DNA of 64,000 bases from NCBI RefSeq assembly GCF_900636915.1, contig NZ_LR134327.1:2273154-2337153 (forward strand). The letters run 5' to 3'. Below, in pieces: positions 1-64,000 of the stretch. How positions within the stretch are numbered: the stretch's first letter is position 1; the number at the start of each line of letters is the position of its first letter. The notes under the pieces are model-generated. The model saw only the letters and a program-made list of their open reading frames with translations, was not told the origin of the DNA and did not search any database. The stretch is from Aggregatibacter aphrophilus ATCC 33389 (GTDB lineage Bacteria; Pseudomonadota; Gammaproteobacteria; Enterobacterales; Pasteurellaceae). A program made the translations under genes and the position numbers.

Positions 1-908
1 ATTTGGCTTTCAAGTGCGGTGAAAATATCAATAATTTTTCCTTCCGCAACCTCTTCATCTTCAGCGCTAATCTGTGCAATAACATCCGCTTTAATAGCAT
101 CGATTTGCTCATAACGGGCTTGTTTCTCGGTAATACGATATGCGTCGCCTAAACGAGCTTCCGCAATGGCTTTCACTTTGTTGATTAAATCAGTATTTGG
201 TTCAGGTGCAACCCAATCCCAACGTGGCTTGCCGGCTTCTTTTGCAAATTCTTTAATCGCTTCCACCACCACTTGTTGTTGCTGATGACCGAATACCACT
301 GCCGCTAACATTTGTTCTTCAGTGAGAATACCCGCTTCGGATTCCACCATTAATACGGCTTTGTCAGTACCTGCAACGACTAAATCCAAACGGCTTTGTT
401 TTTGTTCGTTGATGGTTGGGTTTAATACGAATTGATCGTTGATGAAACCGACACGCGCCGCACCAATCGGGCCATTAAACGGCACGCCGGATAAGGTTAA
501 CGCAGCAGAAGCACCAATCATGGCCACTAAATCCGGGCTGATTTGCGGGTTCACGGAAACAACCGTAGCAACCACTTGGATTTCATTGAAAAAACCTTCC
601 GGGAATAATGGACGAATCGGACGGTCGATTAAACGGGCAATTAAAGTTTCGCCTTCAGACGGACGACCTTCACGCTTGAAGAAACCGCCCGGGATACGAC
701 CGGCAGCGTAAGTACGCTCTTGATAGTTAACAGTTAACGGAAAGAAATCTTGACCTTCTTTAACATCTTTTTTTGCCACCACGGTAACGAATACGGTGGT
801 ATCATCCATGCTGGCCATCACAGCAGCAGTTGCTTGACGGGCAATGGCGCCGGTTTCTAAGGTTACGGTATGTTGACCGTATTTAAATTGTTTAACAATT
901 GGATTCAC
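1..908 (-). CDS. pnp: polyribonucleotide nucleotidyltransferase (PNPase), N-terminal part, cut by window edge
   Basis: PNPase is a 3'-to-5' phosphorolytic exoribonuclease of the RNA degradosome. The minus strand translates without stops from the window edge to a GTG start at 906-908 and gives about 302 residues of the first RNase PH-like domain and the following helical linker. It opens [14 protein letters not shown] and includes the family segments [30 protein letters not shown] and [11 protein letters not shown], all as in E. coli PNPase. The start is GTG, preceded by AAAGGAAAAC, because no ATG lies in frame before the conserved NPIV. The catalytic second RNase PH domain and the KH/S1 domains lie outside the window. 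A USS copy sits in the coding region at 12-20. Confidence 0.95.
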
Positions 909-1123
909 AATGTTTTCCTTTTTAAATGAATAATAACAATGTTTTATTTTCCAATTTGCGACTAGCAAAAATAATCTCAAAAATGACCGCACTTTTATCG
1001 GCTACGACACAAAATCATTTTTGTTAGCCGCACGCTAATCCAGAAAATAAAACGCGTGCATTATACAGGGCTTTTGTCTTGATGGGTAACTTTTTTGCGT
1101 ATTTCCGATTTATTACTACCTGA

Positions 1124-1648
<525 letters not shown>

Positions 1649-1654
1649 ACGCCA

Positions 1655-1680
1655 ATACCTCAAGGCAACCCTTGAGGTAT
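1655..1680 (+). terminator. rho-independent terminator of the YhcH-family gene
   Basis: Perfect 11-bp inverted repeat (ATACCTCAAGG / CCTTGAGGTAT) with a 4-base loop, followed directly by seven T residues, 6 bases after the stop codon. Confidence 0.95.
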
Positions 1681-1683
1681 TTT

Positions 1684-2061
1684 TTTACTTATTCACATGC
1701 TGTGCATAACCTTGTGAATATCTCTGCAAAAATTCACAATAATTTGTCATTTATTTTTCATGAAATCTCATAGCAACACTATGAATGGCATTTTGTTTAA
1801 ATCTTAAACAGAAAAAACCACCTGATACACTTTATCCATTTTCTTCGTATTTTTTGAACAAATCATGTTTAGCAAATAAACATCGTCATTTTCCATGATT
1901 TCATAAGGGATTATTTTTAACCGGTTTGTGAGTTATTCAGTATTTCTGTGGATAAATTTGTGTTCTTGTTAAGGGATAACTCAAAATAAATTTGAGGCAT
2001 TTATCCCTTGAAAAAAATTGATAAAAAATTTTCTTTATTGGTCATTAAGATGCTAAAAAAC
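1684..2061. other. AT-rich gene-free gap with DnaA-box-like nonamers
   Basis: About 380 bases with no convincing ORF on either strand. It is very AT-rich. Two nonamers fit the DnaA box TGTGNATAA, at 1701-1709 (TGTGCATAA) and 1947-1955 (TGTGGATAA), and there are weaker TTATCC-type words nearby. No GATC-rich cluster or 13-mer array was seen, so nothing further is claimed. Confidence 0.3.
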
Positions 2062-2096
2062 AAACGGCATTTTTAGGTAACCTACAAATGCCGTTT
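2062..2096 (-). terminator. rho-independent terminator of ampD
   Basis: The arms AAACGGCATTT (2062-2072) and AAATGCCGTTT (2086-2096) are perfect complements. Read on the minus strand, the hairpin is followed by GTTTTTT, about 25 bases past the ampD stop. Confidence 0.88.
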
Positions 2097-2120
2097 TATG
2101 CTGTCTATTTATTATTCAAT

Positions 2121-2675
2121 TTATAACTGACCTAAATATGTCGCCCAATCAAAATACTGACCGGGATCGATTTTCCGCTCCGGCGAGACATCACAATGTC
2201 CGACAATACGTTCTTTGGTAATTAACGGATAAGCCCGCATAATCTCCAGTGTTAAACGCTGTAAAGACGCGTATTGTTGTGTCGTAAACGGCTGTTCATT
2301 GCTCCCTTCCAATTCAATACCGATGGCAAAATCATTACATTTTTCCCGCCCCTCAAAACAGGAAATGCCCGCGTGCCAAGCACGATCATTAAAATTCACA
2401 TACTGGGTTATCTCGCCTGCCCGATTAATCAAACAATGCGCAGACACCCGAAGTGTACTGATCTCGGCAAAATAAGGATGACGATTGGGATCCAATTTGC
2501 CTTGAAAAAAATCATCAATGTAACTGCCGCCAAACTGCTCCGGCGGAAGGCTGATGTAATGAATAATCAATAAAGAAATATCTTGCGGATTGGGACGCGC
2601 ATCAAAATGGGGGGAAACCACTTTACGCGTATTGGTCAACCAACCCTTATCAATTTTTAGTGTGTTTTTCATCAT
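2121..2675 (-). CDS. ampD: 1,6-anhydro-N-acetylmuramyl-L-alanine amidase AmpD
   Basis: Cytoplasmic zinc amidase that removes the peptide from anhydro-muropeptides during cell-wall recycling. The 184-residue protein has the Amidase_2 fold with zinc ligands His39 (in [11 protein letters not shown]), His160 (VGHCDVSP) and Asp170 (RKIDPG). It also has the family's Glu in GIELEG and Lys168. Length matches E. coli AmpD (183). The reading frame stays open to 2708, but alignment to the family favours the ATG pair at 2675/2672; neither has a strong Shine-Dalgarno. No signal peptide, as expected for AmpD. It is divergent from pilA, as ampD is next to pil genes in H. influenzae. Confidence 0.95.
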
Positions 2676-2685
2676 GAGAATTTTA

Positions 2686-2710
2686 TTTTTGCGATCAGGA
2701 TCCCACAAAA
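2686..2710. promoter_or_regulatory. CRP-S (Sxy-dependent competence) site upstream of pilA
   Basis: The element TTTTGCGA-TCAGGA-TCCCACAAAA lies about 100 bases before pilA. It fits the Pasteurellaceae CRP-S consensus (TTTTGCGA-N6-TCGCAAAA) with a TGCGA left half and a TCCCA right half. CRP-S sites control competence genes including pilABCD with CRP plus Sxy. A USS overlaps its downstream edge. Site assignment is by motif only. Confidence 0.7.
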
Positions 2711-2799
2711 GTGCGGTGAAATTTCACTGCGTTTTCTTTGCCCGCCAAAATACTCCTGCCAAATTTTGTGCATTTTATTTTTTAACAAAGGTATTTTTT

Positions 2800-3249
2800 A
2801 TGAAAATTCAGTCAGCATTTCTTTCTGTGAAATCCGTTAAAAAAGGATTTACATTAATTGAATTAATGATCGTGATTGCGATTGTCGCCATTTTGGCTAC
2901 TGTCGCGATTCCATCTTACCAAAATTACACCAAAAAAGCGGCAGTTTCCGAATTGTTACAAGCCTCTGCTCCACTTCGTTCCGAAGTCGAACTGTGCATT
3001 TACAATACGGGCAGTGTTGAGAACTGCACCGGCGGAAAAAATGGCATTCAAGCCGATGTCGCCGACGCTACCGCAAAATATGTGAAATCAACCGCAGTGA
3101 AAGGCGGCATCATTACCGTGGTCGGAAAAGGCAGCTTGGATAAAGTATCTTACACACTAACCGCGGCAGGTTCTGCAACTGCTGGCGTCACATGGACAGC
3201 CTCTTGCAGCACTAACGCCGACATCTTCCCGGCCGGCTTCTGTTCATAA
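2800..3249 (+). CDS. pilA: type IV pilin PilA (competence pilus major pilin)
   Basis: Major subunit of the type IV pilus that serves DNA uptake. The 149-residue prepilin has a 16-residue leader ending KKG and the class a cleavage motif [18 protein letters not shown], with Phe17 and Glu21 of the mature N terminus, followed by the helical spine [19 protein letters not shown] Cys pair in CIYNTG...NC and another near the C terminus (CSTN...GFC) can form the pilin disulfide loops. The ATG at 2800 is used because the longer upstream reading adds sequence with no pilin homology. First gene of pilABCD, behind the CRP-S-like site. Confidence 0.95.
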
Positions 3250-3274
3250 CTGCCGATAAAAGGACGGTGATTTG

Positions 3275-4684
3275 ATGCAACATTCGATGGAACAACCTTA
3301 TTCTATCTGTAGCCAACAGGGTGACATATTTACTATTACGCCCGAGTTATGGCAACAAAACCAACAGCAGCAAACCGTCCTTTTGCGTTATTTGGCGCTA
3401 CCATTAAAAGAAGAACCACAAAAATTATGGCTGGGATTGGATTCCTTAACCAACCTTGCCGCTTGTGAAGCGTTTTCCTTTTTAACAGGGAAAAATATCG
3501 AGCCGGTACTCATTGAAAGTGCCGTGTTAAAAACGGCACTGCAAGATTTGGCGCCACATCGAGAAAAACTCGATGAAAATCAACCGCTCTTTTATTCCGT
3601 CACGCCTCAGGAGCAACAAGAACAATCCTCCGATGAGCCGACGATTCAATTGCTTAATCAAATTTTTGAAAACGCCACAACAAAAAAAGCCTCCGATATT
3701 CATTTAGAACCGCAAGCGGATTTTTTACAAGTCCGTTTTCGTATTGACGGCGTATTACAAGTGCAAAACACCATTGCGCAGACACTCGCCAATCGACTGA
3801 TTTCCCGTCTGAAATTACTGGCTAAATTAGACATCAGCGAAACCCGCCTGCCGCAAGACGGACGGTTTCAGTTTAAAACGACGTTTTCCGATATTTTGGA
3901 TTTTCGCTTATCCACACTCGCTACGCATTTTGGTGAAAAAGCCGTATTGCGTTTACAACAGAACCGCCCCGTGCAACTGGCTTTTAGCGAACTGGGCATG
4001 ACGGAACAACAGCAACAAACATTTCGTCATGCGCTTAGCCAACCGCAAGGGTTAATTTTAGTCACCGGCCCCACGGGAAGCGGTAAAAGTATTTCTTTAT
4101 ATACGGCATTACAATGGCTCAATACCCCCGACAAGCATATTATGACGGCAGAAGATCCCATTGAAATTCAATTGCCGGGCATTATACAAAGCCAAGTGAA
4201 TCCTCAAATCGGCTTGGATTTCAGTCGTTTGTTACGCACTTTTTTGCGTCAAGACCCCGACATTATTATGCTGGGTGAAATTCGTGACGAAGAAAGTGCC
4301 GCTATGGCCTTACGGGCGGCACAAACCGGGCATCTGGTATTATCGACGTTACACACCAATGACGCTGCCTCAGCCATCTCACGCCTACAACAGCTTGGCA
4401 TTCAACAACACGAAATCGACAGCAGTTTATTATTGGTTATCGCCCAACGCTTGGTGCGTAAACGATGCCAAAAGTGCGGTGAAAATTCCACGCGTTTTTG
4501 CGATTGTCATCAAGGTTACAAAGGTCGAATCGGTGTTTATCAATTCCTTCAGCCTGATGTGTCACAAAACCAAAGTTATCAATTAGATTTTCAGAATTTA
4601 TATGCCAGCGCCTTAGAAAAAGTGAAGTCGCAAGTGACGGATTTAGCAGAAGTGCAACGGGTATTGGGGCAACCGAATGCGTAA
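3275..4684 (+). CDS. pilB: type IV pilus assembly ATPase PilB
   Basis: GspE/PilB secretion ATPase that powers pilus extension on the cytoplasmic face. About 469 residues. Seen: Asp box segment SDIHLEP, Walker A GPTGSGKS near residue 265, Walker B DIIMLGEIRD near 328, His box STLHTNDA, and a Cys pair cluster RKRCQKCGE...CDC near 395-410 that fits the zinc-binding region. The N-terminal MshEN-like region is shorter than in Pseudomonas PilB, as in H. influenzae HI0298. A TTG at 3272 directly precedes the chosen ATG and could be the start; AAAGGA lies 8-11 bases upstream. Overlaps pilC by 8 bases. Confidence 0.95.
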   Translation: MQHSMEQPYSICSQQGDIFTITPELWQQNQQQQTVLLRYLALPLKEEPQKLWLGLDSLTNLAACEAFSFLTGKNIEPVLIESAVLKTALQDLAPHREKLDENQPLFYSVTPQEQQEQSSDEPTIQLLNQIFENATTKKASDIHLEPQADFLQVRFRIDGVLQVQNTIAQTLANRLISRLKLLAKLDISETRLPQDGRFQFKTTFSDILDFRLSTLATHFGEKAVLRLQQNRPVQLAFSELGMTEQQQQTFRHALSQPQGLILVTGPTGSGKSISLYTALQWLNTPDKHIMTAEDPIEIQLPGIIQSQVNPQIGLDFSRLLRTFLRQDPDIIMLGEIRDEESAAMALRAAQTGHLVLSTLHTNDAASAISRLQQLGIQQHEIDSSLLLVIAQRLVRKRCQKCGENSTRFCDCHQGYKGRIGVYQFLQPDVSQNQSYQLDFQNLYASALEKVKSQVTDLAEVQRVLGQPNA

Positions 4685-5915
4685 ACTGAAATTATTTAAC
4701 TGGCACGGGGTTAACCGTTTACAGCAAAAGCAGAAAGGCACTATCGTGGCGGAAAGCCCCGTGATAGCACAACAACAGCTGATGTCACGCGGTTTACAAC
4801 ATATTAAACTGCAACAAAATTGGCAATTAAACAGCAAGCCTAAAAACGCCGAAGTCTGTGCGTTGCTTTCTCAGTTGGCGACCTTATTACAAGCGGCGGT
4901 TCCGTTAAAAAATAGTCTGCAAATTTTATTACAACATTGCACCAATATTGCGCTAAACGCTTGGTTGCGCCAACTTTTAAAGGATATTGAAAGCGGTTTG
5001 GCATTTTCCCAAGCCTTAGAAAAACAAAACGTAGAAAAACAAAATCAATATTTGACCTATCAAGATCGCCAATTGCTTAAAGTCGGTGAAATGACGGGCA
5101 AGTTACCCACCGTATGCCATGAAATCGCGCAACACAAACAGCAGGCATTGGCGTTGCAACGCAAGATTCAAAAAATTCTGCTTTACCCAGTGTTGGTACT
5201 TGGCATATCGCTGATTTTAACCGCACTTTTACTGCTGTTTATCGTGCCGCAATTCGCCGCGATGTATGACAATAGCAGCGCGCAACTCCCGACTTTCACA
5301 CAGGTGCTACTCACACTGTCGCAAGGATTACAGGATTATTGGCTGCATCTGTTGATTTGTATGGCATTGACTACTCTATTTATTCGCGCCCGCCTAAAGC
5401 ACTCCCCTTGGTTTAATCGGCAAAAAATTCGATTAATCAATGCCATGCCTGTAGTGAATCGCATCGTGCAACTTTCCCGTTTGGTGGGATTTAGCCGCAG
5501 TTTATTTTTAATGTTACAGGCGGGCGTGCCGCTGAATCAGGCTTTGCAGTCGTTTTTACCACAAAATCCAAGTTGGCAAAGATCGCCAAACGTGCAAGGC
5601 AATTGGCTGTTAATCGAAGAAGTGCAATCCATTTTACACTGGCTACAACAAGGTTATGCCTTCTCCGCCAGTGTGAGCGGTCATATTTTTCCGTTGGCGG
5701 CACAACAAATGCTACAGGTGGGCGAACAAAGTGGTCAGCTCCCTAAAATGTTGCAATTTATTGCCAACGACCATCAACAACAATTGGACTATCAGATCGA
5801 TCTGTTGTCACAAATGCTGGAGCCGCTATTGATGGTCATTATCGGTGGGCTTATCGGCTTAATTATGCTCGGAATGTATTTGCCGATTTTCAATATGGGC
5901 GCGTTGGTACAATGA
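4677..5915 (+). CDS. pilC: type IV pilus inner-membrane platform protein PilC
   Basis: GspF/PilC inner-membrane platform that couples the PilB ATPase to pilin polymerisation. The 412-residue protein has two T2SSF repeats. The first is near residues 55-185 and ends in a membrane segment (LLYPVLVLGISLILTALLLL). The second is near 260-390 and ends in MLEPLLMVIIGGLIGLIMLG, the hallmark C-terminal helix. Motifs GEMTGKLP and GEQSGQLP occur in matching positions of the repeats. Its start overlaps the pilB stop, which indicates translational coupling. Confidence 0.95.
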   Translation: MRKLKLFNWHGVNRLQQKQKGTIVAESPVIAQQQLMSRGLQHIKLQQNWQLNSKPKNAEVCALLSQLATLLQAAVPLKNSLQILLQHCTNIALNAWLRQLLKDIESGLAFSQALEKQNVEKQNQYLTYQDRQLLKVGEMTGKLPTVCHEIAQHKQQALALQRKIQKILLYPVLVLGISLILTALLLLFIVPQFAAMYDNSSAQLPTFTQVLLTLSQGLQDYWLHLLICMALTTLFIRARLKHSPWFNRQKIRLINAMPVVNRIVQLSRLVGFSRSLFLMLQAGVPLNQALQSFLPQNPSWQRSPNVQGNWLLIEEVQSILHWLQQGYAFSASVSGHIFPLAAQQMLQVGEQSGQLPKMLQFIANDHQQQLDYQIDLLSQMLEPLLMVIIGGLIGLIMLGMYLPIFNMGALVQ

Positions 5916-6604
5916 TAGGCATAGCATTTGTATTCGCAGGCTGGCTTATAGGGCGCGTGATTTATGGCTATGTGCATCACTTTGCTTTTCGTTTAAGCCA
6001 AGAAATTCATGCCGCCTACATTGAAATCTACCCAGAAAACCCACCGCACTTTGCGCCGGAGAAATCCATATTAACGCCCATGAAAACCAAGATTTCCCAA
6101 CCTTATTACTGCCTCTTTTTCGCCTTGTTATTTGCCCTTTGCTATTGGCTAAACGAGGACATCTTCACGGCGATATGTTGGGCGTGTTTTTGTAGTTTAT
6201 TATTCGCCATCTCGGTGGTAGATGGGTATTATCGCTTAATTTCACCCGCCCTATGCCAAAACCTGTTTGCCCTCGGATTAGGCGCAGCCTATTGGCAAAT
6301 TACACCCCTCACACTGGAACAAAGCCTGCAAAGTGCGGTCATTTTTTTCGCCGTTTTTTCTCTTATCTACTACGGCGCCAAAGGGTATTACAAACAAGAA
6401 GCCTTCGGGCGTGGCGATTGTTGGCTCGCCTTGGGATTAGGCGCGTTTTTCTCTTATGAGCAATTACCCGCCTTTTTATTACTTGCCTGCCTTTCGGGCT
6501 TGGTTTATGCGCTTTACGGCAAGCTAAACAAACGTCACTTAACGACCATTCCTTTCGGCCCGTTTCTTTCCTTGTCCGGAGTACTGTGTCGGTTGCTTAA
6601 TTGA
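5912..6604 (+). CDS. pilD: prepilin peptidase PilD, short form
   Basis: A24 aspartic peptidase that cleaves the PilA leader in the inner membrane. At 230 residues it matches the short H. influenzae HI0296 protein. The two active-site aspartates lie in ISVVDGYYRL and GRGDCWLALGLG (the GxGD motif), among about six hydrophobic helices. The N-terminal cytoplasmic domain that carries four zinc-binding cysteines in PilD/TcpJ-type enzymes is reduced to about 50 residues without a CxxC pair. N-methylation of the pilin by this protein is therefore uncertain. Overlaps the pilC stop by 4 bases. Confidence 0.92.
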   Translation: MIGIAFVFAGWLIGRVIYGYVHHFAFRLSQEIHAAYIEIYPENPPHFAPEKSILTPMKTKISQPYYCLFFALLFALCYWLNEDIFTAICWACFCSLLFAISVVDGYYRLISPALCQNLFALGLGAAYWQITPLTLEQSLQSAVIFFAVFSLIYYGAKGYYKQEAFGRGDCWLALGLGAFFSYEQLPAFLLLACLSGLVYALYGKLNKRHLTTIPFGPFLSLSGVLCRLLN

Positions 6605-6638
6605 GTCCATGGCCTTATGATCTGCACATTCTCAATAG

Positions 6639-7481
<843 letters not shown>

Positions 7482-7482
<1 letters not shown>

Positions 7483-7748
7483 TGCAAATTCAACATGAAG
7501 AAAATCACGCGCAAGGCGCCTTTTTTATTTTAGATGATCAACAACAACGCGTTGCGGAGTTAACCTATTATTTTATCGATGAAAAAACGATTAATGCCAA
7601 TCATACTTATGTGTCCGAAACCTTGCGCGGACAAGGTGTGGCGGATAAGTTATATCAAGCGTTGGTCGCTTTTATTCAAGAAAATCAACTGAAATTAGTA
7701 CCAAGCTGCAGTTATATTGCAAAAAAATGGCAGCGTGATAACCCGTAA
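7482..7748 (+). CDS. short GNAT-family N-acetyltransferase (COG2388/YjdJ type)
   Basis: An 88-residue protein of the minimal GNAT class. The acetyl-CoA binding motif A is visible as TLRGQGVADKLYQALVAF, preceded by the strand INANHTYVSE and followed by LVPSCSYIAKKW, where family members have a conserved Cys-Ser-Tyr. The substrate is unknown for this class. Start ATG overlaps the yacG stop as TAATG, so it is the last gene of the coaE unit. Confidence 0.85.
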
Positions 7749-7819
7749 GATTGAGATTTTGACATTATCTTGCTAAAATCCACCGCACTTTATGTGCAAA
7801 CATAAATTGTTCGGATGAA

Positions 7820-8012
7820 GGTAGCTGGAGAGCGGGGAATTGACCCCACGCCGACGAGGTAAAATCTTTCAGGCGCGATGGCAGGGACTGTTACTGGACG
7901 AACCCTTGGAGAGATCCGTGTGCAACATTTAGCACTCACGGACGCCGAAGGCGCAAAGAAGCCATAAAAAAAGGCTTTTCAAACGCTCAGGCAAAAGGAC
8001 AGGGGCAGGAGA
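7820..8012 (+). ncRNA. tandem glycine riboswitch (gcvT motif)
   Basis: Two consecutive glycine aptamers are visible. Aptamer 1 runs from about 7824 to 7900 and contains CTGGAGAG, CGCCGACGAGG and GGCAGGGACTG. Aptamer 2 runs from about 7905 to 8011 and contains TTGGAGAG, CGCCGAAGGCGCAA and CAGGCAAAAGGACAG. These are the conserved core strings of the class. The short linker fits the cooperative tandem form. It sits in the leader of a Na+/alanine(glycine) symporter gene. Confidence 0.95.
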
Positions 8013-8025
8013 TTTTGGTTGGCAT

Positions 8026-8052
8026 AACTCAATTTTATTGGGTTATTTTCTT
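8026..8052 (+). terminator. probable riboswitch expression platform (weak terminator hairpin)
   Basis: Immediately after aptamer 2, AACTCAA (8026-8032) can pair with TTGGGTT (8038-8044) across a 5-base loop and is followed by ATTTTCTTTATT. This could be the terminator controlled by glycine binding. The stem is short and one pair is G-U, so the assignment is tentative. Confidence 0.45.
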
Positions 8053-8115
8053 TATTATCTATCCGCAAAATTCTTTTCGCCTCCTTGTAATCAGGTTATT
8101 TACGAGGAACCTCAA

Positions 8116-9489
8116 ATGTCATTAGAAGACGTTTTATCTGCAATAAACACATTCGTGTGGGGCCCGCCCCTACTTATTTTATTATCCGGCACGGGATTAT
8201 ATTTAACGCTACGGCTGGGTTTTATTCAAATCACACAGTTACCGCGCGCATTGCGTTATTTATTCAAGCGAGATTACGGTCTTCAGCAAAAAGGGGATGT
8301 GTCCTCTTTCGCCGCCTTATGTACGGCCCTCGCCGCCACTATCGGTACGGGGAATATCGTGGGGGTTGCCACAGCCGTGCAAGCCGGTGGTCCGGGTGCC
8401 ATTTTCTGGATGTGGTTGGTCGCATTACTCGGTATGGCAACCAAATATGCGGAATGTTTACTGGCGGTGAAATATCGCGTGCGTGACAAAAATGGCTTTA
8501 TGGCGGGCGGTCCGATGTATTACATCGAACGCGGCCTCGGCTTAGGCTGGTTAGCCAAATTATTTGCCATCTTCGGCGTATTGGTGGCTTTTTTCGGCAT
8601 CGGCACCTTCCCGCAAGTCAACGCCATTACTCACGCCATGAACGACACATTCAACGTACCGATAGAAATGACAGCCGCCATCATTACTTTGCTTGTCGGG
8701 TTAATCATTCTTGGCGGTGTGAAGCGCATTGCGTTGGTGTCATCTTACATCGTACCGTTTATGGCGGTATTTTATGTGGCGACATCCATCATCATCATTC
8801 TGTTAAATTTAGATAAAATTCCGACCGCACTTGGCTTGATTTTACACAGCGCCTTTAACCCTCAGGCCGCGTTGGGCGGTGCACTTGGTTTCACGGTAAT
8901 GAAAGCTATTCAGTCAGGCGTGGCGCGGGGGATTTTCTCCAATGAATCCGGCTTGGGAAGCGCACCGATCGCCGCTGCCGCCGCGCAAACTAAAGAGCCG
9001 GTACGTCAAGGACTGATTTCTATGACAGGGACATTCCTTGATACCATCATCGTCTGCACCATGACGGGAATCGTATTAGTGCTTACCGGCGCATGGCAAG
9101 CACCTGGCATGGCGGGAGCCGCTGTGACGAACTACGCTTTCTCGCAAGGTTTGGGTTCATCTATCGGTGCGACCATTGTCACCGTCGGCTTATTATTCTT
9201 CGCCTTTACCACGATTCTAGGATGGTGTTATTACGGTGAACGCTGTTTCGTGTATTTGGTCGGCATCAAAGGCATTAAGTTCTATCGTATAGCATTTATC
9301 ATTTTAGTCGGCTTTGGTTCATTCATTCACTTAAACTTAATTTGGATTTTGGCGGACATTGTGAACGGCCTAATGGCGATTCCTAACTTAATCGCATTAA
9401 TCGGCCTGAGAAAAGTCATTATTGAAGAAACCAAGGACTATTTCACCCGCTTGAGCATCGACAAGTCGGATCGTGATGAAATGGCTTAA
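8116..9489 (+). CDS. sodium:alanine/glycine symporter (AGCS family)
   Basis: Inner-membrane Na+-coupled importer of alanine and/or glycine. The 457-residue protein has about ten hydrophobic helices and the family signatures GTGNIVGVATAVQAGGPGA near residues 80-98, GGPMYYIERGLG, and NESGLGSAPIAAAAA. The ATG at 8116 follows ACGAGGA and starts the usual MSLEDVL; an in-frame extension upstream would run into the riboswitch. Control by the tandem glycine riboswitch implies glycine is a substrate or relevant signal (inference). Confidence 0.93.
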   Translation: MSLEDVLSAINTFVWGPPLLILLSGTGLYLTLRLGFIQITQLPRALRYLFKRDYGLQQKGDVSSFAALCTALAATIGTGNIVGVATAVQAGGPGAIFWMWLVALLGMATKYAECLLAVKYRVRDKNGFMAGGPMYYIERGLGLGWLAKLFAIFGVLVAFFGIGTFPQVNAITHAMNDTFNVPIEMTAAIITLLVGLIILGGVKRIALVSSYIVPFMAVFYVATSIIIILLNLDKIPTALGLILHSAFNPQAALGGALGFTVMKAIQSGVARGIFSNESGLGSAPIAAAAAQTKEPVRQGLISMTGTFLDTIIVCTMTGIVLVLTGAWQAPGMAGAAVTNYAFSQGLGSSIGATIVTVGLLFFAFTTILGWCYYGERCFVYLVGIKGIKFYRIAFIILVGFGSFIHLNLIWILADIVNGLMAIPNLIALIGLRKVIIEETKDYFTRLSIDKSDRDEMA

Positions 9490-9499
9490 TTGCATGAAA

Positions 9500-9535
9500 G
9501 ATAAAGTGGATATTCAATGCAATATCCGCTTTATC
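9500..9535 (+). terminator. terminator-like hairpin after the symporter gene
   Basis: GATAAAGTGGATATT (9500-9514) pairs with AATATCCGCTTTATC (9521-9535) with one G-U pair. The following U tract is weak (ATAACAATTTT). Confidence 0.65.
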
Positions 9536-9644
9536 ATAACAATTTTCCTCTGCAAAAAAAGTTTCTTTTTTCAATTTTCAGACCTGGATCATGTTTTTTA
9601 ACTTTTCTCATCAAACCACTGAAAAACCTCTTGAAAAATCAGAT

Positions 9645-9692
9645 CAACATAACTATGTTGTAGCTAAGGATTTCAACCGGGTCGCTCGACCC
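9645..9692 (+). promoter_or_regulatory. two inverted repeats in the raiA 5' region
   Basis: CAACAT-AACT-ATGTTG (9645-9660) and GGGTCG-CT-CGACCC (9679-9692) lie 25-70 bases before the raiA start. They could be operator or leader hairpins. No known motif was matched. Confidence 0.3.
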
Positions 9693-9715
9693 ATTCACAA
9701 TAAGAGGTAAATGCT

Positions 9716-10039
9716 ATGACATTAAATATCACCAGCAAACAAATGGATATCACCCCTGCAATTCGTGCTCACGTTGAAGATCGCCTTGCCAAATTAGAGA
9801 AATGGCAAACCCAATTAATTAATCCCCACTTTATTTTAAATAAAACGCCGAAAGGTTTTTCCGTGGAAGCCTCAATCGGCACGCCAAACGGCAATTTGCT
9901 TGCCAGTGCAGAATCGGAAGATATGTATAAAGCCATTAACGATGTGGAAGAAAAACTGGAAAGACAACTGAATAAACTACAACATAAAGGCGAAGCCCGC
10001 CGTGCGGACGAACGCTTAAAAGACTCATTTAAAGACTAA
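9716..10039 (+). CDS. raiA: ribosome-associated translation inhibitor RaiA (YfiA, HI0257 type)
   Basis: Stationary-phase or cold-shock factor that binds the 30S decoding region and blocks translation of idle ribosomes. The 107-residue protein has the S30AE/HPF fold, opening [20 protein letters not shown] and continuing with [22 protein letters not shown] and [19 protein letters not shown], followed by a charged tail. This length matches HI0257 and lacks the long C-terminal dimerisation domain of long HPF. AGAGGTAA precedes the ATG. Expressed alone, between a weak terminator and a USS-pair terminator. Confidence 0.95.
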
Positions 10040-10081
10040 AAAACCTAGCAAAATTTCGGCAACCGCCAAAATACTAAAAAT

Positions 10082-10111
10082 AATGACCGCACTTTTCTAA
10101 GTGCGGTCATT
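10082..10111 (+). terminator. USS-pair terminator after raiA
   Basis: AATGACCGCACTT (10082-10094) and AAGTGCGGTCATT (10099-10111) form a perfect 13-bp stem with a 4-base loop, followed by TGTTTT. Each arm contains a DNA uptake signal, the usual way inverted USS pairs act as terminators in this family. Confidence 0.9.
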
Positions 10112-10195
10112 TGTTTTAGATCAAAAAGCCGTCAGTTATTTTGAATTAACCACTATTCGGTAATACGCTTAGATTATAAATCCGATATAATTACT

Positions 10196-10225
10196 CAGGT
10201 ATTTTACTGAAATATGTAAAACCTG
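10196..10225. promoter_or_regulatory. dyad upstream of norB (possible NO- or oxygen-responsive operator)
   Basis: CAGGT-AT-TTTAC and GTAAA-ACCTG form an interrupted inverted repeat about 155 bases before norB; GGTATTT...AAATATG inside it loosely resembles an NsrR dyad. No FNR box (TTGAT-N4-ATCAA) was seen in this 270-base region. The rest of the gap shows nothing recognisable. Low confidence. Confidence 0.25.
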
Positions 10226-10378
10226 CTTTATGCCACTTTGCATATCTGACTTTTATTACTTCTGTGGGAATAATCTCTTCACGTTATCTAACGTATCTCA
10301 TTGTTCCTATTCTAGTTATGCAATGCGCGCATAAATTCCGTAATACCCTAATCTATTTAATAATCTAGGAGTGATAAA

Positions 10379-12628
10379 ATGGGACAGTATAAAAAGTTCT
10401 GGTTCCTGTTAGTTGCCGTGTTAATAGGAGCATTCTCTATTCTCGGTTACTACGGGTTTGAAATCTATCGTGAAGCTCCGCCGATTCCGAAACAATATGT
10501 GACGGAACAAGGCGAACCGGTTATCACACATGACAATATTTTACACGGTCAAACCGCTTGGCAAACCACCGGTGGTATGCAGTTAGGTTCCGTTTGGGGC
10601 CATGGCGCATATCAAGCACCGGACTGGACCGCCGACTGGCTACACCGTGAATTAACCAACTGGTTAGACATTGTTGCAAATCAAGAATACGGCAAAAACT
10701 TCGCCGATTTAAATGATGATCAACAAACCATCCTAAAAAACCGTTTAACCAAAGAATACCGCGGCAGTAAAGTTGACGAAAATGGCACAGTAGTGCTTTC
10801 CGCCAACCGTTTAGCGGCAATGGATAAAACAGCGCAATATTATATTTCTTTATATGGTGATGATCCTGCGAGCAAAGCAACGCGTGAACACTTCGCCATG
10901 AAAGACAATACCTTGCCGAGCTTAGAAGCCCGTCAAGATTTAGCAAAATTCTTCTTCTGGACAGCATGGACTGCCTCCGCAGAGCGTCCGAATACCCATG
11001 CCACTTACACTAACAACTGGCCGCATGAGCCGTTAATCAATAACGTGCCGACACCGGAAAACGTCATGTGGTCTATCGCCAGTATCGTCTTCCTTATTGC
11101 CGGTATTGGTTTCGTGGTGTGGATTTGGTCATTTAAACGTCGTGAAGATGAAAAAGATCCGATTTCCCCGGAAGTTGACCCGCTAACTAAATTGCAATTA
11201 ACGCCATCACAAAAAGCCTTAGGTAAATATTTGTTTACCGTACTTGCGCTTTTCTTCGTGCAAGTGAACTTAGGTGCCGTTGTGGCACACTACACGGTTG
11301 AAGGTCAGGAATTCTATGGTTTGGATATTTCCCAATATCTTCCATATTCTTTAGTACGTACCTGGCACATTCAAGCGGCATTATTCTGGATCGCCATGGC
11401 ATTCTTGGCCGGTGGTTTATTCCTTGCACCGATTATCAACGGCGGTAAAGATCCGAAATACCAAAAACTTGGCGTAGATGTTCTCTTCTGGGCGCTGGTC
11501 GTCTTGGTGGTTGGCTCCTTCACCGGTAGCTATTTGGCCATTGCGCACATCATTCCTGAAGAATGGAGCTTCTTGTTCGGTCATCAAGGTTATGAATTCA
11601 TCGACTTAGGTCGTTTCTGGCAAGCGGTGAAATTTGCCGGTATCTTGTTCTGGTTGGTATTAATGCTACGCGGTACCGTGAATGCCTTCAAACAACCTGG
11701 CGATAAAAACTTACTTGCCTTGTTCTTCGCCTCCGTTATCGCCATCGGCTTATTCTATGGTCCGGCATTATTCTACGGCGAACACACACACTTATCCGTG
11801 ATGGAGTACTGGCGTTGGTGGGTAGTTCACCTTTGGGTAGAAGGCTTCTTTGAAGTATTCTCCGTGGCGGCACTGTCCTTCATCTTCGTAAGTTTAGGTT
11901 TAGTTTCCCGTCGCACAGCGACCGTAGCAACCATCACCGAAGCAGCATTGTTCTTAATCGGCGGTATCCCGGGAACCTTCCACCACTTATACTTCGCCGG
12001 TGCGACAACGCCAATTATCGCTGTGGGCGCCTCCTTCTCCGCGCTTGAAGTTGTCCCATTAGTTTTACTTGGTCACGAAGCCTGGGAACACTGGGAAATG
12101 AAACAAAAAGCCCCATGGATGGATCGCTTAAAATGGCCTATCTACTGCTTCGTTGCCGTTGCCTTCTGGAATATGTTGGGGGCGGGTGTGTTCGGTTTCT
12201 TAATCAACCCACCGATTTCCCTCTACTACATCCAAGGCTTAAACACCACCGCAGTACACGCCCACGCGGCATTATTCGGGGTATATGGTTTCTTGGCATT
12301 AGGTTTCGTGTTCTTAATTGCACGTTACTTGCGTCCAAACACACCATTCAACGACAAATTGATGAAATGGGGCTTCTGGTTGCTTAACGGCGGTTTGATC
12401 TTAATGATCGTCTCCAGCCTATTACCAATCGGTATCATTCAAGGTTACGCAAGTATCTCTGAAGGCTTATGGTATGCCCGTAGTGAAGAATTCATGCAAC
12501 AACCGTTATTCGACACCTTACGTTGGGTGCGTTTAGTCGGTGACGTCGTATTCATCTTTGGTGCGCTTGCATTCTTATTGCAAATTTTCACCATGGTTTT
12601 CTTCAAACCAAAACACACGGCCAATTAA
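10379..12628 (+). CDS. norB: quinol-dependent nitric oxide reductase (qNOR)
   Basis: Single-subunit inner-membrane enzyme that reduces NO to N2O with electrons from quinol; in pathogens it mainly detoxifies NO. The 749-residue length and the N-terminal extension (one helix, then a periplasmic cytochrome-c-like domain lacking CxxCH, residues about 35-220) mark the qNOR subtype. The heme-copper-oxidase core follows: TWHIQAALFWIAM carries a heme His, EYWRWWVVHLWVEGFFE carries the FeB His and conserved Glu, and GTFHHLYFAG carries the His pair. AGGAG lies 8 bases before ATG. Monocistronic, ending in a strong terminator. Confidence 0.96.
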   Translation: MGQYKKFWFLLVAVLIGAFSILGYYGFEIYREAPPIPKQYVTEQGEPVITHDNILHGQTAWQTTGGMQLGSVWGHGAYQAPDWTADWLHRELTNWLDIVANQEYGKNFADLNDDQQTILKNRLTKEYRGSKVDENGTVVLSANRLAAMDKTAQYYISLYGDDPASKATREHFAMKDNTLPSLEARQDLAKFFFWTAWTASAERPNTHATYTNNWPHEPLINNVPTPENVMWSIASIVFLIAGIGFVVWIWSFKRREDEKDPISPEVDPLTKLQLTPSQKALGKYLFTVLALFFVQVNLGAVVAHYTVEGQEFYGLDISQYLPYSLVRTWHIQAALFWIAMAFLAGGLFLAPIINGGKDPKYQKLGVDVLFWALVVLVVGSFTGSYLAIAHIIPEEWSFLFGHQGYEFIDLGRFWQAVKFAGILFWLVLMLRGTVNAFKQPGDKNLLALFFASVIAIGLFYGPALFYGEHTHLSVMEYWRWWVVHLWVEGFFEVFSVAALSFIFVSLGLVSRRTATVATITEAALFLIGGIPGTFHHLYFAGATTPIIAVGASFSALEVVPLVLLGHEAWEHWEMKQKAPWMDRLKWPIYCFVAVAFWNMLGAGVFGFLINPPISLYYIQGLNTTAVHAHAALFGVYGFLALGFVFLIARYLRPNTPFNDKLMKWGFWLLNGGLILMIVSSLLPIGIIQGYASISEGLWYARSEEFMQQPLFDTLRWVRLVGDVVFIFGALAFLLQIFTMVFFKPKHTAN

Positions 12629-12648
12629 GCTAAATTGAGCAAAACAAC

Positions 12649-12676
12649 AAAGCTGCCGGTTTTAATCGGCAGCTTT
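12649..12676 (+). terminator. rho-independent terminator of norB
   Basis: AAAGCTGCCG (12649-12658) and CGGCAGCTTT (12667-12676) pair perfectly with an 8-base loop, followed by TTA TTTA. Confidence 0.93.
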
Positions 12677-12802
12677 TTATTTAAAAAACGCGTAAAAAAA
12701 TCACCGCACTTTTCGCTCGCTTAAACAAATCATTTATAAATCGCCTACTTATTGCTAGAATAAGCGGCAATTTTTTCGTTATGAATTACCAAAGGTTTAA
12801 CA

Positions 12803-13366
12803 ATGTTGAAAAAAATTATTTTATCCGGTGCCGTGTTACTGATGGCGGGTTGCTCTCTTTTCGGCACAAAGCAATCGCCTATTCCAGCAGAATATGCACA
12901 GGCGGATTACTTGTTATCTGATGCTGATGCTCAGCGTTGGGCTTTCGCCAGTAAGCAGGCGGAGCAATGTATCTACCCAAACTTAACCCGCATTTTGCAA
13001 CAACACTTCCCGAAAGAAGATGCTTACATTCATTCTCAATACATCTTCTTCTATCCGTTAGAAAACATCATCGGTGAAAAATATGTGAAAATCATTCAAG
13101 AGGATGAAAAATCCATGAGTTACGCCACTTATCAGTATAAAAAATTCAAACAGGATAAAGTGGAAGACATGGACAAAGCCCAATGCGATATTTTAAGAAA
13201 AAATGCCTTGGACGATCTTGAAGTGGTAAAAGGTCAATATAGAAATGGCATGATTGAGGTGCAGAAAAACCCTGATGGCACGATAAAAAGTACTGACGGC
13301 GTGGCCACCAATCAAAATAAATTCTTCTTCGACATCATCAAATGGGGTTCCGCATTACTACTCTAA
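12803..13366 (+). CDS. putative lipoprotein, unknown function
   Basis: A 187-residue protein with a clear lipoprotein signal: [17 protein letters not shown], with lipobox LMAG|C and Cys17 as the lipidation site. The mature part is charged and mostly helical, with two further cysteines (EQCIYPN and AQCDILR) that could pair. Ser follows Cys at +2, so outer-membrane sorting is likely by the Lol rule. It resembles small lipoproteins restricted to Pasteurellaceae, but I do not recognise a function. AAAGG precedes the ATG. Followed by its own terminator, so transcribed alone. Confidence 0.8.
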
Positions 13367-13387
13367 TGCCAAGCCAAATCTCAAACC

Positions 13388-13419
13388 AAACGCACTTACT
13401 TCGTTTATTAAGTGCGTTT
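13388..13419 (+). terminator. terminator of the lipoprotein gene
   Basis: AAACGCACTTA and TAAGTGCGTTT form an 11-bp stem with a 10-base loop, followed by TTTCTTTC. The arms look like degenerate USS copies (AAGTGCGTT). Confidence 0.85.
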
Positions 13420-13517
13420 TTTCTTTCTGCGCAAATATACTGCTGAATCCATATTGCTTGTGCCATACAAACCGATATAATTCGTCGCAGATTTATCACA
13501 AAAAGGAAACCTTAATC

Positions 13518-14395
13518 ACCGAACCACACCGCTACGGCACCGTGGTTTCAGAAGTGGATTTAACGTTTGATATCAACGATAAAAAAGAAGTGAAATTGCT
13601 GAAAAAAGAAGCCAAAACCGTACCGGTTAAAGATCTGGCTTCCGATGAAAAAATCGTGGAAATCTACAAACCATATCACGAGAAATTACGTGAATTAAAT
13701 AACGTAGTTATCGGCCAAGCAGAGAATGAAATGGTGCCACAAGGCAAAAAACATGGCGTAGCCATTGCCTTTGCCAAAGACACCGGTCTGTCTTCTTTCA
13801 TCTACGATGTTGAGCGTCATTACAGCAATGCCGACGTTGTGTCTTTCTCTTTTGACCACCAAAACGCCCGCATGGATAAAGGTGACATCAAGAAAAAAGA
13901 CATCATCTTTAACTATCGCTATGCTGGCGGTGATGTGACCGTTTATGAAATGACGGGCAAACAGCTCAAACAATACATGGAATGGTCAGCGGATTATTTC
14001 GATACCGTTCAAGCGGGCGACACCGATTATCGCTATAACGCAGAGCGCAAAAAATCCAAATATGTCACCTACGCTCTATTCGGCGGCGTGAAATACAAAA
14101 TTGATTTACGCAAACCAAGCGGACAAAAAATCGTGGATTTAACCTTAGCCAATGGCAAACCGATCACCGATGACATGAAATTGAAAGTGGGTATGAACTC
14201 CTACCGCTTCAACCAACTCCACGGTAAAGGCGGCATCTTTGAAGGACAAGACATCCCTGTGGTGTGGGAATCCAAAGTGGTGATGGGACGCGAAAAGGCA
14301 TCATCCAAAACATGATGATCAACTACATCACCAACGTAAAAAAGCAAAATCCAAGGTCTTTCTCACAACAATTGGGAAATTATCGGCTTGGAATA
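13518..14395 (+). pseudogene. cpdB: decayed 2',3'-cyclic-nucleotide 2'-phosphodiesterase/3'-nucleotidase (CpdB-like) remnant
   Basis: The readable part is the C-terminal nucleotide-binding domain of a CpdB/UshA-type periplasmic enzyme: GKKHGVAIAFAKDTGLSSFIYD, the substrate-stacking region FNYRYAGGDVTVYEMTGKQLKQYMEW, and FGGVKYKIDLRKPSGQKIVDL. The signal peptide and the whole N-terminal metallophosphatase domain are absent. The homology begins abruptly just after an AAAAGGAAACC ribosome-site-like string near 13505, which suggests a deletion from the start region into the gene. Near 14295 the frame shifts (RKGIIQNMMINYITNVKK continues in another frame) and shifts again before the natural end NNWEIIGLE and TAA at 14393. 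Not a functional enzyme as it stands. Confidence 0.85.
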
Positions 14396-14417
14396 AGATA
14401 GCCTAAACCGAAAGAAA

Positions 14418-14447
14418 AAATACCGATGGCAAAAACCATCGGTATTT
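14418..14447 (+). terminator. terminator of the former cpdB-like gene
   Basis: AAATACCGATGG and CCATCGGTATTT form a perfect 12-bp stem with a 6-base loop, followed by TTATAT. It survives 20 bases past the remnant's stop. Confidence 0.88.
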
Positions 14448-14542
14448 TTATATGTGAAAAACGTCGCTGAAAACAACCGCACTTTTGTATTAAATATTCC
14501 GTAATTTATTGGAATACAACACCAAACTTGAGTGTTGATATA

Positions 14543-14620
14543 TAGCGCTGGTGCGCGTCTCCCGCGACGCGTACCAAATCAATACAGTAAAAGAAAAGCA
14601 CGCGTCAGGAGACGCGCGCT
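14543..14620. repeat. GC-rich imperfect inverted repeat element
   Basis: The left arm TAGCGCTGGTGCGCGTCTCC plus CGCGACGCG is mirrored by the right arm CGCGTCAGGAGACGCGCGCT about 25 bases later. CpG-rich arms in an AT-rich stretch look like a small palindromic repeat or miniature element rather than a terminator. Copy number elsewhere cannot be judged from this window. Confidence 0.55.
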
Positions 14621-14640
14621 ATCATGGGGAAAATGGTAGA

Positions 14641-15144
14641 CTACAGTAAAGCTCCGGTAGCTGAGCCTAAAATAGAAACAACGAGAGGGTGAGATAGAAA
14701 TTGCTTGAGTAAAGATTTTACGTTTTCTTTTTCTGCTTCAGAAGCTGTAGAGTTCTCTATTTTCTGAATTAACTCATCAAACGTATTAGTAATGTTTTGG
14801 GCGTTATAGTCTCCTATTTGAACATTTTGTGAACCATGAATGTTAATATTCTGTATATTTTTTCCATTGGTCGTGATGGAGGAGTTTGGGTGAATTTTAT
14901 GTGGTAATGAGGAGGGATACAGCCTAGACTTTTAGAATAACAATCTACCTTTGTAACATAGTAATATTCATCATTTTCATTTGGTAATTTACGAATAATG
15001 ATATCGCCTTCTGCAATATTTGCTTGTAGATCAGTGACAATAATAGCATCTCGAGTAAAAGAAGCTTCATATGGTCCCTTAAGCGAACCATCTTTTTTTC
15101 TGAACGTTAAAGCTTTCTTTTATTTTATTTAATATAGACACCAT
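14641..15144 (-). pseudogene. frameshifted gene with N-terminal beta domain and C-terminal RHIM-like amyloid motif
   Basis: The ATG at 15144 has a strong AAGGAGG site. Frame 1 gives MVSILNKIKESFNVQKK and then a stop. The continuation is in a second frame from an A7 run near 15101: KKDGSLKGPYEASFTRDAII, ANIAEGDIIIRKLPNENDEY, GCIPPHYHIKF. It returns to frame 1 near 14868 with NIQNINIHGSQNVQIGDYNA then QNITNTFDELI, and ends SHPLVVSILGSATGALL with TAG at 14643. The extra and the missing base cancel, so the intact protein would be about 167 residues. VQIGDYN matches the core V/I-Q-V/I-G-x-x-N of RHIM amyloid motifs; the position nine residue (Gln) is not the usual hydrophobic. The final segment is a hydrophobic helix. 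It may be a decayed gene or carry two sequencing errors. Confidence 0.75.
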
Positions 15145-15194
15145 AAATTCCTCCTTAAGTTATTTTCATAAGTATGTTTAATCATAGGGATACA

Positions 15195-15827
15195 TTATCT
15201 TGTAGCAACAAGATTAATAATTTCCTCGTCTGTTCTTTCTTCATCAGGGTTATCACTAAAGAAAAAACTTAAATTTGGGTCATATCTATACCTTTGGTAT
15301 AGCTCAGGTCTTAGCATTTCAGCTTTATTACTATTTTTTATAGTACGAGATTTTGGGGTACCATTCGCTCTTTTTCCATTTCTTTTAACATCAAAGCAGT
15401 AGATAGCATTAGGGTTATTGCCCTCTGCTCTTCGCCCTATAAGCTCTCGCTCTAATAGTGGCTTATTAATCACTTTTTGCATAGGAATAACTCTAGCAAA
15501 ACATTCAGAAAAATTTATAAAGATTTCTCGAAATCTATTTCCATCAAGTCGATTTATATCAAAGAAATCAAAAAACTCTATTGCTGAATTGAAGTGAACT
15601 TCATAAAAATCCGCATATGCCCTTATACTATGATTGGCATCATCTTGATTGATAAATTCTATTTTTGCTTGAGCATAGTTACTCGGTTTTCTTTCTTTTT
15701 GAGTATAAAGAGTAAGAATTACTATAGTTTGCTTACCATTATATTCAAAAGGAAAAGAATCTATAATCCATCCTAACCGATTCATATCGTTCAGTAATAA
15801 CGGTAAATTTTGGAATCTAATAGGCAT
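15195..15827 (-). CDS. unknown protein, DUF6037-like; partner of the RHIM-motif gene
   Basis: A 210-residue soluble protein without signal peptide or membrane segment. The C-terminal half has a patterned stretch RRAEGNNPNAIYCFDVKRNG then SRTIKNSNKAEMLRPELY and LSFFFSDNPDEE, which recalls DUF6037 proteins from memory only; I cannot assign an activity. The ATG at 15827 has AAGGA 7 bases upstream. It lies 50 bases upstream of the RHIM-motif gene in the same direction, so the two probably form an operon. Both are more AT-rich than the flanking purL gene, which suggests acquisition. Its C-terminal acidic DEERTDEEIINL tail is distinctive. Confidence 0.7.
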   Translation of the reverse strand: MPIRFQNLPLLLNDMNRLGWIIDSFPFEYNGKQTIVILTLYTQKERKPSNYAQAKIEFINQDDANHSIRAYADFYEVHFNSAIEFFDFFDINRLDGNRFREIFINFSECFARVIPMQKVINKPLLERELIGRRAEGNNPNAIYCFDVKRNGKRANGTPKSRTIKNSNKAEMLRPELYQRYRYDPNLSFFFSDNPDEERTDEEIINLVATR

Positions 15828-15884
15828 TTATCAGTCCTTCTATACTATGAAAACAGTAAGTCATATTGGTATATTTTCTAATTA

Positions 15885-18800
15885 TTACCCCAACACCACC
15901 CTCGCATTCCTAAAAATTCGCATCCAAGCCCCATCTTCTCCCCATTCTTCCGGATGCCATGAGTTGCTCACGGTACGGAAGACACGTTCCGGGTGTGGCA
16001 TCATGATGGCGACACGACCGTTGGTGTTGGAAAGCGCTGTGATGCCGAGGGCGGAGCCATTCGGGTTCACTGGGTACACTTCTGTCGGGTTGAGGTTGTT
16101 ATTGATGTATTGCGCCACAATCAAGTTTTGTGCTTGAAGTGCGGTTAAATTTTCAGGTGTTTTGAATTCTACTCTGCCCTCGCCGTGGGAAACGGCAATT
16201 GGCATATGGGAACCTGCCATGCCTTGGAACCACAGAGAGTTGCTTTCATTAATACGAACCAAGGCGGCGCGGGCTTCAAAACGTTCGGATTTATTGCGTA
16301 CGAAACGCGGCCAGTTTTCTGTGCCCGGGATGATTTCCGCCAAGGTGGAAAGCATTTGACAGCCGTTACAAATGCCAAGTGCGAGCGTATCTTCACGTTC
16401 AAAGAATTGGCTGAATTGATCCCGTAAGTGCGGGTTAAATAAAATGGATTTTGCCCAACCGCCACCGGCACCAAGCACGTCGCCGTAAGAGAAGCCGCCG
16501 CACGCCACCAAGGCATTGAAGTGTTGCAAGTCATAACGGCGATTGTGCAAGTCGCTCATGTGAACATCGATAGCCTCAAAGCCGGCTCGGTCAAATGCTG
16601 CCGCCATTTCAACATGGCTGTTGACGCCTTGCTCACGCAATACCGCCACTTTCGGGCGTTTTCCGGTGGCAATATAAGGCGCAGCAATGTCTTCGCTTGG
16701 GTCGTAGGTTAAATGGGCGGAGAAGCCTTTGTCCTGCGGATTTTTCTTCGCCGCAAATTCTTGGTCGGCACATTCCGGGTTGTCGCGTAAGCGTTGCATT
16801 TGATGGGTCAATTCCGCCCAAATGCCACGCAAGTCGGAACGTTTTTCATTGAGCAACACTTTGTTGCCACGGGTGATTTCGATTTCGTCGTCTTCAGTCA
16901 CGGCGCCCAATTCTTTCACCAAATGCAACACATTGTGTTTAGCGAAGACATCGCGCACAAGACTCAAATCGCTGTCGCGCACTTGAATCACCGCGCCCAA
17001 TTCTTCATTAAATAACACCGCTAAATCGTTGTCGCCCAAGGCGCTGATATCCACAGCCACGCCACAATGTCCGGCAAATGCCATTTCCGCCAAGGTGACG
17101 ATTAAACCACCGTCGGAGCGGTCGTGGTATGCCAATAATTTTTCTTGCGCCACCAACTCTTGCATAGCGTTAAAGAAGTTTTTCAGTGTATCGGCGTTGA
17201 CCACATCCGCAGGTTTGTCGCCAAGTTGGGCATACACCTGCGCTAACGCCGTAGCGCCCAAGCGGTTGTTGCCTTCGCCCAAATCCACCAACAACAAGCG
17301 GGATTGACCCTTGTCAGTGCGTAATTGTGGGGTGACGGTTTTGCGCACGTCTTCTACGCGTGCAAAGGCGCTGATAATCAAAGAAAGCGGTGAGGTCACG
17401 CTTTTTTGCTCGCCGTTTTCCTGCCAAGTGGTTTTCATGGACATAGAGTCTTTACCTACCGGAATGGTTAAGCATAATTGCGGGCAAAGCTCTTCGCCCA
17501 CGGCTTTCACCGCGGCATATAAACCCGCGTCTTCGCCTTTGTGACCTGCTGCGGACATCCAGTTGGCAGACAATTTAATGCGTTTAATGTCGCCGATATT
17601 CGTGGCAGCAATGTTGGTTAAGGATTCTGCCACGGCTAAACGGGCAGATGCGGCGAAATCTAGCAATGCTACCGGCGTGCGTTCGCCCATGGACATGGCT
17701 TCGCCGTAGTAGCTGTCTAATGTCGCCGTGGTCACCGCGCAGTCGGCCACCGGCACTTGCCACGGGCCGACCATCTGATCACGTGCCACCATGCCGGTCA
17801 CGGTGCGGTCACCGATGGTGATTAAGAAGGTTTTTTCTGCCACCGCCGGCAAACGAAGTACGCGATGTAACGCTTCTTTTAATTGAATTTGGCTTTGTTC
17901 AAGGGGTTCGCTGTTAACGCTAGCGGTTTGCACGTCGCGGGTCATTTTCGGGGTTTTACCGAGCAACACGCCCATTGGTAAATCAATCGGATTGTTGTTG
18001 AAATGCTCGTCATGTAAGGTTAAGTGTTCTTCTTCCGTGGCTTCGCCGATCACCGCATAAGGCGCGCGTTCACGGCGGCAGAGTTCCTCAAAGTGCGGTA
18101 GTTTTTCCGGATGAATTGCAAGCACATAACGCTCTTGAGATTCGTTACACCAGATTTCCAATGGGCTCATTTCACGCTCGTCACTTAAGATTTTGCGGAG
18201 TTCAAATTTACCGCCACGGCCGCCGTCATGCACCAATTCCGGCATGGCGTTGGATAACCCGCCTGCGCCTACATCATGAATAAAGGCAATCGGGTTCTCC
18301 TCGCCTAACTGCCAGCAACGGTCGATCACTTCTTGGCAACGACGTTCCATTTCTGGGTTATCCCGTTGTACGGAGGCGAAATCCAAGTTTTCTTTGGATT
18401 TACCGGATGCCATCGAAGACGCTGCACCACCGCCCAAGCCGATGTTCATCGCCGGTCCACCAAGTACAACCAGTTTTGCGCCCACCGGAATGTCGCCTTT
18501 TTGCACGTGTTCGGCACGAATGTTGCCGATACCGCCTGCCAACATGATTGGTTTGTGGTAGCCGCGCACTTCTTCACCGTTGAAGCTAGTCACTTTTTGT
18601 TCGTAAGTACGGAAATAACCAAGCAATGCCGGACGACCAAATTCGTTGTTAAACGCCGCGCCACCTAACGGGCCTTCCAGCATAATGTCTAAGGCGGAAG
18701 CAATACGGTTCGGTTTAGAAAGCGGCGCTTCCCAAGGTTGTTCAAAGTTTGGTATGCATAAGTTGGATACAGAGAAGCCCACCAAACCCGCTTTTGGTTT

Positions 18801-19778
18801 GGCGCCACGACCGGTAGCCCCTTCGTCACGGATTTCGCCACCGGAGCCGGTTGCCGCGCCCGGGAACGGAGAAATAGCGGTCGGGTGGTTGTGGGTTTCC
18901 ACCTTCATTAAAATATGGGTGTCTTCATTGTGATAACGGTAAATGCCGTCTTGATCCGAGAAGAAACGTCCCGCTTTGGAGCCTTCCATGATCGCTGCGT
19001 TGTCTTTATACGCGGAAAGCACAAAATCAGGGGTTTTCTCAAAGGTATTTTTGATCATTTTGAACAGGGATTTGTCCTGTTTTTTACCGTCGATAATCCA
19101 GTCGGCATTAAAAATTTTATGGCGGCAGTGTTCCGAGTTGGCTTGCGCGAACATATACAGCTCAATGTCGTGCGGGTTGCGTCCAAGTGCGGTGAAATTT
19201 TCCATCAAATAATCGATTTCATCTTCCGCCAATGCCAAGCCCAGCTCCACGTTGGCACTTTCTAAAGCACTGCGTCCACCGTTTAAAATATCCACGGTTT
19301 TGAACGGCTTCGGTTCTTGTTGACGGAACAACACTTTCGCCTCGTCTGCCTTGCGAACCACGGTTTCCATCATGCGGTCATGTAAAAGTGCGGTCAGTTT
19401 TTCCGTTGTTTTTTCATCTAACGGCTGTGTCAATTCAAAGTAATATGCCAAACCACGTTCAATGCGTTCCACCTCATTTAAGCCGCAGTTATGGGCGATG
19501 TCGGTGGCTTTAGACGACCAAGAAGAAATGGTGCCAACGCGCGGAATCACAATAAAACTTTCCCCTTTAGCTTCATGTTCGGCAAGGGTAGGTCCGTAAT
19601 GCAACAAGGCTTTCAGTTTAGTTTCCTGTTCAGCAGAAAGTGCAGAGTTTAATGCCACAAAATGCACATACTCCGCATACACGGATTTCACCGGTAATTG
19701 TTGCTGTTGGAATTTTTGCATTAAGCCATTAATACGGAATTCGGAAAAGGCAGGTGAGCCACGGAAAGTTTGGAACAT
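15885..19778 (-). CDS. purL: phosphoribosylformylglycinamidine synthase (FGAM synthase, large type)
   Basis: Fourth step of purine synthesis: ATP- and glutamine-dependent conversion of FGAR to FGAM. The 1297-residue single chain is the normal gammaproteobacterial form. Visible parts are the N-terminal PurS-like domain, the FGAM synthetase core ([41 protein letters not shown]), and the C-terminal class I glutaminase. The glutaminase has its nucleophile in GICNGCQML near residue 1137 and the His/Glu pair in MMPHPER. The ATG at 19778 gives [16 protein letters not shown] as in orthologs. Monocistronic, with a PurR box 65 bases upstream. The USS at about 19180 and 19390 are inside coding sequence. 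Confidence 0.98.
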
Positions 19779-19843
19779 GAGGATTACCTTTGAGGTTGAA
19801 TTGAAACAGAAATTGCGGGCTATTATAAAGGAATTTGGGGTAA

Positions 19844-19859
19844 ACGAAAACGTTTGCGC
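19844..19859. promoter_or_regulatory. PurR operator upstream of purL
   Basis: ACGAAAACGTTTGCGC is an almost exact match to the PurR operator (ACGCAAACGTTTTCGT read on the other strand). It is centred about 73 bases before the purL start, so purine-dependent repression is expected. Confidence 0.88.
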
Positions 19860-20012
19860 AAGAAAAAATAAGCGGGAAATTTGATCGTTATAAACCTGAA
19901 ATTCCGGTCACTGAGACTGTAAATTTCAGCCTTTCGAGTAAAGCAAGACCAATGCTTAGATAAGCTCAGCAAACGTCTTGTAGAAATCTACATGATGCCA
20001 GAAAAAAAGCAC

Positions 20013-20040
20013 AAAAAAACCCCTGCCAGAACGACAAGGG
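20013..20040 (-). terminator. terminator of the dusB-fis operon
   Basis: On the minus strand CCCTTGTC-GTTCT-GGCAGGGG forms an 8-bp stem (two G-U pairs) and is followed by seven T residues, 25 bases after the fis stop. Confidence 0.85.
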
Positions 20041-20065
20041 CGATGGTCAAAAATTGAGTTCAAAA

Positions 20066-20362
20066 CTAACCCATACCGTATTTTTTTAATTTTTTACGCA
20101 AGGTGCCACGGTTGATGCCGAGCATTGTTGCAGCGCGGGTTTGATTGCCGCGAGTATATTGCATAACCATATCCAACATTGGGTGTTCGACTTCTGCCAA
20201 TACCAATTCATACAGATCATTCACATCTTGACCGTCTAATTGGGATAAATAATTTCTTAACGCTTGTTTTACAGAGTCGCGCAATGGTTTGTTGGTTACT
20301 TGAGATTGAGAATTCAGCACTGAAACAGTTAATGCTTCCGCCGGATTACGTTGTTCTAACAT
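20066..20362 (-). CDS. fis: DNA-binding protein Fis
   Basis: Nucleoid-associated factor that bends DNA and controls rRNA, recombination and growth-phase genes. The 98-residue form starts [17 protein letters not shown]. An in-frame ATG four codons upstream exists, but the shorter start matches E. coli and Haemophilus Fis length. Conserved: the helical core [36 protein letters not shown], and the C-terminal helix-turn-helix [20 protein letters not shown]. It follows dusB by about 20 bases, the standard dusB-fis operon. Confidence 0.98.
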
Positions 20363-20382
20363 TTTTCTATCCATTAATTAAA

Positions 20383-21345
20383 TCAAATTAAACTAAAAAA
20401 TCGTTCTAATGCGGCTAATTGTGCCGAAGCAGAAGTTATCGCATTAAAATCTTGTTTAAAAACAGAATCGGGTTGAATGTCCTGTAAATACCAAGCAATA
20501 TGCTTGCGTGCAATTCGGTAGCCTTTTTCTACTCCGTAAAAGCGATGCAATTCACGGATATGCTGCAAAATTACACGACATTTTTCTTCTGAACTTGGTT
20601 CCTGAATAGTCGAATCATGTTCCACTAGCCCAACGACAGATTGAAATAACCAAGGTCGACCCAATGCTCCACGTCCGATCATAATGCCATCAGCGCCCGT
20701 GTAATCGAGCACCGCTTTGGCTTTTTGGGCAGAAGTAATATCGCCGTTAGCAATCACCGGAATGGAAACCTGTTGTTTCACCAATCGAATATGTTCATAT
20801 TCCGCATCGCCTTCAAATTTACAGGCGCGGGTACGACCATGAATGGTTAACGCTTGAATACCACTTTGTTCCGCGATTTTGGCAATTTCTACACAATTTC
20901 GATTTTCCAAATCCCAACCTGTGCGAATTTTTAAGGTTACCGGAACCTCAACAGATTTCACTACAGTCTCAAGAATTTGTCGAACAAGTTGGGGATATTG
21001 TAAAAGTGCGGAGCCCGCCATTTTACGATTCACCTTCTTTGCCGGACAGCCCATATTAATATCAATAATCTGAGCGCCATATTCAACATTCACTTGAGCG
21101 GCTTGCGCCATTTCATCAGGATCTGAACCCGCAATTTGTACGGCATTTATGCCTGCTTCTTGGTGATGAGCCAAGCGCAATTTCGATTTCTCGGTATGCC
21201 ACACATGCGGGTTGGTTGACATCATTTCTGAGAAGGTCAAACCTGCGCCATAAGTTGCACAAATTCGACGAAAAGGTTGATCGGTAATCCCTGCCATGGG
21301 CGCTAGCAAAATGCGATTTTTTAATTGATAAAAACCGATATGCAC
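20383..21345 (-). CDS. dusB: tRNA-dihydrouridine synthase B
   Basis: FMN enzyme reducing a uridine in the tRNA D-loop. The 320-residue TIM-barrel protein begins with the substrate-loop motif [15 protein letters not shown] and has the catalytic Cys in [20 protein letters not shown] near residue 104, then [18 protein letters not shown] and VIANGDITS. Full length. First gene of dusB-fis; the upstream 300 bases hold the promoter region and the prmA terminator. Confidence 0.97.
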
Positions 21346-21576
21346 TCACGACTCCACTACGCTTCAATTACTTAATCAAACTCCCTTGCCAACTGACAAG
21401 GCGTGCTATCATACGCACTTTTAATGCGTTTGGAAAGTGTGTTTTTTATACAATATTGTAAATTTTTTTGATTCATTTAATTTTGTCAAATTTATGCGAA
21501 AAAATAGAAATTACCCCTTGACATTATCCATAAAACTTTTATGGATTTTTATCCATTTCTTGCACGAAAATTAAAA

Positions 21577-21618
21577 AAAAGTGCGGTGGAAAACAAAATA
21601 TTTTTCTACCGCACTTTT
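21577..21618 (-). terminator. USS-pair terminator after prmA
   Basis: AAAAGTGCGGT (21577-21587) and ACCGCACTTTT (21608-21618), extended by AAAA/TTTT pairing inside the loop, lie 22 bases past the prmA stop and are followed on the minus strand by a T run. The remaining gap (21346-21576) has the AT-rich dusB-fis promoter region, with no further gene. Confidence 0.85.
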
Positions 21619-21640
21619 AATTAACTTATTGATAAAACTA

Positions 21641-22525
21641 TCAAGATTTAAGCTTTCCAGTAATCCTGCACCACTCTTCACGCTCAGCCACAGACGCCAA
21701 ATCAAAACTTTTAGCATAAGCATCACACACGGACTGCGCTTGTGTCGCTAAAATACCGGACAGCCCCAACACGCCATTTGGCTTAACTAATTGGCTAATT
21801 ACAGGGTAAAGTTCTTTTAATGGGCCCGCCAAAATATTCGCCACCACCACATCAGCCTTTAAATCAGACGGTTTTTCATCCGACAAAAACAGCTGCAAAC
21901 GATCGGCAACGCCGTTTTGCTCCGCATTATTGCGACTGGCTAAAATCGCTTGCGGATCAATATCAATACCCACCGCACTTTTCGCACCAAGCTTTAATGC
22001 CGCAATGGCAAGGATACCCGAACCACAACCGAAATCGATCACCGTCTTATCTTTTAAATCCAAACTGTCGAGCCATTCCAAGCAAAGGGCAGTTGTCGGG
22101 TGTGTCCCGGTACCAAACGCCAAGCCAGGATCCAACATCACATTGACCGCATTCGGTTCCGGCACTTCACGCCAACTCGGACAAATCCACAGGCGCTTGC
22201 CAAATTGCATTGGATGGAAATTATCCATCCACTCGCGTTCCCAATCTTTGTCTTCGATTTGTTCGATTTTATAGGCGGAATTTTCGTCTAAATGCTTCGC
22301 TTGTTTAAGTGCATCCACGATTACATTCATATCGGTTTCCGCATCAAACAAGGCAATCACATCAGTGTTGCCCCAAAGCCGTGTTTCTCCCGGTAGAGGT
22401 TCAAAAATCGGCGTGTCTTGGCTGTCCATGAAGGTGACGGACACCGATCCGATCTCTTCTAAAAAATCACTGATTTGTTCTGCCTTTTCGTTAGTACTGT
22501 TTAGGCGAATTTGAATCCAAGCCAT
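21641..22525 (-). CDS. prmA: ribosomal protein L11 methyltransferase
   Basis: SAM-dependent enzyme that trimethylates ribosomal protein L11. The 294-residue protein starts [20 protein letters not shown], with the SAM site in [21 protein letters not shown] near residues 160-180 and the motif [29 protein letters not shown] matches the family substrate loop. Last gene of the yhdT-panF-fic-prmA unit, 12 bases after fic. Confidence 0.97.
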
Positions 22526-22537
22526 TTGTTTATCCTT

Positions 22538-23098
22538 TTATTCTTTTTCATAACCTTCGTAGTAGTAGGATTGCTCAATGCCTTTAAAAATGATTTCACG
22601 GTTATCAACATCATTCGTTAAATTATTTTGTAGTAAAAAGCGAATTTCCAAATCATTAATTGGACTACGCTCCATCGCTTGTAGGTATAAGGTTTTATCT
22701 ACATTTTGCCAATTAACAACTTTGCCTAAATTTTTCTTTAAGATTAAATCCAACCAAATTCTTGTTGAACGTCCATTGCCTTCCAAAAACGGATGGGCAA
22801 TATTCATTTCAACATATTTATTAATAATCTCCTCAAATGTCGTTTCAGGCATTTGCTCAATTTTGCCCAACGCTTCTTTTAAATACAACGAATTGGCAAA
22901 ACGAAAATTGCCTTTAGAAATATTTTGTTCACGAATCACGCCGGCAAAATCATATAAATCTTGAAATAAATATTGGTGAATTTGTTGTAATCCCCGTGTC
23001 GTTCCTACTTCAATTTGACGAATATCATTCGTTTCAAACAAGCGGTAAGCATTTTCCAAGCTTTTTTGATCTATTTTTTCATGTATTTTACCTGTCAT
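22538..23098 (-). CDS. fic: class III Fic protein (AMP-transferase), NmFic-like
   Basis: Protein adenylyltransferase: moves AMP from ATP to a target hydroxyl. The 186-residue protein carries the intact Fic motif HPFLEGNGR (residues 102-110) followed by STR. Its C-terminal helix has S177-YYY-E181-G, the class III self-inhibition motif SxxxEG. The whole protein reads like Neisseria meningitidis NmFic, whose autoinhibition is relieved by monomerisation and autoAMPylation; DNA gyrase is a reported substrate of class III Fics. The ATG at 23098 is preferred to a GTG two codons upstream; the start overlaps the panF end, and a USS abuts it. No antitoxin gene is needed or seen. Inserted into the usual panF-prmA order. 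Confidence 0.93.
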
Positions 23099-24539
23099 TT
23101 TCACCGCACTTTAAATGGCGCTTCTCGCCAATTTTATTACCAATCAAAAATGCCGCTAAGCCAAATACTAACGCCGGTGCAATTGGATTGAAGCCCAAGA
23201 GTTTAATGCCAAATTGGGTGAGTAAAATAAAAGAGATTAAACCGACCAACATGGAGCTTATCGCGCCGTAAGCATTGGCTTTATCCCAGTACAGTCCTAA
23301 TACGATAACCCATAGAAACGCAGCTTCCAAACCACCAAAGGCGAAGAGATTCAACCAAATGATCATATCCGGCGGATTGAGAGAAGCGAAAATCAAAAGT
23401 GCGGTCAAAATTAATGTAATTACTGAAGAGATTCGACCAATACGTTTTTGGTTTTGTACTGCCTGCGGTTTTGCTGCCAAATACAAGTCCTTCACAAAAA
23501 TGGAGGAAGATTGGATCAGCTGAGCATCCACCGTGGACATAATCGCTGACATCGGCGCCGCAAGGAAAATCCCCGCCACAATCGGCGGCAACACTTGCAA
23601 CATCAGGCTTGGAATCACTTTATCCGACACCGTTAAATCCGGCACGATAGCGCGCCCCAATGCGCCTGCCAAGTGCATACCTAACATAACCACCGTTAAT
23701 ACGATAGTGCCAATAAACATACCGCTGTGCAAAGCTTTGCTGTCTTTAAACGCCATGCAACGCACTGCCGTGTGCGGTAAACCGACCACACCGAAGCAAA
23801 CCAAAATCCAGAAAGACGCCATAAATTGGAAATCCAGCATCTCATTCGGTCCGTACGGACTGACGAGACTTGGGTTAATTTCAGCTAATTTCTTGACCGC
23901 ACTTTCCACGCCGCCTACCTGATAAATCACGCCGATCAAAAGAACAATCGTGCCTAGAATCATCACGGTACCTTGAATAGTGTCTGTCAACACCACTGCG
24001 CGGAAACCACCGATGAAGGTATAAATCCCCACGGTTAAGGCGAAAATCAGCAGGGCTTGGGTGTAAGGAATGCCGATGGTGGTTTCCAACAAACGGGCAC
24101 CACCGATAAATTGTACGGTCATCGCCGCAAAGAAGGCGATCAACAATGCGATACAGGCAATCCACACCAAATATTTATTTTTATAGCGATAAAGCAATAA
24201 ATCATTGATCGTCAACGCATTAGTTTCACGGGAAAGTAAGGCAAATTTTTTCCCTAAGGCGCCGAGTGCCAACCACACTGCCGGCACTTGGATCATAGCA
24301 AGCAAGACCCAGCCTAATCCGTATTTATACGCCGCGCCGGGGCCGCCGATAAAGGAACTGGCGCTGGCATAAGTAGAGGCAGTCGTCATGGCGAGCACGA
24401 AGCCCGTCATAGAACGGTTGCCCACATAATATTCGGAAAGAAAATCACCGTCTCTTTGACGTTTCACATAAGCATAAATAGCCGCCCCGAATACAAATGC
24501 CAAATAAATGACGAGCGGAAAAATAATCCCTAGGTTCAT
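23088..24539 (-). CDS. panF: sodium/pantothenate symporter
   Basis: Inner-membrane SSS-family importer supplying pantothenate for coenzyme A. The 483-residue protein has about 13 hydrophobic helices, with the SSS signatures [34 protein letters not shown] and [20 protein letters not shown]. The start overlaps the yhdT stop by 4 bases, and its 3' end overlaps fic. Unlike H. influenzae and E. coli, where panF is followed directly by prmA, fic intervenes here. Confidence 0.96.
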
Positions 24540-24811
24540 TGATGACGCTCCATTGTCATATCTTGATTTTTCTGTTCCACATCCAGTGGAATATCCTGAA
24601 ACATAATTTTAATCAGCCAATATGCCACCACAATAAAGAGAATAGGTAGATAAATACAGGCGAGTTCAAACCACAGCGGAAAACCGATTGGCCCTTGTGT
24701 GCCTTTTGGTAAATAGGCGCATAAGCACCAACCAATAACATAAAGGATGGTTAAACCCAATGTCCAACGGGCTTCCTTAGCCGCTTGCCGATAGCGTTGT
24801 TGTAACTTCAT
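24536..24811 (-). CDS. yhdT: YhdT family membrane protein (DUF997)
   Basis: A 91-residue protein with two hydrophobic helices (LGLTILYVIGWCLCAYL and YLPILFIVVAYWLIKIMF) and charged ends, the YhdT family that always accompanies panF and probably forms a small subunit or partner of the symporter (inference from context). It lies 23 bases downstream of the Slam-like gene. In E. coli accBC lies upstream of yhdT; here it is absent. Confidence 0.93.
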   Translation of the reverse strand: MKLQQRYRQAAKEARWTLGLTILYVIGWCLCAYLPKGTQGPIGFPLWFELACIYLPILFIVVAYWLIKIMFQDIPLDVEQKNQDMTMERHQ

Positions 24812-24834
24812 GATATGTTTGCCTTAATCCATGA

Positions 24835-26274
24835 TTAAAAGGTTTTGCTCATTTCTAAATAAATCCGATTTTTATCATAACGATAAAATGGGTGATTACT
24901 GTCGTTTTTTTGATACGACCAAGTTAATTTAGGAGTGATGCCCAAAAAGTATAGGTTACGATGCCATACGGTAAGTCCGGCTTGATATTCGTTGTTTTTT
25001 TGGCGAATGCTAAAGAAATCAATGTTGTTATAAGTTCGTCTAGCATAGGCAAGGGAAATACGGGTAGAAATGCCCAATGGCCATTCCTGTACCCAGCCCA
25101 AACGAAGATTTTTACGCTGATAGGCGTTATCGCTATCACGGGTATTTTCGCGGTTGTAATCCACACCGGCAAACCAATATTGCCCGCTGTAAGGCAGGAA
25201 TAACAAGGTGTTTGACCACAAATAATTATTGCCGTTTAAATGCTTTCGCTTTACATAACGCTGTTCACCATACTCAAGTGCGGTGGAAATTTGCCACATT
25301 TTATGGAACCAATAGCTTAACTCAAAACGGACGCCGGAGTTTTTGGAAAATTGCTTCATAGCATCACTACCGGAAGATCCGCCGGAATACCAACGACGTT
25401 CGGTGAAAGGCAACAACGCCACTTCGGTATTTGCCGTTTGATAGCCCAAGCCCGCCCCGACACGTGCATTGAATTCGTTATATTTCTTGTTATCCCAATA
25501 ATATTTGCCTTGTCCGTCCCAAATAAACTTGGCGAAGATATTTTTTGGCAGCGACCATTTTTTTTCACTACCGAGATAATAAGAAAGTCCGTGGGCCGAT
25601 TCGCGCTGCCACGCCTGCCAGCCACCGATACGTGTACCCGCTTTTGGTGCATTATTGACGTTCGATTCATTTAAAAAACTAATACCGCCGCTGATTCTCC
25701 ATTGATCACGTTGGTTGATCGCCGTTAAATACTGATCGATCACATGCTGCGATTGCCCATCATTCACTTCCGCACGGAGTTTTTGAAACTGATCTTTTGC
25801 CGCTTCGTTATCATTATTTAAAAACAATACGTGTGCTAATTGATAACGTAGAGGCAAAATATCGGGACGTTGTGCAAACAAGGTGCGATATTCCTGCACC
25901 GCACGGGAATAATTCCCTTGTTTTGTTGCAATAATGGCCTCCGCCCAAGCTAACAAAAATGGATCCTGCTGCGGCAGATTTTGGTATAACGGCAACAGCA
26001 ATTCCACCGCTTCCGTATTATTCTGCAGCACCGCCGGAATCAACCCGCGAATAATTAAATCCGGTCGTTTTGCCAGTTCTTTTTTGGTAATAGATAGGAT
26101 GTGTTTGTTATCTGCCGTCTTTTCCACCTGCAATGGCTGCGGTAATTGCGGTTCAGCGATTTGAATACGTTCTTCGGGCAAGTTATTTTTAGGCTGTGCC
26201 ACCTTTTCTTCAGCTGCGGCTGTCGCCGTCAAAGTCAAGACGGCCAAAAATAAAGCATGATGTGTTAGTTTCAT
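24835..26274 (-). CDS. Slam-like outer-membrane surface lipoprotein translocator (TPR + DUF560 barrel)
   Basis: Slam proteins sit in the outer membrane and carry lipoproteins to the cell surface. The 479-residue protein has a signal peptide (ALFLAVLTLTATAAAEE), an N-terminal helical TPR-like region (residues about 60-190, including QGNYSRAVQEYRTLFAQRPD and LRYQLAHVLFLNNDNEAAKD), and a C-terminal beta-barrel rich in aromatic residues (FLNESNVNNAPK start, terminal YLEMSKTF ending in Phe). FLNESNVNNAP is the usual start of the DUF560 barrel. No candidate surface lipoprotein (TbpB, HpuA or similar) is next to it. It lies directly upstream of yhdT-panF in the same direction. Confidence 0.88.
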   Translation of the reverse strand: MKLTHHALFLAVLTLTATAAAEEKVAQPKNNLPEERIQIAEPQLPQPLQVEKTADNKHILSITKKELAKRPDLIIRGLIPAVLQNNTEAVELLLPLYQNLPQQDPFLLAWAEAIIATKQGNYSRAVQEYRTLFAQRPDILPLRYQLAHVLFLNNDNEAAKDQFQKLRAEVNDGQSQHVIDQYLTAINQRDQWRISGGISFLNESNVNNAPKAGTRIGGWQAWQRESAHGLSYYLGSEKKWSLPKNIFAKFIWDGQGKYYWDNKKYNEFNARVGAGLGYQTANTEVALLPFTERRWYSGGSSGSDAMKQFSKNSGVRFELSYWFHKMWQISTALEYGEQRYVKRKHLNGNNYLWSNTLLFLPYSGQYWFAGVDYNRENTRDSDNAYQRKNLRLGWVQEWPLGISTRISLAYARRTYNNIDFFSIRQKNNEYQAGLTVWHRNLYFLGITPKLTWSYQKNDSNHPFYRYDKNRIYLEMSKTF

Positions 26275-26409
26275 GATTGGGTTATCTAAATTAAGGAATA
26301 AAAAATTGCCATTACGGCAAACAAGAACACGGGCGATTCTAGCACGATTTTAAGGTTCGGAAAAATTATCATGGATAATATGGTGTTGAAAGTAAGGAAA
26401 AAACGGATT

Positions 26410-27201
26410 TCACACAAATTTTGTTATGCTGTTTTGCCAAAGGGTATTGGCAATGACATCCGCAGGCTCATGTCTTAACTCACATAAAACGCGAAACACC
26501 TGCGCCACGCGTTCCGGGCGATTTGGCTGCCCTTGAAAACCAAACACCGGCATATCAGGCGAATCCGTTTCCAACAGCAACGCGTTTAAAGGCAATTTGG
26601 CGATGGTTTGACGGGTTTTATTGGCGCGTTCATAGGTAATCGTGCCACCCACACCAATGTGATACCCCAAATCCACAAAACGTTTTGCCTGATCATAACT
26701 GCCTGCAAAACCATGTACGACACCACGTTTCGGCACATCAATGCGTTTAAGAAAAGAAAACAATTGATCGTGCGACTTACGGGAATGCATATTCACCGGC
26801 AAATCGTGTTTTTTCGCCAAATACAGTTGTGCTTCAAAAAAATCACATTGCTTGCGCCATAATGGCTCGCTTAACAATTCCGGTACGGCACGCTCCAAGC
26901 CGATTTCCGCTACTGCCGTGCAATTTGCCGAACGCGTTGCCAATGCCTGCTCCAATAACGCCAAATCCTGTACTTGGTGTTCTTTGATATACAACGGATG
27001 TAGCCCCAAGCCGTAATACAATTGTTCAGGATAAAGTGCGGTCATTTTTTCAATCGTTTTAAAATCACGTTGCAATACCGCCACAATCAGCATTTTTTGT
27101 ACCCCTACCGCCTGTGCATTTTGCATAAGCAGATCCAACGGCTCACCGGTGGCTTGCTGCAAATAATCGAGGTGGGTATGCGTGTCGAAAAAGGAATACA
27201 T
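26410..27201 (-). CDS. TatD-family metal-dependent hydrolase (YjjV type)
   Basis: TIM-barrel metallohydrolase, probable DNase/phosphoesterase. The 263-residue protein begins MYSFFDTHTHLDYL with the HxH metal ligands. Other ligand segments are VAEIGLE, PVNMHSRKSH, GVVHGFAGS and LLLETDSPD. Resembles HI0081 and E. coli YjjV more than TatD itself. It stands alone, 43 bases downstream of ppiB and separated from it by a hairpin. Confidence 0.9.
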   Translation of the reverse strand: MYSFFDTHTHLDYLQQATGEPLDLLMQNAQAVGVQKMLIVAVLQRDFKTIEKMTALYPEQLYYGLGLHPLYIKEHQVQDLALLEQALATRSANCTAVAEIGLERAVPELLSEPLWRKQCDFFEAQLYLAKKHDLPVNMHSRKSHDQLFSFLKRIDVPKRGVVHGFAGSYDQAKRFVDLGYHIGVGGTITYERANKTRQTIAKLPLNALLLETDSPDMPVFGFQGQPNRPERVAQVFRVLCELRHEPADVIANTLWQNSITKFV

Positions 27202-27215
27202 ATCAATCTAAAAAA

Positions 27216-27238
27216 TCAGGCAACTCAATGAGTTGCCT
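27216..27238 (-). terminator. terminator of ppiB
   Basis: AGGCAACTCAATGAGTTGCCT is a near-perfect palindrome (27218-27238); on the minus strand it is followed by GATTTTTTAG, right after the ppiB stop. Confidence 0.88.
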
Positions 27239-27244
27239 ATATTA

Positions 27245-27757
27245 TTATTCGTCAATGGTAACAGATGTAATCACCACATCGTCATTCGGCACGTCTTGGT
27301 GGAAGCCTTTGTTGCCGGTTTTCACACCTTTGATTTTATCCACAACGTCCATGCCTTCAACGACTTCGCCGAATACTGCATAGCCCCATTCTTGTACCAC
27401 TTCACGACCATGCAATTCTTTCGCACGATAATCCAAGAAAGTGTTATCGGCAACGTTAATAAAGAATTGCGCCGTCGCCGAATGCGGATCGGAAGTACGC
27501 GCCATAGCAATGGTGCCACGTTTGTTGCTTAAACGGTTGTTAGCTTCATTTTTAATCGGCGCGTTAGTGGCTTTTTCGCGCATACCGCTTTCCATGCCGC
27601 CGCCCTGAATCATAAAACCGTCAATCACACGGTGGAAAATTGTGTTATCATAAAAGCCGTTTTTACAATAAGTTAAGAAGTTTTCCGCCGTTACCGGTGC
27701 TTTTTCGTGATTTAAGGCAATTTTAATGTCGCCAAAATTGGTGTGTAGTGTAATCAT
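27245..27757 (-). CDS. ppiB: peptidyl-prolyl cis-trans isomerase B (cyclophilin)
   Basis: Cytoplasmic cyclophilin catalysing prolyl isomerisation. The 170-residue protein starts [15 protein letters not shown], and the active-site elements [31 protein letters not shown] and [16 protein letters not shown] are intact. A longer in-frame start 27 codons upstream is rejected because AGGAAAA precedes the internal ATG and the extension has no homology. Divergent from cysS, the arrangement also found in E. coli. Confidence 0.97.
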
Positions 27758-27856
27758 TGTACTTTTCCTATACGAATTAAAGAGCGTCATTATTTCACAA
27801 TCCGCCCCAAATCGCCACAAAGTGCGGTGCGTTTTCAAAAAGATTTGGATCCTAAT

Positions 27857-29236
27857 ATGTTAAAACTTTTCAATACCCTCACCCGCGAAAAAGAAATTTT
27901 TAAACCGATTCACGCAGGCAAAATCGGCATGTATGTTTGCGGTGTCACCGTTTACGATCTCTGCCATATCGGGCACGGACGAACCTTTGTTTGTTTCGAT
28001 GTCATAGCCCGTTATTTACGCTATTTAGGCTACGATTTAACCTATGTACGCAACATCACTGACGTGGATGACAAAATCATTAAACGCGCGTTGGAAAACA
28101 AAGAAACCTGTGATCAATTGGTGGATCGCATGGTCGTGGAAATGTATAAAGATTTTGATTCCCTGAACATTTTGCGTCCTGACTTTGAGCCACGCGCAAC
28201 CCATCACATTCCTGAAATTATTGCTATTGTAGAAAAACTGATTCAACGCGGACATGCTTATGTAGCGGACAACGGCGATGTGATGTTTGATGTGGAAAGC
28301 TTCAAAGAATACGGCAAATTATCCCGCCAAGATTTAGAACAATTACAAGCGGGCGCACGTATTGAAATCAATGAAATCAAGAAAAATCCAATGGATTTCG
28401 TGTTGTGGAAAATGTCCAAACCAAACGAACCAAGCTGGGATTCGCCTTGGGGCAAAGGCCGTCCGGGCTGGCACATTGAATGTTCCGCCATGAACAGCAA
28501 ACAACTTGGCGAACATTTTGACATTCACGGTGGTGGCTCCGACCTGATGTTCCCACACCACGAAAATGAAATCGCTCAATCTTGCTGCGCTCACGGTAAC
28601 CAGTATGTGAACTACTGGCTGCATTCAGGCATGATCATGGTAAATAAAGAAAAAATGTCGAAATCCCTCGGCAACTTCTTCACGATTCGCGATGTATTAA
28701 GCCACTACGATGCGGAAAGCGTACGTTACTTCCTACTCACCGCTCATTACCGCAGTCAATTAAATTACAGCGAAGAAAATCTCAATCTGGCTCATGGCGC
28801 ATTGGAACGCCTTTACACCGCATTACGCGGCATTGATAAAAGTGCGGTGGCTTTTGGCGGTGAAAATTTTGTGGACGCCTTCCGCGATGCGATGGACGAT
28901 GATTTCAATACGCCAAATGCCCTTTCTGTGCTATTTGAAATGGCGCGCGAATTGAACAAACTGAAAACCGAAGACATGGCCAAAGCCAACGGACTTGCGG
29001 CTCGTTTACGCGAACTTGCCGGCATTCTTGGTTTGCTTCAGCTTGATCCGGAACAATTTCTACAAGCCGGTTCCGATGACGACGAAGTCGCAAAAATTGA
29101 AGGACTTATCAAACAACGCAACGAAGCCCGCGCCGCCAAAGACTGGCCAGCTGCAGATGCAGCGCGCAACGCCTTAACGGAAATGGGTATTGTGTTAGAA
29201 GATGGCCCGAACGGCACAACTTGGCGGAAACAATAA
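27857..29236 (+). CDS. cysS: cysteinyl-tRNA synthetase
   Basis: Class I aminoacyl-tRNA synthetase charging tRNA-Cys. The 459-residue protein starts [18 protein letters not shown], with the zinc Cys/HIGH region in [18 protein letters not shown] and the KMSKS loop as [12 protein letters not shown]. Zinc ligands continue in GWHIECSAM and [12 protein letters not shown]. The ATG at 27857 matches orthologs; ten extra in-frame codons upstream lie in the promoter region. A USS (AAAGTGCGGTGG) is inside the coding sequence near 28840. Confidence 0.98.
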
Positions 29237-29255
29237 GAACACAAGTTAAAAAACA

Positions 29256-29286
29256 AAAAGGAAAGTGAATCACTCACTTTCCTTTT
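29256..29286 (+). terminator. terminator of cysS
   Basis: AAAAGGAAAGTGA and TCACTTTCCTTTT form a perfect 13-bp stem with a 5-base loop followed by TTAT. Confidence 0.92.
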
Positions 29287-29304
29287 TTATTATTGAGCGC
29301 CATA

Positions 29305-29368
29305 AAGTGCGGTTGTTTCTAGCAACGTTTTTCACCTTGAAAAATACCTGTGAAAACGACCGCACTTT
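29305..29368 (-). terminator. inverted USS pair between cysS and lipA
   Basis: AAAGTGCGGT near 29306 and ACCGCACTTT near 29360 are complementary over the USS core. Partial extension (GTTGTTTC / GAAAACGAC) gives a long stem-loop just past the lipA stop; a probable bidirectional or lipA terminator. Confidence 0.6.
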
Positions 29369-29373
29369 TCAGA

Positions 29374-30336
29374 TTATTTCACTAATCCACCGCTCGCTTG
29401 TAAATCGGCGTGGTAGGAAGAACGTACGAACGGACCGCAAGCCGCATGTTCAAAGCCCATAGCTTGTGCTTTTTCGCGGAACATATCAAATTCTGCAGGC
29501 GGCACATAACGCGCTACCGGTAAATGGTGACGGCTTGGTTGTAAATATTGACCGACAGTGAGCATTGTCACACCGTGATCACGCAAATCCTGCATAACTT
29601 CCAAGATTTCTTCGTTGGTTTCGCCTAAGCCCACCATTAATCCTGATTTGGTCGGAATATTCGGGAACATCGCTTTAAATTCTTTCAGCAAGCGCAACGA
29701 CCATTGATAATCTGCGCCCGGACGAATTTCACGATATAAACGTGGCACATTTTCCAAGTTGTGGTTAAACACATCCGGCGGATTGTCTTTTAATTTTTCC
29801 AACGCCAATTCAATGCGTCCACGGAAATCCGGCACCAAAATCTCAATTTTAATATTCGGATTTAACGCACGAATTTCTCGCACACAATCGGCAAAATGCC
29901 CGGCACCGCGATCAGGTAAGTCGTCACGGTCAACGGAAGTAATAACCACATAACGTAACTTCATATCCTGAATGGTTTCTGCCAATTGACGCGGCTCATC
30001 CGGATTCGGTGCAAGCGGTTTGCCGTGTGCGACGTCACAGAACGGACAACGACGGGTACAAATCGCCCCAAGAATCATAAAGGTTGCCGTACCGTGATTA
30101 AAACATTCGTGCAGGTTCGGACAAGAGGCTTCTTCGCATACAGAATGCAATCCGTGACGACGCATACCGGATTTAATACTTTGAATTCGCGCTCCGTTGG
30201 CGGGAATTTTGATTTTCATCCATTCCGGTTTTTTAAGTAATTCCTGTTCAGGATCGATATTTTTTACCGGAATAATAGACGTTTTCGCGGCGTCACGATA
30301 TTTAACGCCACGCTCCATCTTAAAAGGTGTTCCCAT
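29374..30336 (-). CDS. lipA: lipoyl synthase
   Basis: Radical SAM enzyme that inserts two sulfur atoms into octanoyl groups on lipoyl domains. The 320-residue protein has the auxiliary cluster motif [12 protein letters not shown] and the radical SAM motif CTRRCPFC, plus [11 protein letters not shown] and the C-terminal FVRSSYHAD with the conserved Arg-Ser-Ser-Tyr. Next to lipB on the same strand, the usual lipBA pair, about 65 bases apart. Confidence 0.98.
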
Positions 30337-30402
30337 TGAAATTCCTTATGTAGCGAGTAAATGGCAAGGGTAACGAGATTAAACTGTGATTAACTGAGAG
30401 TG

Positions 30403-31041
30403 TTAATGATTTGTTACATTATACCCTAACAGTGTGGAAAAATGCTTAACTAATTGTAGGGAAACTTTGTGGCAATCCGCCTGTTCGTTGCTAACAAAAT
30501 CCGCCAGTTGACACATTTCTAGCCCCGCATAGCCGCAAGGATTAATGTGATGGAAAGGCGCTAAATCCATATTGATATTAAACGCCAAGCCGTGAAAAGA
30601 ACGACCATGACGAATACGCAAACCGAGAGAACAAATTTTTCTGCCATCAATATACACACCGGGCGCATCCGGTTTCGGGTAGCCTTCAATGTCATAATCC
30701 GCCAGCGTTTTCACCACAGATTGTTCAAGTGCGGTCACTAATTGACGCACATTTAAATTCTCATGGCGTTTAATATCAATCAGCACGTACATAATTTGCT
30801 GCCCCAAACCATGATAGGTAATTTGTCCGCCACGATCCGATTGCACCACCGGAATATCCGTATGCTGCAACAAATGCTCTGGCTTGCCTGCTTGGCCTTG
30901 GGTAAATACCGACGGATGTTGCACCAACCAAATTTCATCAGTGGTATCTTCCGTACGATTATCGGTAAAAGCCTGCATCTCGTGCCAAACGCTCTCGTAA
31001 TCACGAATACCAAGCTGACGTACAATTAATTGGGGTTGCAT
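30403..31041 (-). CDS. lipB: octanoyl-(ACP):protein N-octanoyltransferase
   Basis: Transfers octanoate from ACP to lipoyl domains, supplying the LipA substrate. The 212-residue protein has the family segments [29 protein letters not shown] and [14 protein letters not shown] with the acyl-thioester Cys, and Lys in the SLGLRIRHG region is replaced in the usual context (family Lys in GRKI is present). Upstream of lipA, downstream of ybeD. Confidence 0.97.
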
Positions 31042-31086
31042 GATAATTTCCTAAAAACGTTGTGTTTTGTGACCGCACTTTGGTGA

Positions 31087-31389
31087 TTACAACACCATGC
31101 GCACGCCTTTAATTTCCGCCAGTTCCTTATACAGAGTTTCGATTTGTTCGATATTTTCTGCACGGACATTGATAGATACGGAATGATAGGTGCCTTTACC
31201 ACTTTCTTTGGTTGTCGGCGTATAATCGCCTTTGATAGTTTTATGAACTGTCCGAACCACATCGTCCACTAAATCAGGGCGTGCGGCGCCTACTACTTTA
31301 AAAGTGAAATTACACGGGAATTCAAGTAGATCTTTTAATTTTTTATCATGTGCAAGGTCGGTTAAATTTACCGTTTTTTTATCAGTCAT
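31087..31389 (-). CDS. ybeD: YbeD family protein (DUF493)
   Basis: A 100-residue ferredoxin-like small protein. It contains [19 protein letters not shown], then [26 protein letters not shown] and a closing GVRMVL, as in E. coli YbeD, a regulatory-domain-like fold of unknown role. It lies between dacA and lipB, the conserved order dacA-ybeD-lipB-lipA, and may link lipoate synthesis with cell-wall genes (context only). Confidence 0.94.
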
Positions 31390-31409
31390 TGTTTTTTCCT
31401 AAAAATTTA

Positions 31410-31435
31410 ACCGCACTTTCCTAGAAAAGTGCGGT
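31410..31435 (-). terminator. USS-pair terminator after dacA
   Basis: ACCGCACTTT (31410-31419) and AAAGTGCGGT (31426-31435) pair perfectly around a 6-base loop, 26 bases past the dacA stop. It may attenuate readthrough into ybeD-lipBA. Confidence 0.85.
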
Positions 31436-31461
31436 CGGTTTTTAATGTGTTTTTTTAGAGA

Positions 31462-32649
31462 CTAGTCAAACAAACTTTTGATGGTAAGCACCAACCAGTC
31501 CCAAATTTTGCCGAAAATGCCGCCTTCTTTCACTTCTTGCATAACTTGCAAGTTTACACTGGCAATGTCTTTACCGTCGAGTTGGTAAACGACTTTACCG
31601 ACAACTTGACCTTTTGCTAAAGGCGCTTCAAGGTATTTTTTATCTAATTCATAACGGGCTTTCAGCTCGCTACTTTTGCCTTTCGGAATGGTAATAAACG
31701 CATCCTGTAATACGCCTAACTGAATGTTGCTTTCATCACCGTAATAAACCCGTTGCTCGGAAATAGATTTGCCCGCTTCAAAAGTCTTAAAGGTTTCAAA
31801 ATTAGCAAAACCCCATTGTAATAATTTTTTGCTTTCCACTTCGCGGCCTTTGTAAGTCGGCACGCCCATGACTACGGAAATCAAACGCATATTATTCGGA
31901 TTGGTTGCAGAAGCTACAAGGTTATAACCGGCTTTGTCCGTATGACCGGTTTTCATGCCATCAACATTAATGGTTTTATCCCATAACAAGCCATTGCGAT
32001 TCGGTTGTTTAATTTTATTAAAGGTAAAATCTTTTTCTGCATAAATTTTATATTCATCCGGCAAATCACGAATAATATGTGCACCAATAATTGCCATGTC
32101 TCGGGCAGAAGAATATTGCCCTTCTTCATCTAAACCATGCACAGTGGTAAAACGGGTGTTTTTCAAACCAAACTGTTCTACATATTTGTTCATGGTATCC
32201 ACAAAATTCATTACCGTGCCGGAAACATGTTCTGCCATAGCAACACAGGCATCATTACCGGAAACAATAATAATCCCACGATTTAAATCCGCCACAGAAA
32301 CCTGTTGATTTAAATTTAGGAACATTTTAGATGAGCCCGGGAAATTTTGTCCCCATGCACTTTCTCCGATTGTGACCATGTCGGTATTATGAACTTTGCC
32401 TTGTTTTAACGCTTGCCCCACCACATAGCTGGTCATCATTTTCGTCAAGGACGCAGGGTACTGGCGCTGATCCGGATTCAATGAAGCCAATATGGCACCG
32501 GAATTGTAATCCATTAAAACATAGGTTTGTGCGTTAATTTGCGGTGTGGCAATATTAAACTGAGCATCCTCTGCCATCGTGCTGAAAGGCATGGTGAAAA
32601 GAGTGGCAACTAATGCAATTTTGCTGTTTTTTACGACTTTGTTAAACAT
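31462..32649 (-). CDS. dacA: D-alanyl-D-alanine carboxypeptidase (PBP5/6 family)
   Basis: Periplasmic membrane-anchored enzyme trimming the pentapeptide of peptidoglycan. The 395-residue protein has a signal peptide (residues 1-26, ending STMA|ED), active-site Ser67 in SLTK, the SGN motif in VSGNDAC and the KTG motif in MKTGHTDKAG. The C-terminal PBP5 beta domain ends in an amphipathic helix (IFGKIWDWLVLTIKSLF) for membrane attachment. Downstream of rlpA by 29 bases. Confidence 0.97.
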   Translation of the reverse strand: MFNKVVKNSKIALVATLFTMPFSTMAEDAQFNIATPQINAQTYVLMDYNSGAILASLNPDQRQYPASLTKMMTSYVVGQALKQGKVHNTDMVTIGESAWGQNFPGSSKMFLNLNQQVSVADLNRGIIIVSGNDACVAMAEHVSGTVMNFVDTMNKYVEQFGLKNTRFTTVHGLDEEGQYSSARDMAIIGAHIIRDLPDEYKIYAEKDFTFNKIKQPNRNGLLWDKTINVDGMKTGHTDKAGYNLVASATNPNNMRLISVVMGVPTYKGREVESKKLLQWGFANFETFKTFEAGKSISEQRVYYGDESNIQLGVLQDAFITIPKGKSSELKARYELDKKYLEAPLAKGQVVGKVVYQLDGKDIASVNLQVMQEVKEGGIFGKIWDWLVLTIKSLFD

Positions 32650-32678
32650 AACAGTGAATATCCTAAAATAATGTATTG

Positions 32679-33563
32679 TTATTTATTATAAGAATACACA
32701 ATTAGCGGTTCAGAATGATTTAAACGTCTTAATTGTGTTTTCAATTCTGTAATTTCGGCTTTTGAATTAAACGGTCCCAAATGGATATTATACTTTTTGC
32801 CATGTGCGGCAATTTCTGCTTTCACGTTTTCCAATGCCAATTCTTTGATAATTTGTTCGGCATTTTGACGGCTGGCGACATTCACCATTTTAATTTCATA
32901 ACGCTCGACATTCACCGCGTTTGAGCCGCGAATAAATTTTGTGTTAGCTTTTGAAGAAGTCGACATAAAAGTAGCAGCCTCTGAATTATCCTTCAGGCGT
33001 TGTAAGCCTTCCTCCGTCTTGCTACTTTTCGCTAACGTGGAAACACCTGCGCCGGATAATTCACCGTTAGCATCCACATGCAAAGCCTCGACTTTCACCA
33101 AACCCATACCATAATTCACAATGCCGATTTCTTTTGCAGCCGCGTGAGATAAGTCAATAATGCGATCTTTAGCAAACGGGCCACGGTCATTAATGCGAAC
33201 AATCACTTTGCGCTGATTATACATATTGGTCACAACAGCATAAGAATTTAACGGCAGGGTTTTATGCGCTGCAGTGTATAACGTGGAATCATAAATATCG
33301 CCGTTGGAGGTTTTGCGTCCATTAAACTTATGATGGTAGTAACTAGCAATACCTTGTTTGGAATAGTTTTTGGCCGTTTGATGCGATCTTGTAGTATAGG
33401 TTTCGCCTTTCACGTTATAGGTTTGCGAGGTGGCCGACATTGGACGATAAGTTAATGAAGGCCCTTCAATTCCATATAATTTTTTTGTTTCGGCTTGCAC
33501 AGAAAGTGCGGTACAAAATGAAAACAAAATTATTATATAGTTTACAGTTTGCTTTAAATTCAT
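32679..33563 (-). CDS. rlpA: septal/endolytic transglycosylase RlpA (DPBB + SPOR)
   Basis: Periplasmic protein acting on stripped glycan strands at the septum in other bacteria. The 294-residue protein has a signal peptide (residues 1-24, SVQA|ET), the double-psi beta-barrel with QGIASYYHHKFNGRKTSNGD and VVRINDRGPF-like VIVRINDRGPFAKDRIIDLS, and a C-terminal SPOR domain (about 215-292). The lipobox is not clear (LFSFC lacks the usual small residues), unlike E. coli RlpA, so lipidation is uncertain. In the mrdA-rodA-rlpA-dacA cluster. Confidence 0.94.
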   Translation of the reverse strand: MNLKQTVNYIIILFSFCTALSVQAETKKLYGIEGPSLTYRPMSATSQTYNVKGETYTTRSHQTAKNYSKQGIASYYHHKFNGRKTSNGDIYDSTLYTAAHKTLPLNSYAVVTNMYNQRKVIVRINDRGPFAKDRIIDLSHAAAKEIGIVNYGMGLVKVEALHVDANGELSGAGVSTLAKSSKTEEGLQRLKDNSEAATFMSTSSKANTKFIRGSNAVNVERYEIKMVNVASRQNAEQIIKELALENVKAEIAAHGKKYNIHLGPFNSKAEITELKTQLRRLNHSEPLIVYSYNK

Positions 33564-33611
33564 TAAGTTTTCTCCCTCTCTGCCGAATCACCAATTAAGA
33601 AAACTGAAAAC

Positions 33612-34733
33612 TTAATTAGTTCCCTTCAGAAAGTGTTCTCTGTGAGTATGAATTGACATCACTAAACCAAAACCAGCCATGATAGCAACATAGGAGGTTC
33701 CGCCATAACTCACTAGTGGTAACGGCACGCCGACAACAGGCAAAATACCGCTCACCATTCCAATATTAACAAAGACATAAACGAAGAAAATTAACGTTAA
33801 TGCCCCAACTAAAATACGCCCAAATGCAGTCTGTGCACTAACGCCAATAATCAAACCGCGAGCAATAATAAACAAATAAATAGCCAATAAAATCAAGAAA
33901 CCGATCATGCCATATTCTTCACTTAATACGGCAAAGATAAAATCCGTATGCGGTTCCGGTAAAAATTCCAATTGTGATTGCGTGCCTTGCATCCAACCCT
34001 TGCCCCATAAACCGCCCGAGCCAATAGCAATTTTTGACTGCCAAATATGGTATCCCGCACCCAATAAATCTTTTTCCGGGTCAAACAAGGTTAATATGCG
34101 GGTGCGTTGATAATCGTGCATTAAATAGAACCACATAATGGGAATAAACCCGGTAAGTCCGACAATTGCTGCTAAAATCAGCCACCAGCTCATGCCGGCT
34201 AAAAATACCACAAATAAGCCCGAACCGCTAACCAAAATCGCTGTACCTAAATCCGGCTGAATCGCCACAAGCAAGGTTGGCACAATAATAATGATTAATG
34301 CAACAAATGTTTCTTTTATTTTAATCGGTTGCGGACAATTACCCAAATATACTGCTACCATCAACGGTACTGCCAATTTAACGATTTCCGATGGCTGAAA
34401 ACGCACAATGCCCAAATCTAGCCATCGTTGCGCACCTTTACTGGTGGTTCCAATCATATCCACCAAAACCAACAAAATAATTCCGATACCAAATAAATAA
34501 GGAGCAATACGCTGATAAAATTTCGGTGGGAACTGCGCCATCACCAACATGACAAAAAAGCCTAACGCGACTTGTACAATGCGACTGTGAAACATAGCTT
34601 CATTAGCACCGGAAGCACTATACAGCACAAACATACCATAGCCGGTAATTACCACCAATCCGATAAACAGCCATAAATCAATATGCAAATGACGCCACAA
34701 CTCCAGCCAAATATTACGATCATTCATTTTCAT
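33612..34733 (-). CDS. rodA: rod shape-determining glycosyltransferase RodA
   Basis: SEDS-family peptidoglycan polymerase of the elongasome, partner of PBP2. The 373-residue protein has ten hydrophobic helices and the SEDS segments [47 protein letters not shown] and [13 protein letters not shown]. Its start overlaps the mrdA stop by 14 bases. Also known as mrdB. Confidence 0.97.
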
Positions 34734-36669
34734 TTGGCTCTCCTGTGGTCGGCTCGATTAACGGTTCTTCCGTGCTTTGTTCTATTGGTAACGGCGTGTT
34801 TTGTTTAAAGTAATAATCCATAATTTGTCTAACAATCGGCGCCGCATTGCTGGAACCTCCACCTGCATTCTCCAAAATTATGGATACGACAATTTGCGGG
34901 TTATCATAAGGGGCAAATGCAGTAAACCAAGCATGATCGTGTAATTCTTTTTTTAAAGCGCCTGCGTTATAACTTTGGTTCTCTTTCAAACTAAATACCT
35001 GCGCCGTACCGGATTTTCCCGCGACACGATAAGACGTACCGATAAAAGCTTTACGCCCCGTTCCGCCAGCACCGTTCACCACGTTATACATGCCGCGTTT
35101 TGCTTCATCCCAGAAATATTGCTTCGGTTCGGTAATATCTTCATACAGCAACGGATCTTTATAAGGTTCCACCACAGAACCCTCCACGCTCTTCATCAAG
35201 TGCGGTGTATTTACCTTACCGTTATTCACTAGAATACTGGTGGCTTTTGCTAGCTGAAGCGGCGTTGCCGTCCAATAGCCTTGCCCGATACCCACGGAAA
35301 TAGTATCGCCTTGTACCCAAGCTTTTTTATAGCGTTTTTGTTTCCATTCTCGGGTCGGCATGTTGGCGCCGGTTTCCTCTTGGATATCAATACCGGTCGG
35401 CACACCAAAACCAAACCGTTTCATCCAATTGGACAAACGGTCAATCCCCAAATTGTAAGCGGTTTGATAAAAATAAGTATCGGAAGATTCGGTAATGGCT
35501 TTATTTAAATTTGTCATACCATGCCCACCTTTCCGCCAGTCACGGAAACGCTTGGTGCTATTTGGCAGACTCCAATAACCCGGATCATAAATGGTCATGT
35601 TCGGGGTAATCACATTTTCCTGCAAAGCAGACACCGCAATAAACGGTTTCACCGTAGATGCCGGCGGGTAAGCCCCTTGTGTCACACGGCTATAAAGCGG
35701 TCGATTCGGGTCATTTAACAAACGACTATAGGCCTCGCCGGAAATGCCATCCACAAATAAATTATTGTCGTAACTCGGTACGGAAACCATGGCTAAGATG
35801 CTGTTGTCTTTCGGATCCATCACCACCACGGCACCTTTATGCCCGGCCAAGAGTTCAGTAACATAAAGTTGTAAATTTAAATCAATCGTCAAATGAATGC
35901 TTTTTCCTGCAATGGCAGGCTGTTCTCGTAGCTTACGAATCACTTTACCACGGCTATTAACTTCCACCTCTTCAAAGCCTGTAGTACCGTGCAGAGAATC
36001 CTCATAATAACGTTCAATCCCGAGCTTACCTAAATCGTGAGTACCGGAATAATTCGCGAATTTTTCCTCTTTTTTCAGGCGTTCCACATCACGATCATTA
36101 ATTTTCGACACATAACCTAAGATGTGGGTCAGCGGTTCACCATAAAGATAATGGCGTTTAAAATAAGGACGAATATCTAAACTTGGGAAATTATATTGAT
36201 TCACTGCAAAGCGGGCGATTTGTTCTTCCGTTAAATTCGGTTTTAACATAATCGGCGTATAACGGGTTGAACGACGGCGTTCTTTCTTAAAATTTTCAAT
36301 ATCCGTATCGGTCAGCCCTACCAACACTTTTAATTCCTCAAAAGTGCGGTCTAAATTTTCCACTTTTTCCGGCACCACATATAATCCGAAAAAGGTCAAA
36401 TTTTCTGCCAATAATTGTCCGTTGCGATCGTAAATCAAGCCTCGGGTTGGCGGTAATGGCAACAATTTAATGCGGTTGCCGTTAGAACGGGTTTGATAAC
36501 TGTCGTAATTCACCACCTGCAAATCATATAGATTCAGAATCAACACTGCGGACAACACCAAAACGCCGATAAATGACACCAAAGCACGACGGGCAAACAA
36601 ATTGCGCTCGGCTTTTTTATCACGAATCGGATCGTATTGCGGTTGCGACAGAAGTTTTTTTAGATTCAT
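34720..36669 (-). CDS. mrdA: penicillin-binding protein 2 (elongasome transpeptidase)
   Basis: Class B PBP transpeptidase, forming the rod complex with RodA. The 649-residue protein has a single N-terminal membrane helix (residues about 30-50, [21 protein letters not shown]), the pedestal domain, then the active-site STVK motif in [12 protein letters not shown], the SSD motif in [10 protein letters not shown] and the KSG motif in [11 protein letters not shown]. The start ATG at 36669 shares one base with the rlmH stop. Confidence 0.97.
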
Positions 36670-37136
36670 TATTCTCGGTGATATGGATGATTAGTCGTCA
36701 ATGACCACGCGCGATAGAGGCTTTCGGCTACCACCACTCGCACCAAAGGATGTGGCAGAGTAAGCGGTGAAAGCGACCAGCTTTGCTCGGCGGCGGCTTT
36801 GCATTCGGGAGATAGGCCTTCTGGTCCGCCAATCAGCAAACACAGATCGCGCCCATCATTTTTCCAACTTTCTAATTGTTGGGCCAGTTGTTCGGTAGTC
36901 CAAGGTTTGCCGGGAATGTCCAACGTCACGATTTTGCCCTTTCCGGCAGCCGTCAACATGGCTTTGCCTTCTTGTTCCAAAATGCGCTTAATGTCGGCGT
37001 TTTTGCCCCGTTTGCCGGCAGGAATTTCGATCAGCTCAAAAGGCAATTCCTTCGGAAAACGACGTTGATATTCCTCAAAGCCTGTAGTTACCCACGAAGG
37101 CATTTTGGTTCCAACGGCAATTAACTGAATTTTCAC
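36669..37136 (-). CDS. rlmH: 23S rRNA (pseudouridine1915-N3) methyltransferase
   Basis: SPOUT methyltransferase acting on assembled 70S ribosomes at helix 69. The 155-residue protein has the trefoil-knot SAM motif [15 protein letters not shown] and the C-terminal [20 protein letters not shown] with the catalytic YHRE end. Follows rsfS and precedes mrdA, the conserved rsfS-rlmH-mrdA order of Gammaproteobacteria. Confidence 0.97.
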
Positions 37137-37185
37137 CTTAGCTCCTCAAAAAACGTCATGAAAAACGACCGCACTTTATAGGCCT

Positions 37186-37494
37186 CTACGCCCAAAGTTT
37201 TTCTAATTGATACGTCTCGCGGCTGTCCGCCTGCATGATATGCACAATGGCTTCGCCTAAATCCACCACGACCCAATCAGCAGTCTCTTTGCCTTCATCG
37301 CCAAATACGTCAATACCGGCAAGTTTGCATTCGCTAATGAGCTTTTGCGCCAATGAAGACACATGGCGGGAAGACGTACCGGTGCATAAAATCATGGTAT
37401 CGGTGATGGAAGATTTTCCTTTAACATTTAACGGTAAAATGTCGGTGGCTTTTAAATCATCTAATTTATTTACCACAAAATCGACTAACGACAT
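37186..37494 (-). CDS. rsfS: ribosomal silencing factor RsfS
   Basis: Binds L14 and blocks 50S-30S joining when nutrients are scarce. The 102-residue protein matches the Iojap/RsfS family: VNKLDDLKATDILPLNVKGKSSITDTMILCTGTSSRHV, with DWVVVDLGEAIVHIM as the signature. First gene of the mrd cluster on this strand. A USS lies in the 49-base gap before rlmH. Confidence 0.96.
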   Translation of the reverse strand: MSLVDFVVNKLDDLKATDILPLNVKGKSSITDTMILCTGTSSRHVSSLAQKLISECKLAGIDVFGDEGKETADWVVVDLGEAIVHIMQADSRETYQLEKLWA

Positions 37495-37565
37495 ACTTGC
37501 TCCTCAATTCAAAAAGCGGAAAATTTTAGCATTGAATAAAATCAACGCCAATCTTTATCACTGGT

Positions 37566-38831
37566 TTATCGCTTACCTTGAAACGGTTTACGACGATTAT
37601 TGTTGCTTATACGGTGAGTACTTGTGGCGCGTTTTATTCGATAAGGCTTAGGAATGTCCTGTAACAACGCATTCGGATCATATTGACTCACTGGAATGCT
37701 ATGCCCAATATATTCTTCAATAGCCGGTAAATTCATGGCATATTGCTCACAAGCAAAGCTGATGGAAATTCCACTTTCCCCCGCACGGCCGGTACGTCCG
37801 ATACGATGCACATAATCTTCCCGATCGTCAGGCAAGTCGTAGTTAAAGACATGCGTCACTTCCGCAATGTGCAAACCACGCGCCGCCACGTCTGTTGCCA
37901 CTAAAATATCCAATTCACCATCGGTAAATTGCTTTAATAAAGATAAGCGTTTTTTCTGCGCCACATCACCGGTCAACAAACCTACACGATGTCCGTCCGC
38001 CGCCAAATAGCCCCAAATCTCCTCACATTGATGTTTGGTGTTGGCGAAGATAATGCAACGCTCCGGCCATTCCTCTTCCAATAACGTCAATAATAAGCGG
38101 ATTTTGTCTTGATTAGACGGATAAAACAGTTCTTCTTTAATTTGTCGGCCGGTTTTTTGCTCCGGCGCAATTTCCACATACTCGGGATCGTTCATATCCT
38201 CAAATGCCAATTCACGCACTTTGTAAGATAAGGTCGCGGAGAACAACATGGTCAAGCGCTGTTGTGGCGACGGGCATTTGCGCAATAAATAACGGATATC
38301 GCGTATAAAGCCTAAATCGAACATTCGATCCGCTTCATCCAACACCACCACTTGAATACGATCCAAACGGATAATGCCTTGTTTTACATAATCAATCACC
38401 CGCCCTGTGGTACCGATAAGCACATCAACCCCGTTCTCAATAGCTTTAAGCTGCTTATCATAACCATCACCACCGTAAGCAAGTGCGGTCTTAAATTGAG
38501 TTGTTTTTAAGAAAATCCGCGCATCATGCTCAATTTGCACGGCCAGCTCACGGGTTGGCGCAAGCACCAAAGCGCGCGGTTGATTTTTATCAGTTTCAGT
38601 TGGATGGGTTAATAAATGGTGAAAAAGTGCGGTTAAAAACGCGATTGTTTTTCCTGTGCCGGTTTGTGCCTGCCCCGCCACATCTTTGCCTTGTAATGTC
38701 ACCGGCAAGGATAACGCCTGAATTGGGGTACAAAAATCAAATCCTTTCGTTGTTAGTGCTTGTAGCACCAAAGGATGTAAAGGTAAATCGGCAAAACGTG
38801 CCGAACTTAAATAATTCTCTTGCATAGTCAT
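37566..38831 (-). CDS. rhlB: ATP-dependent RNA helicase RhlB
   Basis: DEAD-box helicase of the RNA degradosome. The 421-residue protein has the Q motif [11 protein letters not shown], Walker [13 protein letters not shown] as [15 protein letters not shown] in [13 protein letters not shown] and the [10 protein letters not shown] motif VI, in the order and wording of E. coli RhlB. An in-frame opening runs 22 codons further upstream but has no homology; ATGs at 38831 and 38825 are the sensible starts. The C-terminal tail is basic and short. Divergent from rho, as in E. coli. Confidence 0.96.
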
Positions 38832-38989
38832 AAATTCATCATAAAAAATCGGCGCTAAGCATAGCACGAACGGGGCAAATCCCCAAAAATTACACACAAT
38901 TAATTAAGATTATTTTGTAAACGAAATTTAAAGAAACACTGCTAAAAACATGTAGAAATCAGACCGCACTTTCCCTCAAACACAAGGAG

Positions 38990-39001
38990 TTATCGCGATA
39001 A
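38990..39001. other. 12-bp palindrome in the rhlB/rho divergent region
   Basis: TTATCGCGATAA, a perfect palindrome 126-137 bases before the rho start, in a 295-base gap that otherwise holds one USS and AT-rich leader sequence. Could be an operator; no factor recognised. Confidence 0.25.
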
Positions 39002-39126
39002 AATAAAAAAATTAGCTAAAAACTAGACAGTGTGAAAATTTAATGCTAATTTACGCACCAATTTCAAAATCACTCCCATTCATTTATATCTAAAACATCG
39101 AATCTAAACAAACTTCAAATTAAATT

Positions 39127-40389
39127 ATGCATCTTACAGAACTTAAAAACATGCCTGTTTCCGATCTCGTGAAACTCGGCGAAGACCAAATGGGTTTAGA
39201 AAATTTAGCCCGTTTACGCAAACAAGATATTGTTTTTGCGATTTTGAAGCAGCACGCCAAAGGTGGGGAAGATATTTTCGGTGGCGGCGTCTTGGAAATT
39301 TTACCGGACGGTTTTGGATTTCTACGTTCGGCGGACAGTTCCTATTTAGCCGGTCCTGATGATATCTATGTTTCCCCAAGCCAAATTCGTCGTTTCAATT
39401 TGCAAACAGGGGACAAAATCGAAGGTAAAATTCGACCGCCGAAAGAAGGCGAACGCTACTTTGCCCTCCTCAAAGTTGACCAAGTCAATGACGACAAACC
39501 GGAAGTTTCCCGCAGCAAAATCCTTTTCGAAAACTTAACCCCATTACACGCCAACTCCCGTTTAAGAATGGAACGCGGCAACGGCTCTACCGAAGATTTA
39601 ACCGCCCGTATTTTAGATTTAGCCTCCCCTATCGGGAAAGGTCAGCGTGGCTTGATCGTAGCGCCACCGAAAGCGGGTAAAACCATGTTGTTGCAAAATA
39701 TCGCGCAAAGCATTACCCACAACTATCCTGATGTCGAACTTATCGTATTACTGATCGATGAACGTCCGGAAGAAGTAACGGAAATGCAGCGCTCCGTAAA
39801 AGGCGAAGTGATTGCCTCCACCTTTGACGAACCGGCAACCCGTCACGTCCAAGTGGCAGAAATGGTAATCGAAAAAGCCAAACGTTCTGTAGAGCACAAA
39901 AAAGATGTGGTGATTTTGCTCGATTCCATCACCCGTTTAGCCCGCGCATACAATACCGTGACACCGGCATCCGGTAAAATTTTATCCGGTGGTGTAGACG
40001 CCAACGCATTACACCGTCCAAAACGTTTCTTCGGTGCAGCACGTAACGTGGAAGAAGGCGGTAGCTTAACCATTATCGCCACCGCATTAGTGGATACCGG
40101 TTCAAAAATGGACGAAGTCATCTTCGAAGAATTTAAAGGCACTGGTAACATGGAATTGCATCTTTCCCGTAAAATTGCGGAAAAACGCGTATTCCCCGCT
40201 ATCGACTTCAACCGTTCCGGTACCCGTAAAGAAGACTTACTTACCACCCCTGACGAGCTGCAAAAAATGTGGATCCTACGCAAAATCCTTAACCCAATGG
40301 GCGAAGTGGAAGCGATGGAATTCCTTATCGACAAACTCGCCGTGGCGAAAACCAACGAAGAGTTTTTTGAGATTATGAAACGCTCATAA
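39127..40389 (+). CDS. rho: transcription termination factor Rho
   Basis: Hexameric RNA helicase that ends transcription at rut sites. The 420-residue protein is full length, with the N-terminal cold-shock domain ([29 protein letters not shown]), Walker A in [16 protein letters not shown], Walker B in [17 protein letters not shown] [16 protein letters not shown], the Q and R loops, and the closing [13 protein letters not shown]. No clear Shine-Dalgarno precedes the ATG, as is common for rho, which has a long leader used for autoregulation. Confidence 0.98.
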
Positions 40390-40410
40390 TTTCCACCGTA
40401 CTTTCAACAG

Positions 40411-40445
40411 AAAAGCCACTTTTGATAATACCAAAAGCGGCTTTT
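40411..40445 (+). terminator. terminator of rho
   Basis: AAAAGCCACTTTTG and CAAAAGCGGCTTTT form a 14-bp stem (one G-U) with a 7-base loop followed by GTTTTT. Confidence 0.9.
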
Positions 40446-40471
40446 GTTTTTCACCGTTTTATCAATATGAA

Positions 40472-40512
40472 AAAGTGCGGTGAAAAAACACTTCATTTTT
40501 AAACCGCACTTT
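40472..40512 (-). terminator. USS-pair terminator for the MFS gene
   Basis: AAAGTGCGGT (40472-40481) and ACCGCACTTT (40503-40512) pair, extended by GAAAAA/TTTTTA, just past the MFS stop. Confidence 0.75.
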
Positions 40513-40519
40513 CATCGCA

Positions 40520-41746
40520 TTAATGTAATTCTTTACCTTTTAACTCCGGCACCAAACATACCGTTGCTAACATATCAATGACATAAATCACGGCTAAAAA
40601 TGCAATGGCGGTTTGGAAGGAATAAGCGGAAACCACTGCACCCACGGCTACCGGACCAAAGCCACCCACAGCACGCCCTAAGTTAAACAACACGTTTTGC
40701 GCGGTAGCACGTGCTTGGGTTGGGTAGGCTTCTGCCATTAAAGCACCGTAACCGCCCATCATGCCGTTAACAAACATCCCTAAGAATGCCCCGGTAATTA
40801 ACATGGTATTCGGCTCCGTTAATTGAGAATAGGCGATGATACTGACCACCGCACCGGCCTGGAACAATAAGAAACTAGGCTTGCGCCCAATCCGATCGGC
40901 CAAGCGCCCAAAAATCCAAATGCCGGCCATCATGCCGCAAACGGTCACTGCCGTCCATACGCCGGATTTCGTCAAGCTGAAGCCAAGTTGTTTGGAGAGA
41001 AAATTCGGCATCCAAATCATAATGCCGTAATAACCGAAGTTTTGCACGGAGGTAAGGATGACCACGCCCAAACTAACTTTGACTGTGGCTTTGTCTTTCA
41101 CTAATAATTTGAATGATTCCAATTTAGACGACCAACGGCTTGTTGTTTTTGGAAGTGCGATCTGTTTTTGCACAAAAATTTCAGGTTCATGCAAATGGGC
41201 GCGTAAATACCAAGCGACAAATGCCGGGAAGATGCCCACCACAAACATGCCACGCCAACCGATTTGCGGCAATAGTAACGGAGTTAACAATGCAGCGCCC
41301 AACACGCCGACCTGCCAACCAAGCGCCACATAGGAAGCGGCCTTGGCACGATGGCGCGCAGGCCAGGCTTCCGCTGCCAATGCCATGCCAATCCCAAATT
41401 CTCCGCCTAAACCGATACCGGCGATAGTGCGATAAATCAACAAATCCCAATAACCTTGCGCCAATGCACATAAACCAGTGAATACGGCAAAAAGAATGAT
41501 CGTCCAAGTCAATACGCGCACACGACCGTATTTATCACTTAACGCGCCAAATACGATACCGCCGAAAACTGCGCCGACCAATGTCCAAGTCACTAAAGAA
41601 CCGCCTTGTGCTGGGGTTAAGCCTAAGTCGGCGGAAATGGCCGTTAACATGAAACCAAGAATGAGAAGATCGAAACCGTCCATCGCATAGCCGACGGCAG
41701 AGCCTAGCAAGGCTTTCCAGCCATAGCTATTTACTTTTGTAGTCAT
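40520..41746 (-). CDS. MFS transporter, aromatic acid:H+ symporter (AAHS)-like
   Basis: A 408-residue inner-membrane transporter with twelve predicted helices. The MFS signature after helix 2 is visible as GALSDKYGRVRVLTW, the matching one after helix 8 as GRLADRIGRKPSFLL, and GYAMDGFDLLILGFML near the N terminus is the AAHS D-G-F-D motif. Members carry aromatic acids, niacin or related acids, and the substrate here is unknown. Monocistronic. The 230-base gap upstream has one USS and no recognisable operator. Confidence 0.85.
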   Translation of the reverse strand: MTTKVNSYGWKALLGSAVGYAMDGFDLLILGFMLTAISADLGLTPAQGGSLVTWTLVGAVFGGIVFGALSDKYGRVRVLTWTIILFAVFTGLCALAQGYWDLLIYRTIAGIGLGGEFGIGMALAAEAWPARHRAKAASYVALGWQVGVLGAALLTPLLLPQIGWRGMFVVGIFPAFVAWYLRAHLHEPEIFVQKQIALPKTTSRWSSKLESFKLLVKDKATVKVSLGVVILTSVQNFGYYGIMIWMPNFLSKQLGFSLTKSGVWTAVTVCGMMAGIWIFGRLADRIGRKPSFLLFQAGAVVSIIAYSQLTEPNTMLITGAFLGMFVNGMMGGYGALMAEAYPTQARATAQNVLFNLGRAVGGFGPVAVGAVVSAYSFQTAIAFLAVIYVIDMLATVCLVPELKGKELH

Positions 41747-41935
41747 TTTGAATTGTCCTTCTGTTACTCACGGGTAACATTTAAAGTTAGTAGAGAAGAT
41801 TTTTTAGATTGCGTAAAACAAGGCTAAAAAATTGTGCGCTAGTTTACTGCTTTTCGGAAAAAATTCAATAAGTCAGAAAGATAAGTGCGGTGAGTTTTTA
41901 AGGTATTTTTATGGTAAGAATATGAAACCAGAAAA

Positions 41936-41966
41936 AATTTAGGCGGTTATAAGAACCGCCTAAATT
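41936..41966 (-). terminator. terminator of acpP
   Basis: AATTTAGGCGGTT and AACCGCCTAAATT form a perfect 13-bp stem with a 5-base loop; on the minus strand a TTTTTT run follows, 12 bases past the acpP stop. Confidence 0.93.
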
Positions 41967-41978
41967 GAGAATCAGAGA

Positions 41979-42209
41979 TTATTGATTGTTTTGCACGTAA
42001 TCAATCGCTGACTGAACAGTTGTGATTTTTTCAGCTTCTTCATCAGGAATTTCGATATCGAATTCTTCTTCTAAAGCCATAACCAATTCAACAGTATCTA
42101 AAGAATCCGCACCTAAATCTTCAACGAAAGACGCTTCAGGTTTTACATCTTCTTCTTTCACGCCTAATTGTTCAACGATGATTTTTTTTACGCGTTCTTC
42201 AATGCTCAT
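41979..42209 (-). CDS. acpP: acyl carrier protein
   Basis: Carrier of the growing fatty acyl chain. The 76-residue acidic protein has the phosphopantetheine Ser36 in [23 protein letters not shown] precedes the ATG at 42209; an in-frame extension of 32 codons is noncoding leader. Separated from fabG by 269 bases, which is AT-rich and holds the acpP promoter. Confidence 0.98.
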
Positions 42210-42478
42210 TTGTTTCTTCCTATGTTTAAGTTTTCGCCCATTGCGATAAGTTAAGTAGTGTATGTATTTACAAAACACTTCGCAAGACTGCTTGTTAGAG
42301 GTCAAACCTCAAAAAAGAGTTCCGAATTTTTTGCAACCACATACAGTTTAAAATAGTTATGTCTTTCACAGACACCGAATGACGTAACCAAGTGACAGTT
42401 GCGAGGAGGATTTTAACATTAAGCAAATTAATTTGCACGCATTTATCCAATTTATCCGCAACCTTCACCTGCCGAACA

Positions 42479-43207
42479 TTAGCTCATGTACATTCCGCCG
42501 TTAACGTGCAATGTCGTACCGTTAATATAAGCTGCATCGTCAGATGCCAAGAATGCCACAGCTTTGGCAATGTCTTTCGGCTCACCTAAACGCCCGGCCG
42601 GAATTTGTGATAATAAAGTGTTTTTCAATTCTTCACTTAAAACTTCTGTCATATCGGTGGCAACAAAACCAGGAGCAACTACGTTTACAGTAATACCGCG
42701 AGAAGCGACTTCTTTCGCCAAGGCTTTACTAAAACCGATTAAACCGGCTTTTGCCGCGCAATAGTTACTTTGCCCCGGATTACCTGAGGATCCCACGACG
42801 GAGCCGATATTGATGATACGTCCAAAGCGTTTTTTCATCATGCTGCGTAACATGGCTTTGGAAAGATGATAAACGGAGCTTAAATTGGTTTGTAAAATGT
42901 CAAACCATTCTTCATCTTTCATGCGCATTAACAGATTGTCACGGGTAATCCCCGCGTTATTGACCAAAATATCAATGTCACCGAATTCTTTTTTGATGCG
43001 CTCCAATACGCCTTCGATAGAGGCTTGATCGGCAACGTTTAATACCAATCCTCTGCCTTCTTCACCCAAATAGGCGGAAATACTTTCAGCGCCTTTTTCG
43101 GAAGTCGCCGTGCCGATAACGAAAGCACCTTTCAATGCCAACTCTTCTGCTACCGCGCGCCCGATACCACGGGTTGCACCTGTAACTAATGCAATTTTGC
43201 CTTGCAT
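42479..43207 (-). CDS. fabG: 3-oxoacyl-(ACP) reductase
   Basis: NADPH-dependent SDR enzyme, first reduction of fatty acid elongation. The 242-residue protein has the cofactor motif GATRGIGRAVAEELA, NNAG in ILVNNAGITRDN, the catalytic Ser in NIGSVVGSSGN, and YxxxK in SNYCAAKAGLIGFSKAL. C-terminal LHVNGGMYM is standard. Downstream of fabD in the fab operon. Confidence 0.98.
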   Translation of the reverse strand: MQGKIALVTGATRGIGRAVAEELALKGAFVIGTATSEKGAESISAYLGEEGRGLVLNVADQASIEGVLERIKKEFGDIDILVNNAGITRDNLLMRMKDEEWFDILQTNLSSVYHLSKAMLRSMMKKRFGRIINIGSVVGSSGNPGQSNYCAAKAGLIGFSKALAKEVASRGITVNVVAPGFVATDMTEVLSEELKNTLLSQIPAGRLGEPKDIAKAVAFLASDDAAYINGTTLHVNGGMYMS

Positions 43208-43229
43208 AGGTTTACTCCTTTATCAATTG

Positions 43230-44168
43230 TTATGCTAATAATTCATTCACCGCGTCCAATGATTTCACATCATTGACCGATGTAGCCTGTAAAGAATCAA
43301 CGATACGTTTGGTTAAACCGTTTAACACTTTGCCCGGACCGATTTCCACCAACACTTCTACGCCACTATGCGACATTTTTTCTACAGTTTCTGTCCAACG
43401 CACCGGACTGTAAAGTTGACGAACAAGTTCGTTACGAATCGCATCTGCATCGGTTTCTGCTTTTACATCCACATTATTTAACACAGAAACGGTCGGGGCT
43501 TTCAATGTAATGCTTTCTAAGGAAACAGATAATTGATCTGCCGCCGGTTTCATTAATGCACAATGGGAAGGTACACTTACCGCTAACGGTAATGCACGTT
43601 TGGCACCAGCTTCTTTACATAATGCCGCTGCACGTTCTACCGCAGCTTTCGCACCGGCAATCACGACTTGGCCCGGCGAATTAAAGTTCACCGCAGAAAC
43701 CACTTCGCCTTGCTCCGCTTGTTTGCAAGCGTTAATAATGGCTTCATTATCCAAACCGATAATCGCATACATAGCACCCGTTCCTTCCGGTACGGCTTGT
43801 TGCATAAGTTTACCGCGCAATTCCACCAATTTAACCGCATCTTGGAAATCTAACACACCGGCACACACCAACGCAGAATATTCGCCCAAACTATGACCGG
43901 CCATCACCTCCGGTTTTAATTCCGGGTATTTTTGTTGCCATACGCGATAAACAGCAACAGACGCCGTTAACAACGCAGGCTGCGTTTGCCATGTTTTGTT
44001 TAACTCTTCAGCCGGACCTTCCTGCACTAATTGCCACAAATCATAACCCAACGTTTCAGACGCTTGTTTAAAGGTTTCTTGTACAATCGGGTAGTCGCCG
44101 GCTAATTCCGCCAACATTCCCACGGTTTGTGAACCTTGTCCTGGGAAAACCATTGCAAATTTTTTCAT
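43230..44168 (-). CDS. fabD: malonyl-CoA:ACP transacylase
   Basis: Loads malonate onto ACP. The 312-residue protein starts MKKFAMVFPGQGSQTVGMLA, with catalytic Ser in AGHSLGEYSALV and His in VSVPSHCALM. The start at 44168 has AGGTG upstream; an in-frame ATG three codons earlier is less likely. Between fabH and fabG. Confidence 0.97.
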   Translation of the reverse strand: MKKFAMVFPGQGSQTVGMLAELAGDYPIVQETFKQASETLGYDLWQLVQEGPAEELNKTWQTQPALLTASVAVYRVWQQKYPELKPEVMAGHSLGEYSALVCAGVLDFQDAVKLVELRGKLMQQAVPEGTGAMYAIIGLDNEAIINACKQAEQGEVVSAVNFNSPGQVVIAGAKAAVERAAALCKEAGAKRALPLAVSVPSHCALMKPAADQLSVSLESITLKAPTVSVLNNVDVKAETDADAIRNELVRQLYSPVRWTETVEKMSHSGVEVLVEIGPGKVLNGLTKRIVDSLQATSVNDVKSLDAVNELLA

Positions 44169-44223
44169 GTGTTGCACCTATATTAAAAAATAAATCAATT
44201 CTTTCCGATATGTTTTACAGTCG

Positions 44224-44253
44224 AAAAGTGCGGTCAAAAATAACCGCACTTTT
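44224..44253 (-). terminator. USS-pair hairpin between fabH and fabD
   Basis: AAAAGTGCGGT (44224-44234) and ACCGCACTTTT (44243-44253) pair perfectly around 8 bases. It would end or attenuate transcription between fabH and fabD within the cluster. Confidence 0.8.
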
Positions 44254-44275
44254 TTTATGAATAATAACAGATTAT

Positions 44276-45226
44276 CTAAAATCTCACTAAGGCCGAACCC
44301 CAAGTCCAACCACCACCAAACGCTTCCAAAAGAAGCAATTGACCGCGTTGAATACGTCCGTCACGCACTGCTTCATCCAATGCAACCGGCACGGTTGCCG
44401 CGCTATTATTGGCATAACGATCCAACGTTACCACCACTTGCGACATATCCATATCTAATTTTTTCGCTGTAGCCGCAATAATACGTAAATTGGCTTGATG
44501 AGGCACCAACCAATCAATATCTTTTTTATCTAAATTATTAGCCGCAAGGGTTTCTTCCACCACATTAGAAAGTTCACGCACAGCCAATTTAAAGGTTTCA
44601 TTACCCTGCATTTCAATATAGCCGGATTTTGCCACACCGCGATCAGGTTGCGGAAGTACCAACGCACTATGTTTATCTGCCGACGCATGCAAATGTGTAG
44701 AAATAATTCCCTCTTGTTCGGATGCTTCTAAAACAACAGCACCTGCGCCATCACCAAACAACACGACAGTGCTACGATCTGTTTCGTCTAACTTGCGTGA
44801 GTTTAAATCAGAACCGATGACGAGCGCTTTTTTCACTTTACCGGTACGGATAAATTGGTCGGCAACACCTAAGGCATATACAAAGCCGGTACAGGCGGCC
44901 GCTAAATCAAAAGCAATGGCATCATCAATCTCCAACATACCTTGAATTTGGCAGGCTGCGCTTGGATACGCGTGAGAGTTGCTGGTTGTCGCCACTAAAA
45001 TAAGATCAATTTCCTGCGGATTAATGTTTGCTGCTTCAATGGCTTTTTTGGCAGCCTCGAAACCCATTGTAGACACCGTTTCATCAGGGGAAGCGATACG
45101 ACGTTCACGAATACCGGAACGGGTAACAATCCATTCATCCGAAGTATCTACCATTTTTTCTAAGTCGGCATTGGTGCGAATATGTTGGGGTAAATAGCTA
45201 CCTGTCGATAAAATTTTGCTAAACAT
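44276..45226 (-). CDS. fabH: 3-oxoacyl-(ACP) synthase III
   Basis: Condensing enzyme starting fatty acid synthesis from acetyl-CoA and malonyl-ACP. The 316-residue protein has the catalytic Cys in [18 protein letters not shown] near residue 112, His in [13 protein letters not shown] and Asn in [15 protein letters not shown]. The start [13 protein letters not shown] matches Haemophilus FabH; twelve further in-frame codons upstream are not used. Downstream of plsX by about 35 bases. Confidence 0.97.
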
Positions 45227-45261
45227 AGTCATCTCGTTAAAAACAATAGCGAGGAAGCTCA

Positions 45262-46296
45262 CTAATTCATTGATATTTCATTCTTATTTAAACCGGCCAA
45301 AATTTTTTGCGGAATTTGACGGCGGGCTTGTAACGCCGCATCAGCAATAGCATTCGCAAATGCCTCTATATTTGCACTACCGTGGCTTTTAACCACAACT
45401 GAAGTTAAACCGATAAGCGATGCGCCATTATATTGATCCGGATTGATTTTCTTTAATTGTTGGTATTTATCCTTGAAAAGGTATTTAATTAAACAACCAA
45501 AAACGCTACTTAATATACTATTTTTCTTATCACTTTTCAGTAAAGAAATCACATTCTTCGCTGCGCCTTCCAAGGTTTTCAGTGCAACATTGCCGGCAAA
45601 ACCGTCACTCACAATCACATCCGCTTTGCCGTTAAGTAAAAAATTACCTTCAAGGAACCCAATGTAATTAAGTGCGGTGTCTTTTTTCAGTAAATCTGCT
45701 GCGTCCCGTAAAGATTTATACCCCTTCACCGCTTCAATGCCGATATTTAGTAGTGCAATGCGTGGATAAACCAGGTTGAGGGTATTTTCTGCAAAAATAG
45801 CCCCCATCAAAGCAAATTGGTATAAATTCTCCGCATCACATTCAATATTTGCCCCAAGATCTAACATGATCGTGCGCTCGCCTGTCACTGTCGGAATGGT
45901 GGAAATCAACGCAGGGCGATGAATTCCCTCTAAGGGTTGCAATAAAATTTTGGATAAGCCCATTAAAGATGCCGTATCCCCGGCACTGACGCAAGCCTGT
46001 GCATCGCCTTTTTGTACGGCCTCAATTGCCAAACGCATAGAGGTATCTTTGCTATGGCGCAACGCGTAGGAAATTCCCTGTCGATTATCAATCACACGGG
46101 CACAATGAATAATTTCAAAACGCTGACGAAGAGCATTGGGGACTGAGGATAAAAGCGGAAGAATCTGTTGGCGATCGCCAAACAACAAGAGAGAAAGCGT
46201 TGGATCACGTTCCAAGGCTAAAATGGATGCTGGGATAGTAATACGGGGACCAATGTCCCCGCCCATCGCATCTAACGCAAGGGTTAGACGACTCAA
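45262..46296 (-). CDS. plsX: phosphate acyltransferase PlsX
   Basis: Makes acyl-phosphate from acyl-ACP for phospholipid synthesis. The 344-residue protein begins [21 protein letters not shown] and carries [19 protein letters not shown] and [18 protein letters not shown], the family signatures. In the conserved yceD-rpmF-plsX-fabH-fabD-fabG cluster. Confidence 0.97.
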
Positions 46297-46322
46297 GTGA
46301 TTACCTTTATGTAATTGGATAA

Positions 46323-46493
46323 TTACTTGTTAATCACTTTACGACCACGGTAGTAACCGTCTGCGGTTACATGGTGACGTAAATGAGTTTCACCACTTGC
46401 TTTATCAACGGATACTGCAGCAGTTGTTAACGCATCGTGAGAACGACGCATATCACGACGTGAACGGGATTTTTTATTTTGTTGAACAGCCAT
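46323..46493 (-). CDS. rpmF: 50S ribosomal protein L32
   Basis: A 56-residue basic protein read on the minus strand: starts [20 protein letters not shown] and continues [20 protein letters not shown] before ending GYYRGRKVI plus Asn-Lys, matching L32 of Haemophilus. No zinc cysteines (the C- form). It lies between yceD and plsX, the near-universal order, 16 bases after yceD. Confidence 0.97.
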
Positions 46494-46509
46494 TGGCTAT
46501 ACTCCTAAA

Positions 46510-47034
46510 TTATTTTTGCTTTAAATTAGCTAATACAGCGAACGGGTTCGGTTTTTTTGCCAATTCTTCAGGCAATTCGCCAAAAACCTGTTCAGCCACG
46601 GACACTTCACAGTGTTCAGATGAATGCATTGGCACAATCGGCAGACTTAAAATTAATTCGTCTTCAATCGTACCAAGTAAATCTATTTCACCGAATTCAT
46701 TGAATTCAATTGGCTCATAGATTTCCGGCAATACATCAATTTGATCCAAATTAGCCACCGGACTGTAACAAAATTCACAATCAACGGTTTGAATAAAGGG
46801 TTCGCCACAACGCTGACAATTTAACTCAACATCAACATTAGCATGGCCTTTCATGACAACCAATTTTTGCGGATCAATAAAGAACGATAATGTAACCTGT
46901 GCATCGCTGAGCACTTTACCAACCGATTCGGTAAGACGACTTAATTGATTAACCGAGTAATAACCCTGATAATCCAATCTTCGTTGGGCATCTTTAACCG
47001 GATCGACAGTGAGGGGTAGTTTTACCTTTTGCAT
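46510..47034 (-). CDS. yceD: 23S rRNA accumulation protein YceD (DUF177)
   Basis: A 174-residue protein needed for normal 23S rRNA levels in E. coli, function unknown. It starts [20 protein letters not shown] and has the CxxC pairs [12 protein letters not shown] and DCEFCYSP. The 3' third is acidic ([23 protein letters not shown]). Upstream of rpmF in the same direction. Its 5' end and leader have a second, broken copy at 51.7-51.95 kb. Confidence 0.95.
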
Positions 47035-47105
47035 AGGGCGTGAATATTACCCTCAGAAAATTAAATAGTCAAAGGAAATTATTGCGCAGAACATGAAAAT
47101 CAATG

Positions 47106-47750
47106 CTAAAAATCGATTTTATCCATCAACATAAATTTTGTCGTCGAAAAGCGTTTAGCTAAGTAACCACGCAGATATTGTTGCGTATCTTGCGTAATCA
47201 ATTCGTCAGTTGGCGGATAAAGATTGTAAATCAATGCCTCTACGCTAATTTTTCGCTGAGCGCACGCCTCAAGGCTGAGTAATGTGTGATTAATACTCCC
47301 CAATCTGCCGGAAGTCACCAGAATTAACGGATACCCATGCGCCGCGAGATAATCCAACGTGGTTTTCTCCTCGGAATAAGGCACCATCAAGCCCCCCGCG
47401 CCTTCTAGCAAAACATAATCGTAGTTTTGCGCCAAAAGTGCGGTGGATTTTTCAATTGTTTTTTCATCAATGCAAGTCTGTTGCAAACGTGCGGATAGGT
47501 GAGGCGAGCAAGGATAATCAAACAAATAAGGACATGTAATGCCCTGACGATCTTCCTCGGTTAACGCAATGCCTTGAATTTTTCGGTGAACGATAATGTC
47601 CGTCGATATATCCTGACAGCCCGTTTGCACCATTTTCTGTGTAATCACCGAATATCCCTGCTGCATTAAATGCTTAGCGTAATACCCTGTCGCAATAGAT
47701 TTACCAATGTCCGTATCAATTCCGGAAACGAATAATACCTTTCCCATCAT
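47106..47750 (-). CDS. bioD: dethiobiotin synthetase
   Basis: ATP-dependent ring closure giving dethiobiotin. The 214-residue protein has the P-loop as FVSGIDTDIGKS (usual GTDTDVGKT, with Thr to Ile and final Thr to Ser), MVQTG and LLEGAGGLMVPYSEE. Start overlaps the bioC stop by 4 bases. Last gene of bioAFGCD. Confidence 0.95.
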   Translation of the reverse strand: MMGKVLFVSGIDTDIGKSIATGYYAKHLMQQGYSVITQKMVQTGCQDISTDIIVHRKIQGIALTEEDRQGITCPYLFDYPCSPHLSARLQQTCIDEKTIEKSTALLAQNYDYVLLEGAGGLMVPYSEEKTTLDYLAAHGYPLILVTSGRLGSINHTLLSLEACAQRKISVEALIYNLYPPTDELITQDTQQYLRGYLAKRFSTTKFMLMDKIDF

Positions 47751-48511
47751 ATATCCTCTTTTTTCTGCGCCAACATTAAAATCGGCACATAAGTTAACGA
47801 GACATTACCCTGCTCGTCGGCATACTGTTGCTGATATTGTTCACAAAAACGGGCAATTTTCTTGTAATTCCAACTTTGGTTATTGGTTGCCGTCACTCCG
47901 GTCTCTTTCAAATGTTTAAGCACCGACAACGGCGAATCAAATTTCAGCTGAATTTCTTTTTGTTCCAAATGCAACACAGAAAAAGCTGACGTTAATGTCT
48001 CCAGCCATTGCGCTAGATCGGGGTAATCCAAACCGACACCTGTTAAAGCCCTGACTTCGTGTAAATTGGTCGGGGCAAACGTACCGAATAAAATCATGCC
48101 ATGAGGTGTTAAATGTGCTGCACAACGTTGAAGAAACGACAGCGGGTCAACAAACCACTGAATGGTCGAGGCGGAAGCAATCAAATCATATTGATGAGCA
48201 AAATCAAGATGCTCGCCACAACCTTGATAAAAACGATAATTTTTCTGTGGCAAATTATGTGCCAAGTGGTTGGTAACATCGCATAAATCATTGCAATTCC
48301 AATGTGTTGCGTTGATATGTTGCATGAGCAAGCGGGTAAAACTGCCCGTGCCACAACCAATCTCCAACACCCGTTGAAATTGATTAGCGCCTTTATCCAA
48401 TAGCAGCTGTAATAAATCTTCGGTAATTTGCTTCTGGGCAATGGCATTTTGTTCGTAGGTTGGTAAGGCGGCGCTAAAACATTGCATCACCCTTTGTTGC
48501 GTTATTGCCAT
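47747..48511 (-). CDS. bioC: malonyl-ACP O-methyltransferase BioC
   Basis: SAM-dependent enzyme that methylates malonyl-ACP to start pimelate synthesis via the fatty-acid pathway. The 254-residue protein has the SAM motif VLEIGCGTGSFTRLL near residues 45-60 and YDLIASASTIQWFVDPLSF. It overlaps bioG by 10 bases. A diverged second, N-truncated copy lies at 51.9-52.46 kb. Confidence 0.94.
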   Translation of the reverse strand: MAITQQRVMQCFSAALPTYEQNAIAQKQITEDLLQLLLDKGANQFQRVLEIGCGTGSFTRLLMQHINATHWNCNDLCDVTNHLAHNLPQKNYRFYQGCGEHLDFAHQYDLIASASTIQWFVDPLSFLQRCAAHLTPHGMILFGTFAPTNLHEVRALTGVGLDYPDLAQWLETLTSAFSVLHLEQKEIQLKFDSPLSVLKHLKETGVTATNNQSWNYKKIARFCEQYQQQYADEQGNVSLTYVPILMLAQKKEDI

Positions 48512-49155
48512 AGCTGTTCCCAGGTTTGTAGCAACGGGAACAGGTAATGTCCACCACCAATTTCACTCACCTCACAGCGTTCATGCCAATAATTTCGCTG
48601 ATTTTGTGCAGGGAAAATACGATCTTGTGTACCAATAATCGCTTTCGTCCAAGATAACGCCGTATGTTGATGTTCTACCGATAACGCATCATAAAGTGCG
48701 GTCAATTCTGCGTGTATTTCTTCAATTGAACGCCGTCCTTCCAAAGATTGATATTGCTGCAACAACTGTTTGTCACCACACATACGACGCTCAAATTTGC
48801 CTTGATTGACTTCATCTAGCGTATCCAACGTGCCTTGAAAAACCGCACATGGAATGCCGTAGTCATCATGCATGGGCAAGCCTGTACCATTCATCGCAGT
48901 TGCAGAAAGCAAAGGGATTTGTCTCATCACACGTTCAGCTACCCAAACGCCCATCGACCACGCCACCAAACGCACATTTTCATAACGAGAAAAATCAAAC
49001 TCCAACGAAAAATCCCGATAGTCATAACACAGCAACAGATCATACACCGGTGGAATAGCTAAATGTTGTACGGCAGAAGGCGGCGTACCCCAGCCGGCAA
49101 AATAAACGATTAAATTCCGGCTTGGTGGATTTTGGCTAATTAATTGATATTGCAT
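48502..49155 (-). CDS. bioG: pimeloyl-ACP methyl ester esterase BioG
   Basis: Alpha/beta-hydrolase that removes the methyl group from pimeloyl-ACP methyl ester, the partner of BioC. The 217-residue protein fits BioG (DUF452): [11 protein letters not shown], the nucleophile Ser in [13 protein letters not shown], and the His in [11 protein letters not shown] near the C terminus. Overlaps bioF by 16 bases. BioG replaces E. coli BioH in Haemophilus. Confidence 0.93.
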
Positions 49156-50312
49156 AAAAATAACTGTTCTATAAATTGCTCAAGTTCATCATGCGTGATG
49201 TCAGCGGTGAGAGACAAACGAATACGCGAGGTGCCGACAGGCACTGTCGGCGGACGAATCGGTAGGCAATAATATCCTTGCTGTTGCAGGCGTTGCGCCG
49301 TTTGCACGGTGCGTTGGTTGTCGCCGAGAATAAAAGGTACGATATGACTTTCACTAGGCATTGGCATATTTAACTTTTCTGCCACGATGTGCCGTAAGCG
49401 CGCGCTTAATTGCATAAGATGTTGCCGTTTTGCCTGGAAGTGCGGTCGTTTTTCAAAGAGAAATTCTGTCCACGCCACATTAAACGGGGGTAACGCGGTG
49501 CTAAAAATCAACGGGCGCATGGTGTTAATTAAATAATCTTTGATCACTTGATCGCAAACCACATAAGCCCCCATCGATGCCAACGCTTTGCCGAATGTGC
49601 CTACCAAGAAATCAATGTACGGAAGGCAATTCATCTGCTCGGCAACGCCTAACCCCTGTTCGCCGTAAACCCCAATGCCGTGCGCTTCATCCACATACAA
49701 CATGACATTGCCAAATTGCCGTTTAAATGCCACTAATTGAGGTAAGTCGGCAAAATCGCCGTCCATGCTAAACAGGCTTTCCGTCACCACAATAATGCGT
49801 TCGTAGTTGAGATGCTGTTTTTGCAAAATCTCGTGCAAATGGGCGTAATCATTGTGGCGATAACGCACAAACGGCGCATCGCTCAAACGGATGCCGTCAA
49901 TAATACTGGCATGCACCAGCTTATCCGCCACGATCAACGTTTGTTTATTAGCTACCGCCGGTAAAATACCGATGTTGGCGTGATAGCCGCTGTTAAACAA
50001 CAAACAGGCTTCACGCTGAAATGCCTCCGCCATCTGCTGCTCAAGACTTTCATACTCAGGGAAATTACCGGTTAATAAACGGGAAGAGGACGAGGTAAAG
50101 TGCGGTCGTTTTTCCGCAAGTTTTTCAAGAAATGCTTGCTGCAATGCATCGTCATTAGCCAGCCCGAGATAATCATTGGAAGCCAGATTCAGCATTGACC
50201 GTCCGTTTTGCTCCACAAAATTGCCCTTATGCACAATTTGCGGAAAGCGACGATATTGTTCTTTTTGACGGAGTTTTTCCAATTGTGCTGCAAAATAATC
50301 TGACTTACTCAT
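49140..50312 (-). CDS. bioF: 8-amino-7-oxononanoate synthase
   Basis: PLP enzyme condensing pimeloyl-ACP with alanine. The 390-residue protein has [12 protein letters not shown], the His-stacking [26 protein letters not shown] and the PLP lysine in [17 protein letters not shown]. Overlaps bioA by 8 bases. Confidence 0.97.
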
Positions 50313-51594
50313 GGTATTCCTCTTTAATCGCTATCAGCATGCCTGCCGTTAACGCCGATAATTGGGTTGGAGTGATAATGAAGGGCGGCATGATATAAAC
50401 GAGCTTGCCGAAAGGACGTACCCAAACACCGTGCGCCACCAGACGAGCCTGTAAACTCGCCAAATCTACCGGCTCATGCATTTCTAGTACGCCGATAGCG
50501 CCGAGTACGCGCACTTCTTTGACGGATTTAAAACTTGCCGCGATTCGTAACTCGGCTTTCAGTTGGGCTTCGATCCGTTGGACATTACCCTGCCAATCAC
50601 TTTCCAACAACAAATCAATGGATTCGGCGGCAATGGCACAAGCCAACGGATTCGCCATAAAGGTCGGGCCGTGCATAAAACAATGCGCTTCGCCCTGGCA
50701 AATGGTTTGTGCAATGGCACGCGTGGTGATGGTGGCGGACAGGGTTAAATAACCGCCTGTAAGTGCTTTGCCGATACACATAATATCCGGCGAAATGCCG
50801 GCATATTCAGCGGCAAACAATTTGCCCGTGCGTCCAAAACCGGTGGCAATTTCATCAAAAATCAGCAATACGCCGTATTGTTCGCACAGCTGCTTGGCGC
50901 GCATCAAATACATCGGCGAATAGAAATACATTCCCCCCGCCCCTTGTACCACCGGCTCCAAAATAAGTGCGGTCAGTTCTGCGCCTTTTTTTTCTAATAA
51001 ATCTGCTAAGGATTTAATATCGTCTTCGTTCCAAGACTGCCCAAAAGGCGTTTGCGGCTGCGGGAGAAAATATTGCACCAGCAAACTTTTCGCAAACAGC
51101 CCATGCATACCTGTCACCGGATCGCACACCGACATCGCATGCCAAGTATCGCCGTGATAACCGGAACGAATAGTGGCGAATTTATGCCGTTGTGTTTCGC
51201 CTTTGGCGTGTTGATATTGAATCGCCATTTTCATCGCCACTTCTACGGCAATAGAGCCGCTGTCGGCAAAGAAGATTTGCTCCAACCCTTGCGGCAATAA
51301 AGGCAATAATTTTTGCGCCAATTTGACGGCGGGTTCGTGCGTTAAGCCGCCAAACATAATGTGGCTCATGTGTTCCAACTGTTTTGTCGCGGCCGCATTC
51401 AAGCGCGGATGATTGTAGCCGTGCAACGCCGCCCACCAAGAGGACATGCCGTCAATCAGTTGGCGACCATCTTTTAGCGTGATCACCACGCCTTCGGCAC
51501 GTTCAACGGCATAAATCGGGGTGGTTGGTGGAAGTGCAGCATAAGGATGCCAAATATGCTCACGATCAAATTGTAATAACTGTTGTTGGTTCAT
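50305..51594 (-). CDS. bioA: adenosylmethionine-8-amino-7-oxononanoate transaminase
   Basis: PLP transaminase that uses SAM as amino donor. The 429-residue protein begins [20 protein letters not shown], has [36 protein letters not shown], the Asp in [15 protein letters not shown] and the PLP lysine in [19 protein letters not shown]. First gene of bioAFGCD. No BirA operator was recognised upstream. Confidence 0.97.
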
Positions 51595-51689
51595 AGAGTT
51601 AGATTCAAAAATTGAGAGGTAGCAATTTTACCTTAGAAAATATGGCAATCCTAAAACTTTGCACGCCTCCACCCAACTTTTTATGTATT

Positions 51690-51891
51690 TTGAGGCATTT
51701 GCCAAAAAACCTATTCAGCTACGGACACTTCACCGTATTCAGATGAATGTATTGGCACGATGAGCACTTTACCGACCCATTCGAGAAGACGACCTAACTG
51801 ATTAACCGAGTAATAACCCTGATAATCTAATCTTCGTTGTACATCTTTAACCGGATCGGCAGTGAGAGGGGAAATAGCTTTGCCTTTTGCA
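51690..51891 (-). pseudogene. yceD: yceD remnant (5' part with internal deletion and nonsense codon)
   Basis: Starts MQKAKL, is shifted by a small insertion near codon 7, then reads [20 protein letters not shown] then QLGRLLEWVGKVL as in yceD. It jumps after GKVL to IVPIHSSEYGEVSVAE and meets TAG where yceD has CAG, so about 90 codons are deleted. The match extends upstream into the leader: about 44 of 50 bases before the start codon equal those before the true yceD. Cannot make YceD; the intact gene is 4.7 kb away at the other side of the bio operon. Confidence 0.88.
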
Positions 51892-51936
51892 TAGAGAGTG
51901 AGTATTACTCTCAGAAAATTAAATAGTCAAAGAAAA

Positions 51937-52462
51937 CTATTGTTTTTTCTTTGACAAGACAAAAATCGGCGAATACGTTAGAGACACTTTGCCCGAATAA
52001 TCGGCATAGTGGCGACGATATTGGTCACAAAATTGCACAATTTTATTCCGGTTCCAAATTTGATTATTCGTTGCGGTGACACCGGTTTCCTTCAAATGTC
52101 TCAATACCAACAAGGGGGAATCAAATTTCAATTCAATCTCCGTTTGTTCCAAATGAGCTAAATGAAAATTATCAAGCAACCAATTATACCATTGACATAA
52201 ATGGGGGTAATTCAAGCCAATACCACTTAAGGTTCTGACTTCCGTCAAATTATCTGGTGTAAATGTACTAAATAGCAACACGCCATTTGGCGCCAAATGT
52301 TCCCAACAACGTTGAATAAATGCTTGTTGGTTCTCAAACCACTGCACCGTTGAGCAAGAAACAATCAAATCATATTGTTTATTGGTGAAGCCTAAATATT
52401 CGCCATCTGCTTGATAAAAATAATAATTTTGATGAGGCAGATTGTAGCGAGCCGCGCAATTT
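51937..52462 (-). pseudogene. bioC: bioC paralog lacking its N-terminal third
   Basis: Open frame covering the last two thirds of BioC: NLPHQNYYFYQADGEY, YDLIVSCSTVQWFENQQAF, DSPLLVLRHLKETGVTATNN and SLTYSPIFVLSKKKQ. Roughly three residues in five agree with the intact BioC, so this is an old or imported copy, not a recent duplicate. The SAM-binding motif and everything before NLPHQ are missing; homology ends near 52462, just before prophage-type sequence. An internal ATG at 52368 could start 143 residues, but without the SAM site it should not work. Confidence 0.85.
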
Positions 52463-52464
52463 TG

Positions 52465-52716
52465 GAAATTTAACCGTATAATTTTAGAAATAAAAAATCA
52501 CTCATTTTCCACGTTTAAGTGGTTACAACGCTCCTTAAATTTTACCTGTAATCCCAAGTCATTTACCCTCAGAATTTACCTATCGTTACCAAGTACAAAA
52601 CAAAAACGGCAGAGTACGAAACCTGCCGTTTTTGCTTGAAGCTTTATAGGGAATGACTAATAGTTAGTCATTAATAAGCCTTTTATTTTAACACGCGGAT
52701 AAACATCCGAAAAAAC
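52465..52716. other. junction region between bioC remnant and prophage genes
   Basis: About 250 bases without a gene. It includes a hairpin with a poly-T tail at 52602-52633 (AAAAACGGCAG / CTGCCGTTTTT) that can end transcription in either direction. No tRNA gene or clear att repeat was seen, but the right prophage end is outside the window, so a core site cannot be defined. Confidence 0.5.
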
Positions 52717-52738
52717 ACCGTCAGATTACTCTGACGGT
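52717..52738 (-). terminator. terminator of the last prophage gene
   Basis: ACCGTCAG-ATTACT-CTGACGGT; on the minus strand GTTTTTTC follows, 20 bases past the stop of the 77-residue gene. Confidence 0.88.
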
Positions 52739-52757
52739 TTAAATCTTACTCCCTTAA

Positions 52758-52991
52758 TTAATAACGGTCAACCCATTTTTTGCCGTCCTCTTTACTTGCG
52801 ATCTCATCAACCAATAAGCCGTTAGCGTTAAGGCTGTAGATTGTACCGATTTTGAGGGCTGTACCTTGGAAGCATTGACGGCGGGAAGCCTCGCGTTTAG
52901 CGTCTGATAGATTGGTTGCCTTTAGCATCTCTGCTTGTGCTATTGCGTTAACGCTGCTGGACTCACTGAAATAATAAGTTGTAGTTGTCAT
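52758..52991 (-). CDS. small unknown prophage protein behind leader copy A
   Basis: A 77-residue protein starting MTTTTYYFSESSSVNAIAQA, with a strong AGGAG site. It is polar, without cysteine-rich motifs except one Cys (RRQCFQG), and I do not recognise it. A longer in-frame start lies inside the leader repeat and is rejected. Last gene before the terminator at the prophage end, where accessory (moron) genes are common. The 105-bp repeat copy A lies directly upstream. Confidence 0.65.
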   Translation of the reverse strand: MTTTTYYFSESSSVNAIAQAEMLKATNLSDAKREASRRQCFQGTALKIGTIYSLNANGLLVDEIASKEDGKKWVDRY

Positions 52992-52997
52992 TTTTAT

Positions 52998-53102
52998 ATC
53001 TCCTGCGGCTGGTTGATAATGTTGTAAGCTCGGTGCCGCGTCCCTCTTGCTTACGTGGTCTATATTATATCGTACTATATAATATATCAATCACTATTTT
53101 GT
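52998..53102 (-). repeat. promoter/leader repeat, copy A
   Basis: 105 bases, 101 identical to copy B at 54723-54827. On the minus strand it holds TTGATA, a perfect TATAAT inside an operator-like dyad (ATATTATAT-N6-ATATAATAT), then a leader with GTAAGC...GCTTAC that can pair, and GCGGC that can instead pair with GCCGC adjacent to the AGGAG site. It ends 6-7 bases before the ATG, so promoter, leader and ribosome site are all duplicated while the genes differ. Confidence 0.85.
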
Positions 53103-53299
53103 AAATTTTTGTAAAGCGTTAACAGTTTGCGGAACATTTCCGCTTTAGAAATCCCCTCCGTTACACATAAGCTATCAAACTCAGCTACGACCTCGGGTTT
53201 GAGTTGGAACTTGATTTGCTTATAGTTTGCTTTGTTGTAATTGCCGGCGTTTTGGCTAATCAGCCGCTTAGTACTGTCAGCAAGTTTTTTGTAGCCCAT
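53087..53299 (-). CDS. putative ribbon-helix-helix DNA-binding protein
   Basis: A 70-residue protein starting MGYKKLADSTKRLISQNAGN. The C-terminal part (YKQIKFQLKPEVVAEFDSL then EGISKAEMFRKLLTLYKN) has a strand followed by two helices in the pattern of Arc/CopG ribbon-helix-helix regulators. AAGGAG precedes the ATG. Its last codons overlap the upstream edge of leader copy A, so it could bind the AT-rich dyad there (inference). Confidence 0.6.
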   Translation of the reverse strand: MGYKKLADSTKRLISQNAGNYNKANYKQIKFQLKPEVVAEFDSLCVTEGISKAEMFRKLLTLYKNLQNSD

Positions 53300-53309
53300 A
53301 ATTAACTCC

Positions 53310-53747
53310 TTATCTCTCAAGCCAGGCCCATGCAACACATCGCTCTACGTCAGCAAATAATGGCATATTTAGCATGTCTTGCATTGTTACATTGTCTGTG
53401 TAGAGCTTAACTGCGCAGAACGGCACGTTCGGTGGATCCCCTTTTCCGTCAACAATCGACCATGCTTGCGCTTTGCGGGCGGAACGACGGCATACGACAA
53501 ACTTAACAAGCGTCGTATGATTTAGCGCGTCATCCAGTCGCACAATCTCAAACTCTGCTAAATTAGTGTTGCTAAAGTTGCACTTGCACGCGTAATCCGT
53601 CTCAAAGACGCCACGCAATATACCCTTAAACATATCATCAAGCCACGGTTTTAAAAGTACGGAGGTGTCCGATGAGATTTCCGAGCGCGGGCTTTTGCGC
53701 ACATGCCCGGTTGTTGTCGTGACGTGGTATATGTATTTTTCGGCCAT
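53310..53747 (-). CDS. unknown prophage protein (145 residues)
   Basis: Starts MAEKYIYHVTTTTGHVRKS after AGGAC; 145 residues, with cysteines in DYACKCNFSN, VVCRRSARKA and PFCAVKLY, and a tryptophan-rich C terminus VAWAWLER. No family recognised. Overlaps by design with the preceding gene's stop (TAAAATG spacing), 10 bases before the RHH-like gene. Sits in the small-gene cassette at the prophage end. Confidence 0.6.
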   Translation of the reverse strand: MAEKYIYHVTTTTGHVRKSPRSEISSDTSVLLKPWLDDMFKGILRGVFETDYACKCNFSNTNLAEFEIVRLDDALNHTTLVKFVVCRRSARKAQAWSIVDGKGDPPNVPFCAVKLYTDNVTMQDMLNMPLFADVERCVAWAWLER

Positions 53748-53748
53748 T

Positions 53749-54222
53749 TTAGTCCTCATCATAATTGTATTTGTCAAAATCTACGCCATGTACCGTTGAC
53801 CGCCAAATTTCATCGACCGGTCGCAAGTCAAGATTGTCAAAATCAAATAGTTTGACATCGCGACGCTTGTAATAAACAAACCGCAAAGGGAGGTTATTTA
53901 GTGCCAGTTTGTCGCATTGTTTGCGGCTTAACCGCGTTCTTGTACGTACTCTTTTTGTTTTAATGTAGTTAATAATGTCGATTGGCTGGTAGGTTGCGAT
54001 ATCTTCTGACGGCTCACCGTCAATATTGTATTTAACCGACTCATTTGGCTCTAATTTATTTAAGCAACCGTGGTATAGCACAAACTGGTCACTTGCTTTT
54101 TTGTGATAAAAATCACGTTCTTCTTGGTTATCAAAGTAGCCAAAATAGTCATCAACGATTAATACCCATTTATCCGTTGAGTTGTGTAAACCAAAACTCG
54201 GTGTGCGAGATGATTTTTTCAT
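53749..54222 (-). CDS. unknown prophage protein (157 residues)
   Basis: Starts MKKSSRTPSFGLHNSTDKWV after an AGGAT-type ribosome site. 157 residues, rich in Asp, Lys and aromatic residues (VLIVDDYFGYFDNQEERDFY), with a basic middle KTKRVRTRTRLSRKQ and an acidic end DKYNYDED. No family recognised. Its stop abuts the next start, so the two are likely co-translated. Confidence 0.6.
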   Translation of the reverse strand: MKKSSRTPSFGLHNSTDKWVLIVDDYFGYFDNQEERDFYHKKASDQFVLYHGCLNKLEPNESVKYNIDGEPSEDIATYQPIDIINYIKTKRVRTRTRLSRKQCDKLALNNLPLRFVYYKRRDVKLFDFDNLDLRPVDEIWRSTVHGVDFDKYNYDED

Positions 54223-54260
54223 TTTATCCTCCTGCCCCGTTAGCCCGGGGCGTGGCGTTA

Positions 54261-54716
54261 TTATTTAATACACTCGTTTAAAAGGGATTCGACGCTGTGG
54301 TCTCTCAAATCAATCCATCTTGCCGCGCTGTCCTCGTTTTTATAAGTAGTGGCGAATGCTTGGAGTTTCGTATCTTGTTCTAGCTCCACTTCGGTTAATG
54401 CTCGTTTGGCTTTTAACGCCTCAATTCTTCCCAAGATTTCATTTAATTTTTTAATTTTTTCTGCGCGGATGGTTTCCGCCCATGCGATTTGTTTCGGTGT
54501 GCCGGTGAGGGTTGGTAAGTGAGCTTCGGCGTTGGCTTTTGCGCTTTCAGCGTTTTTGGCGTCGCGCTCTGCTTGTTGTTGCGCTTTGTAGCACTCATAG
54601 CAAATTTGATTGGCAAGCCACTCTTGTTTGTTGTCGCGCTCACCGTGAGAATTGGTGCCGTAGATTTGATGGACTTGAGTGTGTCCGCAGATGTGTTTGA
54701 TTGTGTATTTAGCCAT
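54261..54716 (-). CDS. unknown prophage protein with zinc-finger-like N terminus and coiled coil
   Basis: A 151-residue protein starting MAKYTIKHICGHTQVHQIYG. Residues about 9-43 hold Cys-His and CYECYK, which could bind zinc. The following AERDAKNAESAKANAEAHLP stretch and KIKKLNEILGRIEALKAKRA are predicted coiled coil. I have seen similar small proteins in Pasteurellaceae phages but know no function. The longer in-frame start is in the leader; AGGAG from leader copy B sets the ATG at 54716. Confidence 0.62.
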   Translation of the reverse strand: MAKYTIKHICGHTQVHQIYGTNSHGERDNKQEWLANQICYECYKAQQQAERDAKNAESAKANAEAHLPTLTGTPKQIAWAETIRAEKIKKLNEILGRIEALKAKRALTEVELEQDTKLQAFATTYKNEDSAARWIDLRDHSVESLLNECIK

Positions 54717-54722
54717 TTTGTT

Positions 54723-54827
54723 ATCTCCTGCGGCGGGTTGATAATGTTGTAAGCTCGGTGCCGCGTCCCTCTTGCTTACGGGGTGTATATTATATCGTAC
54801 TATATAATATATCAACCACTATTTTGT
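54723..54827 (-). repeat. promoter/leader repeat, copy B
   Basis: Second copy of the 105-bp element, differing from copy A at four positions. The TATAAT dyad, the GTAAGC/GCTTAC arms and the GCCGC next to AGGAG are all kept. Its downstream gene is unrelated to the one behind copy A. Confidence 0.85.
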
Positions 54828-54846
54828 CAATTTTGTGTAAATATTT

Positions 54847-54879
54847 AAAAGCCCCTTAAACTAGGTTTAAAGGGCTTTT
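54847..54879 (-). terminator. terminator before leader copy B
   Basis: AAAAGCCCCTTAAA and TTTAAAGGGCTTTT pair around 5 bases (one bulge or mismatch). On the minus strand T-rich sequence follows. It isolates the copy B promoter from the upstream 63-residue gene. Confidence 0.85.
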
Positions 54880-54886
54880 GAATTAT

Positions 54887-54910
54887 CTCTCCGACATTAA
54901 TGTCGGAGAG
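54887..54910. promoter_or_regulatory. 24-bp perfect palindrome
   Basis: CTCTCCGACATTAATGTCGGAGAG, fully symmetric with no loop, 8 bases from the terminator and 23 bases past the stop of the 63-residue gene. No T-run follows on either strand, so an operator or site is at least as likely as a terminator. Confidence 0.45.
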
Positions 54911-54933
54911 ATTAGAACTTATCAAGTTATTAT

Positions 54934-55125
54934 CTATTCCGCTTTAATATCAACTACATCAAGCGGGCTTTGTGAGTCTGCGTAAAATGAGCCGTTAGCG
55001 TTGTGCCAGTGCGTCGGCGGTAGCTCATCGCCGTTATGCTCAACGATTAATAGCTTGCCAAATTGGCTCTCATAGACGACGGTGCCTGTATTGCCGTTGC
55101 GGAGGGTGACTGTTTTATCTTGCAT
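54934..55125 (-). CDS. small unknown prophage protein (63 residues)
   Basis: Starts MQDKTVTLRNGNTGTVVYES. A small beta-rich protein with a Trp-His pair (PPTHWHNANGSF) and acidic C terminus. No family recognised. First of the small genes after the tail tip gene, with its own hairpins downstream. Confidence 0.6.
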   Translation of the reverse strand: MQDKTVTLRNGNTGTVVYESQFGKLLIVEHNGDELPPTHWHNANGSFYADSQSPLDVVDIKAE

Positions 55126-55196
55126 TATTTAATCCTTATTTGGGGTTGTTGATTATTTCTTCATAAAGTGCGGTCATTTTTTAAAACGTTTGAAAG

Positions 55197-57983
55197 CTAC
55201 TCCTCCCCAACTCTAATTGTGATATCTCTAAATGTCAGTGCGTTATTGCGGATATCCGCCTCCGGCACAATCTTAAACCTAATGATATTTACCCCTGCAG
55301 GTAACTTATCTGCAACTTGTTGCGGGTGCCACTCATTAGTTTGCCAGTCGCCCATTAAATCTGAATCGTATGATTGCACCACGTTTTTGCCATTAAGCAG
55401 TTGCACAATCACCCGGCATTTGCCGCGGCGTTGGTTATACGTCATAATTTTGTAATCAAGCACAAAACGAGCATATTTACCGGCGGGTATTGCATAGTCT
55501 TTATAGATGTTGGATTTTGGCTCCGCGTTACTTGACAACATAAGGTATTTACCGCCTGGGATATCATTGTCATCATACTTATTGATTAAGTCATCGCCCG
55601 CAGTCCAAGTCTCACGATAATCATACTTATAGAGTAACACTAACGCGCCGCCGACTTTGAGCACATAACGATGCAAGCTTTGTAAGCCATTTTGGGTGCT
55701 ATATAACGCTATTTGGCTAAATTGCTCGCCATCTACCTTTTTGGCGTCCGGGTAAACAAACTCGGTTGCGGTGGTATCAATAGACCGCACCACGCTGTCG
55801 CCATCCAGTAAATCTACTTTGTAGCTGACACCCTTGCCCAAAACGGTGCTGTCATCCGTATGCGGAATCAACTTATCCGCCTGCACATCACGGTCACGGT
55901 GCGCCCAGGTGAGCTTAAACGCGGATTTGTCATTAATGGTGTTACCGTAACCGCCATCGATTTGCACTTTGCCAGGTGGATAAGGGCGGGCTTGACGTTG
56001 ACGGGTGGTAAGTGTAAGCACCTGAGCCTTGCTCTCATCAAGCGTTTGCTGTGCAGTGCGGGTGAGTAATTTACCCTTAATTTGCTCGCCCACAGTGTAT
56101 TTTGTCTCATCCGTGCCGGCGGCAAGCAGATAACACCACGCCAAGACGCCCGCTTTATGCGCTTGTGGGATAGTATCCGCACAACCGCGCCCCACAGTCA
56201 TTGTGCCGGTTTTAAAATCGACGGAATCAATCTTAATAATCTCATCATCCACAATGAGCGCCTCGGCGCCCGCAAGGGCGGAATACTCACCCTCTAACCT
56301 AAACTTAATGCTAGTCTGATAAGGGCTCACCTCGCCGACCAGCTCAATACATGGCGTGAATGAGCCTGTCGCAGTCTGCGCATAGCCCGCGCCTACGTTG
56401 ACTAACATGTCATAGCCAACGGAAAGCGGGGTAGGTTGCGCGCCCATGCCCCACACAAAGCAATCAGTCGGCTTAACATACACCAACTCCGCGTCCGTCA
56501 ATACAAGCGGGAGGACATGATATGGCACCTCAAACAACTGCGCGTGCTCAATCGGTTTGGCGGTGTAATCGGGCGGCACATAAAGCGACTCGCCCTTTTG
56601 GGTGGAGTAGTTAGCTGATGGCAACCCAAACACATCCTGCAAGCAAGTGGCGACAATCTCGCCCTCATTGCCGTTTTTAAGCTCACCGACCCGAAAGACC
56701 ACGTCCACAATATCACGCTCCGGCAGATTAACCCGGATAACATCACCCGGGCGTAACTCACTACCACGCATATCAAAGGTGATTTTAAGTCGCGTTAAAC
56801 CACTGGCAATCATCTCTAAATCACGCTGAGCCACACGCGCCGCCAAATCAAACGTTGGAATCCCTTTATACTCAACCGTCTTACTAATTACGCCGTGCAT
56901 TTGCACTGCCGCGATATTGTTAGCAATAGCCTGGTCGTCGCGGTTTGTCACCGGCTCACGGTATTTAACAATGATTTGATTGGCCTGCTTATCGGTTGCC
57001 GCACTATCATCATCGAGCACTGAAAGAATCCCGTTATCGTATGTAAACAGCGGTAAATCCTCGACCTTGTAATCATGGCGAATCAGCTTAATCGCTTGTT
57101 TACCGGTCTCAATGTTGTCATATTGCGCCGCGCCGATGTGATCCACAATTTGCTGAATGAACTCTTTAATGGAGGTTTGGCGGTTGTAGCGGATACACAA
57201 GCCAAAGCCCTCGGCATAAAGCGTATCGGCGGCTTTTTTGTAGCTATCCAAATCCAAATCGGAAAGGTCTTTTTTACCGCCCCAACTCTTATTCGTAGCG
57301 CACTCAACCAAGATATGTGCCGGATTCATGGCGTGAATCTCTCGTACATTTTTTTCTTGCTCCGGTGTCAAGCCGGAGATTTTGAGATTATTGTTGCGTA
57401 GCAAGATTTTAGCTTTTTCGGGGTACCACACCACACCGCCGTGCCAGCCTTTATTTGCTCTGCGCACGCGGTAACTGTGCTTTTTGGGATAGGCGTTATA
57501 GCAACTAATCAACCCGCTAAACACTGTCGTGGCGACGCCGCGGAAGCCGGGAATTATGTCATCTTGGCTAAGATTACCCGGCTCTACGTTGCCATTTTGA
57601 AAAAATTTATTGCGCTCAGGGTTTTTGTTTGCATATTTGCGCAGCCATCTTGAGGCATGGGTGGCAAGCGATGGGTTATAAACTCCTTTGAGTAAATTAA
57701 TCAGCATTTGTGTCGGCTTTTGGTCGGGCTCGCCCATGAGTATCTCCATCCGGCCTTGAATCCCACCCTCGCCGCCGGTGTTATCACCGCCGAAGAGGTT
57801 GGGCTTGTCGATATAAATCGCCTGAGAGTGAGTGAGCTCACCCGGCTTGCCAACATAGGCGGTTTTGTCGTCCACACGTAACTCAACAATCTCGTCCACC
57901 GGTCCGCGTCCAAGCCCACTTTGAATATCCCAATAATAGCGATAACCAACCGTTACCGACCCGCCGCCACGTTTACCACCCAT
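55197..57983 (-). CDS. phage tail tip/host specificity protein (gpJ-like)
   Basis: Large structural protein of the tail tip that contacts the host. The 928-residue protein starts MGGKRGGGSVTVGYRYYWDI, contains the hub-like segment TRLKITFDMRGSELRPGDVIRVN and many short beta segments, and ends with a carbohydrate-binding-like tail fold (AIPAGKYARFVLDYKIMTY). Size, position after BR0599 and last place among the tail genes fit a gpJ-type protein. ATG overlaps the preceding stop (TAATG). Intact, unlike several genes upstream. Confidence 0.82.
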   Translation of the reverse strand: MGGKRGGGSVTVGYRYYWDIQSGLGRGPVDEIVELRVDDKTAYVGKPGELTHSQAIYIDKPNLFGGDNTGGEGGIQGRMEILMGEPDQKPTQMLINLLKGVYNPSLATHASRWLRKYANKNPERNKFFQNGNVEPGNLSQDDIIPGFRGVATTVFSGLISCYNAYPKKHSYRVRRANKGWHGGVVWYPEKAKILLRNNNLKISGLTPEQEKNVREIHAMNPAHILVECATNKSWGGKKDLSDLDLDSYKKAADTLYAEGFGLCIRYNRQTSIKEFIQQIVDHIGAAQYDNIETGKQAIKLIRHDYKVEDLPLFTYDNGILSVLDDDSAATDKQANQIIVKYREPVTNRDDQAIANNIAAVQMHGVISKTVEYKGIPTFDLAARVAQRDLEMIASGLTRLKITFDMRGSELRPGDVIRVNLPERDIVDVVFRVGELKNGNEGEIVATCLQDVFGLPSANYSTQKGESLYVPPDYTAKPIEHAQLFEVPYHVLPLVLTDAELVYVKPTDCFVWGMGAQPTPLSVGYDMLVNVGAGYAQTATGSFTPCIELVGEVSPYQTSIKFRLEGEYSALAGAEALIVDDEIIKIDSVDFKTGTMTVGRGCADTIPQAHKAGVLAWCYLLAAGTDETKYTVGEQIKGKLLTRTAQQTLDESKAQVLTLTTRQRQARPYPPGKVQIDGGYGNTINDKSAFKLTWAHRDRDVQADKLIPHTDDSTVLGKGVSYKVDLLDGDSVVRSIDTTATEFVYPDAKKVDGEQFSQIALYSTQNGLQSLHRYVLKVGGALVLLYKYDYRETWTAGDDLINKYDDNDIPGGKYLMLSSNAEPKSNIYKDYAIPAGKYARFVLDYKIMTYNQRRGKCRVIVQLLNGKNVVQSYDSDLMGDWQTNEWHPQQVADKLPAGVNIIRFKIVPEADIRNNALTFRDITIRVGEE

Positions 57984-58189
57984 TATTTATCTCCTTGACG
58001 CGCCGCAATGGCGGCATTAATACATTTGCGGGCAAATACACTGCCCGTGTTTAAAAGCACGTCAGAATCAATCCCGTGTGCTAAAAAATCGGCATAGTCC
58101 AAGCCTTCGCGTACAAAAAACGCCTCCACACCGGAGGCGCAGAAATCTACCCGGCGCATGTCTTGCATTGTGATAGTCATCTTGTCCAT
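57983..58189 (-). CDS. small phage protein (68 residues)
   Basis: Starts MDKMTITMQDMRRVDFCASG. Contains VEAFFVREGLDYADFLAHGI and NAAIAARQ; resembles small tail-assembly genes between BR0599-like and tip genes in phages, but no family can be named. Stop overlaps the tip protein ATG by one base. Confidence 0.7.
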   Translation of the reverse strand: MDKMTITMQDMRRVDFCASGVEAFFVREGLDYADFLAHGIDSDVLLNTGSVFARKCINAAIAARQGDK

Positions 58190-58192
58190 AAC

Positions 58193-58444
58193 TTAACCTT
58201 TTTTGATTTCGGTGGTGCGGTAGTTACCATACGCCAACACTTGCCAGTCCTCAGTCCAACAATCGCCAAAAAACACACACTGCGGCGTGCCCTCGTCAAT
58301 TTGCGGAAAATTCCAATCTTTTGCGTTCACCGCATCGGGGCTGTTATTATTGCCTCGCTTATTGTTAAGCGCTTGATTGATGTAATAACTGGCAACCGCC
58401 CAAGCGACGATTTTGACGATTGCCCATGCAATTGACTCATACAT
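58193..58444 (-). CDS. small phage protein with N-terminal hydrophobic helix
   Basis: 83 residues, starting MYESIAWAIVKIVAWAVASY, a likely membrane or buried helix, then NNKRGNNNSPDAVNAKDWNF and a C-terminal TPQCVFFGDCWTED. Position before the tip protein suggests a role in tail assembly (NlpC or gpI/K-like genes often lie here), but no catalytic Cys-His pattern was recognised. Confidence 0.65.
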   Translation of the reverse strand: MYESIAWAIVKIVAWAVASYYINQALNNKRGNNNSPDAVNAKDWNFPQIDEGTPQCVFFGDCWTEDWQVLAYGNYRTTEIKKG

Positions 58445-58456
58445 AATTAATACCCC

Positions 58457-59266
58457 TCAGAATACCCGCGAGCCATCATACGGCGACTTATTTGGCATGT
58501 GCGGCGCGCCACCGTAATTGAGCATATTGTTAAACTTTTTAAGACACGTCTCGGCGCGCCCATCACACCCCGGATACACCTTAATGACTGTGCCGACAGA
58601 CAGTTTTTGGGTGCCGCCCATAAGCGTGAGTTTGTTATTTTGATGAACGGTCACTGCACGCACCTCGCGCACGCCGTCGTCCGTCCACTCGATGAAACCT
58701 GCATTAAACCAACCCTGCGGCAAGTTTTGCGGTAAATCAACAGTGATAGATACACCATCCATCGCGCTTATGGTGAGCCCCGCGACGACAAAATTGCCCG
58801 GCTTAACTTTGCAATCCACGTCATACAGTGTATAAGGGCAGTTACGCCCCCAAGTCAGGCGCAATCCTGCGCTATCCATGGTGTCGGACAATGCCGCGGA
58901 GGTAAGATTGGTAGTATGTATATCCGGGCGACTTGCCTCCGTAATCGTACCAATCCACACAATACGGATCTCGTTGTCGTCCTCATGCAAGCGCATAATA
59001 GTGAGCTTAACAGTTTGGCTAGGCGGAAGCCCTCGATACAGGCGCGCCACGGGGTTGTTGCTTGGCATGCGAAGCGTCACATTGCCATCACCTCCGCCGT
59101 CGCGGGCATCACTGATAGCGGACGCTAGCCATTTCTCGCTGTTAATCTCTAAATCCTTGTCCGCATTGCAAAAGCGCCAGATTTTCTCGTTTTCGCCGCG
59201 CACAAATTGATATAAATCAATCGGGCGCCCCTCAGAGACGGAATGTGTTTTGCTTAAATAACTCAT
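58457..59266 (-). CDS. phage BR0599/DUF2163 tail protein
   Basis: A 269-residue tail protein. Its C-terminal half has the conserved cysteine frame of the phage_BR0599 family: WGRNCPYTLYDVDCKVKPGN, later KVYPGCDGRAETCLKKFNN, NYGGAPHMPNKSPYDGSRVF-like end. These cysteines probably bind metal. The N-terminal half matches DUF2163. Upstream of the small genes and tip gene, as in other siphoviruses. Confidence 0.85.
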   Translation of the reverse strand: MSYLSKTHSVSEGRPIDLYQFVRGENEKIWRFCNADKDLEINSEKWLASAISDARDGGGDGNVTLRMPSNNPVARLYRGLPPSQTVKLTIMRLHEDDNEIRIVWIGTITEASRPDIHTTNLTSAALSDTMDSAGLRLTWGRNCPYTLYDVDCKVKPGNFVVAGLTISAMDGVSITVDLPQNLPQGWFNAGFIEWTDDGVREVRAVTVHQNNKLTLMGGTQKLSVGTVIKVYPGCDGRAETCLKKFNNMLNYGGAPHMPNKSPYDGSRVF

Positions 59267-59319
59267 CTTTAAATATCCTTTAAACCGCCTTTAAAGTGCG
59301 GTCGTTTTTATGGATGTTT

Positions 59320-61011
59320 TTACGGCTCAAGCTCATCGCGGAGCCCGCGGAAGCTCACTGTCACTGTTGCCGCGCCGTCTGCGTCAGTGTGATGCACCCA
59401 ACTGACTGTGTCGCTCTCCAAGCGGGACAGTGTCAAGTACGAAATCTTAAGAATCTCCGCTTGTTTGATATTGAGCGTGTCGCCGTCAAAGGCGAGCCGC
59501 TCTGTTGCAGAGTTAATCACTGCGGATGACACAATACGGCGATAAAAAATCCGCCCGCCGGTGCACTCAATGCGCACGTCTTGGCGTCCTGTTTGCTTTT
59601 GCAGTGCGCCGGTATAGTTGATGTAGGCAATATCTAAAGTCTTGCCGACAATATCGCCCACCGGCGTCACATCTGTGCTTGAGGTTGCCACCCAAATCGC
59701 ACGTTGACGCCCGCGCAAGTGGTAAAACAAATTGCGGAGCTTGCGTTGTTCTTCCCGCCCACTTGCCACAAAGCGGTGGGCGGTGATTTGCATGGCTTTG
59801 TTTGCGGTATCCAAGTAATACGGCAAGCCCGTCTCATTATCCAGCGTCTTAATCAGCCGTGCATATTGCGCAGTGACGTCTTCTGACCACTCCGATGTCG
59901 GCTCCAACACCGGGTGGTTGCGATAAGTCGGCAAATGGCTCACATCATCACTCCACGCATTATGCTCGTGCAGTTGTAGGCGGATTTGCGCGGTTGACAC
60001 GTTATCGCTTAAACGGCGTACTTGCGGCATATCCGTAAGCACAGCAGAGCGGAGCGGGTAAACGGCGGTAAAAGTGCGGTCATAATTACCAACGATTGGG
60101 CGCTTAACTGTGATTTTACTTGGCTCCAGCGCAGTAATCTCAACCATCTCCTTGTTGCTTCCGGTCATCAAAATTGCGCGCCCACCGACGGCAAAATCAT
60201 AGCCCACGGTGTTAATAGGTAACTCCACCGCGCCCTGTTGCACAGGCTGTAATAATCTTGCACAATCGGTAAAAATCGGTAGCGACCACACGCGCGAGCC
60301 GTAGCCGTAAAGGGCGGATTCAAAGAGTTGGCGCTCGGTGTCACTAAAACTCACTTTAAACTCAAACGTGCGGCGCGGGCTTAAACGACGCGCGATACGT
60401 TGTTCGGCGGCAGTGACGGATTGATGCACGCGGGTGAACCACTCGAGATTTTCGGTGACGTCCTCACTCCAATCCGGCATAAACGACCAATCAGTGGAGC
60501 GCGAGCCGGTAATGCGTAGCGTAACGGGACTTTTGCCCAAAAAGTTAAACGTGACTACGCAATCAATCTCCGGTGTGCCCTGCATGCCGACTTTAACCGT
60601 CCATTTTTTAAGGGCGAGCGCGTTAAACGTGCCGGATGTTGGGCCGACAAGCTCTATGCCCTCACCACCGACGACGGAAACAGATAAAAGTTTTACCGCA
60701 CTTTTGTTGGCATTCCAAACTTGCACATTAAAAGTCTGGTCAGTGGAGATTGAGCCAAGATTGACGGTGTGCGGGATAACAAAAATACGTTTATATAAAT
60801 CAGCGTAGTAATTGGGCACAACATGAGCGCGCGTGGATTGCGTCAAATCAATCGTCACGCCAGCTGTCAGTGCACCATGAATGAGCTTCCGCGGGCGCGC
60901 CAAAATGCGCTGGTTAGCCCCGCGATGGGTTGTGAGACTATCAAGATAGCCGGTGTCTTTAATCGCGCCCGATTTGCCTGTTTTTGCTTTGTATGCCGTG
61001 ATATTAGCCAT
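59320..61011 (-). CDS. phage tail protein (563 residues)
   Basis: Starts MANITAYKAKTGKSGAIKDT. A large beta-rich structural protein with Ig-like segments in the first third (LGSISTDQTFNVQVWNANKS), the paired segments WSEDVTENLEW and WSEDVTAQYARLI marking two repeated domains, and a C terminus TVSWVHHTDADGAATVTVSF. Position between BR0599 and the MAYQTGTA genes suggests a distal tail or baseplate role. No catalytic motif. Intact. Confidence 0.75.
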   Translation of the reverse strand: MANITAYKAKTGKSGAIKDTGYLDSLTTHRGANQRILARPRKLIHGALTAGVTIDLTQSTRAHVVPNYYADLYKRIFVIPHTVNLGSISTDQTFNVQVWNANKSAVKLLSVSVVGGEGIELVGPTSGTFNALALKKWTVKVGMQGTPEIDCVVTFNFLGKSPVTLRITGSRSTDWSFMPDWSEDVTENLEWFTRVHQSVTAAEQRIARRLSPRRTFEFKVSFSDTERQLFESALYGYGSRVWSLPIFTDCARLLQPVQQGAVELPINTVGYDFAVGGRAILMTGSNKEMVEITALEPSKITVKRPIVGNYDRTFTAVYPLRSAVLTDMPQVRRLSDNVSTAQIRLQLHEHNAWSDDVSHLPTYRNHPVLEPTSEWSEDVTAQYARLIKTLDNETGLPYYLDTANKAMQITAHRFVASGREEQRKLRNLFYHLRGRQRAIWVATSSTDVTPVGDIVGKTLDIAYINYTGALQKQTGRQDVRIECTGGRIFYRRIVSSAVINSATERLAFDGDTLNIKQAEILKISYLTLSRLESDTVSWVHHTDADGAATVTVSFRGLRDELEP

Positions 61012-61016
61012 AATTG

Positions 61017-61981
61017 CTACTCAATAATGCGATATGCCACGCCCTGGATGCCGGAGTTGTTTTTACCCTCCTCGATTGAGTTAGCATTGCGCTCGTCGTA
61101 TTGTGCGCTCGGGATAATCATCCAACGCTCACCGGCAATCTCTAAAATTTGGCGCGGCTGAATGCCAACCATGGTGCACTCGTAACGGTCCGGCAATATG
61201 CCCAAACGGCGAAACACACCGTCAATGCCGTGCGCAATCAAACTGTGCGGGCATGGGATTAACGTCTGACCGAATTTTGATTGACTAAAGTCAACCAGTA
61301 ATTTATCCGGGTGGTATGTCTTATTGTCGGTGTACATTGATGCTCGCCCAAGCGTCAGCAAATATTTACCGTAGTCTTTTTTATTGATGTCGTTAAAATC
61401 ATTAATACTCACCGGCGCAAAATACCACGGCGATTTTGTTGCACCGCTAATGCCATCAGCTCTAACAACTGCCTGATTACCGTTTTTACCATTAGCAAAA
61501 CCATAAATGTGATCTATTTCTTGGTAATGCCCATATCGTCCCTGTATTGATGTGCCGTAAGTATATTGTCCGCCGACATACTCACCCTCTTTATCAGCGT
61601 ACCAATCCCAAAATGTCTAAATTTATCAGCTTCGACTTGCACAACAATGTGTAAATATTGCTTAGTGCCAAAAAAATCATAAGACACATAATTACCGCTA
61701 TGCAGTTGAGTGGTTGCGGTCTCAATGGTCGTAAATGAGTTATTTTTTGATGACCCGGGTTGAGCGTCTGCCCCCTTACTTTTGTCAAATCCGGAATTAA
61801 CATAGCCAAACAGAAAATTACTCTCTGCGGATAACACAAATGACCAATAACCGTCGTCATTATGCAAATAGAGCTCATTGTTTGTTGCTTTATCAATGAC
61901 CCAATTTTGGGTCTGCGCAAACTCGGTAAGTTTGGTTAATAGCTCGTTTAGTGTTTTTGCGGTGCCTGTTTGATATGCCAT
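61017..61981 (-). pseudogene. tail-fibre-like gene A, one frameshift
   Basis: Starts MAYQTGTAKTLNELLTKLTE and reads to EADKFRHF, where a T run has four T residues instead of five. The proper continuation, WDWYADKEGEYVGGQYTYGT, is in the next frame and runs to RIIE and stop at 61017. Restored length about 321 residues. Same opening as gene B, so the two are tandem paralogs. Intact only if the missing T is a sequencing error. Confidence 0.8.
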
Positions 61982-61983
61982 GG

Positions 61984-62980
61984 CTACGCTCCCGTTGTCT
62001 CAATCACAAAATAATCCTTGGTTTTAACGCGGAATCCGCCGTTAAACACCACGCCCGAGCGCCCCTCGGCAATTGTTACTTTATCTCCGGCTGCGCGTTG
62101 CAACCCTGGAATCCAATAAACGCCATCCAGCGCACCCCCAGCGATTATTTTTTTGACTGGAGACCTTGTAACTTAAAAACTCAACCGGCAAAAGCGGAAA
62201 ACTCCCACCGGGAGAAGCGCCCATCGTACTTAAAATTTGAGGTTGCATATAACTGCCGTATGAATAGTAATTACACATCGGATACATAAATTGATATGCC
62301 GAGTCGGTATTGATGTTTTTGTATGTCTCACCGTAAAAATCGCGCCAAGTCTGGTCAGGGGTAATCAACCAGCAATTGCCATAAAGCGGATTAACGATAG
62401 ACGAATTAAAATTATCAGACTGTGAATAGCGGATAAAAACACCTCTATTACTATCATCAACTAGCGGTGCACTACCGCGATACAAAGCGGGTATGGGTAT
62501 TCTGTCGGTGGCACAGTAGGCAAAATAAAGCCTAGATAAGCACTTGAGCACACTTGCGAGATACGGGTCACAATCTTGCAACAGCGACCATCCGCAACAA
62601 TGTGATACTCAATCGCGCGGTTATCGGCAAACAATGCCACGCCAGGCGACGGGTTAATTAAGCCTTTGTGGATTTGTGTCTCGGTGACAAATTGTGGGTT
62701 GTAAAACGTACCACCCCAAAAATTAATATTGTATGTGTCGGCAGAAATCAAATTGGCGGTCGAGGCGCAAATATAAATATCCTGCTCAATCCCTGTACCG
62801 GTGGACTTCCAGGCGATTTGACCGGATTTCTTTTGTCGTTGTGGTTGCCGGCAAAGTGCGGTCAAACAACACCGTCCACGCCTGCCCATTGGCAACCAAC
62901 GTCGGGTCGGTGGTTAAAAACTTATTTAGGATGTCAAGCAAATCGCGCTCGTTTTGCGCGGTGCCGGTTTTGTATGCCAT
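61984..62980 (-). pseudogene. tail-fibre-like gene B, three frameshifts
   Basis: Starts MAYKTGTAQNERDLLDILNK. Frame breaks: near 62832 (extra A in a GAAAT context; continues SGQIAWKSTGTGIEQDIYIC), near 62490 (one base missing; continues LYRGSAPLVDDSNRG), and near 62154 (A7 where A6 is needed; continues IIAGGALDGVYWIPGLQRAA). It ends at TAG 61984-61986, two bases before the ATG of gene A. Restored length about 332 residues; the C-terminal part of the two genes differs. Confidence 0.8.
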
Positions 62981-62991
62981 GTGATAACCTC

Positions 62992-64000
62992 TTAATTTAA
63001 AATATCTTTTACGGTTTGTTTGTTGGCGCGGAGCATAGTGATGACTGCCTTAACACCCGCGGTGGTCTTGAGCCCCGCAGTAAATAACTCTGCACTGTCA
63101 ACTGCCAAGGTTTGCTGGATGTTGACCGGTGATGCTACCACCTGCGTGCCCGTGCGGCCGTCACGCAAAGAATCACTTAATCCAGGCTCACTGTAGCTTG
63201 GCACAGGAGGGACAGATACCGGGCCGCCTTGCGAAAATGAGCGGAGTTGTCGGCGGTTGATGGCGTGCATAAAGCCTACGCCATAGTGCGCCACAGAAAT
63301 CCGCCTTAACCACGAACTCACCATTGGATAGGCGGGCGGGGATTGAATCCGATGTGCTTGTGCCGGGACCGCGGATATAACCCCCTGTTGCGGCCGCAAC
63401 GGTACCGCTGGAAAATGCACCTGCAATCGCACCCCACCAACCGCTTGTCGCGCTTGCCGCCTGCATGGCGAGCTGTTGCGCGGCAATATTAATCATTGCA
63501 TTTATGATGGTATTGGCGAGATTTAACACGGCATCACGCAAGGTCATTGTCCCTTTAGCAAGCCCTACAATAGAGGTTTGCAATCCTTCCGTTAAACCCT
63601 CTTTAAAGGTCTTCTCAAGGTCATTTCCCGCATTTTTAAGCTCGGCAATCTTGATTTTCATGCCCTCTAGAGAGCTTTTGGCCGCTTCACCTTGCGCGCC
63701 AGGCATTTTGGCCAATTTTTCCAATACCGGGATTTGTTTTTCAAGCTCTGCCACAGTTTCGGTGTATAGGGCCTTCAGTTGTTGTTGCCCCTCAAGGTGG
63801 CTAATTAAGCCCACCTGCACCTGCGCTTGGATACGTTGCTCTTGCGTGCTTTGGTTTTGATACAAGCGATTGATTTCAGCTTGCACCCCGTCCACCTGCG
63901 CCTTGGCTTGCTCCAGTGGTAAGATTTTTTTAATCAGATTAATCCCATCCACATTGGAGTGCTTAGTAAACTCGGCTAATAGCTTGTTATAACGGCCCTC
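62992..64000 (-). pseudogene. tape measure protein C-terminal part, frameshifted, cut by window edge
   Basis: Tape measure sets tail length and closes the assembly chain. The frame is open from the window edge through a coiled-coil region (AQVDGVQAEINRLYQNQSTQ, LEKQIPVLEKLAKM) and a hydrophobic segment (LNLANTIINAMINIAAQQLA) to GEFVVKAD. One extra base near 63292 moves the rest, SVAHYGVGFMHAINRR and GLSDSLRDGRTGTQVVASPV, into another frame, ending KDILN at 62992. GGYIRGPGTSTSDSIPARLS is a typical tape-measure C-terminal motif. The 5' part is outside the window. Confidence 0.83.

What the first reader, a model, noticed from the sequence alone, without database searches (positions are those of the whole stretch)
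14641..15144. RHIM-like amyloid motif in a small, frameshifted gene
Seen: the C-terminal half reads HGSQNVQIGDYNAQNI, with V-Q-I-G-x-x-N matching the RHIM core. It follows a beta-rich domain (DGSLKGPYEASF...GDIIIRKLPNENDEYYYV) and precedes a hydrophobic helix (HPLVVSILGSATGALL). Known: RHIM and related amyloid motifs drive signalling assemblies in animal necroptosis, fungal cell death and bacterial amyloid signalling, usually linking a sensor to a cell-death effector. Inference: the gene belonged to a membrane-acting or adaptor part of a defence system. Gln at RHIM position nine is a departure from the mammalian pattern.
Basis: partly seen in the sequence, partly recalled or inferred. Interest (0 to 1): 0.78.

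Follow-up and report, generated by a model that had tools for sequence, protein, structure and literature searches.

The report
Broken phage-type RHIM-like amyloid gene
A small broken gene carries, in its intact relatives in bacterial viruses and bacteria, a short motif that matches the amyloid motif of human cell-death kinases, which suggests that phages may carry one-gene amyloid signalling devices, probably for fighting rival phages.

The parts
14641..15144 (-). RHIM-like gene, reading frame broken twice (product would be about 167 aa)
   Evidence: near-identical intact protein P0018
14870..15094 (-). N-terminal beta-barrel domain (second frame); in relatives it resembles phage head-tail stoppers and is also fused to a CAP12-type TIR
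   Evidence: Piece 14817-15119 matches phrog_16834, E 6.1e-15; models of relatives; hhalign of the family with the TIR family, probability 98.3, E 1.6e-14
14791..14847 (-). RHIM-like stretch INIHGSQNVQIGDYNAQNI
   Evidence: family mini-profile E 1.4e-14
14797..14823 (-). RHIM core VQIGDYNAQ
   Evidence: Most conserved 9-mer of the family
14692..14790 (-). helical stretch after the motif
   Evidence: Helices 112-131 and 136-150 in the model of the relative P0001
14644..14691 (-). hydrophobic glycine-containing tail HPLVVSILGSATGALL
   Evidence: G-x-x-x-[G/A/S] in the last 22 residues of 71 of 76 members scored
15195..15827 (-). DUF6037 gene, intact neighbour, not a fixed partner
   Evidence: PF19503 E 3.4e-59; beside purL without the RHIM gene in L054 and L055
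14750..15900 (.). AT-rich island (RHIM gene plus DUF6037) at a variable site downstream of purL
   Evidence: GC about 0.31-0.34 against 0.41 on one side and 0.5 on the other; other AT-rich content at the same place in 6 same-genus genomes

Best explanation
The window holds a decayed or mis-sequenced copy of a mobile, often phage-borne, one-gene amyloid device. The N-terminal stopper-like barrel acts as the sensor. The RHIM-like motif lies in a disordered linker and, when molecules are brought together, templates into a cross-beta assembly. That assembly clusters the helices and glycine-containing hydrophobic tail, which act on the inner membrane and stop or kill the infected cell. Carried by a prophage or island, this would be a superinfection-exclusion or abortive-infection gene. 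SHOWN: gene, motif, conservation, domain plan, phage cargo position of relatives, purifying selection, reuse of the motif and of the barrel in other proteins. INFERRED: sensing, amyloid formation, membrane action, anti-phage role.
For: Core motif is the lowest-entropy 9-mer of 162 windows in a 49-sequence alignment. A motif profile made from bacteria only puts RIPK1, RIPK3 and 12kl_B in the top nine places among 177,635 PDB sequences, best E 3.6e-4 with all 41 distinct rows of A2 and 1.7e-4 with 20 chosen rows; reversed rows give two SH3 chains at 0.47-0.48. 12kl_B is deposited as a ribonucleotide reductase large subunit-like protein; that this is a viral RHIM decoy is recalled. Linker 93-110 is mostly below pLDDT 50 as a monomer. 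Lone gene on the opposite strand between DUF1133/Q-like gene and holin (similar in phage ENT39118), or near a repressor gene of a Mu-like prophage (my reading). dN/dS 0.034-0.096 in the three unsaturated pairs of six. Same barrel on a CAP12-type TIR protein. Direct neighbours SIR2-pAgo (L044) and PDC-M71 (L040). Same motif with other N-termini in P0047 and L046. A second, C-terminal RHIM-like motif in the adjacent gene of L037.
Against: No fibril, toxicity or phage assay exists. In 11 of 12 host genomes searched with the motif profile there is no second RHIM-like gene of this type, so no signalling partner is visible. The tail is short, weakly hydrophobic (mean best 16-residue Kyte-Doolittle 1.79) and its best 16-mer contains a charge in 14 of 76 members. 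A PADLOC-matched neighbour was found in 2 of 11 non-duplicate genome loci; in seven of the others one or two genes were scanned without a hit, in L038 and L047 none was scanned. The gene itself matches no PADLOC model at E<=0.05. The window copy is not readable as one frame.
Confidence: 0.45

Rival explanations
1. Phage RHIM decoy: the phage gene uses its RHIM-like motif to poison RHIM/BASS-type defence assemblies of the host, as herpesvirus RHIM proteins do with RIPK1/RIPK3.
For: Often phage-borne; usually no second gene with this motif in the genome; a virion-like fold joined to a RHIM recalls the RHIM in the varicella-zoster capsid triplex protein ORF20 (PMC7375649, start of abstract in search listing).
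Against: 11 of 12 host genomes carry no other RHIM protein of this type to poison (more distant BASS types were not searched); the gene also sits directly beside SIR2-pAgo and PDC-M71; the conserved tail suggests more than a decoy.
Confidence: 0.17
2. The motif is an oligomerisation strand or beta-helix turn in a stalk linking barrel and helices, with no amyloid role; its likeness to RHIM is convergent.
For: Three LpxD chains (left-handed beta-helix, recalled) appear at E 0.31 in the same profile search; beta-strand plus coiled helices is a common stalk plan (recalled); Pfam RHIM scores of the window piece and of P0001 are below the curated cut-off.
Against: RHIM chains rank far above LpxD (3.6e-4 against 0.31); the reversed control finds no RHIM; invariant Q-x-G-x-x-N and occasional M/L at position nine copy the mammalian pattern; the monomer model is disordered there.
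Confidence: 0.22
3. Adaptor: the RHIM-like motif recruits a separate effector (SIR2-pAgo, kinase-TPR, NTPase, or a second RHIM protein) and the protein itself does not act on the membrane.
For: Adjacent systems in L040, L044 and L046 and the second motif-bearing gene in L037.
Against: 408 neighbouring ORFs of 30 loci hold only one other core motif, in L037; in the lambdoid prophages examined the gene stands alone on its strand; the tail is conserved.
Confidence: 0.16

Closest known systems
RHIM of RIPK1/RIPK3, ZBP1, TRIF and herpesvirus decoys
   Same: (I/V)-Q-(I/V)-G-x-x-N core; bacterial profiles rank RIPK1/RIPK3/12kl_B first in the PDB; 7 of 79 members fit the full pattern with M/L at position nine
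   Different: Bacterial, often phage-borne, fused to a stopper-like barrel and a hydrophobic tail; Gln at position nine in most; amyloid not shown
BASS3 bacterial amyloid signalling motif with Bell effectors and NLRs (PMC7889193 and PMC8086366, passages)
   Same: RHIM-like motif in bacteria, proposed membrane-acting partner region, likely death or defence output
   Different: No NLR bearing the motif among the neighbours examined, motif central in most members, no Bell domain named by Pfam, present in phages; BASS is described there from NLR/effector gene pairs, mainly in filamentous bacteria
CAP12/Pycsar-type TIR proteins (PF10137; PADLOC PDC-S35)
   Same: Shares the N-terminal barrel
   Different: TIR effector instead of RHIM-like motif and tail
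Phage head-tail stoppers (necks of Chi, lambda, SPP1; chain names FII and gp16 recalled)
   Different: No shared sequence family found; in the annotated cases not among virion genes; extra motif and tail
phrog_16834 and phrog_5789
   Same: Phage protein families that match it
   Different: Function listed as unknown

Membership tests
RHIM (PF12721) | (I/V)-Q-(I/V)-G-x-x-N core | tested here: met
   Present in the window; Q, G, N in 79 of 79 distinct members, some of them gathered with patterns that contain the motif
RHIM (PF12721) | Score above the curated cut-off | tested here: inconclusive
   Window piece 15.9 bits against 20; P0042 and P0050 carry PF12721 as a precomputed domain
RHIM (PF12721) | Hydrophobic residue at position nine | tested here: not met
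   Q in the window and in 71 of 79; M or L in 8 of 79. So the window gene is called RHIM-like, not RHIM
RHIM (PF12721) | Functional amyloid | not testable with these tools
   Needs fibril assays
BASS/Bell-NLR amyloid signalosome | Adjacent NLR sharing the motif | tested here: not met
   408 neighbouring ORFs of 30 loci hold one other core motif, in a 126-aa ORF of L037, too short for an NLR; the family mini-profile over 10,996 open frames of all loci and the window finds nothing else outside the family and P0047. L046 has a weak nSTAND3-like ATPase without the motif
BASS/Bell-NLR amyloid signalosome | Bell domain | tested here: inconclusive
   No Bell model was matched in Pfam; whether Pfam holds one was not checked
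Phage head-tail stopper | Stopper fold | tested here: inconclusive
Known PADLOC defence system | Match of the gene itself | tested here: not met
   No match at E<=0.05; PDC-M14B at 0.062 for the C-terminal piece
Phage cargo (moron) gene | Lone gene on the opposite strand within a phage gene block | tested here: met
   For relatives, not for the window copy: annotated records L006, L063, L064

The most novel reading that the evidence does not exclude
Phages carry RHIM-type amyloid signalling in one-gene form: a captured head-tail-stopper domain docks on the connector or neck of an incoming rival phage, the ring geometry brings several RHIM motifs together, they nucleate an amyloid, and the clustered tails breach the membrane. 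This would be a phage-borne counterpart of the necrosome, independent of NLRs, and a possible mobile source of RHIM-type motifs in cellular immunity.
Probability: 0.22. Interest if true: 0.9.

Novelty: new variant of a known kind. Interest (0 to 1): 0.62.

Why it matters
A 2021 review asks whether bacteria have signalling amyloids outside NLR pathways, and notes that bacterial RHIM annotations could be false positives or real (PMC7889193, passages). This family is a concrete candidate: the motif is the most conserved 9-mer of the protein, its profile ranks RIPK1/RIPK3 chains above all else in the PDB, and relatives sit in prophages of E. coli, where they can be tested directly. If it works as proposed it ties phage conflict, amyloid signalling and animal necroptosis together and gives a minimal one-gene system.

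Tried and rejected
DUF6037 as fixed partner: rejected; it lies beside purL without the RHIM gene in L054 and L055, and beside ORFs that look like type I restriction specificity subunits in L053, L057 and L059 (my reading, not scanned). Partner genes with the motif in host genomes: 1 of 12 genomes has one, L037. Other RHIM architectures in the class by Pfam RHIM: 2 of 369 genomes at E<=0.02; this search missed the window's own gene (E 0.023) and the true relative in G412; of its two hits L061 was read and lies antisense to a longer frame, L062 was not read. Motif profile in the phylum: 3 of 398 genomes; own and G412 are family members, the third (L092) is an open frame antisense to another and I take it as a false positive. 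Around purL in 6 same-genus genomes: nucleotidase, DUF6037 and the RHIM gene were not found within 1.5 kb. Nucleotide-cyclase idea for L030: no Pfam or PADLOC match. Foldseek alone gave no match at E<=1e-3. PilZ and chymotrypsin-type half-barrels rank below the neck proteins in both models, so a c-di-GMP role was set aside, not excluded. Whole-family profile against the PDB: 7 chains at E<=1, a NEK1 kinase first at 0.14, RIPK1 chains at 0.37-0.87, so only the motif-only profile is significant. Papers: eight searches listed no paper that I recognised as describing this family; the library lacks most subscription papers, and the primary BASS paper is not held. Passages were seen of PMC7889193, PMC12881547, PMC12261475 and PMC8086366; no paper was read whole.

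Bias and dropped rows: loci were fetched with patterns that include the motif. The entropy ranking used A2: the query, 45 rows of a whole-protein search and 3 of a motif-region search. Neighbour ORFs were taken from 30 of the 38 loci (near-duplicates left out). Tail statistics leave out members with fewer than 45 residues after the motif. Selection: 6 pairs, 3 saturated and left out. A5 was hand-picked (20 rows); A6, all 41 distinct rows of A2, is the check.

Full report
What is there. The finding lies on the minus strand, 15144 to 14641. The frame is broken twice, at runs of T on the plus strand. The three pieces read MVSILNKIKESFNVQKK, a beta-rich stretch, and a C-terminal stretch with VQIGDYNAQ and the tail HPLVVSILGSATGALL. 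A near-identical intact protein exists: P0018 agrees at 71 of 73 residues with the C-terminal and 81 of 87 with the N-terminal piece; P0020 at 71 of 73 and 65 of 87. The gene and the next one, DUF6037 (15195-15827, PF19503 E 3.4e-59), form an AT-rich island between purL and a piece of a 5'-nucleotidase gene (C-terminal domain, PF02872 E 1.4e-21). In six same-genus genomes the place downstream of purL holds other AT-rich DNA. In two genomes of another genus of the family DUF6037 sits there without the RHIM gene, in L054 with an AbiD-type gene beyond it (E 4.3e-68). DUF6037 occurs in 7 of 140 genomes of the family and the C-terminal RHIM-like piece in 2 of 140, the own genome counted in both, so they are not a fixed pair.

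The family. An intact 170-aa relative (P0001 from L003; the identical protein is in L010 and in L036, named Rodentibacter sp. Ppn85) found 45 homologs. P0003 (Aggregatibacter actinomycetemcomitans) is named RIP homotypic interaction motif-containing protein by NCBI; P0004 (Actinobacillus equuli) bears a UniRef name that begins the same way. phrog_16834 (4.1e-35) and phrog_5789 (3.4e-6) match it, both of unknown function. In 49 aligned sequences the core 108-116 is the lowest-entropy 9-mer of 162 windows, and the best window that does not overlap it is HPLVVSILG at the start of the tail. Among 79 distinct members, positions two, four and seven are Q, G and N in 79 of 79; position nine is Q in 71, M in 6, L in 2; 7 of 79 satisfy the full mammalian-like pattern (some members were gathered with motif patterns). 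So Gln at nine is the family norm, and some relatives have the hydrophobic residue.

Is it really RHIM-like? Pfam RHIM matches 20 of 24 members at E<=1, best 8.5e-6, but the window piece and P0001 stay under the curated cut-off. A profile of the whole family against the PDB listed 7 chains at E<=1: NEK1 first at 0.14, five RIPK1 RHIM chains at 0.37-0.87, and one other at 0.95. A profile of the 26 motif columns alone is sharper. With all 41 distinct rows of A2 there are 13 hits at E<=1: places one to nine and thirteen are RIPK1, RIPK3 or 12kl_B, best 3.6e-4, and places ten to twelve are LpxD chains at 0.31. With 20 chosen rows all 10 hits are RIPK1, RIPK3 or 12kl_B, best 1.7e-4 (1.6e-4 with one mistyped residue). 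The same rows reversed give two unrelated SH3 chains at 0.47-0.48. In the window's genome this gene is the only Pfam RHIM match at E<=10, at E 0.023; 7 of 14 control genomes also give a match at that loose limit, none over the cut-off.

Where intact copies live. 26 loci came from the viral collection and 12 from genomes; most of the 45 homologs lie on contigs whose surroundings I did not see. In two E. coli prophages the gene is a lone hypothetical protein on the opposite strand between holin and DUF1133 genes (DUF1133 of L012 shows Phage_antitermQ similarity, E 2e-9). In Cronobacter phage ENT39118 it lies likewise next to the antitermination gene, with two further genes between it and the lysis genes. 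10 of 5426 E. coli genomes carry a relative of the L017 gene. In L003/L010 and L005/L011 it sits near a repressor gene of a Mu-like prophage, among genes of its own strand (my reading of the ORFs). dN/dS is 0.096, 0.040 and 0.034 in the three of six pairs that were not saturated. Elsewhere: in L044 it starts 37 bases after a SIR2-pAgo pair (PADLOC 6.8e-214 and 1.7e-205), in L040 it follows PDC-M71A and B (1.5e-68, 6.3e-91), in L046 a RHIM-like protein with another N-terminus precedes an ATPase weakly like nSTAND3 (E 0.0047, below cut-off). These are 3 of 11 non-duplicate genome loci; of the rest only some neighbours were scanned, without a PADLOC hit.

Mix and match. The barrel is shared with CAP12-type TIR proteins (P0048: hhalign probability 98.3, E 1.6e-14; PF10137 1.3e-35; PDC-S35 2.8e-60) and with proteins P0077/P0078 in which an Asn-rich stretch stands where the RHIM would be (tail of P0077 similar to PDC-M14B, 1.1e-5). 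The motif with helices and tail occurs on other N-termini (P0047, L046). In L037 the next gene encodes a small protein that ends in a second RHIM-like motif (E 3.7e-4 among 10,996 open frames; 1.6e-7 in its genome). Exchange of TIR for RHIM-plus-tail behind one barrel suggests, by inference, that the barrel senses and the rest executes.

How it most likely works. Sensor barrel, RHIM-like nucleator, membrane-acting tail in one protein, carried by prophages and islands against other phages. Confidence 0.45 for the whole chain; about 0.65 that the motif is a true RHIM-type amyloid motif. Rivals: phage decoy, ordinary stalk, adaptor.

Relation to print. RHIM-like BASS3 motifs in bacteria are known from NLR/effector gene pairs, and the 2021 review speaks of cross-seeding between mammalian RHIM prions and BASS3 bacterial amyloids (PMC7889193, passages; PMC8086366, passages). 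Eight searches listed no paper that I recognised as describing a phage-borne RHIM family; most subscription papers are not held. Hence: new variant of a known kind.

Noticed in passing
window 14500-14640: Dispersed element; the own genome gives 17 matches to this stretch, itself included.
   Followed up: partly
window 13458-14315: Piece of a 5'-nucleotidase with the C-terminal domain but without an N-terminal part in the same frame; looks like a decaying gene.
   Followed up: partly
downstream of purL, left of window 15885: Variable site: other AT-rich content in six same-genus genomes; DUF6037 in two genomes of another genus, with an AbiD-type gene in one.
   Followed up: partly
L037 5556-5936: Second small gene with a C-terminal RHIM-like motif directly downstream of a family member.
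   Followed up: partly
L008 5001-6101: CAP12-type TIR protein with the same N-terminal barrel on a conjugative plasmid, followed by a DUF4238 gene.
   Followed up: partly
L044 1659-5495: SIR2 plus short pAgo followed at once by the RHIM-like gene, perhaps one operon.
   Followed up: partly
P0077, P0078, L050 1363-1956: Same barrel with an Asn-rich stretch instead of the RHIM-like motif, perhaps another assembly motif.
   Followed up: no
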